From: Auricularia sp. M13 | Lineage: Eukaryota > Basidiomycota > Agaricomycetes > Auriculariales > Auriculariaceae | Reading direction: 5' to 3' | Assembly: GCA_037042915.1 (NCBI GenBank) | Contig: CM073204.1 | Span: 434,001-498,000 of the forward strand | DNA length: 64,000 nucleotides | Part shown: positions 1 to 64,000 of the stretch, one piece after another | Layout: every line of letters begins with the position of its first letter | Numbering within the stretch: the stretch's first letter is position 1 | Program-made: the position numbers and the translations under genes | The notes under the pieces: model-generated | Told to the model about the DNA's origin: nothing | Databases searched by the model: none | Seen by the model: only the letters and a program-made list of their open reading frames with translations

Positions 1-44
1 TACCTACCTACCTACCCGAGTCCTATCCCACGCATACACCTCGC

Positions 45-2600
45 ATGGCGCACAAACTCGCCGAAGAAACCATAGCCGAAATCCTCGGCTACAGCCTCAA
101 CGTCCCGGACGCCGACTTCGCGAGCCTCGCGGAGCTCTCGACCTCGCCCTTCGTCAACCGGCAAACCTCCTCGTCCACAGCGCTGCGCGTCTGCAAGCGC
201 TGGATGCGCATTGGCACACCACTGATCTACAACACGGCGATCCTGCGCTCGACGGCGCAGGCGGACGCGCTGGCCCTCGCGCTCAAGGCCAACCCGACAT
301 TCGCGCCGTACCTGAGGAAGCTGCGCATCGAGGGCGGGTTTGGCGTCGCCGTCCGCAAGATCCTCGAGCTTGCGCCTGGGGTGTCGGATATTTGGCTTAT
401 GCTCAATTATAGCAGCGAGGACAAGACGAAGCCGATGTGTGCGGCGCTGGAGAAGATGGCGAGCGTCCGCCGGCTCGTTATTTACTCCTCGCGCATGGTG
501 TCGTTCGCGAATAACGCCAGTACGCGCCTCGTTATGTCTACTGTGCTGCACGGCATTATGTCGTGGCCGTCTCTGGTGCGTCAGCATTCGTATCCCTTGT
601 CTCACGCGCCGCCTGACTACGTGCAATCCGTGCGGCGTGCGTACGTAGCGGATCGTGCAACTCCGCGGGGACACGGCCCTCATGGAACCGCTCCGGGGAA
701 CACTCCTTGCCGCGAAGCAGGTGGAGGAATGGCGCTTTCCCGAAGACTCGTACCACCTGCCGGCCTTCGTGCAAGAATGTCCCGCAAATGTCAAGCGGAT
801 CCGCGTCGCATGGCCGGACCCCGGCGACGGCTACTTTCGCGATAAACGGGGCTCGTTCTACATTCGCGAGAAGGAGCGCCTGCCCGCGGCGCAACTCGCG
901 AAGGTCATATTTGCTGCTCCGGTGTGCGTAATGCGTCCTGTGTTGCTGCTGCCACGCACTGTACAGTATTGACCCGATCCCCATTTACAGCCAGATCGCG
1001 TGCATTGCCCCGCCTCCCAACCCCTTTTACAAGCCTATGAAATACACGCCGGCGGACGTGCGGCGCAAGATCTGGGCGCGCGTCTTGGAGTTGCTGGTCG
1101 AGGAATTCGACCTCTCGAAAGGCAGACGCTACGACGCTTGGGGCGAGATGAGGTTCGGCGTCAGGCAACACTGCATGCTGGTCTCTTCTGAGTTCCGAGT
1201 CCGTATCCTCCTCCCCGCCTCCACCCGCACCGCTAACTTCGTTCCTCAGGACGTGATGCTCGAGCTGTCCTGTCGGAACGTCAAGCTGGATGGGCTTTCT
1301 GCGGTACAGGGCTTTGTAACCTGCCTGCAGAACAATTCGCACCTCGCTCCGCTCGTGCGCACTCTGGACCTGCGCGAAGAGTGCAGTCGCTTGCTCTACA
1401 CTCCCTCGCCGCATCTCAACGAGTGTTTCGACCTGGTGCTCTCCTGCCTCCCCGCCCTCGTCAACCTGCGCTCGTTCACAGCGCGGTTCCACGACTACCC
1501 TCTCCAGCTCAAGCAGCTCGCGTCCCTCGCTCCCATTGCCGAGACTCTGCACGAGCTGCAGCTGCATCTGGGCGCGACGCACGACGACGACCATTATCTC
1601 CTCTCATGGTCCCCTCCGCCGCCGCCCGTCGATTACCAACTCCACGCGTTCGCGTCGCTCAGGAGGATCAGCCTCATGATAGGCCGAGGCGCGGCGAATC
1701 ATCTGACGCCGCCTCCAGCGCATGCGCTCAACGCGCTTGAGACTCTGCACCTCGAAGGCGAAGGCTGCACAGAATTCCTGCGGTTAATCTGCCCGTTACG
1801 GTGCGTCAGTCGAACACATTAATATCATAACGACAATATTCACTCATCAGTTTCTGCAGTCTCGAGGCGCTTCGCGCTCTGAAGGTCGCGGAGGTATGGT
1901 ACGCCGACGCCGCGCTGGAAGATTTCTGCGCGACGCACGGCCACAAGCTCCGCGCGCTCTCGATCCACCAGAAGTCCATCCCCTCGCTGCTGAAGCACTG
2001 TCTCAACATCGAGATCCTCATATACCCCGACGACGGAAAAGTCAACTTCCATGTCCGTTCAGTATTGCGCCGCGGCGTCCTTGGCAGAAAGCTGACCTCG
2101 AAGTCATATCGGCAGCGTCACCCCAATCCCGAAGACTACACAGCCGCGCCGCTGTGCCCGCGCCTCAAGGCGATCTCGTATTCCGCAATCGAGTGGGTCC
2201 GAGTCTGCCTACGCCTTCCCCTTCTGCAAAAGTATACTCACAACGCTCGCAGCCTGCACCATTACGGCCGCGGCGACAAGAAGCGCGTGCAGGAGGTCAT
2301 CGGCGCCTGGACCGCCTTCTTCGACTTCATCGTCACGACGCCGAACTTCCCCGCGCTGGAGGTCGTGATGGTCGCCAACCGCTTCAAGTTGTGGCCGACG
2401 ACGGAGTGCGTCCGGAGCCCGCTGCTGCTATTGTTCATTGGAATCTGAGCTCATCGCAATTTGTTTGCAGGAAAGAAATCGCTAAGAGTCCTCTGCCTGG
2501 CTGGGCGGAGACGCTGCTCGAGCGCGGAATTCGGCTAGTAGATGCCAATGGTGCTGGATGGACGCCGCGATTGAAGACCCAGAGGAAGGGTAAACACTGA
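45..2600 (+). CDS. F-box-like/LRR protein, gene A1
   Basis: Eight exons: 45-575, 649-923, 991-1198, 1250-1800, 1860-2052, 2116-2192, 2253-2405, 2471-2600, giving 705 aa with matching phases (0,2,0,2,0,2,2). The N-terminus (MAHKLAEETIAEILGYSLNV, then VCKRWMRIGTPLIYNT and LRKLRIEGGFG) matches the F-box-like proteins common in agaricomycetes, in which the F-box-like helix bundle (about residues 1-60) is followed by leucine-rich segments. By family knowledge these are candidate substrate adaptors of SCF ubiquitin ligases; the substrate is unknown. The last exon carries the conserved tail PGWAETLLERGIRLVDANGAGW. Exon sizes 531, 275 and 77/130 recur in paralogues A2 and B1, which supports the splice model. 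Intron 3 (51 bp) contains no stop in frame, so retention would be silent. The start at 45 is the first ATG; the promoter is mostly outside the window. Confidence 0.8.
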
Positions 2601-2619
2601 GTCGACCGTGTAGCGCATA

Positions 2620-3105
2620 CTGTAAAGCTAATAATTATTACCGCGTCACGCGTCACGGAGGACGCACGGCCCGGTAATAAACGCGTTTTGTAGCATGTCA
2701 TGGGCTGCTCAAGGTAATAGGATGTCACAGTGTTGCAAGGACCAATTTCTCATTTACGACCTTCGGGAGCGGCGCGCCTTCAGCGCGCAAGACATATAAT
2801 TACATAAAAAGGATCTCTCACACGGTATAATGCAAATCGGAGTGACTAGCACCTTAGTTATCGATAAATTACCTGGTGAGAGCATTGGGAGGCCTGATAG
2901 GATCCAGAAACCAGACAATCCGGCCCAACATCTTGCCTGCCTGTCTAAATGTGGCACTGCCTGTCCTTTCCTGGTGAGAAATACCCATAAGCTATGCCTT
3001 GTTTCTCCAGACATATGAAGATGGTCACGCGTCACGGGAGGCCCAAGGTAATGTCTCCCCCGTGTCACGGTCCAGAGGGCCCGGTAATAATTATTAGCTT
3101 TACAG
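2620..3105. mobile_element. MITE-like element with 24-bp perfect inverted ends and TA target duplication
   Basis: The 24 bases from 2620 (CTGTAAAGCTAATAATT...) reappear exactly reverse-complemented ending at 3105, and TA dinucleotides flank both ends (2618-2619, 3106-3107). The element is 486 bp with no credible coding capacity. TA duplication plus short perfect inverted ends is the signature of non-autonomous Tc1/mariner-type elements. The interior holds a second partial inversion (GTCACGCGTCACGG near 2645 and again near 3024, and GGCCCGGTAATAA near both ends). It lies 20 bp past the stop of gene A1, so it may supply that gene's 3' end. Confidence 0.72.
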
Positions 3106-3291
3106 TAACGGCGCAGGATTTTGTGGGTTAACACTGTGCCGCATGCTTTGCCCTGCAGGCTACCAAGCCCGCCTGACCTATCTTATTCCATAGCCCTATA
3201 GTATATATGCTTGAAAGGCAATTATATGTAGATCATCATATTTGACCGGGAGCTCGAGACAAAGCTGCTGTGGTATCTGCGGGACTTTCCC

Positions 3292-3387
3292 TCATGAACC
3301 CCGATGACTTACGAAGTCCTCGTCGGGCACGTGGAGGCTGTACGCAAGAATATCGGCTAGCGTCTTGTTTGCAAGCTTGTGCGCCAT
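3292..3387 (-). pseudogene. 5' stub of an A-type F-box gene
   Basis: The minus strand reads MAHKLANKTLADILAYSLHV then PDEDFV, closely matching the first 26 residues of A2 (12351 onward), then loses similarity and stops after 31 codons. It stands head-to-head with gene B1 with 84 bp between the start codons, just as A2 and B2 do (85 bp). I read it as the truncated partner of B1. The break lies near 3310; nothing of the remaining seven exons is visible to its left. Confidence 0.75.
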
Positions 3388-3471
3388 GCTGTACGTGGGC
3401 GGAAAAGACGAAAGCAAGTTGCGGTTTCCGCCGGTGGTGCCGACACGTCTTTTCCTGCCCCGCGGGTACCG
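3388..3471. promoter_or_regulatory. Bidirectional promoter of the stub/B1 pair
   Basis: These 84 bases separate the two divergent ATGs. They are highly similar, with only scattered differences, to the 85 bases at 12266-12350 read on the other strand (shared blocks include CTGTACGTGGGCGG, TTCCGCCGGTGG and GTCTTTTCCTGCCC). Such conservation outside coding sequence fits a shared divergent promoter, or simply a recent duplication. Confidence 0.6.
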
Positions 3472-5899
3472 ATGGCCCATAAGCTCGCGGACGAGACGCT
3501 TTCAAACATCTTTTTCTACCACTTCCACGTCTCGGACGATGACTTTGCTTGCATTACAGAGCGCCAGTCACCGTTTGCTCTTCGACGCCACGGATCGTCT
3601 TCCAGCGTCCTGCTCGTATGCAAGCGGTGGATGCGCGTTGCAACGCCTCTTCTATACGAAACGGTTGTCCTACGTTCTGGCGCTCAAGCCCAATCTCTGG
3701 CATTCGCTCTCAAGTCGACGCCGTCACTGGGGCCTTACATCAGAAAACTTCGCGTCGAAGGCGGATTCGGAGCGGCAGGCGGCAAAATTCTGAAGGCCGC
3801 GTCCAAGATCACCGACATATGGCTTACACTCGACCTCTATGCTCAGGATAAGGCCATCCCGATGTACAAAGCGATGGCAGAACACGTTAATCCCCGCCGC
3901 CTGCTTGTGTATAGTCACATTAGGCCCGTGAACATAAATTCCAATACCGCGTTTGAGACGCTGTGTCGTTGTATTGACAGCTGGACTTCTCTGGTCTGTG
4001 CTCTTTATAGGTCACTTTCGCAGCTCACAACTGACAACTGCTACCCAGCGAGCAGTTCATTGTTCTGCAAAACTACTACTGCACTCGACGCTCTTCCGCG
4101 CAGCGCTATTAGCCGCGAATCGGATTGAGGAGCTTCGGCTGGCTGATTTCTTTGGTACGCACGAGGCTGTAACCTTCCTGCGCGACAGTCGTGCCCTCCG
4201 CATCGAGTTGTGCTTTGCATGCGACGAGTTTCTCGACCGTTTCAGTAAGGATCTCAATCAACTCCATGCTCATGCCCGCAGCAAAATCGTAATAATGCGG
4301 CGAGTGCCTCGGTACGTCGTAGTGCGCGTGCGTGCATGTGCTCCACTAATTGAACCGCAGCGCGCCGGAGGTGGCGACGCCGCCTGCCCCAAGCGCAATA
4401 CCCATCGATCCATCCTATGTTCCTTTACAAGCTACGCCAGCCAACGTCCGAGATCGCATATGGGGACGCGTCCTGAGCTTCGTCGCTGCTTCTGAGGATG
4501 CGACCTCGAGGTCAACAAAGTTGAACTGCCTACTCACCTGCAAGATGTTCAAGGTGCGCCACGACTTCTGTCTGCATCCAGCATTCGCGCTCTGATAACT
4601 GCTGTCAGAATCTTGCGCTGCCGCTATTTTGTCGCAGAGTACAGCTTGCGTCCGACTCCAGCATTATCAGCTTTGCGCGTCTCATGCAAGCACGCGGCGA
4701 TCTGGCACCATGCGTCCGGAGCTTCACCATATCTGCACCGCCAACACCACACCGCACGTTCTTCGTCGGGCAGGACGCGAGCGACGAGTTGATGTCCATT
4801 CTTCCGCTACTGACGGAGCTTGTGGACGTCGACCTGCGCCGTGTACGGCTTACTGGGCTTCCGGAGCACTCTCACAAACTTCAGAACGTCAGCATGTGGA
4901 TCGAAGTCACTGGCCAACACTTCCGTCTTCCCCGGTTCGCCCATCTCACCGCCCTCAACCTCAAGCTGGATCTGAACTCGAGCTTTTCCCACTTGGATGT
5001 GTCGTGTTCCTCGCCTCTGGACACACTACCGCTGCTGCAGACGCTCACTCTTTCCGGATTTCGGTTTGACAGTCTTCTGCGCGGCCTAGCCACACTCGAG
5101 TGAGCCTACCTACATTATATTTAATTGGGAGATGTTGAGCTAACTCAATGCCGGACAGACTGCCTCGTCTTCGCGTTTTCGACATTCAGGAACTATATAA
5201 TTTACATGATATCGATTCACAGACTGACCAATCTGGATTGCGAGCGTTCATGCGTGCCCACGGCGCGAAGCTGCAGCGCCTGGACATGGGAACGCGCAAG
5301 CTGGCAGAAAGCGTCCAACAGTGCCCCAACCTCACCTCGTTGCACATCTTCATTTCCTCCAAGGTGCTTCCTTCGTCTGCCTGTATGTGAACTTGAAGGC
5401 TCACCGTGACTGGCATGTGCCCGGGATAGACCACCATCTGCGAAGCGTTCAAAGCGGTCAAGCTGCGCTTCCGGCATCTCGACACCATCGTGTGTCCCGC
5501 CATACGGTTCGTCTTGCGTCTTGGCTGGCCCGCATGGATTCTCTCTACTGACACGCTTACTCCTGCTGAGTTTTCCTGAATCTCCCTCGATGAGAAGCAA
5601 GCGCACGGCAGAGGATTTCTCCGAGTTTATCGATCTCCTGTGTTCGACTGACCAGTTTCCGAAGCTGAGAACGCTTCAGTTTGCCTCTGAAGGGCTGTGG
5701 CCGACTACAGAGTACGTCCTCCCAGGCCAAGTTGCACTCGAGAAGCTGAAACGGCGTCTCGGGGATCAGACGCGGGATCTCAAAGAGTCCTGCACCGGTA
5801 TGGGCTGAGGCGCTGAAGGCGAAGGGGATCACTATGCTAGATGGCAATGGGCTCCACTGGACGCCCAGACTCAAGATCCAGAAACGGGGGCGGTCGTGA
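3472..5899 (+). CDS. F-box-like/LRR protein, gene B1
   Basis: Eight exons: 3472-3993, 4049-4311, 4361-4553, 4609-5099, 5159-5363, 5430-5506, 5571-5711, 5770-5899; 673 aa. It starts MAHKLADETLSNIFFYHFHV and carries the family motifs LLVCKRWMRVATPLLYETVV and IRKLRVEGGFG. The C-terminus reads APVWAEALKAKGITMLDGNG then LHWTPRLK. Exon number, intron phases and the sizes of exons 6 (77 bp) and 8 (130 bp) equal those of A1, so A and B genes descend from one spliced ancestor. B1 is most similar to B2. Likely an SCF substrate adaptor by family; target unknown. Confidence 0.8.
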
Positions 5900-6138
5900 T
5901 ATCTTTGTCGAGGCCAACTCCAGCGTGCGGGACCTTGCTCCTCGCCCCTTGTATCACTTCATACACTGCAATCCATGCGTGCGCGACCGAACCATAATAC
6001 TCAAAGCTCCTGTAACAGTATACTTAATACAGTCGTAAATTTGCAGGAATTGCTCCGCTGGGTGTGACGGGAAGAATGGTTCTCGTGAGGCTGACCGGAA
6101 ATGTCAACGAAGCGGTTTACTGGCAGCGACGGAGACTA
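5900..6138. other. Gene-free 3' flank shared with B2
   Basis: No gene. The stretch near 5990-6065 (CTTAATACAGTCG, TTTGCAGGAATTGC) matches, in reverse, the flank of B2 near 9675-9735, so the duplicated block extends past the stop codons. Confidence 0.5.
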
Positions 6139-6596
6139 CTCCAGGACGGCGTTGTCCCAATCAGGACGCGTCCTGTAGTTGATCGTCTCGTGTGCCCCGA
6201 GCTTTTTTGGCGACTTCGAGTATCTCCAAGTCGTCCTACGAGGACGTCACGATCACACGAGCGCCGGAGAGCACAGCTTTCTACGCCGCGAACAGTGTCA
6301 CGCCGCTGTTCCCCTGCAGCACGACAGTTTGACCAGCTTTGAGCTTGATAGGCCCGCCGAGCAGGGCGTTGTGGGCAGATAGACCTGCCATCGCGGTCCG
6401 CCGCCACACCCTGACGGGAGAGAACGTGCACGATCTCAGCGGCGCAGGTCAGCGTTGCGGCTTCCTCATAACCCAAGTGCTCCGGGATCTTCAACAGCAC
6501 TGCAGCTGGTAGTATGCGGGATTCTTGGAGCACGCCGTGCCCTGGCGGTGGGCACCCATCCCACTGTCCAGTTTCTCCGGCGTCAAGGGACCGCCG
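6139..6596 (-). pseudogene. Decayed zinc-type alcohol dehydrogenase (MDR) fragment
   Basis: Read on the minus strand, segments align to the middle of the intact dehydrogenase at 17694-18888: MGAHRQGT, AVLLKIPEHLGYEEAATLTC, LLGGPIKLKAGQTVVLQG, AVLSGARVIVTSS and YRTRPDWDN. At least one frameshift (after RQGT) and two in-frame stops (after LFAA and after IVTSS) separate them. The N-terminal third and the C-terminal third are missing. It directly follows an orphan F-box last exon on the same strand, so this looks like a rearranged copy of the A2-to-dehydrogenase interval with the material between deleted. Confidence 0.75.
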
Positions 6597-6670
6597 ACAC
6601 GCATGTCTTTGAAGGGCATGGAATAGCAATGGTGGGCTAAGCAGCGCGCACCGGAAATATTCGTCGAAAT

Positions 6671-6803
6671 CTACACCGGCTTGCTCTTGCGTTGAGTTTT
6701 CAACCGGGGTGTCCACCCCGCTCCATGCGCATCGACTAGGCGGATCTCCTTGGACAGCAGCTTCTCCGCCCATCCAGGCAGTGGACTCTTGGCGATTTTT
6801 CTC
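6671..6803 (-). pseudogene. Orphan last exon of an A-type F-box gene
   Basis: The minus strand from an acceptor (CTCTACAG) at 6804 encodes RKIAKSPLPGWAEKLLSKEI then RLVDAHGAGWTPRLKTQRKS, then KPV and a stop at 6671. It is 133 bp, exactly the length of exon 8 of A2, and nearly identical in protein. No exon 7 (WPTTE) is visible upstream, so only the terminal exon was kept. Confidence 0.75.
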
Positions 6804-7364
6804 CTGTAGAGATACTTATGAGAATGCCAGTGATCGCTTGCCAGTTGAATGCTAAACACACTCTGTCTTTGGAGGTTGAAGCGAGGGAATTCGAAGCATC
6901 CTCGTTGTGTATAGGTACCCAGCGCATGAGCTTAGAGACGTTCATGTGAGAGGGAGCGAGAGAGACGGGCGTATGCGGGAAAGAGCAAGCCATTGAATGA
7001 AAAGATATGGCCGCCCCAAGCGAGGCTAATGTGCCACACGCACTCCACCCGCTCGCGAACGAAGCTTCGAAGAGCGGCAGGTCTGGCTCAGATTCCGTCT
7101 CCGCCTCCGATAGACTACTTATGAATTGATGAAAGACAGCCCACGGGCTCGGCGGAGGCGTGAATGTTGAGAGTCAATTGCAGTTCCACAAAGACAACAA
7201 AGACAAATCGAGAACGGGATCGTGAGCGACAAGCGATAAATACGTGCTCAGCGCGTGGCACAGCGACAGCGGCGTGGCAGAAAGGCGGTAATGGAACGGA
7301 ATGCAATGTGGGTTATCGGTAGTGGTGATACGAGGAAACAACGGAGGAGGACGGCCGATCATGC
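6804..7364. other. Gene-free stretch between an F-box exon and SEC2-like 3' end
   Basis: I see no supported gene. The part next to 7365 is probably the 3' untranslated region of the SEC2-like gene. Confidence 0.4.
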
Positions 7365-8780
7365 TCACTGCGCATGTACGAAGGCGCCGTTGACGCGCGG
7401 CGTTTGCAAGTCGTCGGCGGCGACGTGCTCATGCGCGAGCACCTGATAGCCATCCTCTCTCCTATTATCGTCGTCTTCGTCGTCGTCAGAATGGTCGTCA
7501 CTTTCGCGGTCCGGCTCGGCGCCCTGCGGTGCGCGCGGCGTCTCCTTTAACGGCGTCGGCTTGTGCTTCACGCTGCCGTTGCTCGTCGTGGAGCGCACGG
7601 AGGCCAAGCTCGCTGACCGGGGACGGATATCGTCTCGTTTCAAATGAATCGCGACAGGCGGCGTCGCCGAGTCGTCGACGTCGAGCGCGCGGTGAGACGC
7701 GACGGAGCCCGGGCGGCTGTGGGCGGGCGTCCACTCGCCGCCGCGCAGCACGCCGTTCTCCTGCTCGACGACGCGCAGCGCGGCCTTGAGCGCGTCGCGC
7801 TGCTGCGCGACGGTGCGCAGCTCCTCCATGAGCTCCGCCTTGGACCGGCGCTCGTCCGCGACCATCTTGTTCGCCTCCTCGAACAGCGCGGCGCTCAGGC
7901 TCTCCAGCTCCGCCTCGATCGCCGCGCGCGCCGCGCGCTCCTTCTGCAGCTCCGCGCGCAGCGACGGCGCGCTCTCCAGCCGGTTCCGTTGCGCGGCCTG
8001 CGGCTGCTGGGGCGGGTCGAGTGGCAGATACGGCAGCGAGGCGGACGTCAGGTGGCTCGTGCCGTTGGACGTCGACGCTGCGGCCGACGGCGGCGGGTGG
8101 AAAGACGCGTCGTCGACGCTATGCGAGTGGCCTGGCGGCCGCGGCGACACGGGGCTCGACTGTTGTTGCGGGCTGCTCGACCCGAAGCGAAAGCGCGAGA
8201 GAAACCGGCCCTCCTTCTGCGGCGGCGGCGGCGGCGGGGGCGCTGGTTGGTGATGTTGCTGAGGCGGCGCCGGGCTGACGGGGAACGCGGCGCTGTTGGG
8301 CGGCGTCGCGGCGCCCGTTGCTGACGCCTCGAGGATGGGGTCGCCCGGAGGTCGCGACCGTCGCCAGCCGACGTCGCGCGACGTGCCGCGGTTGCGCAGC
8401 GCGTCCTCGAGCATCTCGTTGTTCGCGATCGCCAGCTGCAGGTTGCTGCGCGTGAGCGTCAGCGTCGTCTCCAGCTCCGCCTTCTCGCGGTACGCCGCCG
8501 CCAGCTGCCCGCTCTGCACCCCAAACCAGTGAGAAAAACCGAAGAATTAAAGAATGCCCGATGCCGGGGTCGAACGCACGAGCTGCTGCACCCAGTGGAT
8601 CATCTCGCCCAGCGCGTCGTGCGCCGCGCCTGCGCCTGCCCCTGCACTCGCCTCGTGCGCCGCGCGCGCGCGGTCGAGCGCGGCGGCCACGGGCTCCTTC
8701 TCCTCGGGAATCGGTGATATCGGCTCTGGCTGCGGTGCCGAGCTCGACGATAGCGGCTCGTCGCTGGGTGGCGAAGACAT
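7365..8780 (-). CDS. SEC2: Sec2p-like Rab guanine-nucleotide exchange factor
   Basis: Two exons on the minus strand (8780-8580 and 8513-7365, 66-bp intron), 449 aa. A first coiled coil (about residues 68-110, YREKAELETTLTLTRSNLQL) is followed by a proline/serine-rich linker with a seven-proline run. Then comes a long coiled coil (about 250-330) with LFEEANKMVADERRSKAELM, the hallmark of the Sec2p/Rabin GEF domain. By family, Sec2 activates the Rab Sec4 on secretory vesicles during polarised exocytosis. The tail is acidic (DDHSDDDEDDD). The gene is GC-rich with long spurious antisense frames. The start is MSSPPSDEPLS at 8780; phase 0 at the junction supports the intron. The Rab partner is inferred. 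Confidence 0.75.
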
Positions 8781-9774
8781 GGCGCGGGACGAGGACGAGA
8801 TGGTCGGCTATCCCCGGACCAGCGCCTCCTTCTCGCCGCGACCCCACAGCGACGGTCTGGGGCGCTCAGCAGCGCTCTGAACAGATTCGCTTTCCTCTAG
8901 CTGCCAAACGTGTTCTGTGACATCTGCTCGGTTCGCCATGGCCTTTTACTGTCTTCCTTCCGTCGCCAGGCCCGACGGCGACGAGACTCGCCTAATAGCC
9001 GGTCACCTAGGCTAGCCGACGCCGACCATCAACGGTGCAAGAACTGTAGTTTCAAACTTTGGCATGTTGACACTCACACTGGCTCTGGGTTGGCTCTGAG
9101 ACTGCACTCTCTTCAAGCTTTTGCTTTCTGACTGGAATCCCGTCGTATCAATTTTATACTCTGTGTTCACTGTATCCCGACAATTGGCAACGTCTCCCCG
9201 CGCCGCATGCCCTGCTACTTTGCCACTGAGTCTGGCAGTGGCAGTATTTCTGAACCTGCGCAGCTAGTCACTACAGCTTGAGATTGCTGCCGCCACAGAC
9301 AAAGTCCACGCGCAAGAACCATGGAGCTTTCGCGGCGAGGATACGGCACCATTGCCACCGTGCTTCCCATCCTGGCCATTCCCATATGATCTTATCTCGG
9401 CTGATGCTCGCACGCCTGGACCGGACTGCAGAGAGCTGGCGATGCGTGCCACCGTCAATGACGCTGACATGCATTGCCATGAACGGCACCTTTCCCCAGA
9501 CCATGACCTGGCATGCGCATCCATCCGTTGCACTTGCAATTTTCGTTCTGTCTTCCTGTCACTGTCACTGAAAGTCTGGTATACTGTAACTGATTAACGA
9601 ACGGCAAACCACTACACGTCCGGTCAGAAACTACAACTTATAATCCGACGATATCGCTGGCGCACCCAACGTATTAAGCATTGAATTCCTGCAAAGTTTC
9701 ATTAATACTGTTGTAGGAGCTCGGAGTATCATTTGGCTGCTGCGAGGAGCACTGGAGTTGCGTCGCCAACGCCC
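8781..9774. other. Intergenic stretch with a dispersed coding-like fragment
   Basis: Upstream region of the SEC2-like gene and downstream flank of B2. Around 9300-9440 lies a fragment (plus-strand frame RKNHGAFAARI...LARLDRTAES) that recurs on the minus strand at about 23280-23430 (RKNPGAFAASM...FIRLDRSSV). No intact gene is seen. Confidence 0.4.
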
Positions 9775-12265
9775 TCACGACCGCCCCCGGCGTCTGGGGA
9801 TCTTCAACCTGGGCGTCCAATGTAGCCCGTTACCATCCAGCATAAAAACCCCCTTCGCCCCCAGCGCCTCAGCCCACGCGGGTGCGGGACTCTTAGCAAT
9901 CTCGCGTCTAAATGAATCACTGTTTCAGCTTCTCGAGCATCGCCCGTGTACAGTACGTACTCGGTTGTCGGCCACAGCTCCTCAGCGGCGACCTGCAGGG
10001 TCCGCAGCTTTGGAAACTGGTCGGACGCGATTTGGAGAAGGAGGAGGTCGATGAACTGCGCGAAATTGTCCTCGGACGTGCGTCTGCATCTCGGCGTGCG
10101 GAATTCCGCTGAACTAAGGAGCAGTACTAAGTAAGGGATTGTCCTCCAAGGTTGGGCGAGAGACAAGACGCACTATATGTCGGGACACACGATGGTCTCG
10201 AGATGCTCGAAGCGCTGCTTGCCAACCGCTTCAAACGCCTCGCTGAGGGTAGTCTACAGTATCCGCGCATGCCAGTAGTGATCAAAGCAAAAAAAAAAAC
10301 AATGTGTTCGAGTCAGCCTTCCCACACACGAAGGAAGGCTTATTTTCAGTCACCTTGGAGAAGTTAAAGATGGAATTGGCCGGGATGTGCAGCGAGGTGA
10401 GGTCAGGGCACCGAGCGACGGTTTCCGCCAACTTGCACGTGCCGACGTCCAGCCGCCGAAGCTTCGCGCCGTGCGCGCGCATGAACGCTCCCAACCCAGG
10501 GTGGTTGGTCTGCGAATTGATGTCATTGAGACTGTACAGTTCTTGAATGTCAAAAACGCGAAGGCGAGGCAGTCTGCCAATGTCAGGCGGTTAAATCAAG
10601 TCAGCATGTCCCAATCAAACACTACTTAGCACTGGCAGAGCTCACTCGAGTGTGGCTAGGCCGAGTAGAGGGACGTCGAACCCGAATCCCGCAAGCGTGA
10701 GGGTCTGCAGCAACGGCAGTGTGTCGAGCGGCGCGGGACTCGACAGATCCAAGTGGGAAAAGGAGGAGTTGAGATCTAATTTGAGGCTGAGTGCGGTGAG
10801 GTGGGCGAACAGTGGAAGACGGAGGAGTTGTCCGGGGACTTTTATATATACGCTGAGGTTCTGGAGATGGGGAGAGTGCTCCGGAAGCTCAGAAAGCCGT
10901 ACACGGCGCAGGTCGGCGTCCACGAGCTCCGTCAGGAGCGGGAGAACGGATGTCACCTCGTCGATTGTTTCCTGCCCGCCGAGGACCGCGCGACGTGGTG
11001 CTGGTGGATCGCATATCGTGAGCCTCCGGACGCAGCGCGCCAGATCGCCGCGGGATTGCACGAGGCGCGTAAAGCTGATGATGCCGGAGTCGGACACAAG
11101 CTCCACTCTGCGACACAAAAGCGGAAGCGCAAGCGTCTGGTAGGAAGTATTAATGCTCGGGTACTGGGCACAGATAGATATCATAGCGCACCTTGAACAT
11201 TTTGCAGGTGAGTAAGCAGTTCAACCTGGTTGATCTCAAGGCCTCGTCCTCAGAATCAGCGAGAAAGCTCAGAACATGTCCCCATATGCGATCGCGGACT
11301 TCGGCTGGCGCAGCTTGTAGAGGAACATACGAGGGATCGATGGGTCCTACGCTCGGAATAGGTGGCGCGACTACGACCGACTCGCTGCGGTTCAATGAGC
11401 GGGGCTCATGCGCGGCCATGACGACGTACCGAGGCACTCGCCGTAAGATTACAATTTCCCTGTGGGCATGAGGAGGGAGCTGATTGATTTTCTCCCAGAA
11501 CATGTCGAACCACTCGTCGCGCCAGTGCGGAAAGCACAGCTCTACGCGGCGGGCACGACAGGCGCGCAGGAAGGCCAAGTCCTCGTCTACGCCGGTGCAA
11601 TCCCCCAGTAGAAGCTCTTCAATCCAATTTGCGGCCAAAAGCGCCGCGCCGATGTGCGTTGAGGACAGCAGGTGTGACGAAAAATGAACCACTCGCTAGG
11701 CAGCAGTCATGAGCTGCGAAGTGAAGCCATAAAGAGCACATACCAGGGCCCTCCAGTTTTCTATACAGCGACAGAGCGTTTCTGACGCGGTATTCGAATT
11801 TTTGTTGTTTGGGGCACCGTAGCCATACACGATAAGCCGGCGGGGATTAACGTGTTCTTCCAGGGCTTTGTACATCGGGACGACATTATCCTGAGCATAG
11901 AGTTCGAGGGTGAGCCATATGTCGGTGATATTGGGCGCGGCCTTCAGAATCTTGCCGCCTGCCGCTCCGAATCCACCTTCAACGCGAAGTTTTTTGATGT
12001 AAGGCCCCAGTGACGGCGTCGACTTGAGAGCGAATGCCAGAGATTGGGCTTGAGCGCCAGAACGTAGGACAACCGTTTCGTATAGAAGAGGTGTTGCGAC
12101 GCGCATCCACCGCTTGCATACGAGTAAGACGTTGGAAGACGATCCGAGGCGTCGAAGTGCGAACGGTGACTGCCGCTCTGTAATGCAAGCAAAGTCATCG
12201 TCCGAGACGTGGAAGTGGTCGAAAAAGATGGTTGAAAGCGTCTCGTCCGCGAGCTTATGGGCCAT
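9775..12265 (-). CDS. F-box-like/LRR protein, gene B2
   Basis: Minus strand, eight exons: 12265-11744, 11695-11430, 11384-11192, 11136-10646, 10573-10354, 10253-10174, 10113-9961, 9907-9775; 685 aa. Exons 1, 3 and 4 have the same lengths as in B1 (522, 193, 491). It starts MAHKLADETLSTIFFDHFHV and ends GNGLHWTPRLKIPRRRGRS. Intron 5 is unusually long for the set (100 bp) and holds an A/T homopolymer near 10290. It is transcribed divergently from A2 with 85 bp between starts. B2 and B1 are in opposite orientation, so the gene pair was duplicated as an inverted block. Confidence 0.8.
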
Positions 12266-12350
12266 CGGTACCCGCGGGGGCAGGAAAAGACGCGTCCGCG
12301 CCACCGGCGGAAGCCGCAACTCGCTTTCGTCTTTGCCGCCCACGTACAGT
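12266..12350. promoter_or_regulatory. Bidirectional promoter of B2/A2
   Basis: 85 bp between divergent start codons; near-copy of 3388-3471 on the opposite strand. No TATA box is visible in it. Confidence 0.6.
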
Positions 12351-14854
12351 ATGGCGCACCAGCTTGCAGACGAGACGCTAGCCGATATTCTTGCGTACAG
12401 CCTGCACGTGCCCGAAGAGGACTTCGCGAGCCTGGCCGAGCTCTCCAAGGCGCCGTTCGTTAACCGCCAAACATCGTCGTCAGCGGCGCTGGCAGTGTGC
12501 AAGCGCTGGATGCGCGTTGGCACGCCGCTCTTATACAACACGGCCATCATGCGCTCTACAGCACAGGCAGACGCCTTGGCTCGGGCTCTGAAAGCTAACC
12601 CGCCCTTCGCGCCGTACCTCAAGAAATTGCGCATCGAGGGCGGCTTTGGCGTGTCGGTCCGCAAGATCCTTGAGATGGCGCCTGAAATCACGGACATATG
12701 GCTCATGCTCGACTACACCAGCGACGAAAAGGTGAAACCAATGTGTGCGGGTCTGGAAAAGGTTGCGAACGTCCGGCGGCTCATTCTATATCGCTTGCAA
12801 TATGTCTCATTCGCCAATAACGCCAACACACGGCTCATCCTATCCACTGTGCTCGATTGCATCAAGTCATGGGCCAAACTGGTCGGTCGCTTCACTTGAA
12901 TCTCGTGCTCTTATGCCTGACCTGCGCTCGAACGTTTGTAGCGGGTGGTCCGCGCTGCCGCCCGCACCATCGTCCTACACGCGGGACTCAGAGCGGCGCT
13001 CTTACAAGCTAACCAGCTGGAAGAACTATACTTTTCAGAAGCCTGCCTCGACCTTGCTCCGTTTGTGTCCGAATGCCCCGCAAACATCAAACGTATACAT
13101 GTAGATTGGGTAGACCCAGGCGACGGCTGCTTCCTCCCGGTCTCCCCTTATGCCCGGCGCGACACCGGACGTCTTGCGCGGACGCATATGGCCAGGCTCG
13201 TATTCGCCACTCCCGTGTGCGCAGTCTCCACCTACTCTTTGGAGACCATTTAATCCTTGTCTGACATTGATTAAACTTGCAGGAAAGCAGCGAGCATCCC
13301 ACCACCGGAAAATCCTTTTTACAAGCCCATGAATTACACGCCCCCCGACGTGCGCCAGAAGATCTGGTCGCGAGTCTTTGAAATCTTGGTCGCGGATTGC
13401 CCGCGCCTGGAGGATTACGACTACGCGACCGAACGCTATCGACCTGTGAAAGAGTGTACGTTGGTGTCCTCCGAGTTCAGAGTGAGCATTTTCCCTTCTA
13501 TTGTTCAACTGTCAATAAATGGCCGCCTTTCCTAGGAAGTAATGATGGAGGTCGCTTGCCAACAGGCCTACCTTCACGGGGTCCGCGCCACCGAAAGCTT
13601 TGCCCTATTGCTAAAGAACAGGCCGCATCTCGCGTCACTCGTGAAAGGCGTGCAATTCAACGTCTCCCGCAGCATCTCCTGGGATGGTCACAGGAACGGC
13701 GAAATGTGTTTCAACCAGCTGGGAGCTCTCATGCCGAAACTGGTCAACCTTCGCTCTTTTCGGACGGTCTGGAACGACTACCCGTTAGATCTCAAACAAT
13801 TTGCATGTCTCACTCCGGTTTCAGAGATGCTACGCGAGCTCAAAGTCCACTTACGCCCAGCGCAGCCCGAATATCAGTATTACTCGAATATTATTTCACG
13901 GCCATTCGAATTGGCGCTTCCCGTGTTCGCGTCTCTCAAAACGCTCAGTCTGATGCTTGACAGGAGTTCGACTCTGCATCTGAAACCGCCACCGCCTCAT
14001 GCTCTGAACGCGCTCAACAGTCTTGATCTCCATGGACCAGGTTGTGCCGAATTCCTGAGAATGATACGTCCGCTACAGTGCGTCTATCCTGCAACTGCAT
14101 CGTTGACATTATCAAACTCGGGCTCACCGCAGGCTCGAATCTCTCCGCATATTGGGCGCAGGTGTGGGAAACTGACGCCGCCCTGTCGGACTTCTGCAAG
14201 GCCCACGGCCACAAGCTTACCACCCTCACGCTGCACGAGAGCATGATCCAAACACTGCTGGAACACTGTCCCAACATTGAATACCTCATATACCCCGATG
14301 CCGGTAACCCCTTTCAGGTTCGACTCAAACCAATGACCCTGCAGCACGCAACTCATGACAGAATTCTCTAGCATCCGCCCTTGGCAGCGAACTTTCGATT
14401 GCGCGCTCCGACTCCGCATTTGAAACTCAAGGAAATTTCTTGTCCCCGCATCGAGTGAGTGCATTGCTTCCAGTCGTTTCCACTTGGCTTATGCAAACCC
14501 ATAGCTTGGAGATATCTGGTCCCGGTGACAAGCAGCGCGTACAGGGCATCATTAGCGGCTGGACGGAATTCTTTGACCTCATCCTGGATGCCCGCTCTAA
14601 GCAATTCCCTGCCCTCGAGGTCGTCAGGATTGCCAATCGCTTAGGGCTATGGCCGACAACGGAGTGCGTTCAATCTGCTGGCAAGTATGAAGAGGTGTCT
14701 CACTGTCTCACATCCCTACAGGAGACAAATCGCCAAGAGCCCACTGCCTGGATGGGCGGAGACGCTGTTGTCCAAGAATATCCGCCTGGTCGATGCGCAT
14801 GGGGCTGGCTGGACGCCCCGGTTGAAGACACAACGGAAGAGCAAACCGGTGTAA
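12351..14854 (+). CDS. F-box-like/LRR protein, gene A2 (possible frameshift)
   Basis: Plus strand, eight exons homologous to A1: 12351-12881, 12942-13216, 13283-13481, exon 4 from 13536, exon 5 to 14317, 14372-14454, 14505-14663, 14722-14854. It begins MAHQLADETLADILAYSLHV and ends GAGWTPRLKTQRKSKPV. With splice sites homologous to A1 (14077/14133), exon 5 is 8 bp shorter than in A1 and hits a stop after LESLRILGAGVGN. An alternative intron 14082-14161 (gtctat...gcgcag) restores the frame (QC|VWETDAALSDFC) and gives 693 aa but drops about ten conserved residues. Either the gene uses shifted splice sites or it is a very young pseudogene; transcript data are not available here. Confidence 0.65.
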
Positions 14855-15301
14855 CTTTACGCGATAGCGCCAAGATATAATGACGAACAGCTGAAAATAA
14901 TACACTGGGATAGTGCCAATGGTTTCAGTCCGAAATATGGTCATACGGTATCGGAGCTTACATACTGTGACGTTGGAGCAAGTCTTGGACAAGGTTGGAG
15001 GGATCAGGCGCGTCGGCCCGGTCCGCAAACTTGTTTCTTCCTTGCGGCTTCCACACGAGGCGTGAAGCTCATGCGCATGACCTATATCGATCGACTGGAA
15101 GCTTCGCTGGAAGTCCATGCATCGCCCAAACTTATCCGGCCACCAATACCCGCACCATGTCTGCCCAAAGCAGATGCTTGAACCCCGGGGCGCTGTTCAG
15201 AAACCACGGGTGTACTTTCCACGTGCATTCGGGATTGCATATCCGGTGCTTATGGTGATATAAGACTCAGCGTGAGTCTTTCTCCAATTCTGGCCGAAAG
15301 A
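14855..15301. other. Intergenic, 447 bp
   Basis: No gene seen. It holds the 3' flank of A2 and the presumed promoter of the next gene. Confidence 0.4.
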
Positions 15302-17372
15302 ATGTCCGACCCACTATTCTGCGATCCTAAGGAATACAATGCCGATGTGCACGACTATGCGCGGCTGCTGCAACGCGCTGCGCGCGGACATGTTTTGTGG
15401 GAGCCGAGTACTATCGGCCAGATTGGCGATTGCGGGCAGATTCGCGACGGCAAGTTCTGGAAGGTGAGCACATCTTTGAGCATCCTCAGTACTCTAACGC
15501 TGGGCGCACTGATTACCGTGCGTAGTTCTTCAATGTCTATGAAAATCCGCCCCTGGGGATACAACGCTTGGTACCGCCAGACCTCCACGACTTTAGGACT
15601 TCGGTCGTTGAGAACGACGTTGTGCTGCGCTCAACCGAATCGGTGTCGGTCTCGTTTCAAGGCGGCCTTCCGTTAACCGCTCCACCGTGAGTATTTTCTC
15701 AGGTTCACTTCGAGACTTACAGAACAATTGGCATCGCAGAGCTACGTTGTCCATCAACGCCGGTTTCTCCTATGACCGATCCGAGTTTGCATTTCTCTGT
15801 TTTGGTGGGCGGGAGAGGGTCAACAAAGTGCTCTCCCCGCCGCAAACGGAGTCACTGCAGCGCTATCTTATCCTGAATGAGAAGGCCATTCGGTCTGCTG
15901 TCGGGATTCTTTCCGGGGATATTGTCATCCTGCATGGCGTAACGCATGCCCCCGCTTGGATGGGAGGTCTCGCACGTCGCAGCTCATGCGCCTATTCAAG
16001 CCGGCTGTCGCTCAACGTTGGCACAGTGGGCGTCGACTGGGGCGTCTCTATCGCGATATCCCAAGAAGCGACGTCGCTGGTTCCTTTGGGCTGGGTACGT
16101 CCTGACAGTTCCGCTAAAGTCACCTAACCTGTGACAGACCGCAACATGCGCGATCACGAAAGGACCTGCAGGCTGGAACAATATGCGGACTCTGAGTACC
16201 GATTATACGGTGGTAGTCCGCCCCATCCGAGTCAAACGACGCCAGAAGATCGTAAACCAGCTCATGAATTTGTTGAGCTCCTCTTTCATGGGGACTGACG
16301 ATAATTTCCAACCCGTGGCTGCGGTGAGAACTCTGTCATGTAGTATGGGGATGCTGTTTGTCTCATCCGCACCATTTAGATGGGAACGAGCATGCCCGAT
16401 ATGCGCCTTGGCGGTCAGGGCGCACCACCGAACAAGGACTCGGAGTCTCCTCAGGAAGACGATATTTTAAACCTAGATAGGCGCTATTCTTTCTCGTCGA
16501 ATTCCTCGACAGATGACGCAGAGACGGAGGACGATATCCTGGGCATCATTTTACAGCGCATCCTTGATGAAAATCCGACCATACAGGTCGTTACTGGTAG
16601 CTGGGACGTCATTTCGGACTTCTTCGTGGTACGTTGGACTGCCAGAGAGGAATGCTCAGACTGACAGATGTTCAGAAACATGAAGATGACTGCCTCGATT
16701 CCCACGTTGAAGCGACGTTTAAGGTCGATGATGCACGTATGCCATCTCTGCTTACTGACCAGCTACTGAACTGACTTCGGTTCAGAGACTGCATTCCTAA
16801 TGGAGCTGTCAGTGCCGCAGGGGTCAACCGCGACAGCACCAAAGCACCGTATTACTACCTCACCAGTGCGGGCTCCGCGGCCACTTTCATGGGGATCTCG
16901 TCGCATTATACGAGTGCGAGACAAGGGTCCCCGAGAACGGGACGAAAAATCTACGTCTGCGTCGCTTTCGAAACAAGCCGGGAGGCAAGCGGATGTGCAT
17001 ACCGCATGCGCAAGTTGCAGGAAGCGCCATATCATGTGCACCGTTACTCCGCCCAACACTTCCTGCGACTGTTGTATCGCAGCGGGCCTCGACGACTGCA
17101 GTGGCAGTGCATCGACCGCCGCGAAGGAGGCTGATCCTGGCGCACACGATAATGTTGCTGCGACCGACAGACCCATTGCTGATCTCGCCGTCCGCCCTCC
17201 ATCGTGCGAGACTTGCAAGAGGATGAAGATCTCGTGCACCTTCACCCCGGGCCACAACTCGTGCGAGTCATGCGTCAAGCATGGTCTCAGTGAATGTAAC
17301 CCCGATGTTCACGTGTGGAAGCTCAGTCTTGAAGGGATCCAAATCCTTCCAGAGGTGCAGGAGGCGTCATGA
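15302..17372 (+). CDS. Unnamed basidiomycete domain fused to two Zn2Cys6-like clusters
   Basis: Seven exons: 15302-15463, 15526-15686, 15740-16094, 16138-16323, 16380-16628, 16676-16736, 16786-17372; 586 aa. The N-terminal half (YARLLQRAARGHVLWEP, GDCGQIRDGKFWKFFNVYEN, later FGGRERVNKVLSPPQTESLQ) resembles a repeat-rich agaricomycete family of unknown function. An acidic stretch follows. The last exon carries two modules with identical spacing, C-x2-C-x6-C-x8-C-x2-C-x7-C: CASCRKRHIMC...CDCC...C and CETCKRMKISC...CESC...C. This is fungal binuclear-zinc-cluster spacing, normally a DNA-binding unit. The join depends on intron 16737-16785 (donor gtatgc, acceptor ttcag), which links the frames in phase; without it, exon 6 would stop at 16774 and a separate ORF would begin at 16800. 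The start at 15302 is the first ATG. Confidence 0.62.
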
Positions 17373-17693
17373 CTCCTCATCCTTCACCTACCAGGGCGAC
17401 TTGTTACCTGCTTGTTACTGGAGTTGGAGACGCGCAATGGGCGCCACTCCTGCTTCCGAGAATGTCGGTTCTTACGATGCCCAATGGGGCATTGGAAATA
17501 TTAATCAGCGATCGGTTAACTTGACATTCGTCCATTAAGACACTGGGCCCGACGCAGATCGCATACGTCGACTCTGCTAATAGTAATACGGCGAGTCGTG
17601 CCCAGGGCTGACAAAGGCATGATGTGAGGAAAGCTTAAAGCATGCTCAAACGACCTCAGAAGATCGCTATAGTACAACCATCCGATCGACGAG
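17373..17693. other. Intergenic, 321 bp
   Basis: No gene seen; 3' flank of the zinc-cluster gene and promoter of the dehydrogenase. Confidence 0.4.
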
Positions 17694-18888
17694 ATGACTC
17701 TCCCAAAAACGCACAAGCAGTGGTACTGGCCTGGAGAGGTATCCGGTGCATCATGATCATGCTCTTGACGTGGCTGACGTAATTCGTATGTAGGTCAATG
17801 GATGGCAAAACCTGCAACAACGCGTAGTACCCGTTCCCGAACCTCGTGCAGGAGAAGGTACATCGTCAGCCTGAGATTTCTGCCATCTGGCTCACAAACA
17901 AAGTAGTGCTGGTCAGGATCCACGCGGTCTCGCTCAACTTTCGCGACCTTATGATTGCGCGTAAGCTCTACGTCGGCGAACCGCTACCTGAGCTCGTACC
18001 TGCGTGCGACCCTGCGGGAGAGATCGTTTCCGTGGAATCTAGCGTGGAGAGGTGGGGAAAGGGTGACCGCGTCATCGCGGGGTTCTACCTGGACGATGTC
18101 GGCGGAAGGGTTACGGCTGAGATGATGAACAGCGCGATGGGCGCTGGCCGCCAGGGCACGCTTCAAGAGTATCGCGTCCTCCCGGCCACTGCACTCGTAA
18201 AGATACCAGAGCATATGACTTACGAGGAAGCGTCCACTCTCACATGCGCTGGTGCGTTGCGAGCCACAAGTGGAACGACCCGCTGACATAGACAGGTTTG
18301 ACCGCGTGCAACGCTCTCCTAGGCGGGCCCGTTCCGCTGAGAGCTGGCCAGACAGTTGTGCTACAGGGAACGGGGGGAGTGAGCCTGTTCGCCGCGCAGA
18401 TTGCGGTCCTGTCTGGCGCTCGAGTCATCTTGACGTCGTCGTCCGACGAGAAGCTGAAGACAGCCAAGGCGCTTGGAGTCCACAAAACCGTCAACTACAA
18501 GGCACATCCCGATTGGGAGAAGCTCGTCTTGGAGATGACGGCCGGCGCGGGTGCTGACCACATACTCGATGTCGGGGGCGGCAACACGCTCTCGAAGTCG
18601 CTCACGGCACTGGCGCGGTCCGGTCAGGTGACAGTCATCGGCATTCTAGGCGGATTTGACTCGCCGCCAGACTTAATAATGTCGGTCATGTTGAAGAACG
18701 CCACTCTGCGCGGAATCACTGTCGGCACCCTTGATATGCTGCACGACTTCGTCCATCTCGTGGACGTACACAAGCTGAAGCCAACTGTGGGACGCGTTTT
18801 CGCATTTGGGGATGTCAAGAAGGCTTTTGAGTGCATGGAGAAGCAGGACTTTGTGGGCAAGGTTGTTGTGAAGGTCGCTAGCGTCTGA
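17694..18888 (+). CDS. Zinc-type alcohol dehydrogenase-like oxidoreductase (MDR family)
   Basis: Four exons: 17694-17738, 17794-17857, 17904-18251, 18296-18888; 349 aa, the usual length for the family. It begins MTLPKTHKQWYWPGEVNGWQ. The GroES-like domain contains PVPEPRAGEVVLVRIHAVSL NFRDLM. The nucleotide-binding domain contains VVLQGTGGVSLFAAQIA (a glycine-rich NADPH-binding loop). The C-terminus reads FAFGDVKKAFECMEKQDFVG. The Cys/His ligands of classical zinc alcohol dehydrogenases are not evident, so a quinone-reductase-like NADPH oxidoreductase is the safer reading; the substrate is unknown. The first two introns (55 and 46 bp) were placed because they join the conserved N-terminus in frame. 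A decayed relative lies at 6139-6596. Confidence 0.8.
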
Positions 18889-20301
18889 AAGTTGTCATTG
18901 AGTTGTCATTGCCTGAAGTCTTGGGCACTGCAAATTTTGAATGGACACACATCCGGCTTCTGTGTTTAAAAATGCTTAGCATGCGCATGAGGACGTGTGA
19001 AGCATGGTCCGATCTTGCGGTAGCGCTCATCGGGATAAGTATGTTGGCCACTGTTGGGAGACATCTGGTCGGAGTGCGGATGAAAAAGCAAAGTTCGACT
19101 CCGACCATCCTCCTCCTTCCGGCATGTCTATAGCATCAATTGTAGGCATACTGGTCTATATATGTCTCCTAGATTACTCACGACTGGTCCAGTTCCCACG
19201 GTATTCGCGGTGCACGCGCGTTCGTCTACCTGATATAGCAATTGCAAATTTGATACTGACGGCCTTCAAAGTTCGCAGAGCAGCACAAGCGAGTTTATTG
19301 TGTCTCCCAATGACAGGAACATTCCCCAAATTCGGAAGTGCGGTACCTGGGCCCTTCCACTTCGTCCTGCACGGCCCTGAGAAAGGGTCATATGACCAAG
19401 CGCTTGTCACGCGGCGCCCTCTGTTTACGTACCTTGAACAGGCAAAAGCGCAATTCCGCCTGGAAGGCGCATATTCCTCCTTTGCACCGCAGGAACGGAG
19501 CGCTCGGGTCTCCGTTGACATGGACATGCGAATCCTAGAGTTGTCGATGGAGAGACCCAGACTCACACGCGCAGCTAAGTCGGGCGAGAAGCTGGCTAGA
19601 GCGCGCGCAGCGAGTTCACACAACTCTTTGAGTGGCTGAACATGTTCCCCATAGCTGGTTGGTGAAGGCCTTCTAGCTCGCCCTGGGGGCGGGATCAGTA
19701 GTACCACCTACACAAAGTATTCAGCGAACGCCGCCGCGAAGGTTCCTGCATTGCTGCGGGCCGCCCGGGGCGTCATGCGGCACCTACACTGGAATGCAAG
19801 AAGCCAGTGCATACTTGGATCCTACGCTTTTTGGGTGGATATTTACCCTATCTGCAAGTGGTCAGCTCCAAGTCTAGCTGCGAGGGCAAGCCAAGGAGTC
19901 TGGCCCGGTGCTCTCCAGTCGTCTTTGAGCTTCCTCTCCGGGTCCAATAGAGACAAGCCCGCCAAGGGTTATATCACGAAACATATGATTGATCGAATAG
20001 CACTTTGAATATGCAATGCAATAAGTTACAATAAGCCATAGCACTACCATTGTAGGTAGCAATATCGCGGTGGACTTGGCGAGCGGCGAGTGGAACGCAC
20101 GGCGCGTCTGCGAATGGTGCCAGCGCAAGTGCAGCACTCTTCGAGCTCTCATAGCATCCGCACAGTCAACAGCGCTACGCGGCCAAGACTTGCGTGTTAT
20201 GCGTAGCACTGACAGGGTCACAACTTCAAGTCCCTGCGGTAGCGTTCCATCAATAGGAAACTCACTGCGGCACGACGGCTCAGCTGAAAATACGACTGAG
20301 A
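18889..20301. other. 1.4-kb stretch without a supported gene
   Basis: Open frames exist on both strands (19004-19639 plus, 19174-19707 minus) but neither has a recognisable motif. Near 19735-19785 the minus strand reads RSNAGTFAAAFAEYFV, which may be a distant third copy of the fragment at 9.3 and 23.3 kb. Confidence 0.35.
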
Positions 20302-20968
20302 TCATATGGGATGCTCACGTATCAACGAGTCGAGAATAGCCTCGACGCCGGGGTGCAGTTCGAGGTATGGCGCGTTGCGCGAAAACGCGAGGAGCTTGCG
20401 CGGCGCATGGAACTCTGCGAGTGGGGCCTGCGCGGGCGCATCGGCGGGTCGCAACTGCACACATGATCATCGTCAGCGCCAGCGGACCCTGGAAGGGCGG
20501 ACAATGCACCTGCAGACGCCGGCTCTTCGGGTGGACCGTCCACCTGTACGTTCTCCCGTCGTCCCCGACGAATTCGCCGAGCATGCGGCCCGGGTCGAAC
20601 TTCAGCAGCGCGGCTGCGGGCCACCAGGTGCGCTCGTCGCGCAAGCGGATCCGCAGCGGCTCTTGCGGGCGCTCGTCAAACTGGGCGACTTGCGTATAGC
20701 GGGGCTCCTCGCCGACCCGCAGCTTGACGCGCGTTAAACTGGTGATGGTGCTTCCGGACGGCGTCGAGCACTCGTAGTAGATCGAGTCGGACTGCGAGGC
20801 GAGCACGACGTTTCGCAGCGAGTTGGTCGTCATGTGAAGGCGGACGCCTTCCGGCGCAATGCGCGATGCCATCGTGGCGGGAGCTGGAGGGAGGTACGTC
20901 GGGGGACATTGTCCAGGGCTGAAGTGCGGGATGTAGCTATACGCTGGGAGGACTTGAGCTTGAGACAT
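20302..20968 (-). CDS. DUF6593-type protein
   Basis: Minus strand, two exons (20968-20510 and 20454-20302, 55-bp intron, phase 0), 203 aa. The N-terminus is short and Pro/Tyr-rich (SYIPHFSPGQCPPTYLPPAP). The core has SIYYECSTPSGSTITSLTRV, then FDPGRMLGEFVGDDGRTYRW, then PLAEFHAPRKLLAFSRNAPY and LELHPGVEAILDSLI. This order matches the DUF6593 family abundant in agaricomycetes; its function is unknown. Without the intron the frame runs on into an arginine-rich tail unlike the family, so the spliced form is preferred. There is no signal peptide or membrane segment. Confidence 0.72.
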
Positions 20969-23649
20969 CACGATGAGTTAAGCAGGCACGTACAGTATGG
21001 AGAGCTGCTCTTATAAGCTGGGGGTGTGAGCAAATGACGGAGATGTATCAAGTGACGCTGGGTCAGGCGAACGACGATAGCCGTGTGCTGTTACGCCGCG
21101 CGGCTGGACAGCGTTTCCCACTCCCACGAGCCTGTGTCACGGCTCCAGGGCCTATTCTCGGAGCTTGCATCGTGCACGGCGCGGGAACTGTTGTACAATG
21201 CGGTGCATACGGGCTCGCAACCAGTTCGCCAGAAAAGTAAGAGGTAAAGAGCCGATGGTTCCAAGCCGACCATTCCAGCGCTTTCCGGTAAGTAGAAGCG
21301 CTCGAAAATGGCATTTCCCTTCCAGTCAGCCTTGGTCAGCCCAAACGCCTGTCTCAGGCTCGGGTATCGGTCATACTGCATCATGTTGAGGAAGAAGAGC
21401 ATCAAGGGGCAAGAGCTGTCCCAACACAGAACCATCTCCTTTTTGGTCTGTATTTGACCTCGCCGTTCGGCGGCCAGAAGTTGCAGCCCGCTGTGGTCGG
21501 GTCAAATAGACCATCAGCATTGGACCAGTACACCGGCACATCGTACCTTGGGAACAATACCTCACATGCAGGAGTATGGCTTCTCGGATGAGATAAAACA
21601 GACTAGTTACTTGGCGGCAGGGTCCGCAAGCGCTGCCAGGGGCCAGAAACTGGAATCCGCGCACGAAGAGTAGTAAACGATCCGTTGACATGAACGGGTC
21701 CTGTTTGGATGAGCACGCCGATCGCTGTACTCACACGTGCGTCTGGCCTTCCAGGGCTACAAGCAAGTGGAGCACCTGTCTTCCTGAGTTCGACAAAAGC
21801 TTACCGGTGGATTAACCGCGGAGCGCGAGCATGCGATTACTCGCCCCGTGCGGTAGACCATACGATGACTGGAGCTTCCTATCGAAGCTGCTGCGTTGAG
21901 GAGGTGTCGCCTTGTGCGAAAACAACCAGATAGTTCGTAGACGATCACGTGACGCGCCCGATAGCTGTGGCAAACCATTCATAGTACAATTCCGAACAGC
22001 AAACGCCATCTCAAGCTGAGCAAGGCAAAGAACAAAATGAGAATGTGTGCAAATATGTTTGATGAGCAATGTCAGAGCGTGGGAGAATGGTCAAAGCATC
22101 AGAAGTGAGAAGAGTTCGAAGATTTAATCCCGCGCTCGTAGATGACGTGCATCGCCCCGTGGATCAGCCAGAGTTCTTGCGCATGGCGGGCAATCGTTTG
22201 TTGATGGGGAAAATGCTAAAGTCTGTTGAGTAGCCGGAGCGGAAGTGGTGGAGACCGGGGGAGGTCCCGCATGGTCTTGCAAACACATGGGGAAAGTGCC
22301 GCGAGTAGTACGGGGTATGGGGAAACGGAAACGTACAACGAGAAGACGACAGTATGCACTGGAAGCGGCAAGTATAGGGTGGTAAGCCAGTCGCCCAAGC
22401 GTAATTCCGATAACCGGTGCTCGCAGTAAGCTATCGGCTGCTCGCCATGGAAGTCACAGCTTTGGGAGAGTCAGCAATATCTAACGGGATTCCTCAACGC
22501 TTGCTCGTGCAAATAGGATATTACAGGTCGCCAAGTTTTGCGTCGTAACTCTTTAAATCGGACATAAAAGTACACAATCATTCTTGAACCAGCCATCGCT
22601 CGTAGTTGCCTACTGCACTGCACCATGCACACCCTGCTGTCCCAGCTCGGCCACGATCTCCCCCGGGACGGCGACAGGCTCGTCTGGCTGTGGATGCACG
22701 GGCTTCGTCGGATCTGGGTCTTTCTTTCCGTGCGGCGACATGCTGGGCCTGCATTAGTCGCGGAAAAGGCACAATAGACCCAAGATATGCACCGTAGTTG
22801 TTTTTTTGGCAGCGAGAGTGTAGGTGGATGATGGTAAGGAGTTGAGCGAGCGGACTTGCCGGAGCACGAGAACAACGGTATGACGTCATGCTGCAAGCTC
22901 AGATTCATGCGGCGCCTTATGGTCGTAAGAATGCGAAAAATCCTGAAGGAGAATTGTACCATTACTACCCGTTATGAAGCGGCGAGAGTCGCTAAGGAGA
23001 GGTCATCAGAATTTCCTCCGAGTCTCAATATAGAAAACGCGGTATTATTGTCACTATTCGATGCGCTGAGATGCATCAAGACACGAAGAGAAATCTCAGG
23101 ACTTCGTTCGTGCCTCCAATGACAGGTGCTGTCGTCTCATCTGCCTTCGAGTGGAGACAGCCGTTGTGTGCGGCTTCTGCAATGGGTACTAGGTAACAGA
23201 GAGCCCGCCCACAAACTGCGAACACATCGTGGGAAAGAGCAGAACAGCGACGTATTGTGTGCTAGCTTCTCAATCACCGAAGACCGGTCCAGGCGTATGA
23301 AGACAGCGAGCAGCATCGATGGGGTAATGACTCGATGGTTGTGGCTAAGATAGGAAGGAGGGAAGCACTGGTACCGCATACTTGCCGCGAAAGCTCCAGG
23401 GTTCTTGCGGACATAAAACAACAGAAACGCTTGTATCTGTACGGCAGTAATCGCTGATATCGCTGTTGTCACACTTTCACGAAGCTGAGGCGAGGATCAT
23501 GGAGGTCCCTTTATTAAATCTCGCTTTCGCAGGGAGTAGTCGCAAGAGCTTCACCAAGTAGAGTATCATGTGGCACGAAACTCCAGTTGCAAATTACCCG
23601 AATCGCGGCGAAGACGTCGAACGACCGCATCCGCGGACATTACAGTCTT
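20969..23649. other. 2.7-kb gene-poor stretch with possible relics
   Basis: No intact gene is supported. The minus strand at 21091-21691 has coding-like pieces in two frames (YDVPVYWSNADGLFDPTTAG and RYPSLRQAFGLTKADWKGNA) that may be a spliced or decayed gene I cannot name. At 23278-23430 the fragment shared with 9.3 kb recurs. On the minus strand near 22620-22750 a 43-codon frame (MSPHGKKDPDPTKPVHPQPD...) follows a ctaatgcag acceptor-like site; too short to call. Confidence 0.35.
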
Positions 23650-23842
23650 TCTTAACTGATCTAATACACAATCAGCAGTGAATTCATCTTCAGATGGGAT
23701 TTCATCCTTGTCATCCTCGTCGTGCAGCCGGCTTGCTCGCCATCCAACGGCGGGCTCGCAATGCACAGCTCCGTGCAAAGGCTCATCGAAGCCGTTGCAA
23801 GGCCTTCCCATCCCTTGCAGACGGCACAGAGGTTGAGCAGTT
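23650..23842 (-). pseudogene. Fragment of the second F-box family
   Basis: The minus strand reads LLNLCAVCKGWEGLATASMS then LCTELCIASPPLDGEQAG, and in a shifted frame DEDDKDEIPSEDEFTADCV. This aligns to LCSVCKNWNSLAMSSARLWT and ELCVASPPLEGEKADES of the intact gene at 28220. A frame change lies inside and both ends are missing, so it is a relic. Confidence 0.65.
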
Positions 23843-24368
23843 AGTTATTCGCCAGTTCCACCTATGGTGCTACGTAGTATGCGAGCAAAAAATGACACAG
23901 CCCGAGCGTCTTGGGTAGATTGTGGGACTCAGAAAAAAGCACAAGGCTTGTAGAACTCCGAACGCTCGCCGAGCGTCAAATGTTGCCCCGGAGTTGATTT
24001 CGCCACAACAGTAGATAGAAAGCCGTGGCGCCAACGTTCAAGGGCCGAGCAGGATTGTTAAACCACTGCGAGCACGCAACATTGTTCAAACCGTGCATGG
24101 AAAATACGTGCCGCGCTCGCAGCGACGCATCTGGCCGCAGCAGATAGTAACGCTGCAAGCCTGCAACGCAGTCTCTGCCCGCGTGAATGCAGTTGGAGTG
24201 ATGCCACGAGGGCACGTTGCAATTATGATTGTATAGACAGACGGTCTGAAGGTGACGTGGAACGGTGGAAGCGAGAGTTTGCGGCACGACGGGGAGATGA
24301 CATACTGAGCAACGGCAGCGGAAATGCGCAAGAAAGAATCCATCCACCTAGCACAAGACGATGCTGGA
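23843..24368. other. Intergenic, about 520 bp
   Basis: Minus strand 23976-24347 is open (FSMHGLNNVACSQWFNNPAR...ATAFYLLLWRN) but unrecognised; the part next to 24369 is probably the 3' end of the following gene. Confidence 0.3.
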
Positions 24369-25948
24369 TTAGTCGCGCTTTCCAGGGACGCTGACGCCCG
24401 CGAGGACGTTGGGCAGCTCGGCCGCGCCGACGGACGCGAGCAGCGCGACGGACGCGCCAGCGACGAGCGCGATGACGATGACCGTGCCGGCGAGCAAGAC
24501 GAACGGTCTAAGTCGCCCAGCGTGTCGTTAGCTGCCAGGCATCGCGCCGTATATGAGCAAGGGAGGTAACGCACCCGCTAACATCAAGCTTCTCGCACCG
24601 GTCGCCCGCCCAGACCTGCTTGCGGCCTTTGCTGTCATTGGTCGTCCCGCACGCGCACACGAAGCACTCCTTGCCGCCGCGCCGCACGCCCTGGCACTCG
24701 CCGCGACCCGTGCATGCGTCCGTGGCGTTCGTGCAGCTGTCGGCGGAGGCGAAGCACGTACCCGAGCTGAAGATTGGGTGGCTCGGCGGGAGCGAGGGCG
24801 GCAGCGGCTGCTGGGGCGGCTGCGCGATCGAGCTCGTCTGTCGCGCGTGCAGGGTCGAGGGCGTCGTGAGGAGGATGGCCAGGCGGGCGTTCTGGAGGAT
24901 GGGTTAGATTCATATGGACCCGGCCCAACGAGATGCTAAGGGCCGAGGAGCACGTTCTCGACGCCGTCAGCATCGGCGCTCCGCGATACTGGCAGACGAC
25001 TGACAGCTCGCCAGCGAGGACGTGGTCTGCACCAGCCAGGCTGAACGGACTATGTGCGCCGTCACATTCGTCCAGCTATTGTCGCTGAGCGTGTGCATGG
25101 CCAAGGGCGATATATAGGTCGCTCGAAGGCAGAACTATGCCAATAGCGTTCGAATGAAGGTCTGAAAGACTTACCTGAGCAGCCAGTGACTGAAGTGAGG
25201 CCTTGACGACTTGTACCGCGGAGGTGTAAAGCTCGCTGTCGGCGCCGTGCTCTGCGCGGAGGGCGCCCAATGAAGTAAAGGTGAAGGATCCGAAGGTCTG
25301 GTCGTCGACGGACGAGTCGCTGTCGACGAATGCTTCCAGTGCGCCGAATTCTTGAATGAAACGATGAGCCGAGGCTGATGTGGACATGGAGAATGCGTCC
25401 AATAGTCTGTCTGCCACCGTAGACGACGGGGAGAAGGACGAGGTCGAGTGAACCGAAGGATATATCTTGGCCGCGCGCTGAGCAAACGACGCCACGGTGC
25501 TTGCCGCCGACAACGAGTCCAACGGTGCTGGGACTACATATGCAGTCCTGAAGGTCTCTGGTACAGCGTCTATATTTCCTTTGTCAACTGTATGCCCGGG
25601 CAACTTGGTAGGGCCGTTGTACGAGCCCTAAGCGCACGCACCGTTGCCTTCGTCCTCCACGGCAACGAGCACGTTCTTCGAGCCCTTAAGAGCGCCAAAC
25701 ACATTGTCCACGGTAGCGCCGACGTCGAGCCATGATCGGTCGCCGGCCTGGACGTTCAGGCCACGGGACTCGTCAAGGCGGTCGAGCGCAAGCCAGTGTT
25801 CCAGTACGACTGTTGCTTCGGCCGCGCTGACCTCGCGTTGCACGGCAATGGAGAAATCAGCCTGCGGAAGCAGATACACGGCGCTGCACGCGGCCAGGGG
25901 TATCTGGAGAAGCGCTGCCGCTATGAGGTGAACCGCTGGCCGCTTCAT
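24369..25948 (-). CDS. Vps3844 (DUF3844)-type membrane protein
   Basis: Minus strand, four exons: 25948-25642, 25557-25175, 24891-24575, 24507-24369; 381 aa. It begins with a signal peptide (MKRPAVHLIAAALLQIPLAA). A lumenal domain follows, then a cysteine-rich EGF-like segment (SGTCFASADSCTNATDACTG, GECQGV, CFVCACGTTND, WAGDRCEKLDVSGPF), one membrane helix (VLLAGTVIVIALVAGASVAL) and the conserved tail AAELPNVLAGV. This order is that of the Vps3844 C-terminal family, type I proteins of the secretory/vacuolar route; the precise role is not established. The second intron is 283 bp, far longer than its neighbours, though its donor (gtaagt) and its branch/acceptor (ctaac...ccag) are near-ideal. 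Confidence 0.78.
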
Positions 25949-26292
25949 GACGAGACGAGAACTAGCGAATAATCGGAGTTTCAATGTGTGAATATCTTTC
26001 TTGTTCCGAGTCTTCATCGCGCTTCTCTGCCGGCGTTCATATCTTATGCAAAGGGCTGTATTCGTCGCTCGACCGAACCAGTGGACATGGGCGGACGATT
26101 CTCTACCAAGGAGGCAGGGATGCTACGCCTGCACGTATAGCACAACGAATGATAGCAGGGCCGCACGCAGGTACTTAATTGGGTCCGCTGCGAGTCTCGA
26201 CAAGCTCGACGCAGCGGGTGTTCTTACTTATTCCAGGACCATGATGTCGCCATGTGGCATCGGGTGGTTGCCCCTTGTGCCCTAGCAACCGC
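25949..26292. other. Intergenic, 344 bp
   Basis: No gene seen; upstream region of the Vps3844-type gene and of the F-box relic, which diverge from here. Confidence 0.4.
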
Positions 26293-27975
26293 ATGGACGG
26301 CGTTGACCCCCTCTCCGACATATTACTCGACTCTTGCGATACACGCAATCAAGAAGAACGCTTTCTGCGCTACCATTTCACATCCCTATTGCCATCCGAG
26401 CTCTGGAAGATGATTTAGGAACATCCACTGTCGTTCACGGACTGCATGACCGTTTGCGCCGTCTGCAAAAAATGGAACGCGCTCGCACAAACTACTCCGA
26501 GCCTTTGGAACGAAGTCCGGGTGGTGAGCCCGCCGTTGGAAGGCAAAAAGGCCGACGAGCACGTGGAATGACATCCGGATGTCGTCGACGAGGATCACGA
26601 GCTCACGGTGCCGTCCGACGCGGGCATGGCCGCGGACTACGCGGCGCGCGTGCCGGGCATCCCGCCGTGCTCCATCACTAGCATCAGCGTGTTCACGCGC
26701 GTGCTTGCACGCGCCGCAACTATTAGCCTGTCATTCTACGTCGTCCTCTACGGCGCCGTCGGCAAAACGTTCCTCGAGGAACTGACTGCCATCCTGCTTT
26801 CTCATAAACCTCGAATCGTGGAGCTTCATCTCTTTTTCGTGCGCCCCCGGCTGGCCCACGAGCTGATTTCCGCCTTGCCACCCTTGGACACCCTCCGGTC
26901 CCTCCAACTCCACAGCCCGTATGATCAGCAATATGCAAACGAAGCGGACGATAACCCAAGGTTTCGTGAATATCTGGATGCTATCGGACTTCTTCAGGGA
27001 CAACTCTGAGGTATTTCGCCAGCTCCAGAGCTTCAAGTCCTCTACGGCCTTCAGCTGGGACAGCACAGACTGGGGACTTTCGTTTCCCCGCCTCACGAGT
27101 CTGTGCATCGGCGAGTGCGAACTGCCAACCATAGAAGTCGTCCTGGACGCGTGTCCCCGTCTCGAGCACCTGCTTGCCCACCGGAGGTGGAGGCGCGACG
27201 GCTCGAACGCAATATTCTCACTCGCGACGATTCACCCAGCTCTGGTGACTGCCGCGGCGAGGCTGAGGACGGTCCGCGTCACGCAGGTTTCCGCGAACGA
27301 CCTGCAGTGGCCCCTCTTCCCGCTATTTTCCTCACAAACGCGCGAGGAATCCTCTCTGTCCTACCACCATGACGATGGCAGGTTCTCCACTGCCTGTCCG
27401 AATATCCTGGACGAGATCGCGCGCCCGACGCGCGTGATAGCTACCTTGTCGCCGCTTCGCGTTCGCATGGACATCGAGTGTGGGAGCGGAGACCCATCGC
27501 ATCAGCAACGCCGCGCTCTCGATTCCCATGTCCTCAGTCGATTTCGCATGGGACCTCCTGAAACAGCTCCGCATCGCGGACGTGCGCACCATCCGATGCT
27601 CATGGCTTGCCCTGGACCCGCTCATCGCCCTCAAATCGCTTCCCGCCCTCGAAACACTCGAACTGCTCGTCGACGACGACCCGGACGTTCTCGCCACCGA
27701 CGCCCTTCCTCTGCCCTCTCAACGCGTGAAGGCCCACGCCGCGGATATGCTTGCCACAGCCGGCCCGTCAAAGATCCATTCGTTGCCTGCCTTGCATATG
27801 CCATACCTTCCGGATCTGCAGGACGGAGGACTCGGGTGGCTCGCCGAGTTATGCTGCTGCTGCTGCTCATGCGGCTCTGCTAACTAAAAAGTGCCGGCTG
27901 TGCGATGTCCTCGCCTGCCTTCCCCGGCCGTCGGTTTTGGAAGTCAGCGAACAGTTTGACTACCTCGCAACTTGA
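26293..27975 (+). pseudogene. Decayed tandem copy of the 28220 F-box gene
   Basis: It begins MDGVDPLSDILLDSCDTRNQ and carries an F-box (LLPSELWKMI, CMTVCAVCKKWNALAQTTPS). It follows the intact gene at 28220-29854 in order to the tail LCDVLACLPRPSVLEVSEQF. The frame is broken several times: a stop directly after LWKMI, another after ADEHVE, and frame changes near 27000 and near 27480. A CTG/GCT run near 27850 also differs from the intact copy. It lies 245 bp upstream of the intact gene, in the same direction, so this is a tandem duplicate in decay. Confidence 0.78.
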
Positions 27976-28219
27976 ACATCGAGCACGTTGAATACCGTAA
28001 TAGAAGTGTACCCTCAATACTCCCGCCCATTTTAGTCGGCAGTGTTAAATCCCCGAAGCGGAGACTGAGAAGAGTTTGAGCTCTAACTTTCCCACCATGC
28101 TGTCGACTCTTTGTCGAAATCTGCGACCGAGAACTCCGTTGCAAAATGAGCGCTCGGTGCTGTCGGAGTTCTAAGGCCCTTGGCGCGTGCTTGCCCCTTG
28201 CTTTGTTCCTCGACCATTC

Positions 28220-29854
28220 ATGGACGACACGCAGGCTTTCTCCGGCTTCATGCTCGCGCGTTATGATGCACCATACGCAGAAATGGACCAGCCGCGCTCC
28301 ACGTACCCATATACCTTGCCAAATGAGCTGTGGACAATGATATGGGAATATCTGCCGTTCGTGGACTGCTTGACGCTCTGTTCCGTCTGCAAGAATTGGA
28401 ACAGTCTGGCAATGTCTTCGGCGCGCCTTTGGACGGAGCTCTGTGTTGCGAGCCCGCCGTTGGAGGGCGAGAAAGCCGACGAGAGTGGCGATTGGGACGA
28501 GGACGAATACGACGAGGACGAGATGCTGTCCGATGACGAGATGGCCGCCAATTACGTCTCACGCGTGCCGGGAATCCCTCCAGGGTCTATCACGAGCATC
28601 GGCGTTCTGACTGACGTGCTTGCGCGAACCCGATCCCTCGGATTGACGTTCTATGTCGTCCTCTATGGCGCGGTCGCTCGGGCATTTCTGGAACAGCTCA
28701 CCTACGTCCTGCTATCTCATAAACGGCGCATCATGGAGTTGCACCTCTTCTTCGTGCGTCCTTGGGTGGCCCGCACCCTGCTCGTCTCCTTGCAGCCATT
28801 GGAAATTCTCCGATGCCTGCAGCTGCACAGCCCCTACGATCATGCCTATTGTGACGAAACCGACCACAATCCACGGTGCCACGATAGTGGATGGAATATA
28901 TACGAGATAGCGGATCTCGTCGACGACTATCCGACAACGTTCAATATGCTGGAGAGCTTCACATCATCTGAGACATTCAGCTGGTACAATATGACGCATC
29001 CACTTCCTCGCCTTACGAGTCTTTGCCTGGCGGCCAATGATTACGGCATGGTCGAACGCGCATTCGTCGTGTGCCCTCGTCTTGAGCATTTTTGCGCTCA
29101 TATGGGTTTCCACACGGCGGGCCTTCCTCGCAATCCGGAAATGAGCCAGGAAGTGCTGGACATTGCAGTGAGGCTGCGTACGGTGCGCATCACGCAGGTT
29201 CACAATAGCCATCGGCTGTGGCTACGCCGGTTATTTGCCTCCGCAACGCGCGAGGTGTACTCTCTATCCTACCTACACCGCTGCAAGGTCGACCAAGACT
29301 GTCCCAACATCCTGGACGACATAGCCCGCCCGACGCATATTCGGGTCACTTTCACGTCTCTGCGCATGAACATCGAAATCGAGGACGATGGTCCCCAGCG
29401 ACAGCAACGATCGCTTTCACTGTCCATCGCCTCTGTGGATTATGCGTGGGAGCTCCTGAGACGCATTCACGGTTCAAACGTGCGCTTCATCCGATGCTCC
29501 TGGTTGGCCTGGGACCCGCTCAGCACATTCAAGACTCTGTGTTCTCTCGAAGTCCTCGAGCTAGTGGTCGAGGACGATCCGCACGTCCTTGCCACGGACG
29601 CTCTTCCTGTGCCCTCCTGGAACAGGAAGCCTGCCATCAGGGACATGGTCGCAACAGCAGTTCCATACGTACATTCTTTGCCTGCCCTCCATACGCTCCG
29701 CATTTGCAGGCCGGAGCATGGCGCGACTAGTTACATGGCTCATTGGCATGCGGACCTGAAAGCCCGGATTCGTCGCCTGTGCGATGTCCTGGCTTTCCTG
29801 CCCGTACCTTTGCAATTGGATGTCAGCGACGAGTTTTACTACCTTGCACACTAA
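28220..29854 (+). CDS. F-box protein, second family
   Basis: Single-exon gene, 544 aa, from ATG 28220 (MDDTQAFSGFMLARYDAPYA). A clear F-box lies at about residues 30-75 (YTLPNELWTMIWEYLPFVDC, then VCKNWNSLAMSSARLWTEL). An acidic loop (DWDEDEYDEDEMLSDDE) and leucine-rich segments with recurring LR.L and LE.L motifs follow. By family, such proteins bind Skp1 through the F-box and recruit targets for ubiquitination through the C-terminal repeats; the target is unknown. It has no similarity in architecture to the eight-exon A/B genes. Two relics of the same family lie at 26293 and 23650. A GTG-initiated extension to 28187 is in frame but not needed. Confidence 0.82.
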   Translation: MDDTQAFSGFMLARYDAPYAEMDQPRSTYPYTLPNELWTMIWEYLPFVDCLTLCSVCKNWNSLAMSSARLWTELCVASPPLEGEKADESGDWDEDEYDEDEMLSDDEMAANYVSRVPGIPPGSITSIGVLTDVLARTRSLGLTFYVVLYGAVARAFLEQLTYVLLSHKRRIMELHLFFVRPWVARTLLVSLQPLEILRCLQLHSPYDHAYCDETDHNPRCHDSGWNIYEIADLVDDYPTTFNMLESFTSSETFSWYNMTHPLPRLTSLCLAANDYGMVERAFVVCPRLEHFCAHMGFHTAGLPRNPEMSQEVLDIAVRLRTVRITQVHNSHRLWLRRLFASATREVYSLSYLHRCKVDQDCPNILDDIARPTHIRVTFTSLRMNIEIEDDGPQRQQRSLSLSIASVDYAWELLRRIHGSNVRFIRCSWLAWDPLSTFKTLCSLEVLELVVEDDPHVLATDALPVPSWNRKPAIRDMVATAVPYVHSLPALHTLRICRPEHGATSYMAHWHADLKARIRRLCDVLAFLPVPLQLDVSDEFYYLAH

Positions 29855-30299
29855 TTCTGTAACTGTGAATGCTCTGTACTGTACAGGAGTCCCCGACTGG
29901 TAGGTCAGTCGCTATTAGATTGCACGTTTTACGTGCGCTCTTTGTTTCTCAGTCATGCGTGGGTACGCATCGTATATACTGTACCTTTCTCACTCGATAT
30001 CAGACGTAGCAAGGTGCAAGACTGCGGCAACTCCAATTTATCATTGGAATGGCTGAGAGGGCAGAGGCCCCGAACCCTCTGACCCCGCTGAGGTCTTGCT
30101 CTGTGCCAAGTTCGACGAGCATTCCGTAGTCTGGGAGACGGTTCCAACCCCTGAGTTCTTGAATTCCTTCCTTTCGAACCGTCAAACCCGGCACGCTTTC
30201 TTGGAGGGCGAAACCGATGACTGATTATGACTACACGCAGACCAGACGATAACTTTAGACAGCATTGCATTGTAGGAATCAAGTTGTTAAATACGTACT
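29855..30299. other. Intergenic, 445 bp
   Basis: No supported gene. The minus strand at 30000-30230 is open and coding-like (GLTVRKEGIQELRGWNRLPD) but matches nothing I know. Confidence 0.3.
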
Positions 30300-32160
30300 C
30301 TACGTCGATGCTAATGATGATTCGTCGCAATTCTTGTAATCGAAGAGCAGTCTCAAATATTGCTCCAAGGAGCGGACGGCCTCGGCGCGAAGATCCAATA
30401 CTGTGCCAACCCAGCCATCTGGTCGAAGCACATACACTGCGCCATCCTCGACCGCAACGCCATAGCGCCTGTGCGCCGCCAGCTCCGGTGTGTCAAAGAA
30501 GACACACCCTACAGCGTCGCCGCCAGGAGGTGCGCGGCCGCCGAGCAGCTCAAAAGCAGATGGGCCGGACACGGACGTGATGGTGAGGAAAGCGACGGGT
30601 AAGCTCGGCTTGGACAGCAGGAAAGATGCGTCGAGGGCGGCGCAGAAGTCGTGCAGGTGCTTCCGGGTCGCAGATGGGTCCCCGGCGAAGATGACGATGT
30701 AAAATATCGCGACATTTGGCGTTTCGCGCTGCAGGCGCGTAAGCTCGAGACTGCCGGGCTTACGCAGCGGAACGTCGGGAGCGCGGTGGCCCGGATCAAC
30801 AGCAAAGCTGGGCGGCTCTATGCCGGTGAAGGAGACGTTGAGCACGGACGACGGGTCGGGCTCGTAGAAGATGCCGAGCCCGGAGCTGAAGGACGCCGCC
30901 TCCGCCATGACGTGACCGAGCACGACGTTGGGGTCCGCGTCGGGGTCGCCCGTCCAGCCCTCGGGCAGCTGCATCGTCATGAGCCGCGCGATATCTTTGT
31001 CGAACCTGATAAGCTTCTCGACGTTCGGCCGGCGCTCGCGCTCATACGTGCGCAGCAGCGCGGGCGGAGCTAGCCCTCGGAGCACGAGCGAGAGCTTCCA
31101 TCCGAGGTTGATGGCGTCGTGCAGGCCGGTGTTCATGCCCTGCGCGGCGCCGGAGCTGTGCGTGTGGCAGCTGTCGCCCGCGAGGAAGACGCAGTCGTCT
31201 ACCGAGAAGCGCCGCGCAATGCGTTGCCCGACGACGTAGATCGTCCACCAGTCCACACGCTCGAACTCCACAGTGAACGGCTTGACGGCGGCGATGGCTT
31301 CCTGGACGGCGGCGGCTTCGTCGAAGACGGGGTAGGCCCGCGCGCGCTCGGGTGTGAAGGCGTACCCAATGCGCGTTGCTCCGTGATCGAGGGCAACCCA
31401 GAGGACGTTGCCGTGCGTCGGCGACTCAATCGCGCAGTACGAGCGCGGCTTCGGGATGTCGGTTTTGACCATGCCGTCGATGCGTACCCACTTGTCAGGC
31501 GACGATGCGCCGTCGAAGGGGATATTCAGGACCTGCCGCACTGTCGACCGCCCGCCGTCGGCGCCAATGAGATATCTGCACCTGACAACGCTGGTTGTGC
31601 CGTTTCCGTCCGCGAGCGTCGCAGAGATCCTATGGGATCCTATAGGCAATGTTGTATCGATAGTCACGTCTACCAGCTGGGCCGGTGCATCGGGTATCAC
31701 ACCAAAGTTGCGCAGAGCAGACCGAAACGTTTCCTCGAGGTATTTCTGCCGGAGAACGAGCGAGAAATCCCAGACAGTGTCCTTCATCTGCTCCATAAAT
31801 GCCCACCCGCGGCCGAGCACCTCGTTTCCTGAAGCATCGTATGACACGGTCTCCCTGCAAGCAAAGCATTGCTGCGCGAGCGCGCCCGCAAGACCCAGTT
31901 GGTCCAGCATCTCGGTTGTCCGTGGGAATAATGTGATAGCGCGGCCGTAGGTGTCTTGTTCGCTTCTGACGCGTTTCTCGACTAGCTTTATCGAGGTTCT
32001 AGGGGACGGGAGAGTGCGCGCAAGTTGGTACGCTGATATAAGACCTTAGGGCGCCTGAAGTCAGCAAAGAGCTGGCAGAAACGGTAGGATGCTCACCGAC
32101 TGGACCACCGCCAACTACAAGTACGTCCACATCCTGAATGTCTGCGCAATCGCCGGCCAT
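30300..32160 (-). CDS. FAD-dependent aromatic monooxygenase (phenol hydroxylase-like)
   Basis: Minus strand, two exons (32160-32097 and 32044-30300, 52-bp intron), 602 aa. The ADP-binding fingerprint DVLVVGGGPVG is at residues 12-22 and is split by the intron after the last glycine. YGRAITLFPRTTEMLDQLGL follows, then the DG motif YLIGADGGRSTVR and, at about residue 300, the GD motif CVFLAGDSCHTHSSGAAQGM NTGLHDAINLGWKL. The C-terminal third has the thioredoxin-like fold region typical of the phenol 2-monooxygenase group (GRAPPGGDAVGCVFF, YVLRPDGWVG). These enzymes hydroxylate phenolic rings with NADPH and O2. The exact substrate cannot be told, and no partner catabolic genes lie next to it. 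Confidence 0.85.
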
Positions 32161-32637
32161 ATGGGGCGAAACGATGAACAGATGGAACCGCTGAGGGCCT
32201 GGGCAGATAACAGGCTATTGGTTCCTTGCGGGCGCAGTTTCACGGTACAGGCGTAGACATCGTAGCGCGTATCACGGAGTCGAAGTAGCGTGGGTACCGT
32301 TCCTCGTAGCATGGCATATCCAAGGTTTGCAGCGGACTGAGGATCTGCGACACCAGGGCATGGACGATTTCGCGATGACAAACGAGAACCCGCGCGCCAG
32401 TTGCTCGCGGTCGCACTGGATTGTCTGAGGCTCTGAGCAGCAAAGTGGAAGCTGGCCCGGGAGAGAAAACGCGGAAGAAGCCGCGGCAGCTCATGTTTTG
32501 TTCAGCTTTCGGACAAGCAGTCTACGTTGAAACGATGAAGGCGAATCTTACCACATCATGTGGCAGCATTGTTATAGGGGAAGTTGAGATTGAAAGATTG
32601 GAGCTGATATAAGATGACAAATTGAGTTGAAATGGAT
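32161..32637. other. Intergenic, 477 bp
   Basis: No gene seen. Upstream region of the monooxygenase and 3' flank of the next minus-strand gene. Confidence 0.4.
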
Positions 32638-33234
32638 CTAGACATTGCCATCGAGGTGCCTCCTCCAGCGCTCCAGCGACCGATCCACTGTACCGTCCGG
32701 TAGAAAGCCTATCCCGTGATCGAAATACATGTGCCAGACAAAAGCATCCTCGTCGACATGGTTGAATCCGCAACACTTGATGTTCTTGAGCTCCCATGCT
32801 TCGGGGTTCCGCGGGTCCAACAGACGCATGTACTCAATCTGCTCCGGAGTGAGGGCGGACGCAGGCTCCGTGTATGCCGCGGGTCCCGTGGGGAATCCTT
32901 CGGGCGTCTGCGGGCGCGCTGCGGGCGAGGGCGGGGCGGGAGTCATGGGGAAGCCGGGCGTCTGAGAGCGAGCATGCGTGGCTGAGGCGGGCGTCGGACC
33001 TCGAGGCACCAGAGTCGCGCGAGGATCTGAGGTGGTGCAGCTCTGCTCTAAGCTGGCGACGGTGGCGGCTTGGCTGGCCTGGCTGGGGGTCCACGGCGCC
33101 TTGTACCTGTACTGTTCCTCGTGCTCGTGAAGAGCGGTGAAGGTATTGTACGTGGGCTGAGGTCCCTGTGGGAGCGGAGACAATGTCCCGCCTGTGGACG
33201 GGGTGGTCGAGCGTTTGTTATCGGGCGAAGCCAT
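32638..33234 (-). CDS. Pro/Ser/Thr-rich protein with a CC...H-x4-H patch
   Basis: Minus strand, one exon, 198 aa from ATG 33234 (MASPDNKRSTTPSTGGTLSP). The first two thirds are low-complexity and rich in P, S, T and A (SQTPGFPMTPAPPSPAARPQ). The last 70 residues look folded: YMRLLDPRNPEAWELKNIKC, CGFNHVDEDAFVWHMYFDHG, SLERWRRHLDGNV. CC followed by H-x4-H could be a degenerate zinc finger. I do not recognise the family. The frame stays open upstream, so earlier ATGs (33318, with an arginine-rich start) are possible. Confidence 0.5.
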   Translation of the reverse strand: MASPDNKRSTTPSTGGTLSPLPQGPQPTYNTFTALHEHEEQYRYKAPWTPSQASQAATVASLEQSCTTSDPRATLVPRGPTPASATHARSQTPGFPMTPAPPSPAARPQTPEGFPTGPAAYTEPASALTPEQIEYMRLLDPRNPEAWELKNIKCCGFNHVDEDAFVWHMYFDHGIGFLPDGTVDRSLERWRRHLDGNV

Positions 33235-34375
33235 CCTGAAGGTCGTCGAGCGCAGACGATGGATAGTTCTTGGACGGCGCAGTGGGGGACTGGTTGACTC
33301 CAATCGTCTTGTGGCCATTTTATGGATTCTGCAGGTGGTTATGTTTGAAACTGAGAGCGAAATCAGCACACGATCCATACCATGCATGACCACAAGACCA
33401 AACCGCTGGAACAATATCTGCTTGGGCCGAGCCGGTGGGCTTCGAAGCGCAGGCCATTAAATGCACACCACGCGCTTCGAAATCCCGTAATGCTCACGCT
33501 GTAGCTGAAGCGCGATGCATTCTAGTGGGCAGGACAGCAACGACAGTCGCGGCAGTGTCGGATGAAGCAAAATTCGCCGATAGTGGCCAAGGGTTTCCTT
33601 TACGATGGCCGAAAAATCGTGAAAAAGATGGGAAGGTGGCAGAAACAATGCAGGTGATAAATGCGGATCCAGTCAAGTGCGACACAGTCAGGGGACCTGC
33701 GGCACAGCGTCTTATCGCCAGGCTGGTATCACGAAGAAATCGCAATATTCAAGGAAAGCGCCAAGGTCTGGTAATACGAATGCTCGCAGCTGAGGGCCGA
33801 AGAACTGCAAAATGGCGCTTGGTTGTCGCTGGGGCATTCACTGGGCGAAGATGGGAGTCAAAGTGCGGAACAAGCCGCAGCCGCACTCGTCTTCCGGCAA
33901 ACATTGGGCAAACTAGTAGTCATCGGCAGCTCAGGTAGTGAAGACAAGGGCACTCCTTTATCTCACTCATACAAGTCGTCATGGTATATTTACACAACGG
34001 GCGAAGAGGCGCGATCAATAATGCGATGTCTGGTCGACAGTCACGTGTACTACAAGCTGTGGTGGGCTCGCGCGTCCTGGCAACTGGTAGCGGAGATCCT
34101 CGTCGCTGCATACAATAAATCAACACTCCGTCGAGCAATCAAGGAACAAAGCGAACCTCTCGCGAAGGCCCAACGCGGATTTGAAATCGCGGCCTTTGTA
34201 CGAGCTTGACTCGTACCGAACCTACTCGCGCGCGGCGTCAAGATCAGGTTCAACTCTGGCACTGTCATGGAGCGCTGAGCAGACGTACGCGCTCGACCTC
34301 AGGCCGGGTGTTGGTGAGTTCGAACTCAGGCACGGGCTCAGGCTGAGATGCGCAGTGAGAAAGCAGGCACGCATT
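33235..34375. other. 1.1-kb stretch without a supported gene
   Basis: Open frames such as 33435-33938 (plus) show no motif or codon pattern I trust. Confidence 0.35.
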
Positions 34376-35647
34376 TCATTGCTGCCAGTACGCGCTAACC
34401 TGGCGCTGCTCCGTCGAACGGCTCCGCTGCGAGCGAACCTTGAAGACGGAACTGGAGAATTCGTGTCTAGACTTGCGCCCCTCATCCAGCGACTCCAGCA
34501 GAGAGATGTTGATGATCTTCGGCAGGATGTAGATGAAAGCCAGGAATAAGACTGCAGGGTTGCAGGTTCAATGTATACTCTGCACGCGTGCGGATGGCTT
34601 ACAGCTGGTGGGCGAAGCGATATACTGAAAACCGTCGTCACGGTGAGAATGCGTTCAAGGACGCGTGCATAAATTAGCGCACCGCGATGAGAGACGTGAA
34701 CGCCACCACGCTTGTGAACATCCCAGAGCCTAGGCCGAGGTAGTCGTCAACGCCGCTGCGACTGAGCGAAGCGGGGAACAGACGCACCGAACATGTACGC
34801 TATCAAACGATCGACGAGGTCCGTGATTGCCACGAAGTCCTCCTTCCCCTGCGACAGCGCGCGACAAATGAACGAGGCGATGATGAGGTCGGACACAGCG
34901 CCGATGCTTAACGACGACAGCGCCTGCCACTTGAACGCCTTGCTCTGCGTGATGGAGAAACTCTCGCCGTTGAAGACCGTCGCGGTAGACATCAGTGTGA
35001 AGATCATGCGGGCGAGGACGAGCACCCAGCACCCGCCCGCGACGACCCAGCTGCCCGTCGACCGTTTCACCCGCGCGCAAAAGTAGGTCTTCGGAGCCCG
35101 TATTAGTGGACTACGTGATAAAGTGGATGGCTCGCTCACCTGAATGGTGAAGATGATCACTGCGCCCAAGAGGACCGCCACCCCTAAGCTCCATACCAGC
35201 GTGTTCAGCGCGACGTGATCGCCGAACTTGAGAATGGTGTAGTAGTACGAGGCGTGTAGCAATAGACACGCATGGATGAGGTCCGCGCAGCTGCGCGGGC
35301 GATGAGCCGAGTGCCGAAGAAGGCGGTAAGACAGTGACGAACAACATTGCACCGACCTGTGCGCTGTGAGTTCGGAGGCGCCCTCATCGGACAAATGCTT
35401 ACAAGGACTTTCAGGAACTTATTGTCGTCGGGCCGCTCACGGTAATACTGGGAGTAAGTCAGTGAAAGGCAGTAGCAGCGATGCGATTTCATAACACACA
35501 TTCCAAACCTGTATGGACGCCATTCCAGTCAGGCTGCAGAGAGAGCGCCGTCAGGCATCAGGTTGAATGGCAGCTTGGAAGAGGTCCATACAACAGCGCG
35601 ATGGCCATGCTGGCCTCCAGCACGCCGCCGGTGAGGCTGACGCTCAT
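34376..35647 (-). CDS. DUF6534-type multi-pass membrane protein
   Basis: Minus strand, many small exons, from ATG 35647 (MSVSLTGGVLEASMAIALL) to a stop at 34376. Recognisable family blocks in order: YYRERPDDNKFLKVL, CADLIHACLLLHASYYYTIL, KFGDHVALNTLVWSLGVAVL, GSWVVAGGCWVLVLARMIFT, FKWQALSSLSIGAVSDLIIA, SGMFTSVVAFTSLIA, LFLAFIYILPKIINISLLES LDEGRKSR. This is the membrane-protein family DUF6534 of agaricomycetes (several helices, unknown ligand). A 14-nt microexon (35343-35356) between introns of 46 bp and about 60 bp is needed to keep the frame. Splicing of the first helix (35400-35647) is uncertain: one conserved Q/Y-rich stretch is not clearly found. Confidence 0.65.
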
Positions 35648-36969
35648 GTTCGAACGAGGAGCAGAAGTCATTAGGAAGGAGAGGGGTGGCAGGGGCAAAC
35701 AGGTAACGGCTCACGCGTCTCGTCTCCTTTATAGCATGATGCGATCACAGCTACAGCGAATTAGACGCCTCGGTGGTAATCACCTCCAATAGCAGCCCAC
35801 TTCTAATCCACAGGTCACCACAGCTCCCAGAATGGGACGGGAAGTTATCTGGAAGGCATGCCAAGGCGACATTTGATAGAGGAGACATGGCTTCTGCGGT
35901 TGCAGATTAAGAGTCTAAGGACGGATGCTATTTCCACGACCGACGATAATCGAAGAGCTCGGATGTTCTGTTGCTCGCAGAACATCGAAAGAGTTGAAGG
36001 CCTAATTAAGGCGGGTGAAGCTTGTGCGCTCGACGGACATGCACCGTATAAGCCCCTCGAAACCATAGCGCTCCCGTAATGTCTCGAATGCAGACTGCAT
36101 GTTGCCGGCGGGGCCGCATGAGAACCATAACACAGACAAGGACGATCGATCGAAGTTGTACAAGCAGGAGCATCTGAAGCATCGTGTCCGGATATCGGAG
36201 AAGAAGATGATTCGGGACCGAGTGTGAAGATAGCTGCATCCGATGTCGTGTCGACGCTGGGGAAAGTACATGGCCAGTTTGACGTGCCAGACGGGCAGCA
36301 AGCCGAGCAGGTCGAATTCAGGGCCCATCATGCTTGTACTGCTCGACCAGACCAAGAGCTTGCGCGAGCAAGGAGCGGGACCAGTTCCAAGGGGTTATAA
36401 AAAGCAATCGTGTCGAAGCACCCAGCAGAAGACGAACCCGCACCGCCATTGCGACACCAACTGCAGCCGGCCTCTACGCACCGCCCGTCGTGTGGCAAAA
36501 CTAGGGCCCGATTCGCACGGTCGCGCTCAGAACAGCATATGAGAGCGGTGGGCGCGACAGTTGGCGTCGAGCGCGCCCGATATTTTTCTGCTGCCTGGGC
36601 AATTCTCGGGCGTTTCGGGCAGAACGTCTAGTGGCGTAGGCAAGTAAGTTGATGTCGAGCGGGAAGACATCCAGCGGTGGCTAGCCAAAGCAGCGCGAAC
36701 ACGATGTAGACATCGTGGTCGAGTGCAGAGTTGAGAGCCCAGTTCGGAGAGCGGTCCGGCGAACCGATTTGTGCGCGTCTGCTGACAAAGCGGTATTAGG
36801 GATGCCGAACCATCGTGCTCGCATTGTATGATCCTTATTGCCCATATTATTAGGAGATAAATTCTCCAATTAAGAAAAAAGGCTTATACGGTGAGTACAG
36901 TACAGAATGTACAGTAAGGATGGAATTGCGAGGTAACATTTGTGATAGCTTCAAAGTCCTAATGAGACA
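35648..36969. other. 1.3-kb stretch without a supported gene
   Basis: Minus strand 36000-36355 is open and hydrophobic in places (LLLVQLRSIVLVCVMVL) but unassigned. An AT-rich patch lies near 36830-36880. Confidence 0.3.
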
Positions 36970-37214
36970 TCACTCCATTATAAAGGGTTCAATTGCCTAT
37001 ACCACGAAGGTTAGCATCGACGTTATCTGTATCAGTCTCTCGGGCGCACCAGGACGCGATTTGCCAACGCTTCGCAGTTGCGGCTACAACAATTAGGACC
37101 ACCAGCGTTCAAAGCCACGTGCACGGCACAGGCCTGTGGTGTAGGAGAGGCAGTAGTCGTGACGGTTAGAGCCGCAAGCAGCAATGCTACGATGGTATGC
37201 GATGTGAAATGCAT
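36970..37214 (-). CDS. Tiny secreted cysteine-containing protein
   Basis: Minus strand from ATG 37214. The first 22 residues form a signal peptide (MHFTSHTIVALLLAALTVTT TA), followed by SPTPQAC and a short mature part with four cysteines (C, CC, C). Unspliced it stops at 37032 (60 aa). With an intron at 37049-36997 (gtgcgc donor, ctaacc branch, gtatag acceptor) it would end at 36970 (63 aa). No homologue is recognised except a look-alike at 51961-52204, which shares the PTPQ-C junction after the signal peptide. Likely an apoplastic or cell-surface peptide; function unknown. Confidence 0.55.
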
Positions 37215-37766
37215 GGGTGCCAGTGAGGAGAACGCGGAAGACGGAGATGAGGCCGGTGTGGGGTGTTGCTCTCACATACCGTGTTGGCTTCCCTATTTGT
37301 ACAAGATACAGGCCATCCAAAAGGTTTTATGACGCGTATCGGGGAACGGCCAGTGGGCTACATTATCTGACGCTCATGGGTTTCAGGACGACATGCGTTC
37401 ATGCGCTAGCGATCCGCGACAGCGCTTGATCTGGCCTCGAGGTTAGCCACCAGCGCTTTTCGGAGAGGGCGGCCTCTTACACCATTGAAATGTCCCTCTC
37501 ACACATATCCTAGCGGAATGACGATCCGTAGTGCAGAAACTGACGGGTTTCAGTTTGACATTCGACTCGCCCAAGTCGGACGGGCGCTCAGCGTCACAAA
37601 GCCCATTCAAATCACGTAGGAATAGATTATGATTATGAATTACGTAGATGAGATCCAGAGGAGCTATGAAATACATGAATAACCAGTCCTCAGCATATCG
37701 ACGCCGTTGTCTGGCACATGAAGCATCAGTACATACTGCAACACAAGTCAGAACAAGCTGAGAAAC
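37215..37766. other. Intergenic, 552 bp
   Basis: No gene seen; upstream flank of the tiny secreted protein and 3' flank of the split F-box gene. Confidence 0.4.
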
Positions 37767-39058
37767 TCAGGCGCTCTGATTACGCACCAAGTATCCAGCA
37801 ATATCACAGTGGCTAGCGCGAAACCTGCTGAAAAGCCGCCTGGTATCAACGGTGATCGTCACTTCGCGTTGAATGTACATGTCAAGCGCGACCTGGGACG
37901 GATGCATAATGACAGTAAGCAAGTCTACGAGATTTTCGGCGTCTATCTTGGCCGCAGTCCAACCTCCGCGCACGCAGACCGATTTGATTTTTGGAAGGAA
38001 TGGCCCGGTACGCGGGGCAACGGCTACCGGCGGGACGTCGACACCGATCGACCTGTTCTCCCACACAATGTTGAGCGTCTTGCAGTTGGGCAGCTCCGGC
38101 ACGATGGGCACGAGGTTCACGAGCCCCCGGTGGATCGTGATTGTGACGACGCGTGATGTGAAGTCAGGCGCGAAAAGCCTCGTGCTCCGCGGCCAATCCG
38201 CCACCGCAGCGCCCGGGTGCTCCTGGAAACCGCGCACGAATGGACCACAGACATAGGAAAGGTTGACAACCTCCTTCTCCATGTGAAGGATTTTCAGATT
38301 CAGGTGGAGAGGTTTCCTGTGAGATATGTAGTCCATTACCGTGCTGATTAGCTCACGGCAGGGCTGCTTGCATTGGATGCAACGGATCCCAGCAATATCG
38401 GGCACAACTTGTAGCACGCTGGCGAGATATGTGGGCGGCATCTGCAGAAACAGCGAGTCGATTGGCGGTTGGGAAAATTGCTCGTCGTTGGACGATTGCG
38501 CTTGTTCAATGCCGCCGAAGGACGGCACTATCAACGCCAGATATAATGCACAAGGGAAATGGACGAGAAGGCGCAGCGAAATCGAACGCGGTGCTCGCAC
38601 AACGATTGACGGATGGGTGACATTGATAAATGCTGGAATCGCCGTCCTGGGTATTGGAACGTCTTCGAGACGAACCCGTAGCAGCCGAGGACAGGATCCA
38701 GCAAATAAATCCCCGGGGAAGGCGGGGGGGAGGAGGATCGTCGCAGTAGCACAGCCAAAAGGTCTGCAGTTTTGGTGCAGGTTGCTGAAAGATCTCCGTT
38801 ATATGAGAAGCAACGTCTGTGCGCATGGCGATGCGCAGAGATTCCATGCGAGATAGATGTTGCGCGAGTAGAGGGAGGACAACCGTGCAGATACGCGCTT
38901 GGTGCGAGTCCTCCGTTTTGTCGAGTTCGAGAGTGATGTCGAGGGCATGCCCGTTGCAGGATAGACGGGCCTGGAAGAAAGCCAACGCAGAGTCTGAGAG
39001 CGCCGCCAACCAGACAAAGCGCCAGAATTGTGGCTGGGAGCGTGCAAAGACGCGCCAT
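37767..39058 (-). pseudogene. 3' part of an F-box gene split by a transposon
   Basis: Minus strand from 39058 reads RVFARSQPQFWRFVWLAALS, then LDITLELDKTEDSHQARI, leucine-rich segments and a stop at 37767. The F-box itself is 11 kb away at 50046-50157. A second defect is a run of seven G on the plus strand (38724-38730). One base fewer would join LQTFWLCYCDDPPPP to GDLFAGSCPRLLRVRLEDVP, so this is a frameshift or a homopolymer miscall. Together with the 5' part and one copy of the duplicated 8 bp, the former gene would encode 464 aa. Confidence 0.8.
39051..39058. repeat. Target-site duplication, left copy
   Basis: CGCGCCAT, repeated exactly at 50046-50053 at the other end of the transposon. 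Confidence 0.85.
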
Positions 39059-39087
39059 AGGCCCCCGGCTTATAGGATGTGAGGTCT

Positions 39088-39165
39088 CATCCCAAGACCG
39101 GCCCATGTGGGGGGGGGGGGGGGTTTGAAATGGCCAAGCAGCTTGACTTCTGGGGGGGTTTGGAT
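39088..39165 (+). repeat. G-run direct repeat, left copy
   Basis: CCCATGTGGGG...GTTTG, then AAGCAGCTTGACTTCTGGGG, then GGGTTTGGATG. It is matched in the same orientation near 49938-50020 inside the right end, with a third GGGGGGGTTTGG at about 49903. Confidence 0.5.
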
Positions 39166-39217
39166 GGAGAACGTCGGCGCTTTCGAAAACGGCGTTCGCC
39201 GAACGGCGAACGGCGAA

Positions 39218-39520
39218 CACCTTAAGGTGAACAGGTAAAACCGTTAAGGTGAACAAGTAAAACCGTTAAGGTGCGTCATTAAAACCGTTAAGGCGAGGCT
39301 ATAAATCGGTTAAGGCAGTAGAGTAACATGGTTAAGGTAGACATATAGTGCACTTAAGGTGAATGTATGTAGCCCTTAAGGTGAGAACAATGGGAGCTTA
39401 AGGTACAGATATACAGCCCCTAAAGTGAGGAATTGAAGCCCTTGAGGTGGGTCCCAGGGAACATTAAAGTGGATGTGAGCAGCACTGGAGGTGGATGTGA
39501 GCAGCACTGAAGGTGGACAC
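39218..39520 (+). repeat. Subterminal array of TTAAGGTG-like motif, left
   Basis: About 14 copies of a (C/G)TTAAGGTG-like motif spaced roughly 20-24 bp, degrading inward (CTTAAGGTG, GTTAAGGCG, CTAAAGTG, CTGGAGGTG). Spacing near two helix turns and presence at both ends suggest transposase-binding sites (inference). Confidence 0.65.
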
Positions 39521-40036
39521 ACTACACCTTGAACACTGAACAGCTGGGAAAGACTACGACAATTAAATCAGGAATAGAGAGGAGCCACGGAATAAAAGGG
39601 TGTGTGGGTGGGTGGACTATACCCCACACATGAGAGAATAGATATAGAGGTGTAGATGGGGAGGGAAAGGGATCTCAAGTGTGTGTGTTGTCACGGCAGA
39701 GCGCTCGTCACTCGCCGAGACCGACACCCAAGAGAGGAGAGAGGGACAAGGAAGAACGGACAAGCGGTACAATTGACCAGACCAAACCTAGGGTACACGC
39801 ATCTACACCCCACAACCTATATACCCATCCCCCAAGGGCCGCTGATCCGGCCTAGGGTGATCCCGGAGCTAAGGGACACTCCTCTCATCACCTCCCAGGG
39901 CGCCAACTCCCCGCAAGACCTCCGGTCGAGCATGGTCCGAGGCGGGGCTAAGGTGCCAAGATATACCATACACACCGAGGACACGGGCCGAGGAGGAGGG
40001 CGTCACACGGGTGTTATGCCCGTGCCCCGGTCCGCG

Positions 40037-40276
40037 TGTTGGCACTGCCATCCGGGAGTATCCCGGAGTCATAGCGGACTTCGGACTTGACCAGTCTATC
40101 TCCGTTTTGAACTGTCTCATCTCACCAAGCGTCTCCACCAGAGTCTTGGTATTATTCAGCAGCCTGTACCTTGCACGTGACCTATTCCCGTAGGGTATAA
40201 AAGCCCTGCGGAGTTTACAAAATAAATCCTCAGGTTGTCTCCGCTCTTCTCCGTTCTCAGACAGAGCATAGCCACA
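40037..40276 (+). repeat. 5' LTR of the Gypsy element
   Basis: 240 bp; contains GGGTATAAAAG (likely TATA box) near 40194 and AATAAA near 40221. Matches 46873-47112 throughout as read. Confidence 0.9.
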
Positions 40277-40431
40277 CTTGATCAAGTGAGGTATCTCGGT
40301 CGTTGCTACCACGACCGACGGACAGCTTCATCGCCGCTAGCAAAGGTACGCTAGACGGCGCCGACGACGACCACGATTGATTCAACCTCACTCAGAACCA
40401 AACAAACTTCCGAATTCGGTAATCCGCCGAG

Positions 40432-43400
40432 ATGGGCGACGATTACCAGCAGACGCAGCAACGGCTGCAACAGGAGATCGATGCCCTTCGGGCAACTCTT
40501 GAGGCTCAGCTCGCCGCCAGCCGTCAAGACCTCGCCAGTGTGCACGACTTCGTAGTGCAGACGGCAAATCAGGTTGCCGCGCAACCGGCACATTCGGGAC
40601 CGCGGCCGGCTTTGGTGCGGCCAAACATTGCGTCCTTCGACGGACGCCTTCAAGCCAATGCTCACCTTTGGCTTGCGCAGACCGAGGACGCCCTCGCCGG
40701 CGCTGACATCCCTCGCGACAAATGGCCTTCGCAGGTCGTCGGCATGCTCAGCGGTGAGGCTCTTGCCTGGTACATGAAGCTTCGTGCTAACCATGGCAAC
40801 CAGCCGCCGACTTGGGATGCGTTCAAAACGGAAGTGCTCTCGCACTTCACGACGACGCTGCGCCACGAGGAGCTCCGAGTGCAGCTCAAACAGGTGCGCT
40901 ACCAACCCGGCAATGTTCTTGGCTATATTGCCAAGTTCCGCACGATTGCTGACCAGTTGCCGGACACAGAGATGACCGTGTCCGACAAACGCGCAGAGTT
41001 CCTCTCGCGTCTGTCGCTTGAGGAGCAGATGGAGGTTCGTAAGGCGGACCCAACGTCGATGGAGTCCGCTTACACACGCCTGCGTCAGTACGACCAGGCC
41101 AAACGTCTGTCGCAGCAGCGCCGCGTACCAGTCGCGCCGCCGCCCCCGTCGCGTTCGGGTAAGCAGCCATTCAAACCGCACCGCCCGAACCGTACTAATC
41201 AATTCGGGTTTGCTGCGCCCGCTGCTGCTGCGTCGTCCAACCCGTTTGCAACAGACACGCCGATGCAGGTCGACGTGTTTCAGATGAAACCGACGACGAG
41301 CAATGGCGGACGTAAGCCGTCCGCGCGCGCGCCCAACCCTGACGCGAACGTACGTTGCTTTAATTGCAACCTGCTTGGGCATCGCGCTAATCGTTGCTCA
41401 AAGCCGCGCAAGCAGCGCGCGTTCAACGCGGGATCGTCGACCAACAATAGGTTTTCGCCGCGCTCCTCAGGTCCGTCTAACCTCGCGCTCAACGTTGTCG
41501 AGGGTCCTGACAGCTGGAGCGTAGCCGATGACCTCGTTGATGCGTTCTCGAAGCTCCACCTCAACGTGTTTCAGTTGACAGAGGTATGTGCGTGCGATAC
41601 GCGCGTCGCGCAACAGCCTGCTTATTGCACGCCGCAGCCGCAGCCGGTGTACGCGGACAGGATTGTCCTGTCGCCGCAGCCAATGTATCCCGTGCCGCCG
41701 GCTCCTGCGACCGCGCCGACGTCGACGACGCTCGAGAGACCGGCTGAACCCCTGCCGCGTTTATCACCGACGTCGCCCAACCACCGCGCCTGCTCTCCGT
41801 GCATCCCCACGCCTGAGACGGAGCAGCCGGAATTGGACTGCCCGGCCATCATGCGCAATGAGCTCCATGTGCTCGCGCTGCGCGGGCGATACTACGGCCT
41901 TGCCATTACGTTCCGCGATGACGCTCGCGAGAACATCGCCAGTCGCGCGATCCTCGACGAACTTGAACACCTTGGACTCACTCTCTTTGACCGTCCATTC
42001 GAGATGAGCCCCTGCGGCAAGGAGCTCGTCATCGTGCGCTTGCCGATTGGCCACTACTCGCTGCCGGCGCAGTTCATCGTCCACGAGGGACGTTTCAAGG
42101 GACCTTATCAAATGCGCCTGGGCGCCACGTGGGTCCGCGCAATGCGAGGATGCGACCTTGGCAACGACGGCACATCATTTGCCGTTGATGGGGCCCCCGA
42201 GCCCGTTAAATTCAGGCGTTTTCCCGAACACTGCATCGTTCACACCTCTGGCGCGTCCTTCTTCCTCGATGCGCCGCCAGCTCCTCCGCCCCCCGGTACC
42301 GTTAACCCGCAGGATGTCAACACGCCTCCTGCCGCGGACGGTGGACCTGAACATGCCGACGTGCAGCTGGCCGACCTCAACCTCAACGTTGCCGAGCTCG
42401 CACCGCCCGTTGTCGTGTACAACACTCCAAACCCGTTTGGCCCGGCACCGCTCTCGCCGCTGCTGAACACCATCACGAGCGACGAGTACCTCATTGTCTT
42501 TGACACTGAGGGTGCCTACGTTGGGCTAGCTGACGCTGTCTCCGCGCCGCAAATGGTTGTTAACAACGCATGTGAACTGTCCGACGACGATATCGTCGCC
42601 ACGTCGCCCAGTTACTCCAGAGCCTCGCCACCGTCCTTGCTGGAGGCCTCTGACTCGACCGACGAGGAGATCAGCGACCGCTCTTGGACACCACCAATGC
42701 CGTCCGAAGCGCCAACCGAGTCGGACCAACTCGCTGACGACGACAACGACGACGCGGAATGGGAGCTCGACATGTCGCTTGCGCACAAGAACCTGTACTC
42801 GCCGGTCCCTGCTGGCGACGGCGAAGTCGCGTACCGTTCGGTGCGCTTTCTGCTCAACATGGACGAGTCGCAGCCTGACGAAGTCAAGCAGGCTGCGCAC
42901 GGCGTTTTCATGGTGCTCGAAGACCACGACGACACGCAGATTGGTGTGTTCGGCACCACGAGCAAGCGCCCTCGCTCTTCGACGCCCGACGATACCCTCG
43001 AGACCCTCTCGAAGCGCGTCCGCTTCGAGGGGCTGCGTCTCTGCGTCCACGAGGTGGCGCACGACGAGAATCGCCTCATCGTGCACCTTGGCACCGCTGG
43101 CGAAGTTCCCGTCAAGATTCTCTTCGACACCGGCGCGAAGCTCAACTTCGTCACCCTTCGCGCCGCGCGCCGCATGACCGCCGAGTTCTCGCATCTGCAG
43201 AACCCGCGCGGCATATACGGCGTTGGCGACCTCACCACCAACTGCTTGATGGTGTTCCGAATCCAGCTTGCTGGTTACCAAGGCACTGTCATGGCGTATG
43301 TCGTCGATCTCGACGGCGAACGCGACTACGATTTGATTCTCGGCACCGACTGGATCAAGGCGCATCATGGCAACTACGACTGGACCAACGACGAATTCAA

Positions 43401-46400
43401 GTTCCAGGACGAGCGCGACGCGTCTCGGCGTTTCTCGCTGCCGTGCCTGGACGCTGCCGTGTCGCCTTCGACCTCTCGCTCCCCGACGCCTCGCGCGACT
43501 GCCGCTACGGCTGTCGGTGAGTACGACTTGCCCGTGCTGAACCGCCCGCTTATCCCACGCAAGCGTCCGCTTAGGGAGTTGGGTTTTAGCGCAGGCGATG
43601 ATGCGCTGCACGTAATGGCCGTGCAGACTGAGCCTAACGACGCCAAGGATTCGCTTTCAACTTCACGTACAAAGCTTTCTTTCGGTTCGACATCTTCCTC
43701 CCTGATTTCACCTTCGACAACGACTGCTACTTCATTCGCACCCGTGTCCGTTTCCGCTTCCGCTCCTGACTCGACTTCGACAATGCCTGGCTCGACACCG
43801 AAGCGCAACAAGTCGTCCTTCGGTGCGCGACTCAAGGCTCGGTTCCGTTCGATGTTTCCGTCTCTCTTCCGCGATAAGGTGAAGTTCACCGAGCAGCGCG
43901 CCTGGCAACACACGATTGACACAGGCGACGCAGCTCCGATCCGTTCACGCGGCCGCCCGCTCTCCCCGCCAGAGCACGATGCTGTCCAGAAGTTCGTCGA
44001 CGACGGGCTAAAGGACGGCATCATCGAACCCTCCACCTCTCCTTGGTCGTCGCCCCTCTTACTCGTCCGCAAAAAGGATGGTGAGCTGCGCATTTGCGTT
44101 GATTACCGCAAGCTCAACGCCGCGACCAAGAAGAACAGCTATCCGATTCCGTTTGTGTCTGACTGCTACCAGCGGCTCGCCGGCGCTCAATTATTCACCC
44201 TGTTTGATCTCAAGTCTGGGTACTGGCAAGTACCCATTGCGCCGCGCGACCGCCCGAAGACTGCATTTACTTGCAGGCAAGGGCATTATCAGTTCCGTGT
44301 TATGCCCTTCGGCTTATGCAACGCCCCAGCCACCTTCCAGAACATGATGAACGATATTCTCCGAGAGTATATTGACCGCTTTGTACTAGTATACTTGGAC
44401 GACATCATCGTCTACTCACAAGACGAAGACTCACACGAAAGGCACGTCGAACTCGTTCTTACTCGTCTCGCTGAGCAGGACCTGATTCTCTCTGAGAAGA
44501 AGTGTCGCTGGGCTCAGCCCGAGATGGAGTACCTCGGCCACATCGTCGATGGCAACGGCACTCGCGTCAACCCCGAGAAGGTCGCCGCCATCGTCTCGTG
44601 GCCGCCGCCGGACAACATTACGCAGGTACGCGGGTTTCTTAACCTCGCGGGTTATTACCGACGCTTCATCGCGAAGTTCGCGAGGATCGCGTCGCCGATG
44701 TACGAACTACTCCAAGGATCGCCGAAGAAGGGTTCGGCCATTCGATGGACCGACCGCTGCCAGAAGGCGTTCGACGCTCTCAAAGCAGCTCTCACGTGCG
44801 CTCCGCTCCTAGCGCACCCCGACACCGGGTCGATCTTCGTTATCGACACCGACGCATCCGGCCATTGTATTGGCGCTGTCTTACAGCAGCTGCCCAAGGC
44901 CCTTTTGGAGGGGAAGGAGGCGAGTTCGCTCGACCTCAAGACTTTCAAATTCGCTGACTCCGCGCTGCACCCAATAGCATACGAGTCGCGCCGCATGACC
45001 CCCACCGAGACTCGCTACTCCGCGCAGGAGCGCGAGATGCTCGCCGTCGTCTACGCGCTACAAAAATGGCGCCAGTATATTGAAGGTTCGCCCATACTCG
45101 TGCGTTCAGACCACGAGTCGCTCAAGTACTTCCATACGCAGAAGGACCTTGGGCGCCGTCTTACTCGTTTCGCCGACGATATCGCGCACTTCAACGTCAC
45201 GATTATCTATCGGCCGGGCAAACATCAACTCGCGGCCGATGCTCTCTCGCGCCGCGACGGACACCCGGAAGTCCCGGACTCTGAAACGTTCGCGCCGCTC
45301 TTCGCGAACGTCATGGAAGTTGCTGACGATGACTCAGCCAGCAACGCAGACGACGACGACAGCGCCAAGCTTGGCGCCTCCCTCACAGCAGCCTTTGCGA
45401 CGCTGCGCCGCTGGGAGCAGGATCTTGTCGAGGGCCGACCGTTGGACCGCCCCGATTTCTCTATACGCGATGGCCGTCTCCATCGTCGCATGGGAGGTAA
45501 ATACCTCATCGTGCCCACCACGCTCGCCGAAGCCGAGGCGCTAACACACAACCTTCACGTAGATCTGGGGCACTTTGCTGCGCCCACTGTCAACCGCGCG
45601 CTCCGCGACCGTGCATGGTTCCCGGACAGGAGCAAGATAGTCGCCGACGTTCTCAAGCGCTGCGACCGCTGTCAATTCGCTCGCCGTGAGAACTCGCCCA
45701 CGCAGCCTCTCCACCCGCTGCCACGCCCGCCTGCCTTCGAGCGTTGGGCATTCGACTTCGTCGGTCCGCTACCACGCACGAAGCTCGGCAACGAGTACCT
45801 ACTTACTGCGATGGACCACGGCACGAACTGGGTCTACGCGGACCCACTGCCGCGCCGCTGCGCCGAGGCTGTAGTTACCATGCTGCGCAAGATCATCAGC
45901 GAGCATGGCAAACCGCTCGCCGTCCTGACGGACAATGGCGAGGAGTTCACCTCGTACGTGCTCCAAAATTTCTTGCGACGCCAGAACATCCAGCATATTC
46001 ACACGTCGCCATACCATCCGCAGACCAACGGCCGACTCGAGAAGTTCAACGATGTGCTTGTCCTTATCCTTGCACGATTCCTCTCGCCGACCAGCCAGGA
46101 CGCTTGGGACCAGTACTTGCCCGATGCGCTCCTCGCCTACCGCGCACATCATTCCAACTCGCTCGGTACCTCGCCGTTCTATATGCTCTACGGTTGTGAG
46201 CCACGTCTACCACACGACACGGTCTATGGCACCATCGCGCGCCCGCCGACCAATGCTGAAGTTCAAGAACTCCATCGGCTGCGCTACGAGCATGTCAAGG
46301 ACCTCGAGCGTTTCCGCGCCGAAGCTAACGCTCGCGCACTCCGTCGACTTGAAGCCGAGGCTCTACGCCGCGACGATTCTTACCACGAACGCGGCTTCGC

Positions 46401-46701
46401 CATCGGCGATCTCGTCAAGCGCAAGTCTGAGCGCCCGTCGAAGTTGCACCCGCACTGGGATGGCCCCTTCATCATCCACGATGTCAGCGACAAGAATACC
46501 TATCAGCTCGCGACACGCACTGGTTACATCCTCAAGCACCTCTACAATGGTGAGCGACTCTCTCGCTACTACCCGTCCGACACGACCAAGGACTTATGGT
46601 ACGCGTCGGCAGACCTTCAGCGCCGCTCCGCTGAGGCTGCTGCAAAACGCACGCACGATGCGCGCCGCGTTCTGCGCGAAGCCCCTGCTCCGCAGGATTG
46701 A
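40432..46701 (+). CDS. Gag-Pol polyprotein of the Gypsy element
   Basis: One 2,089-aa frame. In order: a Gag region with a CCHC knuckle (CFNCNLLGHRANRC, about residue 307), a long proline/acid-rich spacer, an aspartic protease (ILFDTGAKLNFV, about 895), reverse transcriptase (YLDDIIVYS, about 1321) and RNase H (DTDASGHCIGAV, about 1470). An integrase follows with an H/H/C/C finger (HVDLGHF...CDRCQF), catalytic-core motifs (FDFVGPLP, LTDNGEEF, NGRLEKF) and a C-terminal HWDGPF block. RT-RNaseH-integrase order places it in Ty3/Gypsy. No chromodomain is visible. Gag and Pol share one frame, so no recoding is needed. It looks whole. Confidence 0.92.
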   Translation: MGDDYQQTQQRLQQEIDALRATLEAQLAASRQDLASVHDFVVQTANQVAAQPAHSGPRPALVRPNIASFDGRLQANAHLWLAQTEDALAGADIPRDKWPSQVVGMLSGEALAWYMKLRANHGNQPPTWDAFKTEVLSHFTTTLRHEELRVQLKQVRYQPGNVLGYIAKFRTIADQLPDTEMTVSDKRAEFLSRLSLEEQMEVRKADPTSMESAYTRLRQYDQAKRLSQQRRVPVAPPPPSRSGKQPFKPHRPNRTNQFGFAAPAAAASSNPFATDTPMQVDVFQMKPTTSNGGRKPSARAPNPDANVRCFNCNLLGHRANRCSKPRKQRAFNAGSSTNNRFSPRSSGPSNLALNVVEGPDSWSVADDLVDAFSKLHLNVFQLTEVCACDTRVAQQPAYCTPQPQPVYADRIVLSPQPMYPVPPAPATAPTSTTLERPAEPLPRLSPTSPNHRACSPCIPTPETEQPELDCPAIMRNELHVLALRGRYYGLAITFRDDARENIASRAILDELEHLGLTLFDRPFEMSPCGKELVIVRLPIGHYSLPAQFIVHEGRFKGPYQMRLGATWVRAMRGCDLGNDGTSFAVDGAPEPVKFRRFPEHCIVHTSGASFFLDAPPAPPPPGTVNPQDVNTPPAADGGPEHADVQLADLNLNVAELAPPVVVYNTPNPFGPAPLSPLLNTITSDEYLIVFDTEGAYVGLADAVSAPQMVVNNACELSDDDIVATSPSYSRASPPSLLEASDSTDEEISDRSWTPPMPSEAPTESDQLADDDNDDAEWELDMSLAHKNLYSPVPAGDGEVAYRSVRFLLNMDESQPDEVKQAAHGVFMVLEDHDDTQIGVFGTTSKRPRSSTPDDTLETLSKRVRFEGLRLCVHEVAHDENRLIVHLGTAGEVPVKILFDTGAKLNFVTLRAARRMTAEFSHLQNPRGIYGVGDLTTNCLMVFRIQLAGYQGTVMAYVVDLDGERDYDLILGTDWIKAHHGNYDWTNDEFKFQDERDASRRFSLPCLDAAVSPSTSRSPTPRATAATAVGEYDLPVLNRPLIPRKRPLRELGFSAGDDALHVMAVQTEPNDAKDSLSTSRTKLSFGSTSSSLISPSTTTATSFAPVSVSASAPDSTSTMPGSTPKRNKSSFGARLKARFRSMFPSLFRDKVKFTEQRAWQHTIDTGDAAPIRSRGRPLSPPEHDAVQKFVDDGLKDGIIEPSTSPWSSPLLLVRKKDGELRICVDYRKLNAATKKNSYPIPFVSDCYQRLAGAQLFTLFDLKSGYWQVPIAPRDRPKTAFTCRQGHYQFRVMPFGLCNAPATFQNMMNDILREYIDRFVLVYLDDIIVYSQDEDSHERHVELVLTRLAEQDLILSEKKCRWAQPEMEYLGHIVDGNGTRVNPEKVAAIVSWPPPDNITQVRGFLNLAGYYRRFIAKFARIASPMYELLQGSPKKGSAIRWTDRCQKAFDALKAALTCAPLLAHPDTGSIFVIDTDASGHCIGAVLQQLPKALLEGKEASSLDLKTFKFADSALHPIAYESRRMTPTETRYSAQEREMLAVVYALQKWRQYIEGSPILVRSDHESLKYFHTQKDLGRRLTRFADDIAHFNVTIIYRPGKHQLAADALSRRDGHPEVPDSETFAPLFANVMEVADDDSASNADDDDSAKLGASLTAAFATLRRWEQDLVEGRPLDRPDFSIRDGRLHRRMGGKYLIVPTTLAEAEALTHNLHVDLGHFAAPTVNRALRDRAWFPDRSKIVADVLKRCDRCQFARRENSPTQPLHPLPRPPAFERWAFDFVGPLPRTKLGNEYLLTAMDHGTNWVYADPLPRRCAEAVVTMLRKIISEHGKPLAVLTDNGEEFTSYVLQNFLRRQNIQHIHTSPYHPQTNGRLEKFNDVLVLILARFLSPTSQDAWDQYLPDALLAYRAHHSNSLGTSPFYMLYGCEPRLPHDTVYGTIARPPTNAEVQELHRLRYEHVKDLERFRAEANARALRRLEAEALRRDDSYHERGFAIGDLVKRKSERPSKLHPHWDGPFIIHDVSDKNTYQLATRTGYILKHLYNGERLSRYYPSDTTKDLWYASADLQRRSAEAAAKRTHDARRVLREAPAPQD

Positions 46702-46872
46702 CTTGTATTTTTTTTACTTTCTGTTTATTGCCCCCTGCCATGACCTCTGTAGTACTAACTTCTATTCCCCTACTCTGTATCGATAAAATCCATGTATCCT
46801 TACCCCATCCTTTCCGCTTACTCTCGCTCTGCTCGCAGCAATTGCAGGAGCAATTGGCTGACGAGGGGGTGA

Positions 46873-47112
46873 TGTTGGCACTGCCATCCGGGAGTATCCC
46901 GGAGTCATAGCGGACTTCGGACTTGACCAGTCTATCTCCGTTTTGAACTGTCTCATCTCACCAAGCGTCTCCACCAGAGTCTTGGTATTATTCAGCAGCC
47001 TGTACCTTGCACGTGACCTATTCCCGTAGGGTATAAAAGCCCTGCGGAGTTTACAAAATAAATCCTCAGGTTGTCTCCGCTCTTCTCCGTTCTCAGACAG
47101 AGCATAGCCACA
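46873..47112 (+). repeat. 3' LTR of the Gypsy element
   Basis: 240 bp, same as 40037-40276 as far as I can read. Confidence 0.9.
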
Positions 47113-49496
47113 CGCGGACCCCACGTGCTCTCGGCATCACTCGGCGTCATTCTACGTCACTCGGCCAACTCGGTCAACTCGGTCAAGCTCCCGAATACCC
47201 GGCTTATCTCCCCTCGTGTTCATATGCTCGGGATATGTTCTCCTCATCGTCCTCTACCTCTAGACCTCTCCCTCACTTCTCTAGCTTCTCTCCTTACTCG
47301 CATACATCCACCTAACTCGCCTTGTCCCTACTGTATCGATAGTGTTCATATCCGGTTCGCTCCACTCGTCTTAGTCATTCGCCTCTCGTCATTCGTCCGA
47401 TCCCCCGATACCTTACCCACTCGCTCTTACTCATCCTATCGGCCGATGACGACGATCTCTATTGATCTGAGGCCCCCTCTCCTTCGTCTCTAGGATACAC
47501 TCCGATTACATCGGATCACCTCCCCAGGTATAAAAGACCCTCGACTTTGTATCTAGCTCCCCAGTTACGAAATCGACATAGTCGTGCCCCTCGCACACTC
47601 TATCTCCCTCTCTCTCGACTTCGCCTCTGGGTTCTTCCCTCGCCCGGCTTACTCGTCTGAGTCCTCTGTTGCTCGTGGTCCCTTCGGTCGTGCTACTCGA
47701 CGTAGCCGGTGTGCTCAATAACGCACCGAAGGCTCTAGTTGTTCGTTCGAGTGTTCTCTGCGCCCGGACATTCGACTATCCTTGCAACCAAACCCCCAAG
47801 GCACAGCAGGCTTAACAACGGGCGCATAGGGATGACGTCGAGCTGCTGCGAGCCAAAGCTGAGAGTCCGAGGATGTAGCCAAGCTTGTACCAGGCGAAGG
47901 TAGCCTCGCCACTATCCGTCCGAGAGATAGCGCGCCAGTGGGAAGTCCAATAGAGGCGTTCCCGAGCCCCCGGGGCTGCACAGGGTGTCCAGCCAAGTCC
48001 GTCCGAGGTCCGAAGACGGTCCTAGAGTCTGTCCCGAGCTTCAGAGCGCCCGTACCCGACGCATACAGCGAGGTGAGAGCAGCCGAACCATGGTCCGAGG
48101 GTAGGAAACCTCCACCGAGCCGAATTGGGGTATGCGCTGAGGTCGTCTCACCCCATAGACCGATAGAGAGCGACACGTAGATCATATCCCGAGCCGTTCA
48201 GCCCGAGGTCTGCAACCCTGGCCGAGTCTCAGTCCGAGGGTAAACAGTGCGCCGACTGTATGCAGCAGCGACCGAACGCTCGGCGAAGCGGCATAAAACC
48301 CGCGGACAAACAGACAGAGCTTGCGGAGACCGTGAAGACTGCAACAGACGCGGCCACAGGATGCCTGGGTCGAATGGGGCTGAGCCAGGACGGACCTGAT
48401 GACGATTGGGACTGAACCCCTGGATTTGCAGGAAGGAGTCTACTTGGTCTTACGCTGGCATGGACCCTCGCTTCGGTCACAAGTCCAAGAAAGCTATTTA
48501 TATTTGCACATGCGCCCGTTGTGACAAGGAAACTACATACAAGACGACCGATCCGAACCTCTAATCTATGTCCATTGCCTCCTCCACCTTGTCGTCGTCG
48601 TCGTCCTCCTCCTCCTCCTCCTCTGGACCTGACTCAGCAGAGACTCAGGTGGCGCTGATGCACGTGAGGAGCCGAGGACGCCGCCCCAGGCGTGGCCAAC
48701 AACTGAGATGATCGCACCGCGGTTCCAGCTGCAAAACAAGTGCCCCAACGCATCGCTGAGCGCAGAGGAACTGGAGCAGACGGCAGTGCCGTTGGCGCTG
48801 CACCCCCAGCTACCAAAGGCAGCCCACACCACTGCGAACTGTCCCACGAACTGTGGGTGCAGGGCGGGCATCGCAGGGGCTGACTACGCTGGGTGTCTCG
48901 ATGGGAAGCGCCGGCATGCTCCCCTTTGCCGCCCTGGATTGCGACGCATGGAACGACTCAATGACGATGATGGTGTTGAGAATGTTCCATTACAACTGGA
49001 GAGCAACTCTGTCCAAAGTTTCTGGCATTCCAGAACTTACTGCTCTACTTGAGCAAGTGTGACCCCCCTTGACAGGCAGTATGTTGGCAAGAGAGATGTC
49101 CAAAGACTTGGATATGTCGGCTGAGTGGCAACAATGAGCCAAGTTGAACATTGAACTCTGGCATGTCAAGAGCAAGGCCCAGTAAGAAGCCCATAAAGTT
49201 ATCGGGTCAAGTGTTTGAAGGTTGTATTCAGGCATCCCTTCAGGTTAGCAACCAAAACCCTGAAGATATTCCAGTAAGGCCCTGAAGGCATTGTGCTCTC
49301 AGTGTTCAGGTACTTGTCAGAACACATGAAGTCAGACGGGACAGGATGTTCAGGTGAGATTTACATGCCGTTAATGCCATTTGTGGGTGAACTATAGGTC
49401 GGTATTATGACCAACTCAACTTGACTACGCTAGAATCTGAAGGCAGTAGATACAATCAATGCAGGTGGTTCCCCATGCACGTTAAGTGCTACAGTG
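47113..49496. other. Right interior of the DNA transposon, non-coding as far as seen
   Basis: Continues the transposon interior interrupted at 40036. It holds CT-rich stretches with TATAAAAG near 47520, a GTC/CTC microsatellite at about 48587-48621, and open frames without recognisable domains (47715-48185 minus, 48708-49052 plus). The corresponding left interior is 39521-40036. Confidence 0.4.
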
Positions 49497-49624
49497 CACC
49501 ACCTTCAGGCGCTCACATCCTGCACCTTAACCGTCGGAATGCACCACCTTAACCGTCGAGTCATAACACCTCAAGTCGTTCAGCTTCACCCCCTTAAGGT
49601 GTTCAGGTGTACACCTTAAGGTGT
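49497..49624 (-). repeat. Subterminal array of TTAAGGTG-like motif, right
   Basis: About six copies of CACCTTAA-type motif (the complement of the left array), spaced near 20-25 bp, followed by the palindromic GTTCGCCG block. Confidence 0.6.
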
Positions 49625-50045
49625 TCGCCGTTCGCCGTTTGGCGAACAGCGGTTTCGAGAACGCGGAGAATTACTTTGGATGAGACCTCGGAACTTGCCG
49701 GCACATTTCCGTCATCACCGAGCGCTCCCACGGTGTCAAATCCGGTCTAAGCCAAGTTAATATCCAATATTATCATGTGTATTAGCTACAAAATTAAGCT
49801 AAGAAGCCTTATTTGATGATGTAAGAATCATTCCATGAGTCAGCATATGTACCAGATGTGGTATATCTGGTCCCAGAACAGTCGGCACACCAGGTCGTGG
49901 TGGGGGGGTTTGGCTGAGACATGATGTCCACACGTGGTCCCATGTGGGGGGGGGGGGGGGGGGTTTGGATGCAAGGTTCAGCCTTCAAGGAGCTCATTTG
50001 TGGGGGGGTTTGGATGAGAGCCCTATCGGGATAAGCCGGGGGCCT

Positions 50046-50053
50046 CGCGCCAT
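50046..50053. repeat. Target-site duplication, right copy
   Basis: CGCGCCAT, same as 39051-39058. Confidence 0.85.
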
Positions 50054-50157
50054 GCTGACGAAACATGCGACGCGCGAACGAGGCAATTGATGTCGAGGAA
50101 ATTCAGTATCATGCAGAGGAGCTCCACAGGAAGAAGCGAGAGGCCGTGCGCGTTCAT
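50046..50157 (-). pseudogene. 5' part (F-box) of the split F-box gene
   Basis: From ATG 50157 the minus strand reads MNAHGLSLLPVELLCMILNF then LDINCLVRASHVSSAWR, a canonical F-box, and ends in the duplicated ATGGCGCG at 50046. Beyond it the frame enters the transposon. The second copy of the 8 bp at 39051-39058 continues in the same frame with VFARSQPQFW. Confidence 0.82.
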
Positions 50158-50921
50158 GTCGGCTCTGGGTCGGACAAAAATGGTTGCAGCCACAGGTCAG
50201 GTTAAGAAGGATGAATTTTAGCTGTCTTGGCCTCCTTATAGTCCGCGTCCGCCGCCGGCAGAAGCCCAACATCCGAGACAGAGACGCGGAAATAGGACTG
50301 CGCGTCCAGCGGGTACGATTCAATAGGGACTACGAGCGCAGAAGCACCATGTCGACGAGACGCGTGAAGCCTGGAGGAAGCCTCCCAGTTTGCACTGGTC
50401 CAGGTATTCGACAGCTACGGATGCTCTGCAAGTAGGTCGATGGAATGCCGCGGCTTGATTCTTGCTGAGCGACGCACGCTCGTATGCAAATTTTCGAATA
50501 TGGGAACGCGCAGTACATCGGAGTGCGATGCGCAGGGGCGCACAGAGCCAGTTGTCATGGTCATAGGTCAAAAGCAGCTCGTTGCGGATCGCGGGCCGTC
50601 GGCCGAGCGAACCCGCGCTTCATCATGATACACATCTGTAAATATTTGTCCTAGTGTGAGCTCTGCTCGAAACTTCAATGATTGTGCGTTGTTCATATGA
50701 GCGTGGCGTCCCTCAACCGTGTGCTTGAGGAAATACTCCTTTAAGTAACGCAATTGCCGGAGCTGCTGTTCTGGAATTGTGCCAGTGCGTCGGAACCGTA
50801 CACGCAATCATACATTGCATAAGTTAAACACACCGTACTGGAGCACTTTTCAGTGCCAAAACAAAACGCCATATGAGTACAGGGGTTATTACAGTAATAA
50901 TGATACGTGAAAATCCAGGTT
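50158..50921. other. Intergenic, about 760 bp
   Basis: No gene seen; presumed promoter of the split F-box gene and 3' flank of the next minus-strand gene. Confidence 0.4.
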
Positions 50922-51194
50922 TCAAACATCGACTCCGTGCACATCCTTCATGTGGTTCTTCCACGTGTAGACGTCGCCGCACGTAAAGATATTCCCATCC
51001 GCGCAGCACGACGCGTCGTAGCAGCGGTATTGCGCCGCAACAAAGGGCTGCCCGTTGCGGATGTCGTACTGGGCGCAGTGGAAGCAGTAGGCCTTGGCAT
51101 GGTAATGCGGCACGAGTACTGTGAATGCCGGCGTGCTCGTCTCCCCCATGCGAGTGTTGGACGTCGGGTACGCGATGCTGTTCGAGTGCGTCAT
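50922..51194 (-). CDS. Small Cys/His-rich protein, copy 1
   Basis: Minus strand, 90 aa, single exon from ATG 51194 (MTHSNSIAYPTSNTRMGETS). Cys/His residues form YCFHCAQYDIRNGQPFVAAQ, RCYDASCCADGNIFTCGDVY and TWKNHMKDVHGVDV, that is C-x2-C, C-x4-CC, C and H-x4-H. This would fit zinc binding with an N-terminal C-x2-C and a C2H2-like end. A paralogue of identical length lies at 53563-53835 and is about two-thirds identical by eye. The frame is open upstream to 51308; the chosen start matches that of the paralogue. Family not recognised. Confidence 0.65.
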   Translation of the reverse strand: MTHSNSIAYPTSNTRMGETSTPAFTVLVPHYHAKAYCFHCAQYDIRNGQPFVAAQYRCYDASCCADGNIFTCGDVYTWKNHMKDVHGVDV

Positions 51195-51960
51195 GGTGTG
51201 TGTGTGTGCGAGGGCGGGCGATGAGTGAGAGATGTTCCTGACGAGCCTCTTGCCCGTGGCCCGCACTTTTATCCCTCCCCGAGGTGGTTCGAAGCGCAAC
51301 GTCCACACGAGAAGCGTTGAGTGATGGACGCGTCAGCCTCTGCTTCATGGAGAAGAGAGAGAGAGCGCATGCGGCATCTTTTGTCGTATAGCGCATATAG
51401 CGTGCGAGGTGCGAGTTGAGGAGGAGCTGCATATAAGGGTTCGAAGACGGGTCCAGGTGTCTCCGGTGGCTTCAAGTGCGAGAATCACAATATTGTCGTG
51501 AACTCCCCTTTATGATTCATACAACTTCACAGGGGAAAATCCATCGCTTCAGAACGGATTGTGGCCCAGGAAGTGTAGGAGTCCACCCAGGATAAGCGAT
51601 TCAATGTCAAAGTAGTCCAGGATCATGCTGACCAGTCCCACAGGCAGAGACGAGCAGTTGTGCGCGTTCATGGCGGCTTGGGCGTCGGAAACAAAAGGGA
51701 GTAGCTGGGTTCAAAATGATGTTCTCCTTATAGCGGCGGTTGAGCCAGTAACACATGCTATCAGAGAGAAAGGCAACATCCGCACGCGAGAGTGACAGCA
51801 ATTCCGCGCAATTCCACGGCCAGCAGTATTGAGGAGCAGGTTAAATGATTTTCTTCCTCTGTCAAATATGCCAAGAAGACTAGGTGCAGGCAGAGGAAAC
51901 ATTACAGCAACGGTAACGCGATGAAAACAAGAAACGAACACATCAACTTCAGGTCCTGAT
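51195..51960. other. Intergenic, 766 bp
   Basis: No gene seen; a GA run (GAGAGAGAGAG) lies near 51355. Confidence 0.4.
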
Positions 51961-52204
51961 TCAGCAATCCACTTTGAAGTTCCCATCGGCCTGCGTATCA
52001 CGCAAAGATCAGAAGAGTGTAAATACCATCCCAAGCCGAGGCCGAGATCAGACGCACCACAGGCAGGCCCCGACTCTCATTCGCAGCGCCGCATTTACAC
52101 AGGCTACCACCTCCGATAGATCCACGCCCACAGACCTGCGGAGTCGGAGCGGCACCCGCAGTAGCCAGTAGAGATGCGACTAGGGCAAAAGATACGAAAT
52201 TCAT
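51961..52204 (-). CDS. Tiny secreted cysteine-containing protein, second
   Basis: Minus strand, two exons (52204-52058 and 51990-51961, 67-bp intron, phase 0), 58 aa. The signal peptide MNFVSFALVASLLATAGAA is followed by PTPQVCGRGSIGGGSLCKCG and, after the intron, ADGNFKVDC. The mature part has four cysteines, the last one at the C-terminus, which favours the spliced form over the 68-aa read-through. The junction PTPQ-C recalls the protein at 36970-37214. No known family; probably secreted. Confidence 0.58.
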
Positions 52205-53562
52205 GAGGGACGAGGGCATGTTGGGCGTGGGGCGTGCAATGATTTGAGCCACCGGAGGGGTTAACGTTTCGCTATTTATACTATTCCTCGCGAATCGAGC
52301 CTGAGATCACCGCAGGACGTGCGTGCGTGTCGAAGTCATTTCTGACCTCATATGGTAGCGATCGGCGAGAGCGCTTGAGGGTAGGCCGGCGGGTCCGCCA
52401 GCCTGAGCGTCACTCGGTCAATTGAAATAAATGCAAGCTCCCAGGGTGGCAGACAAAATGGGTGGAAGGTCAATCGTGCCTGGCGCTCGGTGCTCGAGTC
52501 AATTCGAACCAAAGCGGAAAAGTGGAAGCCGCTCGATGTCGATCTTCGCCGTAGACAATCTGCCGACGATGTCCGGACGACACGGCCGTGCACGACAATC
52601 CCATAGCCTAGGAATGTGGAACGCACACCCAGGCAAGCTGAATCGAAGGTCGCACCAATGTAGTCACGTATTGAGCAAAGATTCCGAGACTGAAACCAGA
52701 AAGTCGCAGTCGTCAAATCGCAGTGGGATAAGACAAAGAGCGCGGCATGGCCAGATGGCACAGATTAAAACCAATGGCAATATTCGATGCGGAATGGGCT
52801 GTGCGATAGCAGGTTCAGACGATGCCAAAGGAATCCATTGCACACATAGTAGAACATAGAACTATCCTGTGAGTCCCAAGAGCTCAAGCTTTTCTGGGGA
52901 CAAGCGTGCTGAAGACAGGTTGACAGGTCCCTATGCGCGAGAAATGAAATAGAGCTAGAACAGAGCCTGCGCGTGCGCGAGGATGGATGTCGATGAAATG
53001 GGCATTGCTGGACGGAGTTGCCGATGGGGCATGATTGCGCGCCGCTGCAAAGTGTTGACAACGATACGACTAGCGCGGAGAGCATAGAAGGAGCCTGCAC
53101 AGTACGGGCGGCGCATGTAGGTGCGTTGCCGTGGTCGCGATCCAAGACGAAGAGGCGCGTCGGCCGATGCAACCCGAGCTTGATCAAGAATCAAGAAACA
53201 AACGTCTGCAAATATTTCAATTAGCCGAGGTGCAGATTCCCGAGACTGGGTGAGACCAGGGTGAGACTTCGACGATTGGGCATCGCTCACGGATCACAAC
53301 GTGGCGCTGGAGGAAAACCTTCACTGCTTTGTGCTCGGGCGTTGTATCCGGGCAGTCACGATGCGAACTGTACAGTGCTGAGTGTACACTGGCGGAACTG
53401 TTCAGTGTTCCTCCGAGTCGGAACATAGATGCAACAAATATTCCAGCACCCTTCACATTCAGAGAAACTACTGGCTGAGTCTTCCAGTCTTAGAAATCGA
53501 GAATACAGTACACGAATAGGATGTGGTTTAGTAGTAATCAGAGTCTCAGTCTGACACTGTGA
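52205..53562. other. 1.36-kb stretch without a supported gene
   Basis: Open frames (52348-52761 minus, 52765-53187 minus) have no recognisable motif. Confidence 0.35.
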
Positions 53563-53835
53563 CTAAACGACAACCCCATGCCGGTCCTTCATATGCTTCC
53601 TCCACGCATACACATCCCCGCACACGAATACCATCCCGCCCGCGCAGCACGCCGCGTCGTAGCACCGATACTGCGCCGCGACGAACGCGGGCTGTCTGTT
53701 GCGGATCTCGTACTGGGTGCAGTGGAAGCAATAGGCGGTCGGATGGGTGTGCGGCGCGACGAATGCGAAGGCGGGGGTGGAGATTTGGCCGCCGCGCGTG
53801 TTGGAGGTTGGGTAGGTTACGTTGTTGCTGGACAT
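53563..53835 (-). CDS. Small Cys/His-rich protein, copy 2
   Basis: Minus strand, 90 aa, ATG 53835 (MSSNNVTYPTSNTRGGQIST). Same Cys/His pattern as copy 1: YCFHCTQYEIRNRQPAFVAA, RCYDAACCAGGMVFVCGDVY, WRKHMKDRHGVVV. Differences are spread along the protein while every Cys and the two terminal His are kept, which indicates selection on a metal-binding fold. The pair lies 2.6 kb apart in the same orientation, a tandem duplication with the secreted-protein gene between. Confidence 0.68.
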   Translation of the reverse strand: MSSNNVTYPTSNTRGGQISTPAFAFVAPHTHPTAYCFHCTQYEIRNRQPAFVAAQYRCYDAACCAGGMVFVCGDVYAWRKHMKDRHGVVV

Positions 53836-54299
53836 TGTGCGGTTGGTCTGAATTGGGTGGTGAGTTGGTGAGAGCGGCGGGTTGTTGGAAGTGTCTGTGT
53901 GACTCGGAGGCTGGCGCCCTGCGATGTCCGCTCCCCCGCGCTGGCGGCCAGGAATTTATACGCCAGGTCTCACCGTGGTACGAAGCGCAGCGCCCGCGCA
54001 CAACAAGTCGCGTTGGCCCGTCCTAGCGGGGACACCGGACACAAACACCAAAGACCAGAGTGCGCTTGGACCGTGCCCGCCGTATCGGACAGCAAGAATC
54101 GGCTCTGAGTGCGCCGCGGAGACGCGGAGGCACAGGTGCATGTGCGCATGAAGCATGGGTGAGTCGGAGAAACGAGCGGCATGCAGTTTACTGGAACGTC
54201 AAACGTCAACCCGGGCGGACGCACAGTACTGGTCGGTGGTGATACCGAAGAGTGAATTCGGTGCTGCGCCCCACGATGCTCCATGAATTCCTCAAGTCG
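53836..54299. other. Intergenic, 464 bp
   Basis: Upstream region of the small Cys/His protein; no gene seen. Confidence 0.4.
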
Positions 54300-54720
54300 A
54301 AGGTTATCGCGGCCGGCCGCGTCAAAGATTCTGGCAAGTCGGTCCACCGCGAGCACTGGCAGCCTCGACCGGGAGGCAACGCGCAAAACCTCTTGAGGCT
54401 CGGTGCAGGTCATCCGAGCGCCTCCCATGGCCAGTCGAATGTTCTCCCAGCCGGCCGCGGCGTGAAAGCTTCTGACTCGGTCCAGTCGGTCCACTAATAC
54501 GATCTCCGTCTCCCGGGCGAGCACGGGTAGCCTCGACTGAGAGTCAACGCGCAAAACCTCTTGAGCCTCGGTGCAGCTCGTCCGAGCGCCCCTCGAGTCG
54601 AATGTTCTCCCGGCCGCGTTCGCCGGCGTGACAGCTTCTGACTCGCGAGTCGGTCCACGAGCACGGCTGGGTGCGAGTCCGAGCGCCCCCGAATCGAACG
54701 TTCTCGCGGCCGCGTGAGAG
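54300..54720. repeat. Imperfect tandem repeat, about 2.5 copies of a 160-185-bp unit
   Basis: Blocks recur in the same order: GTCGGTCCAC, GAGCAC.GG.AGCCTCGAC, CGCGCAAAACCTCTTGAG, CTCGGTGCAG, GTCGAATGTTCTCCC and CTTCTGACTCG, first from about 54318, again from about 54489 and partly from about 54650. The long minus-strand frame across it (53970-54899) is explained by the repeat, not by a protein. Confidence 0.6.
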
Positions 54721-56573
54721 ATGTGCCTGCTGAAGTATGCACGCCATCGTCTCTGCCAGTGTGCCGTCCGAACTTGAAGTGTCACGGGAAAACTGGCGCC
54801 GCCGCCGGTCAGTACTTGTAGCACATGCTGACTTGCAATTGTACGAACTGCGGTGGCGTGGGGTGCGTATAGCTCGTTGGAGGGCGAGGTGAGATGCAAT
54901 TAGCATACTATATGGTAAGCAGTGCCACCAAGAGGAAAGTGCGTGGAGATGAGTTGGAACGCAGCTGGCAGGCGCGGTAGACTACTTATAACCGCCAGGA
55001 TGCGGACGAACAAAGCACTGGTCCGCTCGGACAAGTTAAAAGACACAAGTCACAAGTCACAACGAACAACGACTCGGAACAAGAGAAGCAGGGAAAGAAA
55101 GACTCGCAGTACCCGGGTTGTTGATAACTTATGGCGCTCGGACAACGACACAACGACCAACGACACAAGCACAATGACACAACGACCGCTCGCCCACCTC
55201 GGAGGATGACATGGACACGCGTGCTCTGCCGCGACGGGGCCGGGGGTTCAGATCTAGAGTTGACACATATGTATTCGACTTTTTTTTGCGGCAGCTGGAG
55301 ACAAGGACCACGGCCCGAGTCCGACGCATCAAGGGAGTCTTACTGGCAGTGTATATCCGCGTCGAGGTGGCACATCAGCGATAAGATGATGCAGTCCTTG
55401 TGCAGTATGTGTATGTGGCGCAGGGGAGCACGTCACGGTTTCAGCTCTGCCAGTCGTGCAGTTGTGCGCGGACAAAGGCCGCACGGTGCCTAATGAGATG
55501 TCCGGCGGTACTTACTGGCCGAGGAGCAAGCGGGGAGCAAGCACGACTCGACAGGACCGGCCGCGGGCGCTCACTGGAAGTCTGAGCTGCACTGGCAGCA
55601 GTCTGAATCCAGAAAATCGCGACCGACGGCGGGCGAGACGGCGGGCGCCAAGATAAGCAGCCCGCCCGAGGTGCAAGAGTCAATTGATCATGACAGGACT
55701 TGGCCAGAAGCCAAACTGCGGGGAGCGCGGAGCGGGGAGGGCGCTCCGTGAGATTAGAGTGACCGGGGCGCCAGTGTCAGTGTCAAAGCGTAAACAGAGG
55801 GCGAGATATGGATGTGCGTCAAGGTCAAGGTATGTAGATCGCTGGACGAGGGGTAGCGCTGAGCCAACGGGAGATGGAGATCCAGCGTTCAAGAGCTCGG
55901 CGAGCAGACAGCTTCAAGAGCTCGTCGAGCAAAGCACAGTAAACGGGCGAGGCGGAAAGATCGTTTCCGGAAAAGGCGAACCGGCGGGCACGGCGTCGAG
56001 AAGCGTCGAGCTTCCAGCTTCCAGCTTCCAGCGCCGTGGGGTGAATGAGCGTCGCGAAACATGGCGCGATTTCAGGAGCCTACTTCCGGTCAGGCAGCAC
56101 TTACTACAAGTACAGTAGGCGGAGAACGAACCCGCGTTGCATTGGCAGCGGGCTGACCAAGCCCGGCGCCTTGCACGCCGTGGATGTGTCATCGTCATCG
56201 TCATCGTCATCGTCGCCAGTCAGGCCGCGCAGGGCGAGAGCGACGATGCGGGTCGAGGCCAATGTGCCTCGTGGCAAATGAATGACTGGGAGGAGGCGAA
56301 TTGAGCGAAGCGCGCGATGCAGCCTCTTTGGGCGCCGCGCGGGATCATCGATCCCGAAGAAGAAGAGACGCCTCAATGAGACCGAGTCAGACTCGGGCGT
56401 GGGATACGGTACGGTACAGTACATTCTATTCGGGCATTACTTGACCTCTAAGTAAGTAAGTAAGAGCGACGACAAGACAACCAGAGAGATAGCAAGAGAT
56501 ACATGGCAAGCAAGGAGCAGCGATTCGTTCGGTGGCGTTGCATAAATAGATCGATCGCAGGGTCGGGCCCAGA
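54721..56573. other. 1.85-kb stretch without a supported gene
   Basis: It contains an AC-rich low-complexity block near 55035-55175, the left arm of an inverted repeat at 55655-55800 and a TCATCG microsatellite at about 56189-56215. No credible ORF. Confidence 0.4.
55655..55800 (+). repeat. Inverted repeat, left arm
   Basis: The reverse complement matches 58745-58860 in several blocks in order: TTTAC..TGACACTGG, GGCGCCCCG, CGGAGCGCCC, CCGCTCCCCGCAGTTT, TCAATTGACTCT and GGGCGGGCTGCTT. Confidence 0.6.
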
Positions 56574-56842
56574 CTAACAGCGCGTGGGTGACGGCGAGGG
56601 CGAGGCGGACATGTCGACGCGGTGGAACTCGAGCATGTGGAACGTGCACGCCGTCGTGCTGGGCGTCACGAGCGCCTTGCACACCCGGCACACCGCGTGC
56701 CGCCCGCCGTCCGTGTGCGGCGCGAAGAGCTCGGACAGCGCCAGCCCGGCGAATGTTGGCTACGGCGGGGGTGTCAGCGACCGGTTACACGCGGTGAGTG
56801 CATGGGGCGTACGGAGGGCACGACCGAGACCGGCGAGTTCAT
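56574..56842 (-). CDS. Small single-finger Cys/His protein
   Basis: Minus strand, two exons (56842-56813 and 56759-56574, 53-bp intron with ctgac branch, phase 0), 71 aa. The core is HAVCRVCKALVTPSTTACTF then HMLEFHRVDMSA: C-x2-C ... H-x4-H, a C2H2-like or BED-like finger, framed by SELFAPHTDGG and a serine/proline tail ending in Cys. The 10-codon first exon (MNSPVSVVPS) is weakly supported. Its H-x4-H ending resembles the two 90-aa proteins upstream, but the rest differs. Confidence 0.55.
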
Positions 56843-57078
56843 TGCGACGGTGAGGCGGAAGGAGGATGCGGTTATATGCTGCGAGGACGAGGACGCGCAC
56901 AAGACAAGTCGGCGGTCGTGGTTACTGGCAAAGACGCAACGCAAGGCGTACAAGGTTAAAGAAGAGAAAAACACGGGCGCCTCCCGACGTCCTTTGTGCA
57001 AAGAAAAGAAGCGCCGGCGCCCGGGATGACGTATGATCGGCCGACATCCGCTTCCGCGTCAACCTTCTGACACGAACG

Positions 57079-57831
57079 ATGGCGACGGAACGCGAGCACC
57101 ACTGGCACGACCGGTCTGAGCTGGAGGAGCGCCTCGTGCACGCGCCCAGCGCCATCATACGCAGCGCCCGCGGCTTCTGGAGCGGCTTCCAGGACTTCTT
57201 GGGCCGCGATAATGTCCTCGAGGTCGCAGTCGGTCTCATGTGCGTCTGCCCGCCTCCCTCTGCCGCCTTGCACCTCGCTAATGCTCGGCCCCTAGGATCG
57301 CATCCTCATTCACAGCCGTCGTCAACTCGCTCGTCTCAGACATCCTGCTCCCGCCGCTCGCCCTGCTGCCCTTCATGAACCGCAACCTCGAGGCCAAGTT
57401 CGCCGTGCTGCGCTCCGGGCCGCACGGCCCGCGCTACAACACGCTGCAGCAGGCCGCGGACGACGGCGCCGTCACGCTCGCCTGGGGCGTCTTCCTCGAC
57501 CGCGTCGTCGGCTTTGGCGTGCTGGGCCTCGTGCTGTACCTCGTCGCGCAGCTGTACGGCGCGCTCAGCAAGAACTCGATCATCAAGCATACGGTGCGCT
57601 GCGCGTATTGTCGCAAGAGCGTGAGCGAGAAGGTGCGTCGGCGCGCGGTGCGGGCTGGCTCTGCTGATGATGATGATGTGCGGTAGGCTGTGCGGTGTGC
57701 GTTCTGCAGCAGCTGGTGAGCCCGCCCATACTGTATATCTCCCGCCCCGCCCGCTTGCGCTGACGCGTGACAGGCTCGACGGCCGCGAAGAGAAATCATT
57801 CAGCGCCTTCGAGGCACCCGAGGGGGCATAA
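57079..57831 (+). CDS. mscL: Large-conductance mechanosensitive channel MscL
   Basis: Four exons: 57079-57239, 57296-57632, 57687-57715, 57774-57831; 194 aa. It has an amphipathic N-terminus (RSARGFWSGFQDFLGRDNVL), TM1 (EVAVGLMIASSFTAVVNSLV SDILLPP), a periplasmic-type loop and TM2 (DRVVGFGVLGLVLYLVAQLY). A C-terminal zinc ribbon CAYC...CAFC is assembled by the 29-bp third exon; fungal MscL homologues commonly carry it. MscL opens under membrane tension to release solutes during hypo-osmotic shock; in fungi it may sit in the plasma or an inner membrane. All phases agree and the start context is GAACGATGG. Confidence 0.88.
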
Positions 57832-59766
57832 ATCATAAAGCAGGGACGTACCGTCTATTACTGGGGGGTGAAATGGTATGTGCATTGCCCAGGGGCCTGT
57901 GCGAACAAGATAGCCCAACCAGTCCGTCGTGCAGGGCTGATGGAAACGCGATGGACGATGGACGATGGACGATGTAGCGAGAGCAAATGTTATGTAGCGT
58001 ACGACGAACGAGCGACGATGATTGATTGATGCCATTTACCAACGACGACTCGGGGCGCCCACGGTCGCTGCGCGCGATCTCCCAATGCCCATTAAGTATA
58101 ATGGTCCAGTACTACTAGTAGTCCCGTATCCGATATCGATAGCATGAAGTTCCGACTCAGCCGCAAAGCTTGTTTCCCCGTGCATCTACTGCATTCTCTT
58201 CAAGGTCCATTGCATGCGTACAGTACGACACGACCTGAGACCTGATAGATACACTCGACGGAGTCAACCTGCCGTACCACTAACCGGCACTCGACTGGAC
58301 TGGACTGGACGCGGGAAAGGAAACAATTGAATGATCATGACGCTGCGAGTCTTCGCGCGCTTCGCCTCCTCCCGGCCGCATAGATCCTTCATTCAGTCGC
58401 CAGGCAACACGCTCTCCCGGCAGCTTGCGCAGTGCATGTTTCGCGAGTCACTCCACGCTGGAACAGTACGTAGGACGACGCCGGTTCGCCCTTTCTGGAA
58501 ACGACTTTACTTCTCCAGACTGGTCTCCACTGGCAGGTCAATTTCCGCTTTCGCCTTCCAAGCTTAAAGCTCGCCCGCGTACTGTTACTCTTTACTCTAA
58601 TGCTTTCTGCCAGTGCCTGATCGACGCCGCCTCGGAGCTCTCAGAGTGAAGCTGCAGTGCTGGCCCACCATATCCGATCGCCGGCGCGTCCGAGTCCAGC
58701 GACCGGTGTCCTTTACTAGTATGGACACCTCACCGCCTGCCATTTGTTTACTCTGTGACACTGGCTGGCGCCCCGCTCGAAGCTCTACCGCGGAGCGCCC
58801 GCCCCGCTCCCCGCAGTTTCGCCTTGAAGTTCTGTCAATTGACTCTCGGGCGGGCTGCTTCAGCTTGACCGTGACCTTGACGCCAGTTTTCGATCCTGGC
58901 GCAAGTTTGCCTACATACATACATACATACCTAGGCGCCGGAGTGGCGATTTCCGGGAGTGGACGCGGGCTGCCAGTGCCAGTGGGAAACAACTTATGAC
59001 GACGGACACCTGACAGCACCCCGGACTCGGAGCGGTCTTGTCGTGCTTCGGATCGATTCTCTGCTTCCTTGATCCTCGCTTGCTTTTGCTTTTGCGCAGC
59101 TGCCAATGCCGATGGAGATCTCATGATCACTGGGTGGCACCGTGCGTCGGCTCAGGACAGTGGAAGAACAGTCGTGTCGACAGAGGATTTATACTCTTGC
59201 CACGCCTTGCTTGAATTATTACAGATCATTGTATACCGGCAAATTCTAGGACCCTTCAGATCTCCCCGGTCGTGCAACAGCGGGAAAATCTCAGGGAACA
59301 ATCCGTGCAAATCCCCCGAAGATTATGTTTGTATAGTGAGACTAATAGGTCGGGCATAGTGCTGCACAATCGAGCTCCTCCGTCGCAATCGTCGCCTGCA
59401 AACAAGTAATCAGGCACGAGAGACGTCAAATCTCCGGAATCCCGAGGGTTACTCCGGTGATCTACGACACGAATACTACTACTACTACGATAAGAGGTCT
59501 CATCCAGTGGCAGGTCCGGTAATTAAGACGATATAGCCATGTTGCCGAAAAGCTCTGTGGGACAGTGGTTATCAATCTCAACATCATTTGAGAACGCATT
59601 GACGATTCCCCTCACTCAGCAGTCAGTTATCGTTCCCGGCGGCGACCGGCGTCCAAAGAAAGCGGCCACTGGCAGGAGCCCCCACACACACGCTGCCGAA
59701 ACGGCTGCGCGCCGCCGAGACCGCGGGCAAGCAGCATCCATCATGTCTCTATAACCGACATGCGAC
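57832..59766. other. 1.9-kb stretch without a supported gene
   Basis: It contains the right arm of an inverted repeat (58745-58860), a CATA microsatellite (about 58913-58931) and otherwise nothing I can name. Confidence 0.4.
58745..58860 (-). repeat. Inverted repeat, right arm
   Basis: Partner of 55655-55800 on the opposite strand; together they enclose the small finger gene and MscL. Confidence 0.6.
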
Positions 59767-61585
59767 TCACAGGCCCGCAACAAGGCCCGTCGCGCCCTCC
59801 GCGGCAACGACGACCTCGCCATCCTTCAACACGCGCCATCCAATATGCTCCCTGCCCTCCTCGCGCATCATCCCATCCTCCTCACTGCGCACCAGCTGCC
59901 TTCCCTGTCTCTCCCCCGCCGCATCACCAAGCTCGTCCCTGACGGCCCGCAGCCACTCCAGCGCAGGCCGCACGACCCAGCGCCGCCCGCTATCCTCGAA
60001 CCAGCCCAGATGGCCGCCGCAGCGCGTCGTCGCGACGCACACATACGGGTTCGCGCCGCAGTCCGTTGGGATGGTCCGCACGACGGGGTCGTCCGCGGCG
60101 TTGAGCGCGAGCAGCGGCACGCGCACGCACGGGAGGACGTGGTGGCTGCTCGCCCAGACGTAGTATGCGGGCGCGCTGCGGAAGGGGAAGGGCCCGTGCG
60201 GCGCGAAGGACCCGCCCAGGTTGCACACCATCACGGCGTCTACTTCTTCCAGCGTTCTGCCTTTGGCCCATTTGTCGTCCATGACCTACAGTGTGAGCGC
60301 GCGATCAGGAAAGACCCGGCGAGGAGGGACGATATGGTGTACCTTTTCGAGCGTGCCTTGCGCTCTGAGGTGCTCGAGCTGCGGCGACGGGGGCAAAGAT
60401 TGCAAGGTGGCCGTGTGCCGCCGGAAGACGTTGATGAGGTTGCGCGCCATCGCCTTGGAGTAGACGTGCTTCGAGATCAGCCCCGAATGCAAGCTGCACC
60501 ATGCATGAGACATGAAACGAACACACGAATGCGAGACGGTCAACTCACTGCTTGGAGTTGTCCAACAGGTCCCATGGCTACGATAGCACATGCATCAGAA
60601 CGGGAAATGGGTGTGAGGGAGAGATAGATCGAGACGCACGCAGGCCAGAACAAGTCCAGCAGCAAGAAGAGACTGCTCGCCCTCTTCCGCGAGGTATCGC
60701 GTTACGACGTTCGCCCCGAGTGAGAAGCCCATGCCGAAGAGCGGAGCCTTCGGGTAGAGATGCCGCACGAAAGACACTTCCGTCCGCAAGTCGTCGGTGT
60801 GCCCGGCGCTGTAGAACTGCGCGGTGGTAATCGGAGTTCCAGCGCCTGCGGCAAGAGGTCCATTGAGCAGCAGCAGACAGGAATTGTTTGGAGCGATTCC
60901 ACGTACAACCGCGGAAGTTGCAGACAACAGCGCGCATTCCCAAGCCACCGTCCTCAACGGCCGTGCAGGCGCGTGCCAGAATTGCGCGGACATAGCTTTC
61001 GTATGATCCTTTAATAGGTGGTCGGGTCAGCGCGTTTTGTTCTTGAGAGATACACTCACCTCCAGTTAGTCCGTGCTTCACCACAATTATCGGCGCGTCT
61101 TCGGGAAGTTTCTCGTGGCCGAGCGTAAAGTCCATTCCACTATGTAATGTATGACTTAGATATGAATGACAAATAATGAGGTAGAGTACGCACACAGTGC
61201 CGCCATCAGCAAGGCGTAGAAACTTCCTTAAGCTCTAATTAGGCACAAGCAATCATAAATCAGAAGGACTTTACTTACCGTTCATATTTAACATGGTCCT
61301 CTTTGGTAAAGTCGCCCACTACACAGTACACCGTCTGCCCAAGTCCGCTGCAGCCTCGTGAGCATGCAAAAATCATCCCTTATGATAATGCACATACGTG
61401 GGCAGCCACCAAGCAGGCTTGTACGGCTCCAGCAGGCTCGGTACCCGAGTCTTGATAAATTCTTCGAGGCTCACGGCGTCAGCGCCGCGCGGCTTGATGA
61501 CCGCGTCGTGGCCGCCGAAGTGCAGAACGGGGCGCGCGGGCGACGCGCCGACCAGCGCGCGCAGGATGGAAAGCATAACGCCCAT
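59767..61585 (-). CDS. YheT-type alpha/beta hydrolase (Eht1/Eeb1-like)
   Basis: Minus strand, nine exons: 61585-61398, 61347-61279, 61226-61194, 61139-61060, 61008-60910, 60845-60640, 60577-60549, 60493-60343, 60285-59767; 457 aa with consistent phases. It carries PIIVVKHGLTGG (oxyanion region), the nucleophile elbow GMGFSLGANVVTRYLAEEG (Ser), NAADDPVV (Asp) and TRCGGHLGWFE (His): a complete Ser-Asp-His triad in the YheT/UPF0017 order. Yeast relatives Eht1 and Eeb1 make and hydrolyse medium-chain fatty-acid ethyl esters; that activity is inferred here. Two exons are very short (33 and 29 bp). The start MGVMLSILRALVGASPARPV is slightly short compared with relatives, so an extra 5' exon is possible. 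Confidence 0.82.
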
Positions 61586-62734
61586 GGGTCGGGGCCAGCG
61601 TCGAAGTAGAACGAGAAAGAGAGCAGCTCATGGCACCGCGCGCCTGCCGTCAGCACGTTCCCGGCCGGTGATCCAGCAATCACGAGTTACAGCGCCGCAG
61701 CGGCGTTATCGGCGGTCCAAAGACATCATGTCCGTGTAGTAGATCCGGAAGCTCCAGAAATACGCGAAAGGAGAAAGAACGCATCTGCTTTCCTTATGCG
61801 TGAAGTTCAGAGCCTGGCCATGGTAGGGGATCGCCCAAAGCTGGCCACCTGTCAAACCCGATATGGAAGAAGGTTGAAAGTCCGACAGACCGTCCTTCTT
61901 CTTCGCGTCCTGCACCTCCTGGACTAAATCGACGACCCCTGCGTTGCCTACGCCCGTTCTACGAAATTATGGCTCTGAATTCGTGCCTGGAGCGTGCGCG
62001 CATTGGCCAGAGCCCAGGATGACGCAGCCAGATTGAACCAAGAGCCATGCTTTGACCACGGCATCATTGTCGCACACGGCGCCCGCATTGCTAGCTGCAG
62101 ACTGCAGCACTCATCTTAGAAGAATTGTATGGCATATATCATCCATCCGCGGTGGACTGCATCAACATCCCGGGGCTCAGACTACGCTGGTTCGCACGTC
62201 GGAGCTCAGCGTGCATGGTCCGGGTCCGGCCTTCAAGCTTGCCCACGCTACTCCTCAGCGACCCTGGTTTGGAAAAGGAGGATCAGAGGCACGGCCTACA
62301 CTAGCTTTGACGATCTCTGCCTATCCCCCTGTCGCTCTGCCGATCCGTCTCTCGTTGGCTGGACGGTGTCTAACCGAGGACGATCGCCCATTTTTTTGCG
62401 CCTATCCCCGCGCAAACTGTTGGCTTTGATCATTTAGACTGTTGTTCTCGTCGTACGGCCGCTCTCGAGCCCACGAAATGGACCTGCATAGCGGGCGGGG
62501 TCCAAGTCCGGGGCCAAAGCCATCACCGTCTTGTCCTCTCGAAGCCGGAGCTAGCCGCCGAGCTCGCTGGCATTGGCCTTGAGTTTGGTACTATGCCCCT
62601 CCAGCTTGCTCGCTTGCTTTGACCGCTAAGTCTGGCGAGCGCTTTAAAATGCGGCGGGCCCATGCAGCGTCTCATCAGTCGTCCTCCAGACGCCTTCCTG
62701 TTCTTTCCTTCTCACGCCCACGACAACGATAACT
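61586..62734. other. 1.15-kb intergenic stretch
   Basis: No supported gene. Minus strand 61706-61990 is open and coding-like (EVQDAKKKDGLSDFQPSSIS, GQLWAIPYHGQALNFTHKES) and could be a lost 5' exon or a relic; I cannot place it. Confidence 0.35.
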
Positions 62735-64000
62735 ATGCCCCGCTTCTCAGCGCTCCTCACCATCGTTTTCCTCTTCTCTACTCTCCTTCTCGCTGCACAC
62801 GGACACCTCGGCAACGGCCACGCCGGGAAGGCACTGCACCACCGCGGCCCGACGGCCGTGACGAGCGCGGCGCAGGTGCTGCGCAGCCGCCAGCTCACGC
62901 GCGAGGAGCTCGTGCGCCGCACAAAACTCGCCGAGGAGAAACGTACCCAGACTTGCCCCGCGTACGTCGCCCCCCTCTCCTCCCCCGTCTTCGCGCCGCG
63001 GACTGACCGCTTCCGTCGACAGTGCCCCCCTTCCCAGCCAAAAGTGCAGCTGCCCGTACGTCCTTACATCTTCATCACTCGGAACAGAGTGTCTGACGGC
63101 GCCATCTGCAGCAACCTGACGTTCTGCTCCGGCCTCTGCTACGACTTGAGCAACACCAACTCGCACTGCGGCTCGTGCACCACCGCTTGTGCTTCCGGCA
63201 AGACTTGCTGCGGTTCGTCTTCCTCTCTGCATCGCTCCCCTTCCGCGCGCTGACGGCTAGTGACTTGAACAGGCGGCTCGTGCAAGAGCCTGCAGACAGA
63301 CCCGAGCAACTGCGGCGCGTGCGAGCGCAGCTGCCCGTCCGGAAAGATTTGCTGTGGCGGCGGGTGCATCGACGCCGCCAGCGACTGCGACAACTGCGGC
63401 GCGTGTGGCAACAAGTGCACAGGTGGCAAGAGCTGCTGTGGCGGCCAGTGCAAGGGCTCGTCTGACTTCTCGAGCGACAATGATAACTGCGGATCGTGCG
63501 TCCTTCTTCATCGTGGTTCTCGAACCTTTGCGCTAACGTGGCCCCGTCGTCCCTCTAGGTGCGGTAACAAGTGCGGCGCGGGCAAGACGTGCTGCGGCGG
63601 ACAGTGCAAGTCGAGCTCGCTCTTCCAGTCGGACTCGAACAACTGCGGCTCGTACGTCTTGTTTCTTCTCGCCGTCTTCTCTTCGCGTCGCTCACTTCTG
63701 TCCTTGTAGGTGCGGCAACAAGTGCGGCCTCGGCAAGTCGTGCTGCGGCGGCCAGTGCAAGTCCAGCTCGGATTTCGCGAGCGACTCGAATAACTGCGGC
63801 GCGTGCGGTACCAAGTGCCCCAACGGCCAGTCGTGCTGCGGCGGCAAGTGCAAGTCGTCCTCCGCCTTCGACAGCGACTGCGACAACTGCGGCTCGTGCG
63901 GCAACAAGTGCACGGGAGGCAAGAGCTGCTGTGGCGGACAGTGCAAGGGCTCGTCCGACTTCTCGAGCGACAACAATAATTGCGGCTCGTGAGTTCTCAT
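62735..64000 (+). CDS. STIG1-like cysteine-repeat secreted protein (partial, runs off right edge)
   Basis: ATG 62735; signal peptide (MPRFSALLTIVFLFSTLLLA AHG). After a basic pro-like stretch come repeated units of the type NCG.CG.KC..GK.CCGG.CKSSS..F.SD. At least six units are present before the window ends. Exons: 62735-63212, 63273-63495, 63559-63651, 63710-63988, then a donor (gtgagt) at 63989. The last three introns all fall after the same NCGS position in phase 2, so repeat units and exons were duplicated together. An in-frame 54-60-bp segment near 62962-63020 could be one more intron. The repeats resemble the STIG1/cysteine-rich secreted families; likely wall-associated, function unknown. 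Confidence 0.72.

Follow-up and report, generated by a model that had tools for sequence, protein, structure and literature searches.

An F-box gene of Auricularia sp. M13 interrupted by a short, probable P-superfamily element that holds a stack of nested insertions

Results

We analysed a 64-kb stretch of the Auricularia sp. M13 genome (hereafter, the window), in which the minus strand carries an F-box gene in two parts. The 5' part (50046–50157) runs from the start codon to an insertion and includes one copy of an 8-bp sequence (50046–50053); its joined reading matched the Pfam families F-box-like and F-box. The 3' part (37767–39058, also minus strand) contains the other 8-bp copy (39051–39058); a paralogue on contig C9 has the two parts as one uninterrupted sequence. 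The duplicated 8 bp, CGCGCCAT, are identical and border both ends of the insert. A 15-bp inverted end, AGGCCCCCGGCTTAT, was found at 39059–39073 (plus strand) and 50031–50045 (minus strand), with a single occurrence per strand in the window; the span between the outer inverted ends, inclusive, is 10,987 bp. A sequence-only reading of this locus had described perfect 15-bp inverted ends, an exact 8-bp duplication and an F-box gene struck by a DNA transposon at a base-exact site, and our analysis confirmed all of these.

After joining, the minus strand reads ...SSAWR|VFARSQPQFWRFVW... in a single frame across the join. The pre-insertion part alone scored 32.8 bits against Pfam F-box-like (profile positions 2–32), and the joined reading scored 37.1 bits (positions 2–44 of 47). 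The earlier claim of a restored frame thus held across the join itself and failed farther on, as the frame persists only to ~38.7 kb, where a C-rich run shifts it. This frame change constitutes a second lesion of the gene, in its 3' half. The 'LRR half' proposed earlier was not recovered: no Pfam family matched 37767–38600 at E up to 1. A homologue search with the joined F-box protein scored 7,997 candidates, and no match reached E 1e-3; these candidates were limited by shared words, so that the missing match does not amount to absence.

The C9 paralogue (C9:401160-402108) lacks the insert. It is 94.8% identical to the interrupted gene at aligned bases (1049/1106; 27 gap positions), and is exact across the join over 106 bp, made up of 37 and 69 bp on its two sides. 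The sequence-only reading had named two findings that could overturn it, namely an assembly join artefact at 39058 or 50046 and gene halves that belong to different families. An insert-free paralogue that is exact over the join argues strongly against both.

The 10,987-bp insert is a stack of elements (A, B, C, D and E) rather than one element. The outermost, element A, consists of a left part (39059–39166), with an inverted end and one copy of TTTGGATG (39159–39166), and a right part (49675–50045), with the second TTTGGATG (49675–49682) and the other inverted end. Two genomic loci, L015 and L016, match A in its ends and interior but lack the remaining stack, and represent B-free A sites. Element B is a second DNA element, inside A, flanked by the 8-bp duplication TTTGGATG. 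Its left arm (39167–39688) carries motifs that resemble CTTAAGGTG and are spaced on a 22-bp grid, as well as an imperfect inverted end, and is also present in a second B copy, L070. Its right part (48347–49674) matches L070 at 98.5% over 1,328 bp. No clean 8-bp duplication was found around the B copy of L070, and layer C is in the opposite (inverted) orientation there. Within the right part of B, positions 48429–48957 also resemble, at ~73%, the internal region of the element family from which LTR C derives.

LTR C lies within B on the plus strand, in a first part (39689–40011) and a second part (47818–48346). The repeat family to which this LTR belongs includes complete copies with two LTRs, L075 among them. 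No flanking duplication was found for LTR C at this locus, and layer C as a separate insertion is unproven. Inside C is a solo LTR, D (plus strand, 40012–40036 and 47113–47817), which starts with TGTTATG and is flanked by an ACGGG duplication (40007–40011 and 47818–47822, the second copy opening the second part of C). D had 40 scored genome matches at 98–100%, itself counted, and L082 has the D sequence without element E. Element E (plus strand, 40037–47112) is a complete Ty3-type LTR retrotransposon with a 4-bp duplication, CGCG, whose second copy is 47113–47116. Its LTRs (40037–40276 and 46873–47112) are two identical 240-bp copies, which set bounds on the age of E only loosely. A single frame (40432–46701, 2089 aa) encodes gag, protease, RT, RNase H and integrase in the Ty3-type order, as judged from Pfam matches in that one frame.

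The sequence-only reading had described an 11-kb DNA transposon. An 11-kb element inserted as one unit, perhaps with retrotransposon cargo, would account for the perfect outer ends and the duplication around the whole 10,987 bp. Against this, L015 and L016 are A copies with the same interior and the rest absent, B, D and E have separate target duplications at their junctions, and complete copies of A elsewhere are short (see below). We consider a single large transposon very improbable, and rejected it since copies of A, B and D at other sites lack the inserts they enclose here. The element that struck the gene measures ~471 bp, and the rest would be later nested insertions. An arrangement created by an assembly join or by collapsed repeats is exceedingly improbable. 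In its favour, the locus is repeat-dense, and a sequencing error could explain why the frame shifts in a homopolymer-like run; on the other side, four nested units each have an exact target duplication and an independent unoccupied counterpart (insertion-free counterparts exist for A, B, D and E), and misjoins do not produce target duplications.

To characterize the family of element A, we counted the 15-mer AGGCCCCCGGCTTAT in the genome. There were 33 exact copies (17 forward, 16 reverse) versus 0 for a reversed-pattern control, and the inverted end is thus beyond chance. The 18 fetched loci and the window, 19 sequences together, covered all 33 copies. Both ends were exact in 14 of the 19, and an exact 8-bp flanking duplication was present in 14/14 (flanks read by eye); the five others (L014, L018, L022, L024 and L025), in which one end was altered or not found, stand outside this count. 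Complete fetched copies measured 416–773 bp, except for L009, a 6.2-kb family member at C2:3835335-3841530 whose interior is unlike that of the short copies. The ends of element A and L009 are similar over ~37 bp only, and then diverge. We also searched blind for inverted ends bordered by 8-bp duplications; the duplication of L009 was recovered, and 0/7 other loci with related transposases had one, where the stretches were perhaps too short or decayed. We infer that L009 or a close relative was the transposase source for element A.

The engine of element A is likely a relative of the P element joined to a SUMO-cutting enzyme. Among 72 aligned rows, the catalytic string was D in 71/71, D in 70/71, [C/D] in 68/69, H in 69/69 and E in 65/66 of the rows with a letter, and L009 carries the same D, D, [C/D](2)H, E residues. 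D-D-[C/D](2)H-E is described in PMC8230255 as the signature string of the P superfamily. Relatives of L009 share a predicted P-type fold of the transposase core, modelled on one of them (P0055), in which a helical insertion is predicted to separate beta-5 from the E helix. A first model, from 7 sequences, was weak (pLDDT 53.5); the P element was nonetheless its top match. The Pfam P-type HTH family (PF12017) was detected in 4/30 members with an E limit of 1 (the best at 1e-4) and in 0/7 A1 members with the same limit; in P0059 it scored 22.9 bits, slightly below the cut-off of 23. Profiles A1 and A2 listed only Ulp1/SENP-type peptidases, and no P element chain, among PDB sequences. The search with PF21787 (P-like RNase H, N-terminal) carries no information, because this family was silent in all 14 control genomes as well as in this one. 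An NCBIfam profile search gave nothing above cut-off. Among annotated proteins, the nearest relative of the L009 protein is from Auricularia subglabra (51% identical); relatives named by source are labelled hypothetical, unnamed, uncharacterized or Ulp1/ubiquitin-like protease proteins. The Ulp1 domain of L009 is presumably fused to the transposase and active.

Element A is most probably a P-superfamily-type non-autonomous element of ~471 bp. The same stack with A as a hAT or KDZ element is improbable. Such an assignment would suit the 8-bp duplications, which the account in PMC12730594 also gives for hAT and Zisupton, and the genome has 149 KDZ-family matching stretches; in addition, Hermes (hAT) was the third Foldseek match (E 1.2e-4). 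Yet the 14 copies with AGGCCCCCGGCTTAT exact at both ends included no hAT or KDZ element. KDZ was rejected, as PF18758 had no match at E up to 1 in the L009 exons or 30 relatives. Plavaka, described in PMC12730594 with 2–3 bp duplications and TGT..ACA or CATCA..TGATG ends, was also rejected, since A has 8-bp duplications and AGGCC..GGCCT ends.

Discussion

We think it highly probable that a P-superfamily-mobilised element A ended the F-box gene, and that B, C, D and E then accumulated in the dead locus. A P-superfamily transposase encoded elsewhere in the genome would have mobilised the short non-autonomous A, which would have been pasted into the F-box coding sequence via an 8-bp staggered cut. 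Element B would then have entered A, and LTR sequence C would have come to lie in B. An element inserted in C would later have been reduced to solo LTR D, with the complete E as the last arrival, inside D. A may already have borne part of the stack when it entered the gene, and the gene's second lesion may be older or younger than the insertion.

The A family shares several features with the Drosophila P element as presented in PMC7776569 and PDB 6p5a and 6pe2: both make 8-bp duplications, have subterminal repeats and include non-autonomous copies with internal deletions, and the core, predicted in our case, has a helical insertion placed after beta-5 and before the E helix. In contrast, the inverted ends are 15 bp in the A family and 31 bp in the P element, and the A-family protein is much longer, with a predicted N-terminal Ulp1 protease and no THAP found. 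At E up to 1, neither the exons of L009 nor 30 relatives matched a THAP family, and for this reason we did not file the A family as a canonical animal P element. The THAP9 P-like elements of zebrafish and other vertebrates likewise combine short inverted ends, of 13 bp in zebrafish, with 8-bp duplications, non-autonomous copies and the D-D-[C/D](2)H-E string, as far as they are described in PMC7776569 and PMC8230255; unlike the A family, they have a THAP domain, and the predicted Ulp1 is a feature of the A family. Rust-fungus P-1_PSt and P-1_MLP, which we compared by their description in PMC3164196, place the P superfamily in Dikarya with 8-bp duplications and both autonomous and non-autonomous forms, like the A family, whereas their hosts are Pucciniomycetes. 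Ulp1 proteases joined to DDE transposases, as predicted here, are described for Ginger1 and Mutator elements (PMC2836005); these belong to other transposase superfamilies, and the Ulp1 domain is C-terminal in Ginger1. Tentatively, and with well under even confidence, we suggest that A might be a miniature of an unrecognised Agaricomycete P-superfamily lineage, whose transposase might use its own SUMO protease to deSUMOylate silencing or repair proteins where transposition takes place, and in which another zinc domain might replace the animal THAP in end recognition.

Nested LTR retrotransposons and solo LTRs occur in fungal and plant genomes, where nesting gives the order of insertion. The stack described here has the same element-in-element ordering and does not differ in kind; nesting of elements is in itself ordinary. 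It is nevertheless a clean case in which target duplications reveal the insertion order and, within one genome, four of five layers have an unoccupied counterpart. Fly transgenesis was made possible by P elements, whose use of GTP and THAP-based recognition of their ends remain puzzling. A P branch of mushroom-forming fungi in which no THAP was detected, and whose transposase is predicted to include a SUMO protease, offers a natural comparison for P elements.

The interrupted F-box gene

The sequence-only reading had described an F-box gene cut in two by an 11-kb DNA transposon. The inverted ends, the 8-bp duplication and the restored frame were all present, but the 11 kb proved to be a stack of elements, not one transposon. 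In the window, the 15-bp end AGGCCCCCGGCTTAT lay at 39059–39073 and its inverted copy at 50031–50045, and the duplication CGCGCCAT bordered the insert on both flanks. When the flanks were joined on the minus strand, the frame was continuous (...SSAWR/VFARSQPQFW...). The F-box-like profile scored 37.1 bits on the joined reading vs 32.8 bits on the first part alone, and the match was also longer when joined.

We searched the genome (52.1 Mb, 14 contigs; the window is on contig C12) with the joined protein and found a paralogue, C9:401160–402108, in two blocks that were 91% and 87% identical. Its DNA matched the window gene at 94.8% of aligned bases (1049/1106; 27 gap positions). The paralogue crossed the join without a gap and matched exactly across the 106 bp spanning it (37 on one side, 69 on the other); therefore, the unoccupied site was seen in a close copy. 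The possibility that the two halves belong to different families was likewise answered by this paralogue, which carries the F-box half joined to the 3' half. The paralogue was itself broken, with stops in both blocks and further interruption beyond. This copy was interrupted twice within C9:402,105–434,182 (loci L078, L079, L080), by about 15.4 and 16.6 kb, and a 9-bp duplication, GAATGGCCG, flanked the first gap; Mutator-like elements are known to make duplications of this length.

The window gene had a second lesion downstream of the insertion: its frame changed at a C-rich run near 38.7 kb, for which either decay or a sequencing error could be the cause. Some more distant F-box genes in the genome were open through the region matching this lesion; one example, C7:3540850–3541926, aligned at 32% identity over query 8–371 with no stop. 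The F-box family was large, with 91 of 329 candidate stretches scored as matches to the joined protein, many of them on contig C7.

Nested layers within the insertion

Nested transposons are ordinary. Here, it was the outermost layer, A, that inserted into the F-box gene. Two relatives, L015 (491 bp) and L016 (482 bp), had the ends and interior of A without the nested DNA, and A's own 471 bp agreed with them at 96.7% and 97.3%, respectively (aligned bases; about 50 gap positions).

A second DNA element, B, opened A at TTTGGATG, an exact 8-bp duplication (39159–39166 and 49675–49682). The ends of B were imperfect inverted repeats (76 nt, 82%). Another copy, L070, matched B end to end (right part, 98.5% over 1,328 bp; left part, 94.0% over 536 bp), with no clean 8-bp duplication around it. 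Both arms of B carried CTTAAGGTG-like motifs (39221–39507 and 49478–49620), and 18/20 window matches (≤1 mismatch) fell within B: eight plus-strand matches in the left arm lay on a single 22-bp grid, and seven in the right arm, on the other strand, were spaced 22–23 bp apart. These might be transposase-binding sites. Also in the left arm, about 115–130 bp of 39530–39662 matched some 35 genome places at about 76–83%, several of them paired at a spacing of about 12 kb; this stretch is probably a remnant of some other LTR family.

Inside B lay LTR C (39689–48346; 847 bp of its own DNA), for which no flanking duplication was found in the window. Its family has two-LTR copies, including L075 with a 5-bp duplication. 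L070 held a C-family LTR (2822–3978) at the same place in B, inverted and with 305 extra bases. The two LTRs were only about 90% alike, compared with 98.5% for adjoining B; our guess is a rearrangement between inverted LTRs. Solo LTR D (40012–47817; 726 bp of its own DNA) sat inside C with the duplication ACGGG, and the single ACGGG in the L070 LTR is the counterpart without D. D had 40 scored genome matches at 98–100%, itself included, of 132 candidates. Inside D was a complete Ty3-type retrotransposon, E (40037–47112), with the duplication CGCG, LTRs identical over 240 bp, and one 2089-aa frame encoding gag, protease, RT, RNase H and integrase; its unoccupied site was present in another D copy, L082. 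Separately, at the right edge of the window (63710–63991), a TGC/TGT-rich 93-bp unit stood in three head-to-tail copies.

The A family and its long copy

The 15-bp end occurred in 33 exact copies in the genome (reversed control, 0), all covered by 18 fetched loci plus the window. Both ends were exact in 14 of these 19 sequences, and reading by eye showed an exact 8-bp duplication at every one of the 14; in the remaining five (L014, L018, L022, L024, L025), one end was altered or not found within the stretch. By length and alignment, the 14 copies comprised forms of 416–448 bp (n = 5), 471–491 bp (n = 3, including A) and 749–773 bp (n = 5), and L009 at 6,196 bp. The closest pairs were 98.8–98.9% alike. 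A subterminal motif, ATCCAAA-N(1–9)-CCACA, occurred four times in L009, 3–4 times per 416–448-bp form and 1–2 times per 471–491-bp form, and was found neither in the five 749–773-bp forms nor in 52.9 kb of remaining window; it may be a transposase-binding site.

One open frame of L009 encoded a Ulp1 peptidase domain (PF02902, E 2.2e-8), and the frames after it matched no Pfam family above its cut-off. The locus reads as one protein with six predicted introns, the Ulp1 fusion and start codon being predictions. Many annotated relatives had both parts within one protein. A search with L009's protein gave seven relatives, and a search with the alignment of those seven gave 93, for a total of 97 distinct relatives. 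Their named hosts, which we take to be Agaricomycetes (some entries carry no host name), form a non-exhaustive range, because each search scored only some 8,000 candidates, those with the most words in common. The genome had 12 further matching stretches (27–52% identity). Separately, the KDZ transposase family (PF18758) matched 149 stretches, nearly all above its cut-off.

Classification and proposed mechanism

The A family combines 8-bp staggered insertion with non-autonomous copies sharing common ends, and the catalytic core in relatives of L009 is predicted to be P-type. By this core, we place the family in the P superfamily, as a variant that differs from the canonical animal P element. 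A 2011 paper reports P elements in Dikarya, in Puccinia and Melampsora (PMC3164196). Among the open-licence PMC papers searched, we found none on a Ulp1-fused P lineage in Agaricomycetes, though elements of this kind may be present in Repbase. Transposases of the Ginger1 and Mutator types are known with Ulp1 joined to them, and a role in transposition has been suggested there (PMC2836005). That the elements described here form a P-superfamily lineage whose transposase is joined to a Ulp1 domain is, in our judgment, quite probable. L009 or a relative would supply the transposase for A in trans, and the Ulp1 part, a putative SUMO protease, may have silencing or repair proteins as its targets. 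The full proposal, a Ulp1-bearing P-superfamily lineage with SUMO action and end recognition included, is one that we consider less likely than not.
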